DNA of 39,829 bases from the NCBI RefSeq assembly GCF_030646255.1, contig NZ_JAUSNF010000023.1, positions 1 to 39,829 on the forward strand. The letters are read 5' to 3'. The stretch comes from Candidatus Burarchaeum sp. GTDB lineage: Archaea; Micrarchaeota; Micrarchaeia; Burarchaeales; Burarchaeaceae. A program made the translations under genes and the position numbers. Shown piece by piece: positions 1-39,829 of this stretch; positions within the stretch are counted from its first letter, which is position 1, and each line of letters opens with the position of its first letter. Below the pieces are notes generated by a model. It was not told the DNA's origin. It made no database searches and saw nothing but the letters and a program-made list of their open reading frames with translations.

Positions 1-1573
1 TAGTTTCCTCGGGGCTCATGCCCGTGTGCAGGTTCAGCTCCTCCATAATCCTAAGCGGCTCGCGCACCTTATTGAACTCGTCATTGCGCGGCTTCCACTT
101 GTAAATCGTGTTCAGCGCCAGCATGTCCGAAGTATAAACGACCTCGCTCACCTCGTAAGTCCTCCTTATGCCCTTGCGCCTGTCCCTGTACTGCACGAGC
201 AGCAGGTTCAGCGAGCTGAGCTCGCTCGAGGGCATGTCGAAAGGCAGGTTCTGCAGCCTGCGCAGCATCTGCGCGCCAGTGTCAGCGTGAATTGTGGAAT
301 AGACTGCATGGCCCGTGTGCATGGCCTCGAACAGGACCTCGGCCTCGCGCTTCTTCCGTATCTCGCCCACTATGATGCGGTCGGGCCGCATGCGCAGGGC
401 CGAGACCATGAGGTCGAGCATGTCTATCTCTCCCTTGCCCTCGGGATTCGGGTTGCGCGTGAGCATGCCCACCCAGTTCCACTTCATGTAGCTCGGGAAG
501 TTCAGCTCGCGCGTGTCCTCAATTGTAATTGTCCTGTTTGACGGCGGGATGAGTGCGCACAAAGTGTTCAGCAGACTGGTCTTGCCGCTCGCAGTCCCGC
601 CCACCACAATGATATTCATCTCGTACTGCACGCACGTCCAGATGAATGCAGCCATCTCGCTCGTGAGCGTTCCCAGCTTTATGAAATCTATAATGGTCCA
701 GGGGTCCCGCGCAAATCTCCTGATCGTAATCGTGTTGCCTTCGGTCGTGAGCGGAAAAAGCGTAGCATTCACGCGGTCTCCGCTGGGCAGGTGCGCGTCC
801 ATCAGGGGCGTGAGCATCGTGATGTTCCTGCCGCTACGCCTGCCAATCTGCGCCGAGTAATTGTAAATCTCATCCTCACTTTCAAGCATGATATTGGTCT
901 TGAGCCACCCGTATTTACGATGATAGACTGAGAGCGGCACCTGGCTGTTGTTCACTGCAATTTCTTCGAGCATGTCATCGCTCATAAGCAATTCAATGTC
1001 GCCCAGCCCATACATGTTCTGCAGAAGCAGGCCGCTCAGCTGCTTCAGCTCGTTGTCAGTCAGGCCTGGCAGTTCACTCAGCCTCTCCTCTGCAGCCTTC
1101 CTGAATTTCGCCGCAAGCTCCTCGCCTTTGCGCGAGTCCACCATCTCCTCGACTGCCACGGGCACAGTGCGCGCAAGCTCCTCGCTCACGCAGCCCAGAT
1201 ATGCTTGAGTGTAAGGCCCGACATCAGGTTTCTCAATCTCGTAAATCGGCCTGCTCTCGCTGTCCACGTCGAGAATCGAAACTTTCGCATCAACGTCATG
1301 GGTGCTCAGCGAGTAGGCATCCATTACCTTGCCCTTCATCCGCTCTTCCCTTCTTTCCTTGCGCACTGCCTTGAGCACGAGCACGGCTGCGGAGAGCATG
1401 TTCACGGGATACTCGAGCTCAAGCAGCTTCGCAGGGCCGAGCTCCTTTGCAATCGCCTCTATCTCGGCGGCCTTCAGCCTCGCGCCAGCCGCAACTTTTT
1501 CAAGAGGCGCCTTCATGCCGGGCTGTCTCTCCAAGAATTCGCAGACCTCGTCCACCTTGGTCCTTATACGCAT
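1..1573 (-). CDS. Type II/IV secretion system ATPase (VirB11/GspE-like, archaeal pilus/archaellum type), C-terminus cut by window edge
   Basis: Minus-strand frame open from ATG at 1573 to the window start (missing from the ORF track because it is truncated). Translation includes MRIRTKVDEVCEFLERQPG, Walker A GGTASGKTSLLNTL, TITIEDTRELNFP, ALRMRPDRIIVGEIR and HTGHAVYSTIHAD. Confidence 0.93.
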   Translation of the reverse strand, partial: MRIRTKVDEVCEFLERQPGMKAPLEKVAAGARLKAAEIEAIAKELGPAKLLELEYPVNMLSAAVLVLKAVRKERREERMKGKVMDAYSLSTHDVDAKVSILDVDSESRPIYEIEKPDVGPYTQAYLGCVSEELARTVPVAVEEMVDSRKGEELAAKFRKAAEERLSELPGLTDNELKQLSGLLLQNMYGLGDIELLMSDDMLEEIAVNNSQVPLSVYHRKYGWLKTNIMLESEDEIYNYSAQIGRRSGRNITMLTPLMDAHLPSGDRVNATLFPLTTEGNTITIRRFARDPWTIIDFIKLGTLTSEMAAFIWTCVQYEMNIIVVGGTASGKTSLLNTLCALIPPSNRTITIEDTRELNFPSYMKWNWVGMLTRNPNPEGKGEIDMLDLMVSALRMRPDRIIVGEIRKKREAEVLFEAMHTGHAVYSTIHADTGAQMLRRLQNLPFDMPSSELSSLNLLLVQYRDRRKGIRRTYEVSEVVYTSDMLALNTIYKWKPRNDEFNKVREPLRIMEELNLHTGMSPEET

Positions 1574-1633
1574 GCGGGTGCATCGGGAGGGGAGAATAAA
1601 AAGATTGCGCCCCTCTTCCCTTCCTTCCGCACC

Positions 1634-2923
<1,290 letters not shown>

Positions 2924-2934
2924 TCAAACAACAG

Positions 2935-3600
2935 TCACTCAATAGTCTCCAAAAACTTCCTCGCAATCGTGCTCACATCCTCATCATCGCGCATGCCTGC
3001 CCATGGGTCATCGCGGCCCACCAAATTCACAACCACGATGCTCGCGCCGTTAAATATGGCGCTCCGCGCCCCCTTCAAATCCACTCCGCCCGCGGCTGAA
3101 ATAAGCACGTCGAACTTGCTCTTAACCCTTTTCACGTGCACGTACTTTATCATCTTCCCCCTGCTCGTCTCTTCATCCCTGCCCTTATGCAGCACCACGA
3201 CCGAAGGCGGCTTCTTCAGGTCCATGAGCACGCGCAGCGGGTCCCCGACCCCGAGCATGTCTATCATCGAGTCCATGCCCAGCTCGCTGCATTTTTTTAT
3301 GAAGATGTCGATTGTTTCGGTGGGCGCGTCTCCCAGCACGGTCGCGGCAGTCGCGCCGGCGCTCCGTGCAATCATCACCTCATCTTCCGCGCCATCGGCA
3401 GTCTTCAAATCAGCCACAACCTTGCCGCCCCACATGGAGGAAATTGTGCGTACGCCTGCCATGCCCTCGCGCTTTATGAACGGAGTGCCTGCCTCTATGA
3501 GTATGCGGTCGCTGCGCGGTATGCGCGGCAGGACGTTGCGGACCTGCCCGACATCTCCGTTGAACGCTATCTGGAGATAGCGCAGCTTGGATTCAAGCAC
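2935..3600 (-). CDS. 3-hexulose-6-phosphate synthase-like (OMP decarboxylase superfamily)
   Basis: LQIAFNGDVGQVRNVLPRIPRSDRILIEAGTPFIKREG and VVADLKTADGAEDEVMIARSAGATAATVLG resemble Hps/KGPDC family. Confidence 0.8.
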   Translation of the reverse strand: MLESKLRYLQIAFNGDVGQVRNVLPRIPRSDRILIEAGTPFIKREGMAGVRTISSMWGGKVVADLKTADGAEDEVMIARSAGATAATVLGDAPTETIDIFIKKCSELGMDSMIDMLGVGDPLRVLMDLKKPPSVVVLHKGRDEETSRGKMIKYVHVKRVKSKFDVLISAAGGVDLKGARSAIFNGASIVVVNLVGRDDPWAGMRDDEDVSTIARKFLETIE

Positions 3601-3621
3601 TCAATCAACCTTCTGCCCCTC

Positions 3622-4404
3622 CTATTTCTCCTTGCCCACGAACTTCTTGGCAAGGCCCATCAGGTCAGAGGGCAGGAACAGCACGATCTTCTCAGACGGG
3701 TCGGCTGCAATGTCCCTGATTGTCTGCAGTGTCCTGAGGTGCAGCGCGCCCTCGCTCTTTGACAGGTTTGCAGCCGCCTTCATCAGGTTCTCCGATGCGC
3801 TCAGCTCTCCCTGCGATGCAATGATTATGGCGCGCCTCTCCCTCTCGGCCTCGGCCTGCTTTGCCATGGCCCTCTTCATCTCGGCCGGCAGCTCGATTTC
3901 CTGAATCTTGATGGATATGATGTCAACGCCCCATCCGCCAGTCTCGGCATCGACTATTTTCTTGATGTCATTCGCAATTTGCTCGCGCTGCGTGAGCACG
4001 CCGTCCAGCTCGCTGTTGCCAACGACATCGCGGAGCGCGGCCTGGGTGTACTGCCTCACGGCATACGCGTAATCCTCTATCTTCAGTATCGCATCCTCGG
4101 GCTTCTCGACCTTGAAGTACACGACGGTGTTCGCAAGTATTGGTATGTTGTCCCTTGTGATGATTTCCTGCTTCGGTATGTCTACGGTCTTTATCCTCAT
4201 GTCCACCTTGCGTAGTTCCTGTATTAGTGGGATGATGACCGTAAGGCCCGGCTGCCTTTCTCCAGTATATTTACCAAGCGTGAATGTGAGCCCGCGCTCG
4301 TACTGGTATATTACTCTTACGCCTGATAAAACCAACAGAAGAACCGGAAGCAGGAAAATCACGAACGAGACAAACAAAAATCCGCCGATAATATCCCAGA
4401 CCAT
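3622..4404 (-). CDS. SPFH/stomatin-family membrane protein (slipin)
   Basis: N-terminal TM helix then YERGLTFTLGKYTGERQPGLTVIIPLIQ...KVDMRIKTVDIPKQEIITRDNIPILANTVVYFKV, typical slipin. Confidence 0.92.
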   Translation of the reverse strand: MVWDIIGGFLFVSFVIFLLPVLLLVLSGVRVIYQYERGLTFTLGKYTGERQPGLTVIIPLIQELRKVDMRIKTVDIPKQEIITRDNIPILANTVVYFKVEKPEDAILKIEDYAYAVRQYTQAALRDVVGNSELDGVLTQREQIANDIKKIVDAETGGWGVDIISIKIQEIELPAEMKRAMAKQAEAERERRAIIIASQGELSASENLMKAAANLSKSEGALHLRTLQTIRDIAADPSEKIVLFLPSDLMGLAKKFVGKEK

Positions 4405-4446
4405 ATTCTCACCCGACGGGGAATGGTGCGGGAAATTATATAAGGC

Positions 4447-5199
4447 TTAGCGGCTGCCGGCCCGCTTCAGCGCTGAGAAGAAGTCTGCGATGGCCTGAAT
4501 ATCGGATTCTTCGAGTTCGTTCATGTAAATGCCAAAGATGGGCGAAGGCATTCGCAATACCGCTCCAACTATGCCATTGCTTCCCGGATGATCTGCTTGT
4601 CTGAAAACTCTCCGCAATTCAGAATAAGACCCAATAGTTAACGGCCCAATCTCTGTTATTTTATTCTCCCCATTTGTCGGATCCCAGCATGCAGACTCTA
4701 TCCAACGTATCATCCCCGTTTCGAAAAGTCTACGGGCTGCATTTACTGCTTCCTCAGAATCCAACAAAGACGTTCCCGGCTGCACGTTCTTTTCGCTGAG
4801 CTTCTGCAAAGAATTTATGCAAAACGTGTGCGGATAATTGATATCAGCGGCCATCCAATACACTTTGGTCGTATTCGATATCGTAAATTTTGCCATCACA
4901 TTAGACGACCCTGCTCTGAGTTCCATATTACTTATTCTCCGTACCCATTGCTTACCCCGCCTCTCAAAATGGAGCTCCTGCAGGTTTCTATCAAAATTTC
5001 TCCCGACAATATCAAATATCATAAGGCCTAAAAATAGGACAACTCCAATAAAAATAATTCCCGCAAAAATCAAATATATCGGCGATAAAAACTGAATACT
5101 GCGCCTGCCCATGATAATGAACATCAGAAGTGGTGACAAGATTACAATAAATATCGAAACGGTTTTGATGACCTGTAAGATATCTATCCTTCGCTTCAT
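4447..5199 (-). CDS. Hypothetical protein with two N-terminal TM helices
   Basis: Long ORF with hydrophobic segments VIKTVSIFIVILSPLLMFIIM and PIYLIFAGIIFIGVVLFLGLMIF; no recognised domain. Confidence 0.7.
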   Translation of the reverse strand: MKRRIDILQVIKTVSIFIVILSPLLMFIIMGRRSIQFLSPIYLIFAGIIFIGVVLFLGLMIFDIVGRNFDRNLQELHFERRGKQWVRRISNMELRAGSSNVMAKFTISNTTKVYWMAADINYPHTFCINSLQKLSEKNVQPGTSLLDSEEAVNAARRLFETGMIRWIESACWDPTNGENKITEIGPLTIGSYSELRRVFRQADHPGSNGIVGAVLRMPSPIFGIYMNELEESDIQAIADFFSALKRAGSR

Positions 5200-5202
5200 G
5201 TC

Positions 5203-5763
5203 CTACCTCAATAGTTCGCTCCTTGCCTGCTCCACCTGCATCCTCGCCACGTCCTGCTTGCGCCTGAAGTTCGGCAGCAGCGAGTTGGAGAAGCGCAGCG
5301 GCAGCATGCTCTCGTAAATGTGGTTCATCTGCTCGAAGAACTTCTTGGCTTCATTCTTCTTGCCCCGCTTCAGCGCCTCGAGCATCTCGCGCCTGAGCTC
5401 GCCCACGACATCGCACAGGCCTGTCAAATAGACTGCAAACGGAACCTCGAGCTTCTTGTAAGTCGGGAGCTTGCCCCCCGACACGAGCGCATCCAGCACC
5501 TTGACCTCGACATACTCCTGCAGCGACTGCGAGCTTATGTGCTCGAAATTCTTCTCTATGGATTTGACCTTCGCAACAAATGCATCCGCATTCGCTATGT
5601 GCTCCTTCGCAACCTTCATCTCGCGCGCATGTATTGCCTTAATCGCATTGGCGCACTCGCGCACAAGCTCGCGCGTAAGCTTCAGCAATTCATCCTGCTT
5701 CAGCTCGCGGCCCTTCAGCTCCTTGACCATCTCGCCTATGCTTTCCTCTAGTTCGCTGCCCAT
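5203..5763 (-). CDS. Translin family protein
   Basis: Helical protein with LTRELVRECANAIKAIHARE, EYVEVKVLDALVSGGKLPTYKKLEVPFAVYLTGLCDVVGELRREMLEALKRG typical of archaeal translin. Confidence 0.85.
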   Translation of the reverse strand: MGSELEESIGEMVKELKGRELKQDELLKLTRELVRECANAIKAIHAREMKVAKEHIANADAFVAKVKSIEKNFEHISSQSLQEYVEVKVLDALVSGGKLPTYKKLEVPFAVYLTGLCDVVGELRREMLEALKRGKKNEAKKFFEQMNHIYESMLPLRFSNSLLPNFRRKQDVARMQVEQARSELLR

Positions 5764-5835
5764 GTTTAGGGTTTATAAAGTCTAAGCATTATTAATCTTC
5801 CAGGTGGAGTTGGCTTCAGCATAAGGTGATTTTGC

Positions 5836-6516
5836 ATGATAGTTCTCTCAATAGGCGGCTCGCTAATCAATCCGGGCGAACCCGACGTTGTTTACCTGCA
5901 GAAGATATCTGAAGTGCTGCGGCACAACAGGCCTTTGGGCATAATCGCAGTCACCGGCGGCGGCAAGCCCGCGCGCACTGCTGCCGAGGCAGTCAGGAAG
6001 CTCGGGGGCAACGAGTTCAGGGCCGACGAGGCTGCAATCCTTTCAACCAGGCAGAACGCACATTTGCTCACGGCAGCCATAGGCAGGAAAGACGGGCATG
6101 TCGTGGTGCCGCAGGACTTTGACGAGGCTGCGCGTTCATCGCTGAGCGGCCGCATAGTTGTGATGGGCGGCACGATTCCTGGCTTGACAACTGATGCAGA
6201 TGCTGCTCTAATCGCGGAAAAATTGAATGCCGAGCGCATAATCAACCTGAGCAACGTGGACGGCATCTACGACAGCGACCCGCGCATTAACAAGAAGGCG
6301 AAGAAGTTCAAGCAGATGCCTTTCTCCCAGCTTGTTTCGCTTGCACTGAGGAGCGACGAGCGCACTGCGGGCACGCACTTCATCTTCGACATGTTCGCGT
6401 GCAAGATAATCGCGCGCGCACGCATCGAGACCCACTTCGTTGATGGCAGGAACCTGATTGACGTGGAGAACGCGATGCGCGGAAAGCCGCACGGCGGGAC
6501 TGTCGTTAAGGGCTGA
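5836..6516 (+). CDS. pyrH: UMP kinase (archaeal type)
   Basis: MIVLSIGGSLINPGEPDV, VTGGGKPART, NLSNVDGIYDSDPRINKKAKKFKQM, GTHFIFDMFACKII. Confidence 0.93.
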   Translation: MIVLSIGGSLINPGEPDVVYLQKISEVLRHNRPLGIIAVTGGGKPARTAAEAVRKLGGNEFRADEAAILSTRQNAHLLTAAIGRKDGHVVVPQDFDEAARSSLSGRIVVMGGTIPGLTTDADAALIAEKLNAERIINLSNVDGIYDSDPRINKKAKKFKQMPFSQLVSLALRSDERTAGTHFIFDMFACKIIARARIETHFVDGRNLIDVENAMRGKPHGGTVVKG

Positions 6517-6618
6517 AGCGCAGCCGCGTCGGATCGTAGTTAAGAGCTGAGTCAGTTCAATCTTCCCACTTCAGCTTCCAAAACGCCCGCTAATTCCATC
6601 CGCGTCCATCGCTGTTTT

Positions 6619-7683
6619 TCAATTCACAGAACTCTTGCCCTGGTCGAAAAGCGCATTGGCAATTCCGTTCAATATGTCGGCTGCCCTGTACACTTTCGCA
6701 TACACTACCTGGTCCAGCGTCTCGGCATTTTTGTATAATTCCCACAATCTAGCAGCTATCGGATCATCTGCGCCATTCACCGCGGCCTCCACCTTGCTTT
6801 TCACTGCCTCATATGCTTTATTCACTTCTTCCGCATCATTCGAAATGAATTTATCCGGAACTGAGGCTTCGCCGTGATACTCCTCAACAATCGCGCTTCC
6901 TGCCCGTTGTTCCTTCCCGTCATAAAACTCCAGGTTCATAATCTCTTTCTGCTCCTCTTCGGTATATGGCCCCAGGCGTTCGAGAAGCATGGTCAATATG
7001 TTGCTCCTGAGCCTCTCGAGCCTAGTCCCGAGCGCACCGTAGTTTTCCTCTATTTCCTGTATTTCCATCAGCACGTCAATCTCGTGCTTGGCAGCTTTAA
7101 CTTGCGCCTCCTTATCTTCCAGCCTCGCCATTACACCCAAATAACTGCGATCAAGTTTCTTGTCCGCGTTTGCCATGTTTTTCAGCCCTTTCGCGAGGTC
7201 GCGCATAAATTTAGTAGCCACGGAGTCACTATTCTCCAACGAGGCCGGCAACTCACTGTTGCACACGATATGCACGAATTCGCAATACTCCACCAGCTTC
7301 GTAAACGCTGCAAGCGCATTCGGTGCAGCCTTATCGAAGCTTGAACATAGTTCAGCCTGTTTTTCATAATCCCTGAGCATCGTTTTCAGCGTTTCCTCAG
7401 TATGCGCAATTCCCATCCATCTAAGAACTTCCACTATGGCCTCAAGCGATGGCCGTTTTTCGTTTTCCAGCAATTGCTTCCATTTCTTGACCTGCCAATG
7501 CGCGACATCCATGATGCTGCCTTTCAGGGTACGAATGCTTTCCGTTCTTTCATACATCCGTGCAAGTGTCTCTTCGATATGTTTCGCGATATTGGGCTTT
7601 GGCTGCTTGCTCATATCTTGCCCATGGTCTCCGCCCCCCATTTCTTTGGCTGCAAAATATCTCTGCATTAGGTAGCCGCCCAT
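6619..7683 (-). CDS. Hypothetical protein
   Basis: 354-aa ORF, mostly helical, no recognised family; N-terminal start uncertain (several in-frame Met). Confidence 0.7.
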   Translation of the reverse strand: MGGYLMQRYFAAKEMGGGDHGQDMSKQPKPNIAKHIEETLARMYERTESIRTLKGSIMDVAHWQVKKWKQLLENEKRPSLEAIVEVLRWMGIAHTEETLKTMLRDYEKQAELCSSFDKAAPNALAAFTKLVEYCEFVHIVCNSELPASLENSDSVATKFMRDLAKGLKNMANADKKLDRSYLGVMARLEDKEAQVKAAKHEIDVLMEIQEIEENYGALGTRLERLRSNILTMLLERLGPYTEEEQKEIMNLEFYDGKEQRAGSAIVEEYHGEASVPDKFISNDAEEVNKAYEAVKSKVEAAVNGADDPIAARLWELYKNAETLDQVVYAKVYRAADILNGIANALFDQGKSSVN

Positions 7684-7746
7684 AATCGCATCACCACCTA
7701 TTTTTCCTCATTTCAGGCTTTTAATGGTTCTGTCAAATCTCTTCCC

Positions 7747-9897
7747 ATGCACGAATCAGAAGTGCCGAAGGTGCAGCTCTTCATCGAAAAGTCGAGCCCC
7801 GCGAAATACGGCGAGCTGGAGCTTGCGCCCGAGCTGAAGGGCGTGCTCGAGGCGCGGGGCATTGCAAAGCTCTACAAGCATCAAGCTGACGCAATTGAGC
7901 TTGTGCGGCAAGGCAGGAACATAGTCATACGCGCGCCCACTGCGAGCGGCAAGAGCGAGATTTACCTGGTGCCGCTTGCGGAAGCGAGCTTGGCGGGAAA
8001 GCGCTCGCTCATCATCTATCCAACCAAGGCGCTCTCGCGCGACCAGCTCGAAAGGTTCAACGAGTTCGCAATGCTCGGAGTGCGCACCGCGGTCTACGAT
8101 GGCGACACGCCCCAGCATGAGCGCGAGAAGGTGCGCACGCGCATGCCGCACAACATCATCACGAACATGGATATGCTGCACCACATGCTTCTCAACGAGC
8201 GGAAGTTCGTCGAGTTCTGGAAGTCGCTCAGGTTCGTAGTTGTAGATGAGATACACACTTACAGCGGCTCCTTCGGCTCGCACGCGTGCAATGTCCTACG
8301 AAGGCTGAAGCGCGTGTGCGCCAAGCATCGCTCCGCACTCCAGTTCATCTTCTGCTCAGCCACCATAGCAAATGCGCGCGAGTTCGCCGAGCTGCTGGGC
8401 GAGGAAAAGTTTGAGCTGGTGGACGCTGAATCTGCGCCCAAGCCCGAGATAAACCACAAGATTCTCGTGCCCGAGGACAGCTACACTGTGGCGAGCCTTG
8501 AGGAAACTAGACTGCTGCTTGAGAAAACGGCGCGCAATGTGCTGGTGTTCGGCAACAGCCATAATGTAGTAGAGCGGCTCGGCATCCTGGCGCACGAGAA
8601 GCGCGTGAATCTGAAGGCTTACAGAGCGGGACTCTCGTACGAGACGCGGCGCGAGCTTGAGAATCAATTCAAGGCTGGAAAGATTCGCGCCCTCGCAGCT
8701 ACGAGCGCACTTGAGCTGGGTGTTGACATTGGCAATGTGGATGCAGTAGTGCTGTGCGGCTTCCCTGGCACCATTACGCGCGTGCGGCAGAGAATCGGAA
8801 GGGCGGGCAGGAGAACGGGCAAGGCAGATGCCATATTCGTGGCGCGCGACTCGCCTCTCGACATCTGGTATGCCGAGCACCCTGAGAAATATTTGCGCGG
8901 CGAGCCTGAGCACTGCTACCTGAACGGAGACAATGAGGGTGCGCTGCGCGTGCACGTGCTTGCCATGGCCAAGGACTGGCCGCTGGCTGAGAAGGAATTG
9001 GCAAGCGATGCGCAGCGCGCAGTTTTCGAGCAGCTCAAAAAAGAAACTTTACTCAAGCCCTTTGCCGGCCATTTCGTGCCCTCGCCCGCGGGCCTGAAGC
9101 TCATACGCGAGGCCAGCATGCGCGGCATGGGCGAGGGCGTCAGGATTTACTCAGTCGATGACGAAAACAAGCAGACTTACATTGGCGATCACGACCGCTT
9201 CCGCGCCATCACGGAGCTTTTCGAGGGCGCCATCTATTTGCACGGAGGCCAGAAGTACGGGAGCGAGGCGCTTGACCTGGATAAAGGCATTGCGCGCGTG
9301 AGGAAGCTACCATTTGAGACGCACGAGTACACGAGCGCGCTGCGCGAGCGCGATGCGAAAGTGGTCGAGGAGCTCGACGAGCGAAGAATACCCCGCATAA
9401 CCCTGCACTACGGGCGGGTGCACATAGTGGACGCGGTGCACGGCTATTTGGTGAAAGACTACATGCGCGATGCGGTGGTGGACAAGCACGAGCTGCCCGA
9501 GCCGCTCGTGAATGAGTTCGACACCTATGCCGTGTGGGCCGAGTTCGACGAGGAGATTGCGCGCGGCATGAAGGAATTCGCGGATGGCCTGCACGCTGTA
9601 GAGCACATCTCAATCGCAATGATACCTGCGCTCACGGGCGCAGACTCCGCGGAGCTCGGAGGCATCTCCTATCCCGACGGCACGATGTTCATCTATGACG
9701 GCGTGCCCATGGGCTCGGGCCTTGCGCGCGTGGTCTATGAGAATTTCGAGAGCATACTGAAGATGGCCGGCGAAAGGCTGGCTGCCTGCACCTGCGCCAA
9801 GGGTTGCCCGAAATGCATACTCGACCCGCAGTGCGGGAACAACAACTATCATCTGAGCAAGAAGGGCGGACTCGAGATATTCAGCCGCATCGAATAG
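7747..9897 (+). CDS. DEAD/DEAH helicase with C-terminal DUF1998/Zn-binding domain (MrfA/Hrq1-like)
   Basis: APTASGKSEIYLVPL, VVDEIHTYSG, FCSATIANA, RQRIGRAGRRTG, C-terminal CTCAKGCPKCILDPQCGNNN four-Cys module. Confidence 0.93.
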   Translation: MHESEVPKVQLFIEKSSPAKYGELELAPELKGVLEARGIAKLYKHQADAIELVRQGRNIVIRAPTASGKSEIYLVPLAEASLAGKRSLIIYPTKALSRDQLERFNEFAMLGVRTAVYDGDTPQHEREKVRTRMPHNIITNMDMLHHMLLNERKFVEFWKSLRFVVVDEIHTYSGSFGSHACNVLRRLKRVCAKHRSALQFIFCSATIANAREFAELLGEEKFELVDAESAPKPEINHKILVPEDSYTVASLEETRLLLEKTARNVLVFGNSHNVVERLGILAHEKRVNLKAYRAGLSYETRRELENQFKAGKIRALAATSALELGVDIGNVDAVVLCGFPGTITRVRQRIGRAGRRTGKADAIFVARDSPLDIWYAEHPEKYLRGEPEHCYLNGDNEGALRVHVLAMAKDWPLAEKELASDAQRAVFEQLKKETLLKPFAGHFVPSPAGLKLIREASMRGMGEGVRIYSVDDENKQTYIGDHDRFRAITELFEGAIYLHGGQKYGSEALDLDKGIARVRKLPFETHEYTSALRERDAKVVEELDERRIPRITLHYGRVHIVDAVHGYLVKDYMRDAVVDKHELPEPLVNEFDTYAVWAEFDEEIARGMKEFADGLHAVEHISIAMIPALTGADSAELGGISYPDGTMFIYDGVPMGSGLARVVYENFESILKMAGERLAACTCAKGCPKCILDPQCGNNNYHLSKKGGLEIFSRIE

Positions 9898-9911
9898 CTG
9901 CACAGCCAAAA

Positions 9912-10472
9912 CTAAAACAGCCAGCCGACAACTTTTCCGCCCGCCAGCGCCACATAGGTGGCCTTTATAACATTGCCAATCAGCGCCGCAAGCAGGAATT
10001 TCTTCCAGTCGTATTTCATACTGCCGGCCGCTATGCCTACTAGGTCGAAAACTGGGTTCGGCAACAGGGCGAAAACCAGAATCGTTGCAAAGCCGTTCCT
10101 TTCCATCCACTTCTGCACCTGCTTCATCCGTTTCGCATTCTTGCCATTGTCATCAGCAATGGCCTCGCGGCCGCCGTAGCCAGCCAGGTAGCCCGTGAGT
10201 TCGCCAAATGCGGCGCCGATGCCTGCGGAAAGGCCGACAAGGTAGGGGTTCAGGAAAGCGCCTGCGGTGAATACGACCGCGAGGCCGGGCGCAGGGAGAA
10301 TTATGGTGGCGCTCGAGATGAACATTACGAATGCAACGCCGAGGTAGCCGTATGTGCGTATGAGACCCTCAACGTCGCCCCTAGTTGCAACTGAATAGAC
10401 TATGGCCACGAATGCGAGCACAAGAAGCACGATAAGCGCGCCCTTCAAATGCCGCTGCAAATGCCTGTTCAT
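9912..10472 (-). CDS. VTT/DedA-YqaA family (SNARE-associated) membrane protein
   Basis: FISSATIILPAPGLAVVFTAGAFLNPYLVGLSAGIGAAFGELTGYLAGYGGRE and polytopic hydrophobic profile. Confidence 0.85.
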   Translation of the reverse strand: MNRHLQRHLKGALIVLLVLAFVAIVYSVATRGDVEGLIRTYGYLGVAFVMFISSATIILPAPGLAVVFTAGAFLNPYLVGLSAGIGAAFGELTGYLAGYGGREAIADDNGKNAKRMKQVQKWMERNGFATILVFALLPNPVFDLVGIAAGSMKYDWKKFLLAALIGNVIKATYVALAGGKVVGWLF

Positions 10473-10499
10473 GAGCTGCTATCTGCGCCACAATATAAA

Positions 10500-10602
10500 A
10501 AAGGAGGTTGACACGCATTCCGCCCGGAGCGGAATGGTGCCCCTTTCTCGTATCCACGAGAAAGCGGGACCTCAGGGAACCTCGGTTCCCTAGGTCACCC
10601 GC
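10500..10602 (+). repeat. Orphan hairpin-chain element: three consecutive stem-loops
   Basis: CATTCCGC-CCGGA-GCGGAATG (10516-10536); CTTTCTCGT-ATCC-ACGAGAAAG (10543-10564); GCGGG-ACCT-AGGGAACC-TC-GGTTCCCT-AGGT-CCCGC (10564-10602). Leading 24 nt (10500-10523) match 26207-26230 at 22/24. Confidence 0.8.
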
Positions 10603-10675
10603 TCCCTGGCCTGCCGAGGTTTATAAGCGCGCCCGCAAAAAATGTCGCAGGAGGAATGGAAAGGAATATAAGACA

Positions 10676-10693
10676 TATCTTACTAATAAGATA
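10676..10693. promoter_or_regulatory. Palindromic operator-like site upstream of vapB-like antitoxin
   Basis: TATCTTA-CTAA-TAAGATA, perfect 7-bp arms, 10 nt before the ATG at 10704. Confidence 0.6.
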
Positions 10694-10703
10694 CGGTGGT
10701 CTT

Positions 10704-10952
10704 ATGTCCGAAGTGCTTGAAATGGGCAAGATAAGCGCAAGGGGCCAGATTGCGATACCAGTGGCCATACGGAAAGAGATGGGGCTTGAGGAGGGCTCAA
10801 AGGTGATGTTCTTCCTCGAGGACGACACTCTGCTCATAAAGAAGGTCAGCGCCCAGACGTGGGAGCAGATAACCGCTCCACTCAGGCAGGCGAAAAAGAA
10901 GATAAAGCAGGAAGATGTCGACGGGCTCATACACCGGATGCGGAAGGCATGA
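10704..10952 (+). CDS. AbrB/MazE-fold antitoxin (VapB-like)
   Basis: MGKISARGQIAIPVAIRKEMGLEEGSKVMFFLEDDTLLIKK; start set at 10704 rather than 10656 because the palindrome lies between the two. Confidence 0.88.
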   Translation: MSEVLEMGKISARGQIAIPVAIRKEMGLEEGSKVMFFLEDDTLLIKKVSAQTWEQITAPLRQAKKKIKQEDVDGLIHRMRKA

Positions 10953-11368
10953 AAATAACGCTCGATACCAATGTCCTGGTTTCCGGCACGTTCTGGGAAG
11001 GTGAAGCCTTCCGCATAATCCAGCTAATCCAGGAGAAGCGAGTCCAGTGCTTCCTGTCAAAAGAGATACTGCAGGAATATGAGGCGGTTCTGCACAGCGA
11101 CGAGATAGTGGAAAAAACATATGAGAACCATTTGGCCGTAAAATCCGCAATCATAAAAGCACTTGAGATGTGCACCATCGTCGAACCGAAAAGGCGGTTT
11201 GCGGTTGTGAAAGAAGACCCTGCCGACAATATGATCTTAGACTGCGCCGTTGAGGCCAATGTCGACTATGTGATAACCTATGATGCAAAGCACCTGCTGA
11301 AGCTGGGCGAGTTCGAAAGCATAAAAATCATTTCGCCTGCGCAGTTTCTGAGGATTATTGAGCGGTGA
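10949..11368 (+). CDS. PIN-domain toxin (VapC-like)
   Basis: ATGA overlap with antitoxin; MKITLDTNVLVSGTFW ... DPADNMILDCAVEANVDYVITYDAKHLL = PIN acidic motifs. Confidence 0.92.
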   Translation: MKITLDTNVLVSGTFWEGEAFRIIQLIQEKRVQCFLSKEILQEYEAVLHSDEIVEKTYENHLAVKSAIIKALEMCTIVEPKRRFAVVKEDPADNMILDCAVEANVDYVITYDAKHLLKLGEFESIKIISPAQFLRIIER

Positions 11369-11374
11369 ACGAAC

Positions 11375-11626
11375 ATGCTGCCAAAAAATATTAGGTGTAT
11401 CTCCTGCGGTGCGCCTGCAAAATTTACCCGCGGGCCGAAGCTTTTCCTAAAAAAATTCATAGTGCAGAAAGTCAGCTACTACAAATGCGCGAAGTGCGGC
11501 AAGGAGTTCGTGCCTAGCGCGGAGTACGAGAAGGTCAGGCGAAAGCTGATGGAGGAGAAGAAGGAGCTAAAGCGCACCAATTCCAAATATGTATCTGAGA
11601 AGGCTGCCCTATCAAAGTACAGGTGA
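11375..11626 (+). CDS. Small zinc-ribbon protein
   Basis: CISCGAP...CAKCGKEF paired CxxC motifs; 7 nt after VapC-like stop. Confidence 0.7.
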   Translation: MLPKNIRCISCGAPAKFTRGPKLFLKKFIVQKVSYYKCAKCGKEFVPSAEYEKVRRKLMEEKKELKRTNSKYVSEKAALSKYR

Positions 11627-11728
11627 TTAGCTGGAACTAACGCCCTACCGCATCGAATTCAAAGTCACCCGCTCCCCACCCTCCCAGGCTTTAAATACCC
11701 AGCCGCTCCGCTACATAGCGGCGATCAA

Positions 11729-12001
11729 ATGCCGGTTGAAGAGGAGATAATCCATTGGTGGAAGGATGAGAAGGGCGAAGGGCACAGGAATGCCCTGCGC
11801 ATCGAGAGCGAGCAGCCCCAGCTTCAGAACGGCTTCCCGCGCGACGGCGTGATAACGCTGCGGCTTATGAATACTGCAAGCCAGCAGGCCATAAAGCTCT
11901 CGCCCGACGAGGCCCTGCGCTTAAGCACCCAGCTCCTGCAGGTCGCAAAGGAGCTCCTGAACCAGAAGCGCGCGATGTGGCACGAGCACGAGGAAGATTA
12001 G
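11729..12001 (+). CDS. Hypothetical protein
   Basis: 90-aa ORF with TTTAAATA box at 11690. Confidence 0.65.
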   Translation: MPVEEEIIHWWKDEKGEGHRNALRIESEQPQLQNGFPRDGVITLRLMNTASQQAIKLSPDEALRLSTQLLQVAKELLNQKRAMWHEHEED

Positions 12002-12420
12002 TCCACTTTAATTTCCTGCCCCTTCTCCTCCTTTCCCGGCTTCTCCTTCCTCAGCTTAATCTCGAGCACGCCGTTCTTGCACGTCGCGGAGGCGCCCTCG
12101 GACCTTACGCGCTCGGGCAGCTTCACCGCCTTCCTGTACTTCCTCTGCGGGCTCGCGACGTTTATGTACAATATGTCGCGCTCGCTGTTCAGGCTGGTTT
12201 TTATATCGTGCTTCTCAGCGCCCGGCACCTCGGCTATCACCGTAATGTCCTCCTTGCGGTTCATGATGTCGATGAGCGGCTCGCGCTCATCGCTCTGCTC
12301 AGAGCCCTTCTCCTTCCGCTTCACAACATCATCGAGCATCTTCTCCATCATCTCGTGCATGTGCCCGAAGTCGTCGTCAAAGTCAAAGAAGCCGAAGCCG
12401 CGTTTTCTTCTTGGGAACAT
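11998..12420 (-). CDS. Hsp20/alpha-crystallin family small heat shock protein
   Basis: DITVIAEVPGAEKHDIKTSLN...YRKAVKLPERV...CKNGVLEIKLRK. Confidence 0.92.
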   Translation of the reverse strand: MFPRRKRGFGFFDFDDDFGHMHEMMEKMLDDVVKRKEKGSEQSDEREPLIDIMNRKEDITVIAEVPGAEKHDIKTSLNSERDILYINVASPQRKYRKAVKLPERVRSEGASATCKNGVLEIKLRKEKPGKEEKGQEIKVD

Positions 12421-12459
12421 GATATCACCTCTTCTACCGGTCTTTCTCCACTTGTCCTT

Positions 12460-13536
12460 TTATTTTTTCCTTATAGTCTTCCCGCCGCACGCATTCCAGA
12501 ACGGGTCCTCGCGCGGGTGCGCAAGCGGTTTGCCATCGACCTCAACGCCCGCGCCCATCACAACCTCGCCAATGACGCTGGCTGCAATGTGCTTGCGTTC
12601 AAGTGCGCTGATTATTCCATCCGCGCTTTCCTTAGCCGCGCTTATCAACAGTGTGCCTTCGCTTATCGAAACATATGGGTCAATCTGGAACAGCCAGCAC
12701 ATTTTCTCGACTTCAGGCTTCACAATTATATCTTTCTTCCGCACCTTCATGCCAACCTTGCTAACCTCGCTCATCTCGCAGAGCGCGCCATAAACGCCGC
12801 ATTCAGTTGCATCGTGCATTGCATGAACAGCGCTTACACCGACATTACCCTCCGCGCCCTTTGCACCGTGCATCGATTTTCCGCCATCAACACCAAACGC
12901 AGTCAACGCATCCTCGACAACGCTCATCTCGCGTGCAATCTTGTTTGCCTTCTTCGCAAATTCCTCGCCAAAGTGCTCGACAACGGCAGGACGGAAGAAA
13001 TGCGACAAAAGCGCGCTCGCCTCAATCGCAGCGCCCTTTGTCAAAATCAATGCATCGCCAGGCTTCGCGCCCGCAGGCGTGACATACTTGTCGCACACGC
13101 CCATCATCACCGCGCCGCCCACCATGGGGTAGGTGCAGCCCGGATAGCGCGCCGTATGCCCGGACACGACGGAAATTCCAAGCTCCTTGCACGCCTTGTG
13201 CACCCCAGCCCACATCTCCTCGAACTCGGCATCCGTCATTTCGAGCGGCAAATTCAAATCAACGCACAAATAGTCTGGCTTTGCGCCCATGCTCGCCACG
13301 TCGCTTGCCAGTATGTTGACAGCAAACCATGTAGCCAGCTCAAAGCCCAGCTCTTTCGCAACATAGAACGGGTCAGTCTCAACAACAACAAACTTTCCGC
13401 CAATGCGCAGCACCGCACAGTCCACGCCGTTCTGCGGCCCCACAACGACGCCCTTGCCTTCGAAGCCAGCGCCCAGCCTAGGCTTGATGACCCTCTCGAA
13501 AACGTCGGGCGAAATCTTGCCCATTTTAGGCAGCAT
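12460..13536 (-). CDS. AIR synthase-related protein (PurM/HypE/ThiL superfamily)
   Basis: VVGPQNGVDCAVLRIGGKFVVVETDPFY, VSGHTARYPGC, AVHAMHDATECGVYGALCEMSEVS. Start placed at MLPKMGKISPDVF because the upstream ORF extension runs into the tRNA-Gly gene. Confidence 0.85.
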   Translation of the reverse strand: MLPKMGKISPDVFERVIKPRLGAGFEGKGVVVGPQNGVDCAVLRIGGKFVVVETDPFYVAKELGFELATWFAVNILASDVASMGAKPDYLCVDLNLPLEMTDAEFEEMWAGVHKACKELGISVVSGHTARYPGCTYPMVGGAVMMGVCDKYVTPAGAKPGDALILTKGAAIEASALLSHFFRPAVVEHFGEEFAKKANKIAREMSVVEDALTAFGVDGGKSMHGAKGAEGNVGVSAVHAMHDATECGVYGALCEMSEVSKVGMKVRKKDIIVKPEVEKMCWLFQIDPYVSISEGTLLISAAKESADGIISALERKHIAASVIGEVVMGAGVEVDGKPLAHPREDPFWNACGGKTIRKK

Positions 13537-13539
13537 GGA

Positions 13540-13652
13540 TGCGGCCGCCGGGATTTGAACCCGGGTTATAGGCTTGGAAGGCTTGCTTATCGGAACCAAG
13601 GTCCGTGAGCCTTAATTCAATTCTAAGTCCTACCAGGCTAGACTACAGCCGC
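13540..13652 (-). tRNA. tRNA-Gly (TCC) with a 40-nt intron (13583..13622) at noncanonical position 29/30
   Basis: Spliced: GCGGCTG TA GTCT AGCCTGGTA GGAC T TAG^GC CTTCCAA GCCTA TAAC CCGGG TTCAAAT CCCGG CGGCCGC A. All stems pair, 73 nt, anticodon TCC with U33. Confidence 0.93.
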
Positions 13653-13742
13653 CAAAAGAACCTACGGCAAGCATTCCGTCTCGAAAGACGGAATGGTGCG
13701 TCATTACGCCGAAGGCGTAATGACCGTTCTTTTGAGAACTCC
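13653..13742 (-). repeat. Hairpin chain in the tRNA-Gly 5' leader
   Basis: Outer stem AAAAGAAC (13654-13661, + strand) / GTTCTTTT (13726-13733) enclosing CATTCCGTCT-CGAA-AGACGGAATG (13672-13695) and GTCATTACGCC-GAA-GGCGTAATGAC (13700-13724). Confidence 0.85.
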
Positions 13743-13766
13743 TTTCTTCTCTTTACACTTGCGGAA

Positions 13767-15506
13767 TCAAACTTTAATTAGCCTTTGCCTTACTGTTGTT
13801 AGAAAGTCAGTAGGAAACACATGCCCCATTTTTGGTCCTGCAAGAAATTGCCTTGCGCGCCATGATGTCAGCCTCTCAGGAGAAACTAAGGCAGGAACCA
13901 TCTCAACAACCCTCACACCAATTTTTTCAAGTGCATAAGCCTTGTCTGGGTTGTTTGTAATCAACCTCGCCTCTCTTATATTGCAGCAATATCTCAGTAT
14001 TTTTGCTGCATTCTTGTATTCTCGCGAGTCTATCTGCAACCCAAGCGCTTCATACGAATCTACTGTGTCCATTCCGCGTTCCTGTAATGCATAGGCGTTG
14101 GCGTGGTCTACAACACTGACCCCTCGTCCGTCTTGGTGAAGTGCGTAAATAAGCACTCCACCCTCAGTTCCTATTCTCACAAGAGCGTCTTCGAGCTGGG
14201 GACTACAATTGCATTTTTCCGACCTGAATATATGTCCGAAAGTGCATGCTGATTGCATGCGAACAAGCGGCGCATCGCCTTCCCACCTCTTTTGCAGGAC
14301 TATGTACGTCTCGTCGTCTTTCTGGAACGCAGTGCATTCGAATTCCAGCGTTCCGCATTTCGTTTCGACAGGCAGTTTGAAAGTTTCGCTAATCCTATGA
14401 CTTTTTTCCTTATCAAGCGCCCCATATCTCGCCAGCATCTCCGGCCAGCCCCCCGAGGCATGGGGTTCGGCTAGCCAAACAGGCCGCTGACCGAATAGCA
14501 GGAGTTCATCGCAGAGGTACGGTTCCCGGAGTTCTTCGAAACTGGTTTGCGCTTCCTGGGCCATGCGTATGGTGAAAACGGCCCTGCACACGCCGGTGAA
14601 GTCATCTTTCTCGATTTCCCTGACCCATTCCTCATGGCCTGGGGCGCCCCAAAAGCGGCGCATATATTCGTTTGTTGGAATGATGCTTGGAGAGAATGCA
14701 TGCTCGACGTGAATTCCGAGCTTCGTGTGGCCGAAGGCGGACTGCAGCAGTTCCACGACGTGAATTCGTCCCTCCTCGCGCACGAATGAGTTGGAAATTA
14801 TCTGGAGCCTGCCGTCTGGTTTGAGGCGGGACTGCGCACCCGGAAGGAATTTTCGCAGGGCACCCAGACCATCACTACCTGCCGCCCCGTGAAGGAACCA
14901 TGAGCTGGGGCTCGGAACTGCTATGAACGGTGGGTTCGTTACAATCAGGTCATATTTCTCGTTTCCTAGATTTGCAAACATGTCTGACTTCACAAACCTT
15001 ATGCGCCCCTGAACACCGTTGAGTGCGGCGTTGAATTTCGCAAAGTCGAGTGCGCGGCTGTTGATGTCGACTGCCGTGGCTTCCGCGCCTTTCGAAGCGC
15101 ACACGATTGCCTGTATGCCTGAACCAGTCCCTATGTCCAAAACATCATCGCCTTCCTTCACCTCCAACCTGCGTGCGAGGAAGTCGCTCTCGTCGAGAAA
15201 AATCGGGTATACCCTGTCTGGGCGGTTTGCGGTAAAACGGTCAGTTGCTATGAATACGCCGTCATTTTCCCACAGCCGGCATTCGGTTTCGTAATGGCTC
15301 TCCGGCCTGGTTTTGGTTATCATACCAACGGCCAGAAGAGGTTCTGCGACTTCGGGGGGAAGTTTAGCAGCCGCTTCGGCCCTGAAGATATCTAGATATG
15401 CCTTCCTGTCGCCTTCAAGAAGAGCCGCGAGGGCCGCCCGTGCAGAGGCACCCTGTTTGCCGGTTACGTTTTCAAACACGCTATTACCGGTAGTACTGTA
15501 TGACAT
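13767..15506 (-). CDS. Fusion protein: N-terminal SAM-dependent methyltransferase (PrmC/HemK-like) + C-terminal GTP cyclohydrolase II (RibA-like)
   Basis: MTase: VLDIGTGSGIQAIVCASKG, DLIVTNPPFIAVP. RibA-like: VRMQSACTFGHIFRSEKCNCSPQLEDAL (Zn Cys pattern C..CxC), HQDGRGVSVVDHANAYALQERGMDTVDSYEALG, DSREYKNAAKILR, LITNNPDK. Single uninterrupted 579-aa ORF. Confidence 0.88.
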   Translation of the reverse strand: MSYSTTGNSVFENVTGKQGASARAALAALLEGDRKAYLDIFRAEAAAKLPPEVAEPLLAVGMITKTRPESHYETECRLWENDGVFIATDRFTANRPDRVYPIFLDESDFLARRLEVKEGDDVLDIGTGSGIQAIVCASKGAEATAVDINSRALDFAKFNAALNGVQGRIRFVKSDMFANLGNEKYDLIVTNPPFIAVPSPSSWFLHGAAGSDGLGALRKFLPGAQSRLKPDGRLQIISNSFVREEGRIHVVELLQSAFGHTKLGIHVEHAFSPSIIPTNEYMRRFWGAPGHEEWVREIEKDDFTGVCRAVFTIRMAQEAQTSFEELREPYLCDELLLFGQRPVWLAEPHASGGWPEMLARYGALDKEKSHRISETFKLPVETKCGTLEFECTAFQKDDETYIVLQKRWEGDAPLVRMQSACTFGHIFRSEKCNCSPQLEDALVRIGTEGGVLIYALHQDGRGVSVVDHANAYALQERGMDTVDSYEALGLQIDSREYKNAAKILRYCCNIREARLITNNPDKAYALEKIGVRVVEMVPALVSPERLTSWRARQFLAGPKMGHVFPTDFLTTVRQRLIKV

Positions 15507-15562
15507 TCCGCATATTTACACAATCCTTCCCCCTCTCAGGGAGGAATATTTATTAACCAGCA

Positions 15563-16336
15563 ATGAGAAATACGACTATGCAAACAGACATTCCGATAAA
15601 GCTTGAGCGCCTCGGTCTCACGCACAACGAGGCAAAGGTATATCTGGCGCTTCTTGAGGTTGGCCCCTCCGCGACCAAGGCACTCATTAGGAAGACGGGC
15701 ATACATACCTCCAAAGTATATGAATCGCTAGAGCGGCTCATACAAAAGGGGCTTGCAAATTTCGTAATCGAGGCCAACCGGAAGAAATTCTCGGCGACGG
15801 ACCCTCAGAGCATCATCGGTTTTCTCGACGAGAAGCAAATGGAGCTCGAGGACAAGAAAAAAGAAGTTGTGAAACTGCTGCCCAGCTTGCGAAGCCTGCG
15901 GCGGGCCGCCCTACCTCAATCAGCCTCCGTCTTTTCAGGCATCAAGGGCTACAAGGCGATGCTCGACAACATGCTGAAGGAGCTTGGCGAAGGCGGACAC
16001 TATGATGCATTTGCAAGCGGCAGGCTAAAGGCGGAGCTTGGGCCGTTCTGGAACCATTTCCAGAGGAAAAAGGAGAAGATGGGCATCAGGAGCAGGTGCC
16101 TGTGGGACGAAGGTGTGCGGTCGCAAAAAGAGTATCTGAAAGAATACTTCGGCAAGGGGCGCTTCATCCCGAGCGGCTCGTATAATGCGCCTACTGATAT
16201 TTTTATTTACAAGGACAAGGTGCTACTGGTCTCGTATGTTTCAAAACCCATCTTTGCCGTGCTTATCCATAGCGCGGGCATGTCAAAAAGCTACGCCGAG
16301 CTTTTCAATACCTTGTGGAAAATAGGGAAAGAGTGA
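15563..16336 (+). CDS. TrmB-family transcriptional regulator
   Basis: LERLGLTHNEAKVYLALLEVGPSATKALIRKTGIHTSKVYESLERLIQKGL wHTH followed by PLD-like effector region. Confidence 0.88.
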   Translation: MRNTTMQTDIPIKLERLGLTHNEAKVYLALLEVGPSATKALIRKTGIHTSKVYESLERLIQKGLANFVIEANRKKFSATDPQSIIGFLDEKQMELEDKKKEVVKLLPSLRSLRRAALPQSASVFSGIKGYKAMLDNMLKELGEGGHYDAFASGRLKAELGPFWNHFQRKKEKMGIRSRCLWDEGVRSQKEYLKEYFGKGRFIPSGSYNAPTDIFIYKDKVLLVSYVSKPIFAVLIHSAGMSKSYAELFNTLWKIGKE

Positions 16337-16351
16337 ATCATTCCTCCCACT

Positions 16352-17392
16352 TCATCTTTTCTTCTTCTCCTTGTAATATTCCACCATTTCCCGTATGCCC
16401 CTGTCTATCGGCTTCCGGGGCTCCCAGCCCAGCTCCATGCGCGCCTTGTCAGTATCGAATGAGCGGTCCACGTACAGGACTTCAATATATTCAGGTATGA
16501 GCTTGGACTTCTTGCCAGCCATCTTCTCAATGGCATTCAGCATATTCAGCGAGAGCGTGAGGAAGCGGGGCGAGGCGTGCAGCTTCGGCTGCGGCACGCC
16601 CAGGTAATCGCACGCGAGGTCGAGCGCCTGCCTCTGCGTTATGCGCTCACCCACTATATTGTAAGTCTCGCCCATTGCCACGTATTTCTCGCCCGCGAGC
16701 AGGAATGCGTTCACAACGTCGCCCACATACACGAAAGGTATGTTGTTGTCAGCAGAGCCCACGTACGAGAGCCGCCTCTTCTCGAGCATTTTCAAAAGCG
16801 GCAAATAGGCCTCGTCAAAGCCAGGCCCGTAAACCATGCCGAGCCTGAGAATCACAAATGGCACAGCGCCGTGCCTCACTGCATTCTCGCCCGCGCGCTT
16901 GCTCGCGCCATAGTCATCGGTAGGCGCCAACTCATCGCTTTCCTTCAGCGGCCTTCCCCTCTCAACTTTGCCATAGACTGCAATGCTTGAAGCGTATACA
17001 AACCGTTTGACATTCGCATGCGCGGCCTCTGTCACCATGTTCGCAGTCCCGCGGCCGTTGACTGCCTGCAGCACGTCGCGGCCCGCCTTGTAGTTTATGC
17101 TCGCTGCAAGGTGGAAGACAACATCCACCTTCTCGCAGCAGCCCTTCAAAGAGTCCGGGTCCGTAATATTTCCAAATGCAACTTCAACGCCAGAGGGCAG
17201 CTTCTCTGCGCCCGCGGAATCGCGCACAAGCGCGCGCACGACATAGCCTTTCTGCAGGAGCTTCTCAACGAGCAGCCCGCCCACCCTGCCGCTGGCGCCA
17301 GTCACGAGCGCGCGCTTTTTCGACGTAATCGCTATAATCGAAACCATCTTCGTCTTTTTCCTGCCTTTCTTCTGAGTTTTTTTCATCTTCAT
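16352..17392 (-). CDS. NAD(P)-dependent epimerase/dehydratase (extended SDR)
   Basis: KRALVTGASGRVGGLLVEKLLQKGY, VVFHLAASINYKAG, DDYGASKRAGENAV. Confidence 0.9.
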   Translation of the reverse strand: MKMKKTQKKGRKKTKMVSIIAITSKKRALVTGASGRVGGLLVEKLLQKGYVVRALVRDSAGAEKLPSGVEVAFGNITDPDSLKGCCEKVDVVFHLAASINYKAGRDVLQAVNGRGTANMVTEAAHANVKRFVYASSIAVYGKVERGRPLKESDELAPTDDYGASKRAGENAVRHGAVPFVILRLGMVYGPGFDEAYLPLLKMLEKRRLSYVGSADNNIPFVYVGDVVNAFLLAGEKYVAMGETYNIVGERITQRQALDLACDYLGVPQPKLHASPRFLTLSLNMLNAIEKMAGKKSKLIPEYIEVLYVDRSFDTDKARMELGWEPRKPIDRGIREMVEYYKEKKKR

Positions 17393-17965
17393 CTACCTCT
17401 CTTCAATCTCTCCATGCCCTGCGCACAGAATCTTGTAGTCAAGTTTCTTAAGCATCTCCAGAGTCTTTTCCATCGCTTCCTCATTCCCTCCCTTCAAATC
17501 AGTCCTTCCCTGCCCGCCTTCCGGGAAAATAGTGTCGCCGCTGAAAAGAATCCCGTTCTTTTTCTCGAGCAGGCACACCGAGCCGGGCGTGTGGCCTGGC
17601 GTGCGTATGATTTCCAGTTCAAATCTTCCCCACTTAATTGCCTTCCATTCAAGCGGCTTCACATTCGGCGGCTTCCAGTACGGCGGCGCGGTCGCTTCCG
17701 CAATATCTGCGGGATGCAGGTAGGCATCCCAGCCCTCCTTCACTCCTTTCGTGTGGTCAAAGTGCCCGTGCGTCAGAATGACTCGCGCAGGCTTGGGCAG
17801 CCCGAGCTCTCCGTTCCCGCTGTCTATCATCAGCGTGCCTGCATCCGACTCCAGCAGGTACACGTTCGAGCAGATGCCGCGCGCCTCACGTCCATATATT
17901 GCGCGCATGCCCGGCACTATTTCAACGCCATCCATCTTTCCACCTACTGGCAGCATTTTAATCAT
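17393..17965 (-). CDS. Metallo-beta-lactamase fold hydrolase
   Basis: LTHGHFDHTKGV, RTPGHTPGSVCLL, LFSGDTIFPEGGQGRTD, CAGHGEI. Confidence 0.92.
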   Translation of the reverse strand: MIKMLPVGGKMDGVEIVPGMRAIYGREARGICSNVYLLESDAGTLMIDSGNGELGLPKPARVILTHGHFDHTKGVKEGWDAYLHPADIAEATAPPYWKPPNVKPLEWKAIKWGRFELEIIRTPGHTPGSVCLLEKKNGILFSGDTIFPEGGQGRTDLKGGNEEAMEKTLEMLKKLDYKILCAGHGEIEER

Positions 17966-17984
17966 AACTATTAATTAGTTTGGC

Positions 17985-18713
17985 ATGACTGACTCGGCAC
18001 CCGAGCAAAAGGCGCGCGAAGTGCGCGGGAAGCGCGAAAGCGAGTTCGAGCAAAAGGTGCGCGAGGTGCAGGAGAAATACGGCCACCTGCTCACGCGCGA
18101 GGCCGCGCTGGCCCACGTAAGCGCGCAGGCAGGCGCGGGAGGGGGCAATGCAGGGGCCCGCCCGCACGAGTGGCCGGGCGTTGCGGCCGGCAGCTCCTTT
18201 GAGGCCCGCGTGCTGCGCATCTTCGCGCCCTATGCCTTCGAGCGCGGCAACAGGAAGGGCAAGGTGTGCAGGGTCGAGCTCGAGCGCATCGGGGTCAGCC
18301 TGGATCCGCGGCCCATTCTAGTGCTGTGGGATTCGGATGCCGACAAGCTGCAGAAGGGCGAGATTTCTGTAGGCGACCTGATTTCAGTTTCAAACGCATA
18401 CCCTAAGGAAGGCGAGCTGCACATAGGCCGTCAAGGTTCAATCAAGCGCATGGCGCCCGCGAGCGCGGCCGACGCGAAAAAAGCAGAGCGCGAGGCCAGG
18501 GACGAAAAGCTGGCTATAATAACGGAGCTGAAGGCCAATGGCGAAGTGCTCGAGGCAGTGGTCGAGTCTGATGGAAGTCTGGAGCGCCTGAGGTTCAGCG
18601 GCGAGAAGGCGCTCTCATTCCTCGGCCTGAAGCAGATGCACGAAGGCATATCTTTCGATACACTGGTCGAATTAAAGCGAAGTCATCTAGTGGGCAGGGC
18701 AGTCAGGCTCTAG
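17985..18713 (+). CDS. Possible OB-fold (RPA-like) nucleic-acid-binding protein
   Basis: FEARVLRIFAPYAFERGNRKGKVCRVELE...LVLWDSDADKLQKGEISVGDLISVSNAYPKEGELHIGRQGSIKRM resembles RPA-type OB domains. Confidence 0.6.
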   Translation: MTDSAPEQKAREVRGKRESEFEQKVREVQEKYGHLLTREAALAHVSAQAGAGGGNAGARPHEWPGVAAGSSFEARVLRIFAPYAFERGNRKGKVCRVELERIGVSLDPRPILVLWDSDADKLQKGEISVGDLISVSNAYPKEGELHIGRQGSIKRMAPASAADAKKAEREARDEKLAIITELKANGEVLEAVVESDGSLERLRFSGEKALSFLGLKQMHEGISFDTLVELKRSHLVGRAVRL

Positions 18714-18730
18714 CTCTTCGGCACGCGCAA

Positions 18731-20554
18731 TCAGATTTCAGGGAGCTCGGGCTCCTCTTCTTTCCCGCCCTTTGTTATTCTCTTCAGCTTGCCCCTGTTC
18801 ATTATCACGGTAAGCGCGGACACGCTGATGATTACGATGAAGACCAGCAGCACTATGGTCACGATGAGCAGTGCCAGGCTCTCGGAGCCGGTCACTTCTG
18901 CAGTGACCGCAACTGCCTTGTCAAAAACCTGGCCGACCGATGCGAGCGCAGGCGCAGAGGGCACGACATAGCTCATGCGCCTTGATGTGAAATTGTCGTA
19001 CTTGTCTGAAGCCCGGAGTTCGTAAACAAACGTTGCAGGAAGCTTGAGCGGGCATGGGATGGAAATCTCTTTCACGCTCCCATTGCCCGTCACCCCAAGC
19101 TTCTTCTCGGTCAGCGTGGCCGTGTCAAATCCGTAGTAAAGCGAGGCCGAAATGTCCGCGGCGTTTTTCATGCGCGGGTCGATTGCAGCCACTTTCAAAA
19201 TCATGTTGCAGCCCTTTGCATAGGAGTGGTTCACCGAAAGCAGGACAATCTCAAGAGGGTTCCTCCTGAATTCAATCGTGGCGCTGGCCGGCGTGCGGCC
19301 CTGGAACTGCACAAAAATGCTCTTGTTTACGCCATTCACAACCACGCTCACATTGGCTCCGGGCTCGTATATCTCTGCAAAGCTGATGCTGCCGTCCGGG
19401 CCGGTCTGGCCGCTCTCGCCTGATTTAAGCATCACAAGCGCATCGCCTATGGGCAGCCCGTTCTCGTCCACGACCACCACTTCAAGAGTGTTGTTGTAAT
19501 CAGGTATCTTCAGGGTCACAAGGCCGTTCATGGCCATCACGACCCTCGCGGTTCCGTTCAGCATGTAAAGCCCCTGCAAAATCGACTTGTTCTGCCACTT
19601 GATGAATGCAGTCGCAAGCTTTCCATATTTTATCTCATCAGGCACAGGTGCAACGCCTGCATCGGAGAAATCGAGTTCCACGTCATTCAGCCTTACCACG
19701 AGGCTCGAATCGTTTATTGCCTTGCCCGGGGCGGTCTTGGCGCTGAGCGTGAAGTTATTGCCATCCTTGTTGATAGTCAGCAGCACAATCTTCTCAGCCG
19801 CCACATTCACTGTATTGGTCACGTTGAATATCCCGTAGAAAGCTGTCATTTTGCAGGAGCCTGGCCGAGGATAGACTGTCGCCTTGCCTTCCGCATTGGT
19901 CAAAATTTCCTTTCCAGCCCAGCACGGCACATCCACTTCCACCTGCGCAAGCGGCGTGCCCTCAAAATCCACCACCTGCAGCGGGACTAGGCTCTGCGCA
20001 TCATTGGTCCTGAAAAACTCCACGTGCCTGCCGTCTATAAGATTCTGGTTGTGCGAGACGCGCCTTTGCTCAGTGCCCACGGTCACAAGATATTCTTTTG
20101 TGGCATTGGCCTCGGGCACAAAGTCCCGTATCTCTGCCTCGAATGTACCCTCGGCGCCCGTCTTCCCAGTTATCTCTCCATCCGCGTCCGAAAGGTCGAA
20201 CCTGGTTATCTGCACGGTCACTTCAGAGGGCTCCACATTTTCGAGGCTCGTTTCTGTCAGCACCGGAATTAGGGCCTCGCCAACACCATAATCCGCAAGA
20301 GACGGGCAGTCCTCGCCCTCCGGCAGCACGCTGCAGTCAATGTAGCCCGTGCCTCCAGTTCCCACAGTCTCTATCTCAGGAACCGTTTCAAGCCCCAGGA
20401 AGTTATTTCTCTGGTATTTTATCGTAACCGGCACATTTGCCACCGGGTAGTTGTTTTGGTCATAGGCCACTACCTTGATGATTTCATTCCATTCGGCGTA
20501 GGCAACCGAGGCGAGAATCGAGAGAACCAGCAAAGTGGCAAAAAATCTTTTCAT
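18731..20554 (-). CDS. Secreted/cell-surface protein with Ig-like or carboxypeptidase-regulatory-like repeats and C-terminal TM anchor
   Basis: Signal peptide MKRFFATLLVLSILASVAYAEW; repeats of type VVDENGLPIGDALVMLKSGESGQTGPDGSISF; C-terminal ALLIVTIVLLVFIVIISVSALTVIM then charged tail. Confidence 0.85.
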   Translation of the reverse strand: MKRFFATLLVLSILASVAYAEWNEIIKVVAYDQNNYPVANVPVTIKYQRNNFLGLETVPEIETVGTGGTGYIDCSVLPEGEDCPSLADYGVGEALIPVLTETSLENVEPSEVTVQITRFDLSDADGEITGKTGAEGTFEAEIRDFVPEANATKEYLVTVGTEQRRVSHNQNLIDGRHVEFFRTNDAQSLVPLQVVDFEGTPLAQVEVDVPCWAGKEILTNAEGKATVYPRPGSCKMTAFYGIFNVTNTVNVAAEKIVLLTINKDGNNFTLSAKTAPGKAINDSSLVVRLNDVELDFSDAGVAPVPDEIKYGKLATAFIKWQNKSILQGLYMLNGTARVVMAMNGLVTLKIPDYNNTLEVVVVDENGLPIGDALVMLKSGESGQTGPDGSISFAEIYEPGANVSVVVNGVNKSIFVQFQGRTPASATIEFRRNPLEIVLLSVNHSYAKGCNMILKVAAIDPRMKNAADISASLYYGFDTATLTEKKLGVTGNGSVKEISIPCPLKLPATFVYELRASDKYDNFTSRRMSYVVPSAPALASVGQVFDKAVAVTAEVTGSESLALLIVTIVLLVFIVIISVSALTVIMNRGKLKRITKGGKEEEPELPEI

Positions 20555-20671
20555 GGGGCGTTTTACTCAAGCCCGCCTTAAAAAGCTTACCCGCCCCCTG
20601 CCCCGTCCCCCTGCCAATCGAAACCCTTTTTATACTGGGACGCACCAAGAACATATCCAAACAGGAAGTCT

Positions 20672-20694
20672 GAAGGAAACCTGCGGTTTCTTTC
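20672..20694 (+). repeat. Leader hairpin immediately upstream of tRNA-His
   Basis: GAAGGAAACC-TGC-GGTTTCTTTC (one G-U pair), ending 2 nt before G-1 of the tRNA; TTTTTATA promoter-like box near 20628. Confidence 0.75.
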
Positions 20695-20696
20695 AT

Positions 20697-20826
20697 GGCC
20701 ACGGTGGTGTAGTGGTAGCACAAGAGGCTGTGGTGGAAGGGGGCACGCTCCGCGCCCCCTTTCTAAACCCCGCGAACGCGCGGTAGCAGCAACCCCTAAG
20801 CCCGAGTTCGATCCTCGGCTGTGGCC
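20697..20826 (+). tRNA. tRNA-His (GTG) with about 58-nt intron (20734..20791) at 37/38
   Basis: G-1 + GCCACGG TG GTGT AGTGGTA GCAC A AGAGG CTGTGG^A CCCCT AAGC CCGAG TTCGATC CTCGG CTGTGGC C73. G-1:C73 is the His hallmark. One A29-C41 mismatch in the anticodon stem under this splicing model. Confidence 0.85.
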
Positions 20827-20834
20827 TCATTTCA
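20815..20834. repeat. Left copy of 20-bp direct repeat (tRNA-His 3' end)
   Basis: TCGGCTGTGGCCTCATTTCA, exact match to 20925-20944. Confidence 0.95.
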
Positions 20835-20944
20835 GCATGGAACTTCGTTCCATGTCTGATGCATTCTGCATTGCAGAATGCACATCATTCGGCCCCAGTC
20901 TCGCCAACGCTTCGGCGTTGCCGATCGGCTGTGGCCTCATTTCA
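20835..20944. mobile_element. 110-bp insert/duplication unit behind tRNA-His, consisting of hairpins and bounded by the 20-bp repeat
   Basis: Hairpins CATGGAAC-TTC-GTTCCATG (20836-20854), TGCATTCTGC-ATT-GCAGAATGCA (20860-20882), CAACGC-TTCG-GCGTTG (20905-20920); right repeat copy 20925-20944. Confidence 0.55.
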
Positions 20945-20980
20945 TTCGCTTTTTTAAGTTAAGCTCACAAAAGACGTCCC

Positions 20981-21958
20981 ATGAAGCTCAGCAAATCCGT
21001 CATCGCAGAAATTGTGCTCTCCCTGCTGCTAATGGCCGCGCTCTTCTACTTCGCGGATGTGGGCAAGGTCGTTTCAGTCATTGAGAAAATCGAGCTGAAG
21101 TGGCTCGCCCTGGCCCTCATATTTTATTTTGCCATCAACCTCTCCATGGCCGTGCGGGTTTGGGCCATACTCCGGGACCTCGGCGCAAAATTATCCTACC
21201 GCAGCACGCTCATGGCGCACTTCTCGGGCATGATAGCGAGCGACTTCACGCCCGCGCGCTCGGGCTACCTCACCACGGCCTTCGTGCTCTCGCGCAACAA
21301 CGGCCTGCCCCTTGAGAAGACTATAGTCTCAATCATCGGCCCGCAGATTTTCGACTTTCTTCTCAAAGTGACTGCGGGCGCAATTGCGTTCTGGTACCTG
21401 CTCACTTACGTACTCGATGTGAATACTGAAGAGTCCATCCTGCTAGCCGTAATCTTCGGCATCTTCGCCATCTCCACTATGGTTCTAGTAATGTTCCTCT
21501 CGCTCTTCTCGCCGCGCTTCCTCAGGATGATGGGCTTCATAAAGCGCCTGCCCTTCGGCAAGGTGGTGTACGAGCTCGTCGAGAACATACAGAAGAACTC
21601 GCACACCATAAGGCGCCTGTTCTGGCTCATCATGTTCCTGCTGGGCCTCACGTGGCTGCTCAAGGCTCTTGAATGGTACTTCCTCTCGCTCGCAGTTGGC
21701 TTTACTCCCGATATTCCGTTTGCACCCATAATCTTCTTCGCCTTCCTCCAGCCTCTCGTAACCATTCTTCAATTCGCCCCGCTCCCTACATTCGCGGGTG
21801 CGGGCTTCTCCGAGGCAGCCACGGTATTCGTGCTCCTGCAGTTCGGCGTGCCTGTCGAGCAGGGCCTTGTTTTCGCGCTGCTCACGCGTTTCGTGATGAT
21901 TGCGGTGGACTCGCTGGGTGTGGCCGAGGCAGTGAAGCTGCTGAGGCTTGAAAAATAG
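20981..21958 (+). CDS. Lysylphosphatidylglycerol synthase TM region/UPF0104-type flippase-like membrane protein
   Basis: Polytopic; TPARSGYLTTAFVLSRNNGLPLEKTIVSII and PLPTFAGAGFSEAATVFVLLQFGVP typical of LPG_synthase_TM. Confidence 0.88.
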   Translation: MKLSKSVIAEIVLSLLLMAALFYFADVGKVVSVIEKIELKWLALALIFYFAINLSMAVRVWAILRDLGAKLSYRSTLMAHFSGMIASDFTPARSGYLTTAFVLSRNNGLPLEKTIVSIIGPQIFDFLLKVTAGAIAFWYLLTYVLDVNTEESILLAVIFGIFAISTMVLVMFLSLFSPRFLRMMGFIKRLPFGKVVYELVENIQKNSHTIRRLFWLIMFLLGLTWLLKALEWYFLSLAVGFTPDIPFAPIIFFAFLQPLVTILQFAPLPTFAGAGFSEAATVFVLLQFGVPVEQGLVFALLTRFVMIAVDSLGVAEAVKLLRLEK

Positions 21959-22001
21959 TATTTTAACCCTTCTTTTCCCACATCCATGCCGAAAGCTTAA
22001 A

Positions 22002-22029
22002 ATACTTATCCATACTTATCAATAAGTAT
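22002..22029. promoter_or_regulatory. Operator-like site: direct repeat plus palindrome
   Basis: ATACTTATC (22002-22010), ATACTTAT-CA-ATAAGTAT (22012-22029), just upstream of the toxin-like ORF. Confidence 0.6.
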
Positions 22030-22040
22030 TAATCGGTGAT

Positions 22041-22283
22041 GTGTTGGCGCCCCCCAAGAAGGAATTCCTGTTCTCGAGGCATTACAGGGAGGACAGGGAC
22101 ATAGACGTGGAGCTGGCCACCGACTGTGTGCATACGGGAAAAAAAGAGAAGGAGCGCGGGGAGAACAAGCTGCGCGCGAGAAAAAAGTTCAAGCGCGGCG
22201 AGCTTATCGTCGTATACCGCGATTACGGCGAATATTATTTCGTGATTACTGCTTTCTGGAACAAACGGGGTGAAAAAAGATGA
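22041..22283 (+). CDS. DUF4258/MqsR-RelE-like putative toxin (GTG start)
   Basis: FSRHYREDRDIDVELATDCVHTGKKEKER...RRKKFKRGELIVVYRDYGEYYFVITAFW-type pattern (as in the supplied ORF: RARKKFKRGELIVVYRDYGEYYFVITAFWNK); overlaps the next ORF. Confidence 0.65.
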   Translation: MLAPPKKEFLFSRHYREDRDIDVELATDCVHTGKKEKERGENKLRARKKFKRGELIVVYRDYGEYYFVITAFWNKRGEKR

Positions 22284-22603
22284 ACATGGAAGGAAAACTT
22301 TGCGGGATATGCGACAAAGGCCGGCTTCACGCATACAAGGACGAGATAACGGACGGCATATACGTGGATGCGTACAAGTGCGACTTCGACCCCGACCACG
22401 TGAGCTACACTGCCGAGGTAATGCACAAGGTGGAGGCCATCCAGCGCTCGACTTCCGTCGAACGCCATCTGGTCAAAGTGGGCTCGTCAGTAGCCGCCCC
22501 CATACCATCTGCTATTGTAAAAGCCCTCCGCCTGAAGCCGCGCGGGCGGGTTTTCATCTCTGCACAGGGCAGGCGGATAATAATACGGCCAGCGCCAAGT
22601 TGA
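22280..22603 (+). CDS. Zinc-ribbon + AbrB-like antitoxin
   Basis: N-terminal CGICDKG...CDFDP; C-terminal LVKVGSSVAAPIPSAIVKALRLKPRGRVFISAQGRRIIIRP (AbrB/SpoVT-like). Confidence 0.7.
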   Translation: MNMEGKLCGICDKGRLHAYKDEITDGIYVDAYKCDFDPDHVSYTAEVMHKVEAIQRSTSVERHLVKVGSSVAAPIPSAIVKALRLKPRGRVFISAQGRRIIIRPAPS

Positions 22604-22684
22604 ACGCTCCGTGCATAGTATTTTAACCATTATTCACCCACCACCTATTGTGGCAGGTTTGACGAAAGCGAAGAGGCTGAGCTT

Positions 22685-23137
22685 ATGAGATGCCCCTACT
22701 GCGGCCATCTTGAAACCAAAGTCATAGACTCGCGCGATGCCGAGGATGTCGAGGTCACGCGAAGGCGGCGCGAGTGCGAGAAGTGCGAAAAGCGGTTTAC
22801 TAGTTACGAGCGCGTCGAAATGGTCGACCTCTACGTGAAGAAGAAGGACGGCAAGCGCGAGCCCTTCAGCCGCGAGAAGCTGCTCGGCGGCATTGCGTTT
22901 GCATGCGTGAAGTGCAATGTGAGCCACGAGCAGATGGAAGCCGCGGTTGATGACATAGAACGGCAGCTTAGGCAGCGCGAGGACACCGAAGTGCCAAGCT
23001 CGCTCATAGGCGACCTTGTGATGAAGAAGCTCAAGACCATTGACAAGGTTGCATACATCCGGTTTGCAAGCGTTTACCGGGAATTTGCGGACCTCGAGGA
23101 TTTCCAGGAGGAGCTGAAGAAGCTGCTCAAGAAGTAG
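22685..23137 (+). CDS. nrdR: Transcriptional repressor NrdR
   Basis: MRCPYCGHLETKVIDSRDAEDVEVTRRRRECEKCEKRFTSYERVE plus ATP-cone; classic NrdR. Confidence 0.96.
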   Translation: MRCPYCGHLETKVIDSRDAEDVEVTRRRRECEKCEKRFTSYERVEMVDLYVKKKDGKREPFSREKLLGGIAFACVKCNVSHEQMEAAVDDIERQLRQREDTEVPSSLIGDLVMKKLKTIDKVAYIRFASVYREFADLEDFQEELKKLLKK

Positions 23138-23173
23138 TTTTCCTGCCGCCCCGCAGCTGCCCCGCATGCTAAT

Positions 23174-23719
23174 GTGGTACAAATGACACGACTCAAAACA
23201 TCCTCGGGCATTGTCCTTGTTTATACTGGCACTGGCAAGGGCAAGACCACTGCTGCGCTTGGCATGGCCCTGCGCGCGGTGGGGCAAGGGCAGAAGGCCG
23301 TCATGGTTCAGTTCATGAAGCGAAAGGGCTGTGCAGGCGAGCACAAGTCAGCCGCCCTGCTCGCGCCGAACTTCAAATTGCATACATTCGGCAGGGCTGA
23401 GTTCGTTGACCTGCACAAGCCCTCAGAACTCGACAGGCAGCTGGCGCGCGAGGCACTCGAGTTTGCGAAAAGCACCCTCAGCCGTGCGCCCGACATCCTC
23501 ATACTAGATGAGATTAATGTGGCCGTGAGCATGGGCCTTGTGAAGCTCGAGGAAGTGCTAGCACTCGTGAAGTCAAGGCCAAAAGATACGAGTATCATAC
23601 TCACAGGTCGCGGGGCGCCAAAGGAACTGCTCGCGCTTGCAGACATAGCAACCGAAATGCGCGAGCTAAAGCACCACTATGACAAAGGCTTCGGGGCGAA
23701 GCTCGGAATCGACTACTAG
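23174..23719 (+). CDS. Cob(I)alamin adenosyltransferase (CobA/BtuR type)
   Basis: VLVYTGTGKGKTTAALGMALRAVGQGQKAVMVQFMK, LILDEINVAVSMGLV, IILTGRGAPKELLALADIATEMRELKHHYDKG. Confidence 0.95.
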   Translation: MVQMTRLKTSSGIVLVYTGTGKGKTTAALGMALRAVGQGQKAVMVQFMKRKGCAGEHKSAALLAPNFKLHTFGRAEFVDLHKPSELDRQLAREALEFAKSTLSRAPDILILDEINVAVSMGLVKLEEVLALVKSRPKDTSIILTGRGAPKELLALADIATEMRELKHHYDKGFGAKLGIDY

Positions 23720-23800
23720 CTGCCCGAAGACGGGAATTGACTATTGAAACGGTTTTTAAGGCTTGCCGCGGAATCAATGTGTAACGACGGAGGTAATCCG

Positions 23801-24577
23801 ATGGCCGGGATTGGCAAAGTTGAAAAGTACATGCTCGAGAAGCTCCAGTCCGAAGGTGCAATGCTCTTTGCGCTCATAGACCCTCTCGACCACAAGGACC
23901 TTGAGAGCGCTACCAAGCATGCAAAAGAGGCTTGCGAGGCTGGCTCGGACGTTCTACTCATCGGCGGCTCGATAGGCGTGCAGGGTTCCATCTTGGACCA
24001 GCTCGCCAAGCGCGTAAAGGAAAGCGTGAACATACCCGTCGTGCTTTTCCCAGGCAACATCTCAACGCTTACAACTTATGCAGATGCAGTCTACTACATG
24101 TCCCTGCGCAACTCGCGCAATCCCTACTGGATTGCACAGGCTCAAACTTTGGCTGCGCACACCGTAAAGAAAGCGGGTATCGAGCCCCTGCCCGTGGGAT
24201 ACATTGTGGTCGAGCCCGGCGGCACGGTGGGCTGGGTGGGCGATGTGAATATCGTGCCGCGCGACAAGCCGCAAATAGCGTCTGCGCTCGCGCTTGGCGC
24301 GCAATATTCCGGATGCAGGTTTATACTTACGGACACGGGCTCAGCACCCGCTGATGGGCCGGTGCCCACGGAAATGGTGTCTGCAGTCAGGCAGTCCATC
24401 GACGTGCCGTATATAGTAGCTGGCGGCATACGCAAGCCCGAGCAGGCGCGTGCAATCGTAAAAGCCGGCGCAGATGCAATTCATGTTGGAACTGCAATTG
24501 AGCAGGCCAGCGACGTAAAGAAGCTGATGGGCGCGCTTGTGAAGGCCGTCAAGGAAGAGGGACGGAAGCGCGTGTAA
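23801..24577 (+). CDS. Geranylgeranylglyceryl phosphate synthase
   Basis: FALIDPLDHKDLESATKHAKEACEAGSDVLLIGGSIGVQG, VVLFPGNISTLTTYADAVYYMSLRNSRNPYWI, YIVAGGIRKPEQARAIVKAGADAIHVGTAIEQ. Start at 23801 (ORF track starts at 23744). Confidence 0.94.
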   Translation: MAGIGKVEKYMLEKLQSEGAMLFALIDPLDHKDLESATKHAKEACEAGSDVLLIGGSIGVQGSILDQLAKRVKESVNIPVVLFPGNISTLTTYADAVYYMSLRNSRNPYWIAQAQTLAAHTVKKAGIEPLPVGYIVVEPGGTVGWVGDVNIVPRDKPQIASALALGAQYSGCRFILTDTGSAPADGPVPTEMVSAVRQSIDVPYIVAGGIRKPEQARAIVKAGADAIHVGTAIEQASDVKKLMGALVKAVKEEGRKRV

Positions 24578-24640
24578 GCAGGCAAGGACGCGAAGACGGT
24601 GAAGGCATAACTGCGCGTGTGTACGCAAGAGGCGAATGCA

Positions 24641-25462
24641 ATGAATCTTCTCACTAAATATCTGAATGCAAGGCGCGCAAAGAACAGCGTGCTCTGCGTG
24701 GGCCTTGACCCTGCCTCGCCCTACATGCGCAAGGAAGGAGGGCAGGCAGTTCCCATGGAATACTTCAAGACAGCAAGCGAGCTCGAAGGCCTCCTGTCCT
24801 TCTGCCTCGAGATAATCGAGAAGACGGGCAAGTGGGCCACGGCATTCAAGCTCAATGCGCAGTATGCGCTGCCCTTCTCGCTCGCAGACTACAAGCGCAT
24901 AACCAGTGCTATAAAAAAGCAGAACTCCATTTCAATTCTCGACATCAAGCTGGGCGACATCGGCTCCTCCAACGAGGCATGCTTCTACTGGGCTGCGCAG
25001 GCAGGCTTTGACGCCGTAACCTTCTCGCCGTTTGCAGGCAATGTCGGCGAGGCCGCAAGGCAGGCGCGCGAGCGCGGCCTCGGCCTCTTCGTTCTCACGC
25101 TAATGAGCAATCCTGAGGCAGGCACTTTCATGCGCGCGCCAATTGCAAATGCAGCCGGCACAACGCAGCCTGCCTATCTCTGGATAGCGCAGGAGATAGC
25201 AAAGAACGGCATTGAGGGTGCGGTCGTGGGCGCCACGAATACTAATGCATTGGAGCTCAAGCAGATACGGGATGCCGTGGGCAAGGACGTAATATTTCTC
25301 GTGCCGGGCATAGGCGCTCAGGGCGGGGATTCCGAGCGCATCTTCAACCACGGAGGCGAGAACCTGCTTATAAATGTTGGGCGGAGCATAATCAACTCCT
25401 CCAACCCGCGCAAGGCGGCCGAGGATTTCTGCGCTAACTTCAGGGGCATGAAAAAGCAATAG
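24641..25462 (+). CDS. pyrF: Orotidine-5'-phosphate decarboxylase, long (type 2) form
   Basis: VLCVGLDPASPYMRK, AFKLNAQYA, ISILDIKLGDIGSSNEACFYWAAQAGFDAVTFSPFAGN, FLVPGIGAQGGD. Confidence 0.92.
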   Translation: MNLLTKYLNARRAKNSVLCVGLDPASPYMRKEGGQAVPMEYFKTASELEGLLSFCLEIIEKTGKWATAFKLNAQYALPFSLADYKRITSAIKKQNSISILDIKLGDIGSSNEACFYWAAQAGFDAVTFSPFAGNVGEAARQARERGLGLFVLTLMSNPEAGTFMRAPIANAAGTTQPAYLWIAQEIAKNGIEGAVVGATNTNALELKQIRDAVGKDVIFLVPGIGAQGGDSERIFNHGGENLLINVGRSIINSSNPRKAAEDFCANFRGMKKQ

Positions 25463-25488
25463 CATTTACTACAAACGAGGCGGTTGCA

Positions 25489-26157
25489 ATGAACGAAGAA
25501 CTACTGAAATTTTTGCTCAAGAAGAATGCGCTCAAGTTCGGCCAGTTTGCGCTCAAGTCAGGCCGTACGAGCCCCTACTTCTTCAGCACGGGCTCGCTCG
25601 ATGATGCCGAGTCACTCCTGAAGGTGGGCGAGGCCTATGCGCAGATGATTGTCGAGAATGACATCGAGTTTGATGCAATCCTCGGGCCTGCGTACAAGGG
25701 CATACCGCTGGCAGTCGCAACGGGCGAGTCGCTCTTCCGCTTGCACAACCGCAACACGCGTATGATCTACGACCGGAAGGAAGAGAAGCAGCACGGTGTT
25801 GAGGGCGAGCGCTTCTTTGTTGGCAACCTCATGCGCGGCGACCGCTTACTGATGATTGACGACGTTATGACAACTGGCTTTACAAAATTCGCAATGCTCG
25901 ACAAGCTCAAGGGCATGAATATGGAACTGTCCGTGCCCGCGCTCGCAATCCTAATGGACCGCGAGGAGACAGACGAGAACGGCAAGAGCGCGCTGGACGA
26001 GCTGGCCGCACGCGGCGTGCGCACCTATCCTATCCTGAAAGTCAGCGAGGTCTTTGAATATTTGCTCGAGCGCGACATTGACGGCAAGGTTTACGTCAAC
26101 CAGCAGCAGTACGGTTTATTCGAGGAGTACAACAAAAAATACGGCACCCGTAAATAG
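25489..26157 (+). CDS. pyrE: Orotate phosphoribosyltransferase
   Basis: FGQFALKSGRTSPYFFSTG, ILGPAYKGIPLAVATGESL, LLMIDDVMTTGFTKF. Confidence 0.95.
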   Translation: MNEELLKFLLKKNALKFGQFALKSGRTSPYFFSTGSLDDAESLLKVGEAYAQMIVENDIEFDAILGPAYKGIPLAVATGESLFRLHNRNTRMIYDRKEEKQHGVEGERFFVGNLMRGDRLLMIDDVMTTGFTKFAMLDKLKGMNMELSVPALAILMDREETDENGKSALDELAARGVRTYPILKVSEVFEYLLERDIDGKVYVNQQQYGLFEEYNKKYGTRK

Positions 26158-26186
26158 GTCTGCGCCGGCCGCACCGATAGGAACGG

Positions 26187-26194
26187 TTTTTATA
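26187..26194 (+). promoter_or_regulatory. Promoter-like TATA element for the tRNA-Trp leader
   Basis: GGTTTTTATACTAAT about 240 nt upstream of the mature tRNA 5' end; no stronger AT-rich box is apparent closer to the tRNA. Confidence 0.45.
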
Positions 26195-26206
26195 CTAATT
26201 CTGCCT

Positions 26207-26428
26207 AAAGGAGGGTTACACGCATTCCGCGTGAGGTGGAATGGCGTGCACTTTCCCTGCGGGGAACACACATTCCTTTCGGGAATGGTGCCCCTTTCCG
26301 TCTTCGGGACGGAAAGAGCGCGTCGAGAAAGATGGACCCACGGAAACCGTAGGCAAGGAAAAAGGGAAAGTAGCAGGAAACCGAGGCCCTCTAAGAGGGA
26401 GTTCTTAAAAGAACCGCAGGTTCTTTTA
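26207..26428 (+). repeat. Hairpin chain forming the tRNA-Trp 5' leader
   Basis: Includes CATTCC-TTTCG-GGAATG (26271-26287), CTTTCCGTC-TTCGG-GACGGAAAG, CCCTC-TAA-GAGGG (26387-26399), AAAAGAACC-GCA-GGTTCTTTT (26407-26427). Confidence 0.8.
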
Positions 26429-26693
26429 GGGGTCATGGTGCAACTTGGCAGCACGGCAGTGGGCGCTTCTTTCTTTTCGAAAGAAAGAAGCCCCGGGCAA
26501 GAAAGAAAACGGGGTAATAGCCGCGCCTAAGCTCCAGAGGATTTCTTTTGTGAAAAGGAATCTACGGATTTGCCAATGTTAGTTACAGGTATTGCGACGC
26601 GGCCGCGAGGCCGCGGATGAGCGGATTTCTGGAACTGCAGATTATTCTGCGAGGAGAGACCTGTAAGTCGGGGTTCAAATCCCCGTGGCCCCA
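26429..26693 (+). tRNA. tRNA-Trp (CCA) with two introns: 26460..26530 (71 nt, position 30/31) and 26538..26658 (121 nt, position 37/38)
   Basis: Spliced 73 nt: GGGGTCA TG GTGC AACTTGGCA GCAC G GCAG^G CTCCAG^A CCTGT AAGT CGGGG TTCAAAT CCCCG TGGCCCC A. All arms pair; loop CTCCAGA gives anticodon CCA. Exon lengths 31+7+35. Confidence 0.9.
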
Positions 26694-26716
26694 CTAATAT
26701 TCACAAAGGTGTTTGG

Positions 26717-28132
26717 TTGAATGCGAAAACAGCTGCATCCGTCCCGTTCCTGCTGGCCTTGCTGTTCACGCTATTCCTCATGCCTGCAGCCTCTGCCTAC
26801 TGGGCCGAGACCATCCAGGTGAAGGTAATCTCCTCGTCCGGCTACCCCGTGCCCGACGTTCCCGTCACAATAAAATACCAGTACCAGGTTAGCGTCGAGA
26901 ACTTCTACATCAGCGGCACATTCGATACGGGCGAGTCCGGAACCGGCGGCTATGTGGATGAAAATCCCGAAGGCATTACAGCTGCAGACCTTGGCGTGAA
27001 AGAAACAGCAACCCACATAATAATCGAGAAGAAGGTGGTCGACCTCGACCTGCTCGACGGGCTCGTGCAGGGAAAAACAAATGCTGACGGAATTTTCGAG
27101 ACCGGCCTGATAGACTATGTGGATTTCGGCGAGGTTAAGGAATATCTGATAATTGTGGGCAACGAGCATCGGCGCACTGCCTTCGGCGAGAATATGCAGG
27201 GCACTAAGCACGTCGAGCTCTTCATGGTCGGGGACAATGTGAGGCGCATAGTCTTGCGCACAGTTGACGGCTCCGGCAGGTCGCTGGCCAATGTCTCTGC
27301 GTTCGTGCAATGCGGCGCAAATAATCAGAGCGGTTCAACTGACAAGTACGGCATATTCGCTTTCTATGCATTCACTGGCAGCACCTGCGGCGCTTCCTTT
27401 TCATTCGGCTCGATCACGCGCAGTGAAACCCTGCCAAACCTGGCAACCGACCTTGTGCTCAACGTGCCCCTGCAGGTCTACGACCTCGCAATCCAGGTAG
27501 TTGATGACGCCGGCTTTCCCATCACGGCAAACGTGCTTGTAGTGGGCTTCCCTCCAAACGCAACCGATGAAAACGGGCGCTTTTCCATCCGTCAGTTTCC
27601 TGCCTCGAGCGCGCAGGTCAGCATAACTCATAACAATAGGCAGCAGGTCGTGCAGGTCGAGCTCACAAGCAATGATTTCTTCACAGTTGCCTTCGACCTC
27701 ACAGAGCCCGCCATAAGCCAGGTAAGCCATGCGCTGGATGCAAACGGCATTGCCCGCATAACTGCCACAATAAGCGACCGCGGCGCGCATCCCTCCCCCA
27801 TCTCCGCAGCCTATGTGCGTTACTCTACAAACAAGCGCAAGTGGACTTCGCTCCCGATGCATCCTGCAGGCGCCTATGAGTTCGAAGCAGCATTGCCTGT
27901 CCAGGAGCCCGGTGCCGAAGTCTTCTACATAATCGAGGCACTGGACGCCCGCGCAAACAAGGCCATTTCTCCTGAATATAGCTACCTGATGCCTGAGAAA
28001 GCAGCGCCTCCGCAACCTCCTATCTCATCAACCGGCCTGAACATCTTCGGCATACACGTCGACTTCATCTTCTTCGTTCCGATAGTGCTGGTACTACTGG
28101 CAATTATCATCTATAAACTCCGATCGAGTTAG
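26717..28132 (+). CDS. Secreted/cell-surface protein with C-terminal TM anchor, paralog of 18731..20554
   Basis: TTG start; signal peptide; SGYPVPDVPVTIKYQYQ vs NNYPVANVPVTIKYQRN; EYLIIVGNEHRRTAFGENMQGTKHVELF vs EYLVTVGTEQRRVSHNQNLIDGRHVEFF. Confidence 0.85.
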   Translation: MNAKTAASVPFLLALLFTLFLMPAASAYWAETIQVKVISSSGYPVPDVPVTIKYQYQVSVENFYISGTFDTGESGTGGYVDENPEGITAADLGVKETATHIIIEKKVVDLDLLDGLVQGKTNADGIFETGLIDYVDFGEVKEYLIIVGNEHRRTAFGENMQGTKHVELFMVGDNVRRIVLRTVDGSGRSLANVSAFVQCGANNQSGSTDKYGIFAFYAFTGSTCGASFSFGSITRSETLPNLATDLVLNVPLQVYDLAIQVVDDAGFPITANVLVVGFPPNATDENGRFSIRQFPASSAQVSITHNNRQQVVQVELTSNDFFTVAFDLTEPAISQVSHALDANGIARITATISDRGAHPSPISAAYVRYSTNKRKWTSLPMHPAGAYEFEAALPVQEPGAEVFYIIEALDARANKAISPEYSYLMPEKAAPPQPPISSTGLNIFGIHVDFIFFVPIVLVLLAIIIYKLRSS

Positions 28133-28139
28133 AAACCTA

Positions 28140-30881
28140 CTATCTCCTTTCTCCATAGTCTCTCATAAATGCCATATACTCCTTAAGCTGCTCTTCGGTT
28201 ATGGACGGCCTGCGGCTGCCAATAATCTCGTTCAGCTGCACTGCGCTGAGCTGCCTTTCCTCGCCCTTCAGCTTGGCCCGCACGAGCCCCATGCGCGCCT
28301 CCTGGCAGATTGAAACTATGTCCGCGCCGCTGAATTCCTCAGTCTTCTGCGCCAGCGAGTCCAGGTCAATGTCCATGAGGTCAAGGCCCGCAAGCGCATT
28401 CTTCAAAATATCCTTCCGCGCCCGCTCATCGGGCGGCGGGATGTATAGTATCTTGTCAAACCTGCCCGGCCTCATGAGTGCGGAGTCTATCATTGCCGGC
28501 TTGTTTGTTGCGCCCACGAGCATCACGTTCTTGAGCTCCTTTACGCCGTCAAGCTCATTGAGCAGCTGCGCAACCACGCTCTCAGTCAAGTGGCTCGCGT
28601 ACATGCCGCGCGCAGGCGCAATGGCCTCAATCTCATCTATGAATATCAATGCCGGCGTATTCTCCTTCGCGCGGTTGAACGTCTCCTTTATGGCCTGCAC
28701 AGCGCCCTCATACCCGTTCTTCATCATGTCGGCCCCGCTTATCTGCAGGAAAGTAGCCTTGAGTTCACTCGTGGCAGCCTTCACAATCATGGTCTTGCCG
28801 CATCCGGGCGGGCCGAACAGCAGCAGGCCTTTTGCAGGCCTCACCTTGTAGAGTTTCATCAAGTCCTCATGCAGCAGCGGCAGCTCAATGGCTTCAAGCA
28901 ACACCTGTTTCACATCCTCCAGCCCCACCACGTCCTGCCACTTGACCTTCCTCTCCTCTTTCTCGGGCTCCTGCTCCTCGCGCACTGCGCCCGAGCGCCT
29001 CTCGAAGTCCATCTTGAACTGTTCGTACTCCTCAAGCGAGGCCAGCGACACGCTGGGCTTCAGGGACTTGAGCACCTTTACGAAATCAGCCATTTCCACA
29101 GGCTCAACCACATTGCTCTTGGCCGCAGTCCTCGCAGCCTGCCTTGCAGCCTCGGTGCACGCATTCGCTATGTCTGCGCCCGAGTACCTCTCGCTTATGC
29201 GCGCCAGCTTCTCGAAGTCAACGTCATCCGCAAGCGGCATCTTGCCCGCGTGCACCTTGAAAATCGCCTCGCGCGCCTTGGCATCGGGCAGCGGCATGTA
29301 GATTATCTTGTCCACCCTGCCTGGCCTGAGCAGCGCGGGGTCGAGCATGTTCGGCACGTTTGTCGCGCCAATCACAATCACATTTGCCTTGCTCGCGAAC
29401 CCGTCCAGCTCCTGCAGGAAAAGGCTCATGATGCGCGGCGCCACATCATCCGCGCTGTATTTGTCGCGCCTCTTCCCAATTGCATCAATCTCATCAAAGA
29501 AAAGTATGCACGGCGCATTCTTGCGCGCAATCGTGAAAAGCTCGCTAATATTCTTCTCGCTCTCTCCATACCACTGCGAGAGAAGTTCAGAGCATTTAAT
29601 GTAGTAGAATCCCACGTCCAATTCTTTCGCAAGCGCGCGCATAATCAACGTCTTGCCCGTGCCGGGCGGGCCAAAGAGCAGGATGCCCTTGGGCGGCTTT
29701 ATGCCATATGCAATCGCAAGCTCCTTCCGCTGCACGGGCCAAACAATGGTCTCAGTCAGCTCATCCTTCAAATCCTCGTAGCCGCCCACATTCGCAAGGC
29801 TGTCAACTCCTGAGCTTGTGCTCAAATCCTCTATCCCAAACTTCCCGAACTTGCCCGTCTTCTCAGCCTTCATCACAGCCCTCTCGCGCGACACCTTGAT
29901 GTGCCCGCGCTCGAGCAAAGCCACTATGACTACTGTCGCGCCCACAAACACAAATATGAGCGGGTTGAAGGCCTGGCCCGATATGCCGCTGGCCAGGTAA
30001 TAGCCGCCAATCGCCACCACAAGCGAGAGTGAAGAAAGCACCTGTGAATTCGCGCCCTTCATGCGCGCGGGCAGGTAGCCGACCATGAAGAGCGTGAAGC
30101 CCCAGGCAAGAATCTGAATGAGCGCAGAGTCTGCAAACAGCAGGCCGAACGTATTCACCAGCACGCGGTTGATGGACGGGTTCAGCCCCTCAATCGCCTT
30201 TGCCGAGAATATGCTGCCCACGGCAGCCGGAATCTCAGCCGGTATTTTTGCGAACTCAACCACAGGCCGCGAGTCATGCGCCAGGAACGGGTCAAGCGGC
30301 CCGTATGCCGTAGCCGGGTCTTTCACAGGCATGAACGCGCTGTTCTGCCCGCCCCACAATGTGGTGAGCAGCAGGATGAAGAAGACTGCGGGCACGGAGA
30401 TGCGCAGGCTCATGCGCGAGCCTGCATAGAGTGCGGCAATAGTCATCGTAGGTATGACTATGCCGCCGAGGAACCCAAATGGCGCGGCTGCAAAAGGCGC
30501 CATGATGAGCACTGCCAGCATTGCAATCTTGGACCAGTGCTCGAATGCCTCGAACAGCGTGACAGCTATCACAAGGCCGAACAGCCATGCGAACAAAGGA
30601 GACTGGTAGGCAACTGCTGGGAATGCGACAACCACCATTACTATTGTGCCCAGGGGCGCTGACTTGTATGCCAGCGCGCCCGCAAGGGCCGCGATTATGA
30701 GCGAAGCTATCGGGCCGTAGAATGGGAAGCCCATCAGCAGGAAGAACGTGCCGAGGAAAACTAGCAAAGCGCGCGCAAGGCTCGGGTCCTCCTCAAGGTC
30801 CATGAGCACGGCCCTTACCTTGGCTTCCCTCATGGTCTTGGGCATGTGCCTTTCCCCGGCCTGTGCGCCTGCAGCTGGCAT
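28140..30881 (-). CDS. Membrane-anchored CDC48-like double AAA+ ATPase (polytopic N-terminal domain)
   Basis: Many N-terminal hydrophobic helices (residues about 40-330), then two AAA modules: GPPGTGKTLIMRALAKEL / ILFFDEIDAIGKRRDKY and GPPGCGKTMIVKAATSEL / LIFIDEIEAIAPARG. Possible true start at internal Met (30845). Confidence 0.92.
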   Translation of the reverse strand: MPAAGAQAGERHMPKTMREAKVRAVLMDLEEDPSLARALLVFLGTFFLLMGFPFYGPIASLIIAALAGALAYKSAPLGTIVMVVVAFPAVAYQSPLFAWLFGLVIAVTLFEAFEHWSKIAMLAVLIMAPFAAAPFGFLGGIVIPTMTIAALYAGSRMSLRISVPAVFFILLLTTLWGGQNSAFMPVKDPATAYGPLDPFLAHDSRPVVEFAKIPAEIPAAVGSIFSAKAIEGLNPSINRVLVNTFGLLFADSALIQILAWGFTLFMVGYLPARMKGANSQVLSSLSLVVAIGGYYLASGISGQAFNPLIFVFVGATVVIVALLERGHIKVSRERAVMKAEKTGKFGKFGIEDLSTSSGVDSLANVGGYEDLKDELTETIVWPVQRKELAIAYGIKPPKGILLFGPPGTGKTLIMRALAKELDVGFYYIKCSELLSQWYGESEKNISELFTIARKNAPCILFFDEIDAIGKRRDKYSADDVAPRIMSLFLQELDGFASKANVIVIGATNVPNMLDPALLRPGRVDKIIYMPLPDAKAREAIFKVHAGKMPLADDVDFEKLARISERYSGADIANACTEAARQAARTAAKSNVVEPVEMADFVKVLKSLKPSVSLASLEEYEQFKMDFERRSGAVREEQEPEKEERKVKWQDVVGLEDVKQVLLEAIELPLLHEDLMKLYKVRPAKGLLLFGPPGCGKTMIVKAATSELKATFLQISGADMMKNGYEGAVQAIKETFNRAKENTPALIFIDEIEAIAPARGMYASHLTESVVAQLLNELDGVKELKNVMLVGATNKPAMIDSALMRPGRFDKILYIPPPDERARKDILKNALAGLDLMDIDLDSLAQKTEEFSGADIVSICQEARMGLVRAKLKGEERQLSAVQLNEIIGSRRPSITEEQLKEYMAFMRDYGERR

Positions 30882-30942
30882 GGTTCGAGATATCAGGGAA
30901 ACTAATTAAGCTTACCTCTTGAGTTTCAAAGACGACTGCAAA

Positions 30943-31692
30943 CTAAGGTTTCCTTCTCCTGTTCGTGGTGAAAAATCCGTCCAATTCCCTGCCGCTTTCA
31001 GCCCCAGTGCCTTCAGCTTCCTGCCTTGCCTCGTCCTCCTCTTCCCTTTCGCTGGCCTCGTTCATCTTGCGCCGCATAATCTCCTGCCCAAGCATACCAA
31101 TCTCGCTCCTTACCGTGCCGCTGGTCTGGGTCATGATTGTCAGCAGGAGCGCCTGCGCAGGATTCGAGAACACGAATGACGAGCCGTACCTGCTGAAGAC
31201 CCTGTTGGCCCAGTCCTGGTACGCGACGTACTCGCCCCAGTCCTTCACGCCCGCCAGCAAGTTCGCATTTTCCTGCTTCAGCTGTGCGCCCCGCTCGCGC
31301 GTCATGCTGCCGTTCTGCACGCATAAGCCAATCTCATACTCAAAAATCGTTCCATTAAGCAGTTTGCAAGTATCCAGGCTCTCGCCCATTCCCGGAACCC
31401 GCATGAGCGCCTCGTAGAGATGGTGCGTATTCAGGAAATACGGGTTCACCGCACCTGTGCTCGTGCGCGGGCTTTCGAAAGCCCGCATGATGCTCACAAC
31501 CTGCGCTTTATTTTCATCAGGCAGCACCGTTTCCGGCGCCTGCAGGATTGCGCCGATGTTGTTGCAAAGCCCCTGCGCAGCCGCGAGTTCCGGCGGCCTG
31601 GCAACGGGCACGATAAGCGCAGCGGGCCTTTCCACGCCCTGTCGTGGTGAAATTTGCACAACCTCTGGCATGTCACACCTATTATTTTTCAA
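30943..31692 (-). CDS. Hypothetical protein
   Basis: 249-aa ORF; start likely MPEVVQISPRQG inside the ORF; no recognised family. Confidence 0.65.
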   Translation of the reverse strand: MKNNRCDMPEVVQISPRQGVERPAALIVPVARPPELAAAQGLCNNIGAILQAPETVLPDENKAQVVSIMRAFESPRTSTGAVNPYFLNTHHLYEALMRVPGMGESLDTCKLLNGTIFEYEIGLCVQNGSMTRERGAQLKQENANLLAGVKDWGEYVAYQDWANRVFSRYGSSFVFSNPAQALLLTIMTQTSGTVRSEIGMLGQEIMRRKMNEASEREEEDEARQEAEGTGAESGRELDGFFTTNRRRKP

Positions 31693-32785
31693 ACTGCTGC
31701 ACTAATTCCATCAGCACCGCTCCGTCACTGCACTTGAGCAGCTTCAGGCTGCCATTATCGAGCCCCATAAGTTTCTCGCCATTGATTATTTTCGCTACGG
31801 CCTGTATAGCTTCCGGCTGAGGGTCTGTTCCGGGCGCGGGTTCAAAGAAATGCACCCAGATTCCGCCCTTCTCATCATACGCCATCAGCAATCCTGCCTG
31901 CGCGCCGGCGTCGTAAATGACGAGCGCGCCGAAATTAGCGTCCTCTTTAGAGACCACGGTGTGCATATTGAACTTGTCCGTAATGGTGACATTAGCCATT
32001 ACATTTGCTGCCGGGTCATACTTCTTGAGCTCAAGAGGCGTAGCCGTGTAGGTCAGTCCTTTTTTTTCCAGCATCAGCCGCATCATGATGGGGCCGGGCA
32101 AGCCTTCGTCCATTATGAATATTATCGGCAGCTCGCCCTCAACCATATTGGCAGTCACGATTTTTGCCTTGTTTGTGAATAGCGACATCGTGTCAGGGTT
32201 GATCTTCTGCGTGTCCTTCTGCTTGTCCGCAGGCAGGTAAGGCTTGAGGCTTATCTCATAGTTCGTCGAGCCATACTTTATGAGCAGCGTCGAATCCGCG
32301 GCAAGCGCAACCGCATAAGTAATGCCGTTCAGTTCGCCCACGCAAGGCGTGCAAAAGTAGGGCTTCCGGCCCGCATTCTCGACCTGCTTCACCAGTTCGC
32401 GTATTTCAGCAGGCAGAGCCACTTCGTTCGATGACCGCAACACATAGCCGTACGACTCCTGCCTCACGCCGCCCTTGCGCAGCCACAGCTCTAGCGTATC
32501 TTTGGTAATCTCTTCCTCCTGCGCATAGGCTGCAATTGGCTTGAAAAGCTCGCCCACCGTCTGCACACAGGCTGCCTTTGGCCTGAAAAACTCGTCCGCA
32601 GCTTGCTTTTTAGCTTGGGTGACGGGTGCAAAATTCAGAGATAGGATAACGGCGGCCACAGTCACTACAATGCCCGCCTTCCTCCGCCAGGGCGCGGCGC
32701 GTGCATATTGTTCCTGCTGCCCGTTATCGCCTAATCTAACAGAAGAATCAGCCTTAACTTTTGCAGTTTTCATCAGTCCCTGCAT
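31682..32785 (-). CDS. Hypothetical membrane-anchored protein
   Basis: N-terminal TM/signal AGIVVTVAAVILSLNFAPVTQA, then about 300 aa soluble region with one CxxC (YFCTPCVG). Confidence 0.65.
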   Translation of the reverse strand: MQGLMKTAKVKADSSVRLGDNGQQEQYARAAPWRRKAGIVVTVAAVILSLNFAPVTQAKKQAADEFFRPKAACVQTVGELFKPIAAYAQEEEITKDTLELWLRKGGVRQESYGYVLRSSNEVALPAEIRELVKQVENAGRKPYFCTPCVGELNGITYAVALAADSTLLIKYGSTNYEISLKPYLPADKQKDTQKINPDTMSLFTNKAKIVTANMVEGELPIIFIMDEGLPGPIMMRLMLEKKGLTYTATPLELKKYDPAANVMANVTITDKFNMHTVVSKEDANFGALVIYDAGAQAGLLMAYDEKGGIWVHFFEPAPGTDPQPEAIQAVAKIINGEKLMGLDNGSLKLLKCSDGAVLMELVQQFEK

Positions 32786-32810
32786 AGCCTGTGCTTATGC
32801 CTTCCGGGCT

Positions 32811-33581
32811 TTAAGACCTTTTCGGGGCAGCGAGCTGTTTCTTAGCCTCGGCAAGAACCGCTTTCGCAACAGTTTCATAAGGCAGCAATGCGGGTGTGAG
32901 TTCTGACATCTCAGTTTTCCATATCTCCTCAATCCTGCCCACTTTCTTTTCCAGCTGTGCAAACTCAAAAGTCACTCCATAATATCTGAGTTTTTCATCC
33001 ACCAGCGCCCTGTCGAGCCCCGTCTTCTGGTGCACAAGGAAATAAAGGTCAAACAAATCGCGTGCAGACTTCCGCGAAAGCAGCGCCCGGACCTTCTCAG
33101 CTGCAATCTCTTCCTTGGCCATGACCCTGAGCTGGTATGGCAAAATATCCTGATATGGCGGCATTATCAGCACAGGCTGCGGCTTGAGCAGCACCTTCTC
33201 GCGCCTGCTGAACTCAAGCAGAACCGCGCCTTCGCTTACTGACTTGCCATTGTAAAGCGGACCCTGAAAGCGGAGCTTCGCGCTGACGGAAACCCTGCTC
33301 TCCTTCCTTTTCCAGGCAAGGCCGGAAAAACCTGCAGAGGACAAAAATGAGGAGATGGCTCCGAAGTCGGGCTCTATTTCTCCATCAGCCGTAAAATCCA
33401 GGTCTTCAGAATAGCGAGGCAGGCCATATGCCTTCTGTAGGCACGTGCCGCCCTTGAATACTGCGCTCAAGCCTGTGCGCGAAAAGAACGACAGAACCCA
33501 GTGCTGCACGTAGTCCTTCTCCTTCTGCGCCAGGTGGAAGCCCGCAGGCCCGTATTTTTCAATCTCTTTCCTGTCCAGCAT
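32811..33581 (-). CDS. AbiEii-type nucleotidyltransferase toxin
   Basis: VLSFFSRTGLSAVFKGGTCLQKAYGLPRYSEDLDFTADG (KGGT...R.SEDLDF motif), EEIAAEKVRALLSRKSARDLFDLYFL. Confidence 0.92.
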   Translation of the reverse strand: MLDRKEIEKYGPAGFHLAQKEKDYVQHWVLSFFSRTGLSAVFKGGTCLQKAYGLPRYSEDLDFTADGEIEPDFGAISSFLSSAGFSGLAWKRKESRVSVSAKLRFQGPLYNGKSVSEGAVLLEFSRREKVLLKPQPVLIMPPYQDILPYQLRVMAKEEIAAEKVRALLSRKSARDLFDLYFLVHQKTGLDRALVDEKLRYYGVTFEFAQLEKKVGRIEEIWKTEMSELTPALLPYETVAKAVLAEAKKQLAAPKRS

Positions 33582-34128
33582 GTTTCACCAACCTCCTGAG
33601 CCTTGCCTTTGCAGCACGGGTCAATGCCAGCTGCTTAACTTTTTCAACATCTATTTCTGGAAGTGCTTCATAAAGCACAATCTGCGGGCAGGCCCGTGGA
33701 AAGAGCAGGCAGTCTGCAAACGCCTTTTCAGGTGTTGCAAGGAACAAGCCTTCCTTTTGCACGAAGCCGCCAAAACGCCTCTTCCCCACGTTGAATTCCT
33801 TCACCCTCATTCCGAAAACCGCATATGCCTTGGGCTTCCGCGCCACTGCGAGCTGTATTCCCCTCGGCATCTGCGTTGTGAGCCCGTGCAGCGCAAGAGC
33901 CGAAAAGAACGAGAGGTAGCACGGAGTCGAGATTTCGCAGGCCACTGACTCGGGAAGCGCGTCAGGAAATGCCCACCAGCCGTTCCTCACCTTCCTCAGC
34001 TTTCCTTTTACGTGCAGCCTGTGCAGCACAAGCCTCGCATAGCCGGGCTTGCCAAGCAGCGCCGCATACTCCCTTGTGCGGAAGGCCGCCCTGCCTGCCC
34101 TTTTCAATCCCTCCAAAATTTCATCCAT
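33559..34128 (-). CDS. AbiEi-type antitoxin/transcriptional regulator
   Basis: wHTH N-terminus (ALLGKPGYARLVLHRLHVKGKLRKVRNGWWAF), STPCYLSFFSALALHGLTTQMP, ATPEKAFADCL. Start moved from 34194 to 34128 because a palindrome and TATA box sit in between. Confidence 0.88.
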   Translation of the reverse strand: MDEILEGLKRAGRAAFRTREYAALLGKPGYARLVLHRLHVKGKLRKVRNGWWAFPDALPESVACEISTPCYLSFFSALALHGLTTQMPRGIQLAVARKPKAYAVFGMRVKEFNVGKRRFGGFVQKEGLFLATPEKAFADCLLFPRACPQIVLYEALPEIDVEKVKQLALTRAAKARLRRLVKHAGQERD

Positions 34129-34138
34129 TTTGCTCACT

Positions 34139-34160
34139 TTGTTATCATTTTTGATAACAA
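34139..34160. promoter_or_regulatory. Palindromic operator-like site of the abiE-like operon, next to TATA box
   Basis: TTGTTATCA-TTTT-TGATAACAA, perfect 9-bp arms; minus-strand TTTATATA box immediately upstream (about 34162-34169). Confidence 0.75.
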
Positions 34161-34196
34161 CGTATATAAAACTATCGAAAAACAGCGGCTCCAAAA

Positions 34197-34808
34197 TCAG
34201 AGAATCGATATGCCCCTTCTCTCATACAGCCTCCTTATGCCCTCGCTCGCGGGCACGAGCGCGCGGGGCGGGGTGACGAAGTGCAGCGTGCACGCGCCCT
34301 CCTTCCCCTTTGTCTCGAGCCTGTACACCACGCCCGGCGGCAGGCTCGCAACAGCTCCTGCGCCCAGCTCCGCGACGCAGTAGGGCTGCATCATGCCGCG
34401 CATGAAGTAATACTCAGTAATCGTCAGCTTGCCGCTCCACACGCGCACAACCTCGAAGCCCCTGTTATGCACCAGTGAGAAAAAGTCAGTGCCTTTCGGC
34501 CATTCGCACACAAGGCACTCGAGCATCGCGTTCTTGGCCGCGATGGTGCGCGCCTCCTCGCACCTTGGCCCCCTCTTTTTCGCCCCTCCTTTCCCTGCCT
34601 TCACATGCCTCTCAACATCCTCGCCGCGCACGTCGAGTGCGCGCACGCTTTCCTCAACCACATCCCTGTTCAATTGCCGGCTAAGTTCAACAGAAGCGGC
34701 CAAAGCCTCAAACGGGTCGCGCCTCTCCTCCGCCTCGGCTCCAGCGCACGCAATCTCGCGGTTCTTTTGAGGTCTTCTCATCACATGCTCAAAGAATTCC
34801 AAACCCAT
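34197..34808 (-). CDS. Cupin-fold protein, possibly cysteine-dioxygenase-like
   Basis: LVHNRGFEVVRVWSGKLTITEYYF...GAVASLPPGVVYRLE...CTLHFVTPP cupin-like pattern; family assignment tentative. Confidence 0.55.
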   Translation of the reverse strand: MGLEFFEHVMRRPQKNREIACAGAEAEERRDPFEALAASVELSRQLNRDVVEESVRALDVRGEDVERHVKAGKGGAKKRGPRCEEARTIAAKNAMLECLVCEWPKGTDFFSLVHNRGFEVVRVWSGKLTITEYYFMRGMMQPYCVAELGAGAVASLPPGVVYRLETKGKEGACTLHFVTPPRALVPASEGIRRLYERRGISIL

Positions 34809-34898
34809 TCCCAGCCCCGCATTGTTGGTGAATTCCGCTCTATATACGGGTGCCGTTTACGGGCAATCAACGGAAAGTTTATGCCAGCATGCGAACAG

Positions 34899-36173
34899 TC
34901 ATTGCAGCAGCCACTTCCAGAGCGGCACGAACGCGATGCCCGACTCCTTCTTTTCCACGCCCTTGGTAATAAGCACCAGCTCCGCTCCCTTGTGTTTTGC
35001 CGCAAACTCGCGCAGTCCCTCAACCTCCCGCTCGCGTATGGTATCTGAGTAAGTCACGTTTATCGCAGTAAGTTTCCTGCCCTCCCTTACCACGAAATCC
35101 ACTTCCCTCCTGCCCCTCCAGAAGTAGGCTTCGCTGCCCCTGCGCTTCAGTTCCACCAGCACCGCATTTTCAGCCAGCCTGCCCGCATCCTGCGAGAACC
35201 TGCTCGCAATGACGTTCCTCATGCCGCAGTCGACGGCATACATCTTCTTCGGTTTCTGCATGCCGAGAGTTTCCTTTAGCGAGTAGGAGAAGTAATTGAC
35301 TTGGAACACCAGATACGCCTGCTCAAGGAAGCCAAGGTATTCCTTCACGCTGTTCATGTTCAGCCCAATAGCCCTAGCTATGCTGCTATAGCTGAAGGCA
35401 GTCGCGACATTGGCGAGGGCATACTGCGCGAGTTCGACAAGCTTTGCGGTCTCGCGTATTTTCCTCGATGCAACAATATCGCGGAACAGTATGCTGTCAA
35501 AATACTCCTTCAGGCGCTGGCGGTTCACGAGTTCGTCAGCGCCCAGGACAACCTCAGGGAAGCCGCCCCACTCAAGGTACTTTGAAAGATAGTGCATGAT
35601 CTCGTCCTTCTGCAGGGCAGGCGCTGCCGGCTGGACGCCGTTGAACGAAAGGAACTCGGCGAAAGAGAGCGGAAAGACGCGCACCTGAAGCAGCCTCCCG
35701 GTAAGCAGCGTGGCAAGGTCTGACGAAAGGAGAGCGCTGTTCGAGCCGGTGATGAAGAATTTGATGCCAGCCCCCTTCAAGTCATAAGTTGCCTTCATCC
35801 ACCTCTCCCAACCCTTGACATTCTGGATTTCATCAAAAAACACGTAAGCTCTGCCTTTCGGGTTGTTCAACCGCAAGAACTCCCTGTATGCCTCTTCCAG
35901 CGCATTGGAACCCGCCGTGCCAATGTTCTCGTCGAAATTGAAATACAGGATGTTCTTAGGCTGGACGCCCTCAGAAATGAGCCGCGCCACCACCTGGTAG
36001 AGCAGCGTGGACTTGCCGCTCCGCCGCACTCCGCTGACCGCGATCACTTCCTTAGCATCAATCAGACGGCCGATTTCCCCTGCCAACTCCGGCCGCGGCT
36101 TCCCCAGCTGGCTTTCCGGCACCTTGCCGTATACCCACCAAGGGTTCCACTTCCCCAGCACTTCTTCGTCCAT
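34899..36173 (-). CDS. AAA_14/DUF4143 family ATPase
   Basis: VSGVRRSGKSTLLYQVVARLI, YVFFDEIQNVKGWERWMK, FFITGSNSALLSSDLATLLTGRLLQVRVFPLSFAEFL, C-terminal FWRGRREVDFVVREG nuclease-like motif. Confidence 0.93.
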   Translation of the reverse strand: MDEEVLGKWNPWWVYGKVPESQLGKPRPELAGEIGRLIDAKEVIAVSGVRRSGKSTLLYQVVARLISEGVQPKNILYFNFDENIGTAGSNALEEAYREFLRLNNPKGRAYVFFDEIQNVKGWERWMKATYDLKGAGIKFFITGSNSALLSSDLATLLTGRLLQVRVFPLSFAEFLSFNGVQPAAPALQKDEIMHYLSKYLEWGGFPEVVLGADELVNRQRLKEYFDSILFRDIVASRKIRETAKLVELAQYALANVATAFSYSSIARAIGLNMNSVKEYLGFLEQAYLVFQVNYFSYSLKETLGMQKPKKMYAVDCGMRNVIASRFSQDAGRLAENAVLVELKRRGSEAYFWRGRREVDFVVREGRKLTAINVTYSDTIREREVEGLREFAAKHKGAELVLITKGVEKKESGIAFVPLWKWLLQ

Positions 36174-36213
36174 GGCCTGCTTATGCCTACACTCCTTTAA
36201 ATACCTTCCTATT

Positions 36214-36309
36214 ATGATTAAAGGTTTCGCCCCAAACCTCCATTTATGATTAAAGGTTTACGCCAAAACCTCCCTTCATGATTAAAAGTTAAGGCCGAAA
36301 GCCGCCGGA
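36214..36309. repeat. Three-copy tandem repeat, 32-bp period, with hairpin potential
   Basis: ATGATTAAAGGTTTCGCCCCAAACCTCCATTT / ATGATTAAAGGTTTACGCCAAAACCTCCCTTC / ATGATTAAAAGTTAAGGCCGAAAG...; starts at 36214, 36246, 36278. Confidence 0.85.
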
Positions 36310-36357
36310 AGCCCCTTTATAAGGGGTTACGGTATGGCGTAAGGCCCAAGAGCCAAA

Positions 36358-36473
36358 TCATGCTTCAAGCAGCCAATCCATGAGCGGAACGAGTTTCACA
36401 TTCTTCCTGTCGAGCGTTCTGGCTCCGAAAGCACCCCGCCCATCTTGCCCGTGCCGATTATGCAAACGCGCAT
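36358..36473 (-). pseudogene. Remnant of a NADP-dependent F420 oxidoreductase/P5C-reductase-like gene with large internal deletion
   Basis: N-terminal MRVCIIGTGKMGGVLS in one frame and C-terminal GARTLDRKNVKLVPLMDWLLEA* in another, almost adjacent. Confidence 0.65.
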
Positions 36474-36557
36474 AAGTTACCATTTTCGGTGCAGTGTTTT
36501 AACTGGTGAGCCAGGCTCGTGCCACTTCCTTGCAGTTTCCGCTGATTTTCCTATTTC

Positions 36558-37262
36558 TCACTGGATTGAGAACACTTCGGAGTATTCTGCCTTGCCCGAC
36601 GTGACTTTCTCCATGAGTCCTATTGCGTTCTTCATGGCCTCCATCAACACATCGCGCGATGCGGAACTCGGGAAGTATATCAGCATCAGCACGCCCTTCG
36701 TATCCAGTGTAATGCAGGTTCTTTTTGAGTCGGCCGTCGGCCCGCCGAAAATGCCCGCAGAGTCGGAGGTCAAAATCCTCTTGTCGCCATTCATCTTCTG
36801 CCCGCCTATGCCATCATAGTTGGTGCCAGGTCCTCCGACAGAGAAGGTTATCGCATCGCCCTCGAATTTGTCGGTATCATACACTCCGCACGGCGCACCC
36901 GTCCTTATCGAGACGGCATTGTTCGCATCGACCACTGTATTTATTCTGTATACTCCCTTGCCGTCAAGCACGCGTTTTATGAGCGCCTCGCCCGAAGGCC
37001 TCTCCTTAGTCGGGTCAAGCCCTACCTGCGAGAAGAGTGCGCGTATGCCTTTCAGTACCGGGTCTTCATAGAGCGCCCTGCCCTCGCCGAACCGCTTGCC
37101 TGCGTCCTTGCTCGCAGCGCGGATGGCCTCGTCCACGAGCGGATGCGTTTTCAGCACCTGCACATTTCTGAACATTATGTGCGCTATATCAAGCCCCCTG
37201 AGCTTGGACCGCGACGAATCGTCAACCCGCATTTCCATCCTGCGTACCTGTGCTTCGGCCAT
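36558..37262 (-). CDS. B3/4 (tRNA-editing-like) domain protein
   Basis: VLKGIRALFSQVGLDPTKERPSGEALIKRVLDGKGVYRINTVVDANNAVSIRTGAPCGVYD as in stand-alone PheT-B3/4 proteins. Confidence 0.85.
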   Translation of the reverse strand: MAEAQVRRMEMRVDDSSRSKLRGLDIAHIMFRNVQVLKTHPLVDEAIRAASKDAGKRFGEGRALYEDPVLKGIRALFSQVGLDPTKERPSGEALIKRVLDGKGVYRINTVVDANNAVSIRTGAPCGVYDTDKFEGDAITFSVGGPGTNYDGIGGQKMNGDKRILTSDSAGIFGGPTADSKRTCITLDTKGVLMLIYFPSSASRDVLMEAMKNAIGLMEKVTSGKAEYSEVFSIQ

Positions 37263-37277
37263 AATACCACCTCGACC

Positions 37278-37410
37278 TCATTTTTTATTTATCTTTCCGA
37301 CATAGGCAACGCCCACGCCTCCAAAAGGAACGACTGAAATTTCGTATCCATTCTGGGCCAGCAACCCTGACCGGAAAGCGTTCTGCGCCAGAACAAGATA
37401 CGGCCTTTAG
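37278..37410 (-). pseudogene. Short C-terminal gene fragment without start
   Basis: Frame reads RPYLVLAQNAFRSGLLAQNGYEISVVPFGGVGVAYVGKINKK*, protein-like but preceded by stops. Confidence 0.3.
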
Positions 37411-37432
37411 CCCGCAGTTGTTCACAGGCGTA

Positions 37433-38470
37433 TCAGGTTCCGAGCCTTATCAAATTCCCTACTCTCTCGTTTCCAACAACGTAGTCATAAAGCTGCTGTA
37501 CATTACTCCAAATATCCCTTACTCCATTGCTGATTCGCTGGCGACTATCCTCTAAAATATCAATAGTTATCGGTCTTGCTCCTCCTCTTTTCAAAGTGAC
37601 CGGAACCCCGAAACTAACGTCAAGGACTTCACCAGCATAATGCTTCTGAAAAACCATGGGCGGAACAAGGGAGCAGCATTCGATCTTCGATTCAGTATCT
37701 TGAAGCAGCAACTCTATCATGCGGGTAATATGTGTAGCCGGTGCAAAATCAGCGCATTTGCGCACTCTTATGATTCTTGGAACAATCTCCCCCATTTCCT
37801 TCCTTATTTTTTCAATTGCTCTTGAGCTTAATACCGGAATATCTGGCGGCAGTTCAAGCCTTTCGAAAAGAGGTGTAAGGCCAGCACCATGCTGTCCAAG
37901 AACAAAGGCGTTTTTTACATCGCTAGGAACCAATGGCACGCCCAGCGCCCTCCGAAGATAATCAACCACCGTATGCCTGAATCTCGCAGAATCAAGCATC
38001 CCCCCAAGGCCGATGACATTGTTCGCGGGTAAGCCCAGCTCCCTGCTAAAATACGTGTTCAAAACATCAACAGGATTCGTCACCGTTATGAATATTTCCG
38101 TCCCTTTAAGCGACAGCCCCTTTCTGACATCTGCCGCGATAGAACCATTCTCCCTGAGCAGATCCTCGCGCGTTTCATGAGGTTTTATTGTCCTCCCTGC
38201 AGAATATACGATAATATCGCATCCTGCTGCACTATCGACCACTGTGGAATGTTTCAAACGCGTTGATATGCTGCCGTCATTCGAGTGATGTATCTCTTCA
38301 GCAGCACAGGCTACTTTTTCTTCATTCCGTCCAATAAGAATAATGTCCTCCACAAGCTCTTTTTTACCCAGTTTATTGTAGACTTGAAAAGCGACATTAC
38401 TCCCTATCGTGCCCACGCCGATGATAGCTACTCTCGCACCGTCTTTCCTTTGGCTGGCTGGTTGAGTCAT
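37433..38470 (-). CDS. Malate/lactate dehydrogenase-fold 2-hydroxyacid dehydrogenase
   Basis: VAIIGVGTIGSNVAFQVYNK, VTNPVDVLNTYFSRELG, GLGGMLDSARFRHTV, VLGQHGAGLTPLF. Confidence 0.88.
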   Translation of the reverse strand: MTQPASQRKDGARVAIIGVGTIGSNVAFQVYNKLGKKELVEDIILIGRNEEKVACAAEEIHHSNDGSISTRLKHSTVVDSAAGCDIIVYSAGRTIKPHETREDLLRENGSIAADVRKGLSLKGTEIFITVTNPVDVLNTYFSRELGLPANNVIGLGGMLDSARFRHTVVDYLRRALGVPLVPSDVKNAFVLGQHGAGLTPLFERLELPPDIPVLSSRAIEKIRKEMGEIVPRIIRVRKCADFAPATHITRMIELLLQDTESKIECCSLVPPMVFQKHYAGEVLDVSFGVPVTLKRGGARPITIDILEDSRQRISNGVRDIWSNVQQLYDYVVGNERVGNLIRLGT

Positions 38471-38475
38471 AAAAC

Positions 38476-38991
38476 CTACTCGCGAATATCTGCAATAATA
38501 AACTCAGTTTTTTGTATTTCTTTTATTACGCGCGATATTTCAGGCGGAGTTATCTCCAATACGCATTCCGTTGTCCCTCCGCCTCCATACAGCGAGGATT
38601 GCTTTGCTAGCTCGTCATCCATCACTACCGTCAGTTTTGCATCATGGGCTATTGGCGGGGTGCCGCCGCGGGGATAGCCGCTGAGTTTCTCCGCAGTTTT
38701 CTGATCTGCGATCACTATCTTTTTATAACCGGTTATTCTCTGCAGTTTTTTTATCGAAAGTCGGTGTACTCCAGAAACCATAACCAGCAACGCGTTATCG
38801 GTCCTGTATTTTTCATCCACAACTGGAACACAGACCAGCGCCTTTATCATCTGGTCGGGCTCCACATTGTACCCAAGGCGCTTCAAAACTTCATGGGCCT
38901 TCAAAGTTTCCTGTGTGCTTGGCTTTTCCAATAGCTTGCACTGCACATTGTTGCTCTCTATAAACCTCTTGATTTTATTCATGGTGTTCAC
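38476..38991 (-). CDS. YbaK/ProX aminoacyl-tRNA deacylase-like protein
   Basis: KALVCVPVVDEKYRTDNALLVMVSGVHRLSIKKLQRITG...AEKLSGYPRGGTPPIAHD (GYxxGGxPPxxH motif). Confidence 0.88.
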   Translation of the reverse strand: MNTMNKIKRFIESNNVQCKLLEKPSTQETLKAHEVLKRLGYNVEPDQMIKALVCVPVVDEKYRTDNALLVMVSGVHRLSIKKLQRITGYKKIVIADQKTAEKLSGYPRGGTPPIAHDAKLTVVMDDELAKQSSLYGGGGTTECVLEITPPEISRVIKEIQKTEFIIADIRE

Positions 38992-39829
38992 CCCTGATTT
39001 TTCAGCATCTTCGCTAATCTTCTCACCCCCTCAGCTATCATCCCAGGATTTTCCACTAGCGGCGCATAGGACAAACGCAATGAACCCCTCAATGTTTCTC
39101 CGAAAGCGCTTCCAGGAACAACTGCCGTCCTTTCCTGTTCGGAAAGCTTGCTAGCAAAATCCACGTCGCTTTCAATGCCGTAACTGGCAATTTTTAGGAT
39201 GGTGTAGAAACCGCTATTAGGAACAAGCAACGTGGGCATTGTAAGTTCTTTTCTAAGCGCCCCCACCATTACTTCACTAGCTTTCTGATATTTTTGCCTG
39301 TTTCCTTGGAAATATTCCTCAAGCTCTTGTGTCGTGCTTTGCTCGAAGAATTTCAGTAGCGCTAGCTGGACTAAAGTAACTGGAGAAAGATTTCGCGCTC
39401 CCTCAATATGTTCTAGCTGTGCAATAACATCTTCGCGTGCAATCACGTATGCCGCACGAAGACCCAGCAGCGAGAAGTCTTTCGAGAATGAATGAATGGT
39501 GATCAAATTCTCATAATCTCTGAAGCTTAGTTTGTAGTAGTCTGGTCTTTCTGCAAAGTATATGCTCCGATACGAGAGATCCATCACAAACCAAGTTTTG
39601 TGTTTTAGTGATATTTTGCACATTTTTTCAACAACATCCGAAGGCCAAACTTGGCTTGTCGGGTTGTCAGGCGTGGCTATCACTATGAGTCGTGGTTTTG
39701 TAATCTCGATTGTCCGCTCAAAATCTTTCAAAAATCTTTCAGAGTCTGTTGCTGGTATGAACTTCAGTTTTTCATCAATTACTGGAACGTATTTTATTTC
39801 CACATCTCGGCATTCAATAGTTGCCTGGG
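38988..39829 (-). CDS. Class I/II aminotransferase (PLP), N-terminus cut by window edge
   Basis: VIATPDNPTSQVWP, FVMDLSYRSIYF, ITIHSFSKDFSLLGLRAAYVIA (PLP Lys). Frame stays open to the window edge (…QATIECRDVEIKYV), so the annotated start at 39803 is probably internal. ATGA overlap with the YbaK-like gene. Confidence 0.9.
   Translation of the reverse strand, partial: QATIECRDVEIKYVPVIDEKLKFIPATDSERFLKDFERTIEITKPRLIVIATPDNPTSQVWPSDVVEKMCKISLKHKTWFVMDLSYRSIYFAERPDYYKLSFRDYENLITIHSFSKDFSLLGLRAAYVIAREDVIAQLEHIEGARNLSPVTLVQLALLKFFEQSTTQELEEYFQGNRQKYQKASEVMVGALRKELTMPTLLVPNSGFYTILKIASYGIESDVDFASKLSEQERTAVVPGSAFGETLRGSLRLSYAPLVENPGMIAEGVRRLAKMLKNQG

Follow-up and report, generated by a model that had tools for sequence, protein, structure and literature searches.

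We found that, in one archaeal family, most of the tRNAs detected have the same type of hairpin at their predicted RNase P cut, and that this hairpin appears to be renewed by swaps of whole cassettes. Pre-tRNA leaders are usually regarded as unstructured, unconserved tails. Our analysis covered the window (the whole 39,829-nucleotide stretch of DNA analyzed here, which is contig 56 of a 61-contig draft genome of 1.21 Mb that is 84% complete) and three members of the family, representing three species and two genera (the window's genome, G000, and two others, G001 and G002). The named relatives are the Micrarchaeota LFW-281_7, of the same genus, and B9_G16 from Guaymas, of another genus in the same family. 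Judging from the sequences compared, we think it somewhat probable that the leader hairpin is a copy of a dispersed Micrarchaeota cassette family and that it serves as a self-contained, removable pre-tRNA leader.

The window contains three intron-bearing tRNAs, and all three have a leader hairpin at or almost at position 1. The labels that ARAGORN gave to these tRNAs (Leu, Asp, and Ala) are unreliable because their introns are non-canonical, and at its default settings the program found no tRNAs because of the introns; the Trp and Gly identities assigned to two of them in a sequence-only reading of the window are plausible. The Trp-like tRNA (Ala according to ARAGORN; 26429..26694, + strand) has orthologues in G001 and G002 with other leader stems. 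Its leader hairpin element (26394..26428, +) contains a perfect 10-bp inverted repeat, has a minimum free energy of -9.2 kcal/mol, and matches covariance model R1 (see below) at 49.7 bits. On the + strand, an AAAGG-like block (26394-26402) is followed by the 5' arm TAAAAGAACC (26406-26415), the loop GCA (26416-26418), and the 3' arm GGTTCTTTTA (26419-26428), which ends at -1. Farther upstream on this strand are a truncated older copy of the element, recognized from its sequence and the array pattern (AAAGGGAAAGTAGCAGGAAACCGAG..., 5' half only; 26361..26393), a further remnant (GGAAACCGTAGGCAAGG; about 26342-26360), and AAAGGAGGGTTAC with the three-hairpin part of this long leader (26207..26325), whose modules are as in other leaders (CATTCC.. 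GTGCCCC ..TTTCCGTC hairpins). A TATA-like TTTTTATA is just 5' of the three-hairpin part, at about 26187-26194.

The Gly-like tRNA (Leu according to ARAGORN; 13540..13652, - strand) matches Rfam RF00005 at 43.1 bits, and its leader (13653..13742, -) folds with a z score of -7.2. The 5' arm of this leader, CAAAAGAAC (13734-13726, -), and its 3' arm, GTTCTTTTG (13661-13653, -), which ends at -1, enclose an apical loop that contains a module of two more perfect hairpins (13724-13700 and 13695-13672, -). The third tRNA, a tRNA-Asp with an intron (20697..20828, +), was overlooked in the sequence-only reading and has a like architecture with another stem. Its leader hairpin (20660..20694, +; R1 match of 41.9 bits) is 2 nt 5' of the tRNA, with the arms GAAGGAAACC (20672-20681, +) and GGTTTCTTTC (20685-20694, +) on either side of the loop TGC, and a TATA-like TTTTTATA is about 30 nt 5' of the element. 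We also found a stand-alone complex element in an intergenic region (10500..10594, +), which was recognized by its fold and by a match to covariance model R2 (10559-10594, 27.9 bits) and which reads AAAGGAGGTTGACACG, a CATTCCG.. segment, GTGCCCC, a TTTCTCG.. segment, and GCGGGACCTCAGGGAACCTCGGTTCCCTAGG. At 20810-20946 of the window, the 3' end of tRNA-Asp and its trailer (TCGGCTGTGGCCTCATTTC) recur about 115 nt downstream with hairpins in between, and comparable repeats of tRNA 3' ends are found at the matching place in G001 and G002.

The sequence-only reading had described a conserved leader stem that abuts the RNase P site in the Trp-like and Gly-like precursors. Its sequences and coordinates are exact for both leaders, including the Gly-like one, which spans 13742..13653 on the minus strand with its tRNA starting at 13652, and in the Trp-like leader GG is at 26398, GTTCTTTT ends at 26427, A is at 26428, and the tRNA begins at 26429. 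The match of 17 of 19 positions between the two leader blocks was reproduced, as was the spacing of 1 nt before mature position 1. Base -1 is usually paired too (U-A, C-G, G-C, or A-U), and the stem therefore reaches the mature 5' end. There are 3 matches to AGTTCTNAAAAGAAC in the window at up to 2 mismatches, compared to 0.24 expected. The leader hairpin of the Trp-like tRNA recurs before the other two tRNAs of the window and before most tRNAs of the genome, in support of the proposed conserved stem before unrelated tRNAs.

A search for the leader upstream of other tRNAs, which had been suggested as a check, showed that it recurs. A pattern search was followed by two covariance models, one for a 3-nt loop (R1) and one for a UU loop (R2), which were built separately because a single register mixed GTA and TT loops. 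The genomes of the three family members each gave 12 to 22 copies, and those of other relatives of the order gave 0 to 3 weak matches. Of the R1 matches in the family, about two thirds end immediately 5' of a tRNA, and the majority of the remainder lie in tRNA introns. In a model-free test that accepted any strong hairpin ending within 5 nt of tRNA position 1, we found one at 48 of the 86 tRNAs of G000, G001, and G002 (56%, an upper estimate for all tRNA genes, as the 86 are detected tRNAs only and part of them were located via the element). The same test was positive for 1 of 30 tRNAs in five relatives of the order, where the stem is an unrelated one, and for 18 of 3440 dinucleotide shuffles (0.5%). 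The fraction with a hairpin is still large among the tRNAs found by the tRNA model alone, and about two thirds of the element hairpins end at exactly -1.

The element has the consensus AAAGGRRG-spacer-(9-11 bp)ACC-GYA/UU-GGU-(9-11 bp), in which a purine block and a short spacer precede a stem of 9 to 11 bp closed by ACC-GYA-GGU or ACC-UU-GGU. In a set of 22 distinct 3-nt-loop hairpins that abut a tRNA, 94.1% of cells are paired, the number of double changes is 38 compared to 13.9 ± 2.9 in shuffled sets, and the covariation score is 0.497 compared to 0.213 ± 0.027 when shuffled and 0.09 to 0.20 when slid. Changes on both sides were seen at 6 of the 10 stem pairs; the apex AACC/GGUU is nearly invariant, and A-U and G-U predominate in the bottom four pairs, against a genomic GC content of 54%. 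The mismatches include 14 G.U and 3 A.C, an excess of G.U which, though the copies are related, points to the tRNA's RNA strand. The covariation of the stems could come in part from a copying mechanism that always yields perfect hairpins. At several tRNAs the leader loop is replaced by two further hairpins, and this two-hairpin module is present or absent between orthologues (Leu and Asn). An Rfam 15 search with two leaders gave no family match with an E value of 1 or less, and the leader hairpins, as unbroken stems of 9 to 11 bp abutting position 1, do not have the form of a bulge-helix-bulge (two 3-nt bulges and a 4-bp helix, both ends).

Where the element is absent, the best TATA center of tRNA genes has a median position of -31 relative to position 1, from which it follows that these genes have leaders of only a few nucleotides. 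In genes with the element, TATA is often about 12 to 35 nt 5' of the element, i.e., the element is where position 1 sits in element-free genes, and in G001 an element occupies the spacer of a tandem tRNA pair. Given this TATA spacing and the tandem context, the element is very probably transcribed together with the tRNA, as the pre-tRNA 5' leader.

Orthologous Trp, Leu, Asp, Asn, and Tyr genes retain the hairpin at the same place and differ in their stems; the Trp stem, for example, is TAAAAGAACC in G000, GCAGGAAACC in G001, and AAAAGGAACC in G002. For one Leu gene (GCAGGGGTGGC), the promoter can be aligned across all three genomes. Its leader in G000 is a GTTCT unit with a two-hairpin module; in G001 the 5' half of this unit remains, with a new complete unit between that half and the tRNA, and G002 has a third leader version. 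We also counted contiguous base pairs strictly in 13 multi-unit leaders. The terminal, tRNA-proximal units have at least 9 contiguous bp in 11 of the 13, the other two being broken by a mismatch, while 19 of 21 inner, upstream units have only 1 to 3 bp. This pattern fits either selection that keeps the position-1 hairpin alone or the entry of new units into the loop of old ones, and the fact that complete hairpins are nearly all tRNA-touching copies points to selection for structure at that place. The tandem units of 31 to 33 nt are contiguous and are not arranged, as in CRISPR arrays, as direct repeats with unique spacers.

It had also been proposed from the window alone that the 5' arm has two possible partners, the 3' arm and an upstream GTTCT, and forms an alternative-structure RNA switch that gates RNase P or splicing. 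The upstream partner is present in the window, and the three-segment complementarity is real in GTTCT-type copies, two of which are in the window, but it is confined to this near-identical subtype and is thermodynamically negligible. In the two GTTCT versions that were folded, the alternative pairing is worth -3.2 kcal/mol compared to -9.2 and -10.4 kcal/mol for the hairpin, and its base-pair probability is about 4e-4 and 2e-5. In other copies the counterpart of the GTTCT block is GTCT, GATA, or GGTTTA, with which their own 5' arms cannot pair, and in 38 of 51 leaders the 5' arm has no upstream pairing of more than 4 bp. The leaders do not have mutually exclusive conserved pairings of comparable stability. 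We therefore rejected the switch on its distribution across copies and its energy, and consider it extremely improbable.

Copies of the element are present in tRNA introns, both sense and inverted, and between protein genes in other Micrarchaeota, and the RNase P RNA of G002 carries a full copy immediately 5' of conserved region I, at the P3 position; because copies exist outside tRNA genes, the element does not need a tRNA. In a sample of the phylum, 18 of 295 genomes gave matches, chiefly the window's family and one genus of another family. In that genus, nzgw29 has arrays of complete hairpins with differing stems and carries the element also at tRNAs, with a 2-nt gap, and G157 has many copies, none of them at its sampled tRNAs. 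The hairpin is not essential, because about one third of the tRNAs in G000, G001, and G002 and all sampled tRNAs of G157 lack it. In G167, copies come after stop codons, and pyrimidine-rich sequence follows them. Direct repeats of 20 to 47 bp are associated with four copies that lie at gene ends, the right repeat beginning 0 to 3 nt after the element, and random positions in these four loci rarely give repeats of that length. This suggests that the element can move as DNA, but no enzyme could be linked to such movement.

Several of these observations would also be expected of a selfish or neutral repeat that inserts widely and survives where processing deletes it (tRNA leaders and introns) or where a hairpin is harmless (P3 of RNase P RNA and intergenic regions), with adjacency to position 1 following from very short ancestral leaders and the perfect stems from the copying mechanism. 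We regard this explanation as possible but not as the probable one. The copies in introns in both orientations, in P3, between genes, and at gene ends agree with it, as do the direct repeats at four sites, the tandem arrays, and the genome of G157, with its copies and none at tRNAs; the TATA at -31 likewise suggests ancestral leaders of few nucleotides. However, a repeat of this kind would not be expected to end at exactly -1 in two thirds of cases, to remain complete in arrays nearly always where it abuts the tRNA, or to be retained at the same tRNAs in three species and two genera despite changed stems. The view that it is a repeat of DNA only, with no relevance to RNA, is weakened by the G.U excess and by the preservation of the tRNA-abutting copy.

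A role in transcription, with the hairpin and its pyrimidine-rich arm acting as a terminator, a pause signal, or part of a promoter, would suit the G167 copies, with a stop codon before them and pyrimidine-rich sequence after, but the tRNA would be silenced by a terminator immediately 5' of position 1, and the element comes after the TATA position and is found within tandem tRNA transcripts, so that we judge such a role highly improbable. We also think it very unlikely that the leader is released as a small RNA for which the tRNA serves as a 3' processing signal. The purine block is conserved outside the stem, and its AAAGGAGG form is Shine-Dalgarno-like and could bind the 16S 3' end, but the block varies (AAAGGGAG, AAAGGGAAG, and ACAGGAAG), and we found neither an open reading frame nor a target for it.

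RNase P RNA (RF00373) is present at full length in G000, G001, and G002, with scores of 72.4, 72.2, and 52.1 bits that are all below the curated cutoff of 84, and loss of RNase P was rejected on this basis as a cause of the odd leaders. An enlarged P3 region is seen in this RNA in all three family members (L132 253-289; L133 and L134, near conserved region I). In archaeal RNase P, an RNA base packs on the first acceptor pair and Pop5 probably guides positions -1 to -3 (PMC6565675), and the bacterial RNase P protein holds a single-stranded leader at -8 to -3 (PMC11143913). A hairpin ending at -1 is therefore an unusual substrate, and a hairpin tight against +1 should hinder rather than help the archaeal enzyme.

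Beyond the observed distribution, structure, and stem turnover of the hairpin, its proposed service as a removable leader would involve the following steps. A cassette lying between the putative transcription start and position 1, as predicted for more than half of the detected tRNA genes of the family, would for that reason be transcribed as the whole pre-tRNA 5' leader. This leader would fold by itself into a hairpin whose base ends at -1, where it may stack coaxially; it would act as an insulator, so that the 5' extension does not pair with a long precursor that is rich in hairpins and bears an intron, and might shield the transcript end. The A-U-rich bottom pairs would open on binding, so that -1 to -3 could enter RNase P, which would then remove the leader in one cut, and whole cassettes would be exchanged as a genetic element between tRNA genes and species. 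That the hairpin retains its form and position while its sequence is replaced between genes and species suggests that a mobile RNA module is now part of how the tRNAs of this family are made, and the steps by which a dispersed repeat was taken into tRNA biogenesis can be traced here. The family offers about fifty matched natural substrates for asking how archaeal RNase P handles a helix at -1, and since a clash at the hairpin site is predicted from the archaeal RNase P structures in the literature, this question is directly testable.

Like the REP sequences and other dispersed palindromes of bacteria and archaea, the element is a small hairpin in many extragenic copies, sometimes in arrays and with free orientation at the DNA level, and it has the 20- to 40-nt imperfect palindrome in many extragenic copies of REP/RAYT systems. 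Unlike REPs, it clusters at position 1 of tRNAs and within their introns, it combines a variable stem with a conserved AAAGGRRG foot and ACC/GGU apex, so that its foot is not of the GTAG type (GTAG occurs in the loop only), and it has no consistent Y1 transposase. This transposase (PF01797), the cognate enzyme of REP/RAYT systems, was found in G000 (one copy) and G004 and in neither G001 nor G002. The element also shares a sub-terminal hairpin and a short conserved foot with the ends of IS200/IS605 elements and their non-autonomous derivatives, but the hairpins at the ends of the only IS200-like copy in G000 are unrelated to it, and G001 and G002 have no such copy; an IS200/RAYT origin was rejected on these grounds. 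The G000 copy (G000:C54:10271-10615) has an intact Y1 transposase of 184 aa and is the sole one found in the family. In a survey of archaeal REPs there is no tRNA case, apart from one unrelated use of the word, and no Micrarchaeota case (PMC12306157), and we found no such element described in the open-access literature on tRNA leader hairpins, archaeal REPs, leaderless tRNAs, and Micrarchaeota tRNA introns. We place the element as a REP-like repeat at a new location, where its role is probably new as well.

The element is also like transposed archaeal tRNA introns, modular pieces that are gained and exchanged among the tRNA genes of a lineage and for which integration of mobile elements was proposed in Caldiarchaeum (PMC3293823). 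Unlike these introns, it is in the 5' leader, is without a bulge-helix-bulge, and would need RNase P and not the splicing endonuclease. In bacteria, leader structure affects RNase P processing, and there is no conserved leader sequence (PMC11143913); in contrast to such ordinary structured leaders, a shared hairpin family here begins at -1. A broader idea, which we hold to be rather doubtful, is that these hairpins are a new archaeal mobile class that inserts at RNA-processing boundaries (the RNase P site of pre-tRNAs, tRNA introns, and the loops of its own hairpins), with a perfect stem regenerated whenever it moves, possibly through self-primed copying that starts at the CC-GYA-GG turn, and that the host has adopted it as its standard removable pre-tRNA leader.

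Three leader elements in reverse orientation within tRNA introns (G000:C7:10214-10252, G001:C7:5852-5890, and G001:C59:20290-20321) match sense leaders elsewhere, and pairing in trans between such intron elements and leaders is conceivable. In nzgw29 (L179 and L180), GGAGGGTTTTGAATG-like and GGATACAAAACC motifs lie close to start codons alongside the hairpin arrays that separate protein genes, and may represent a second family of repeats. In the Aenigmatarchaeota genome NC_groundwater_689 (L174 and L178), two contigs break at a repeat that has the hairpin at its edge, as though this were the terminus of a longer mobile element in another phylum. Many tRNA introns of the family, including that at 26462-26520 of the window and those in L016, L020, L026, and L060, have a common modular hairpin (GGCCCTTTTCTTT..AAAGAAAAGCGCC..GCGGAAAAG). 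A second type of tRNA-intron hairpin (AAGGGGGCACG..CGCCCCCTT..AACCCC) was also seen, and both types are found in several different tRNAs at non-canonical positions.
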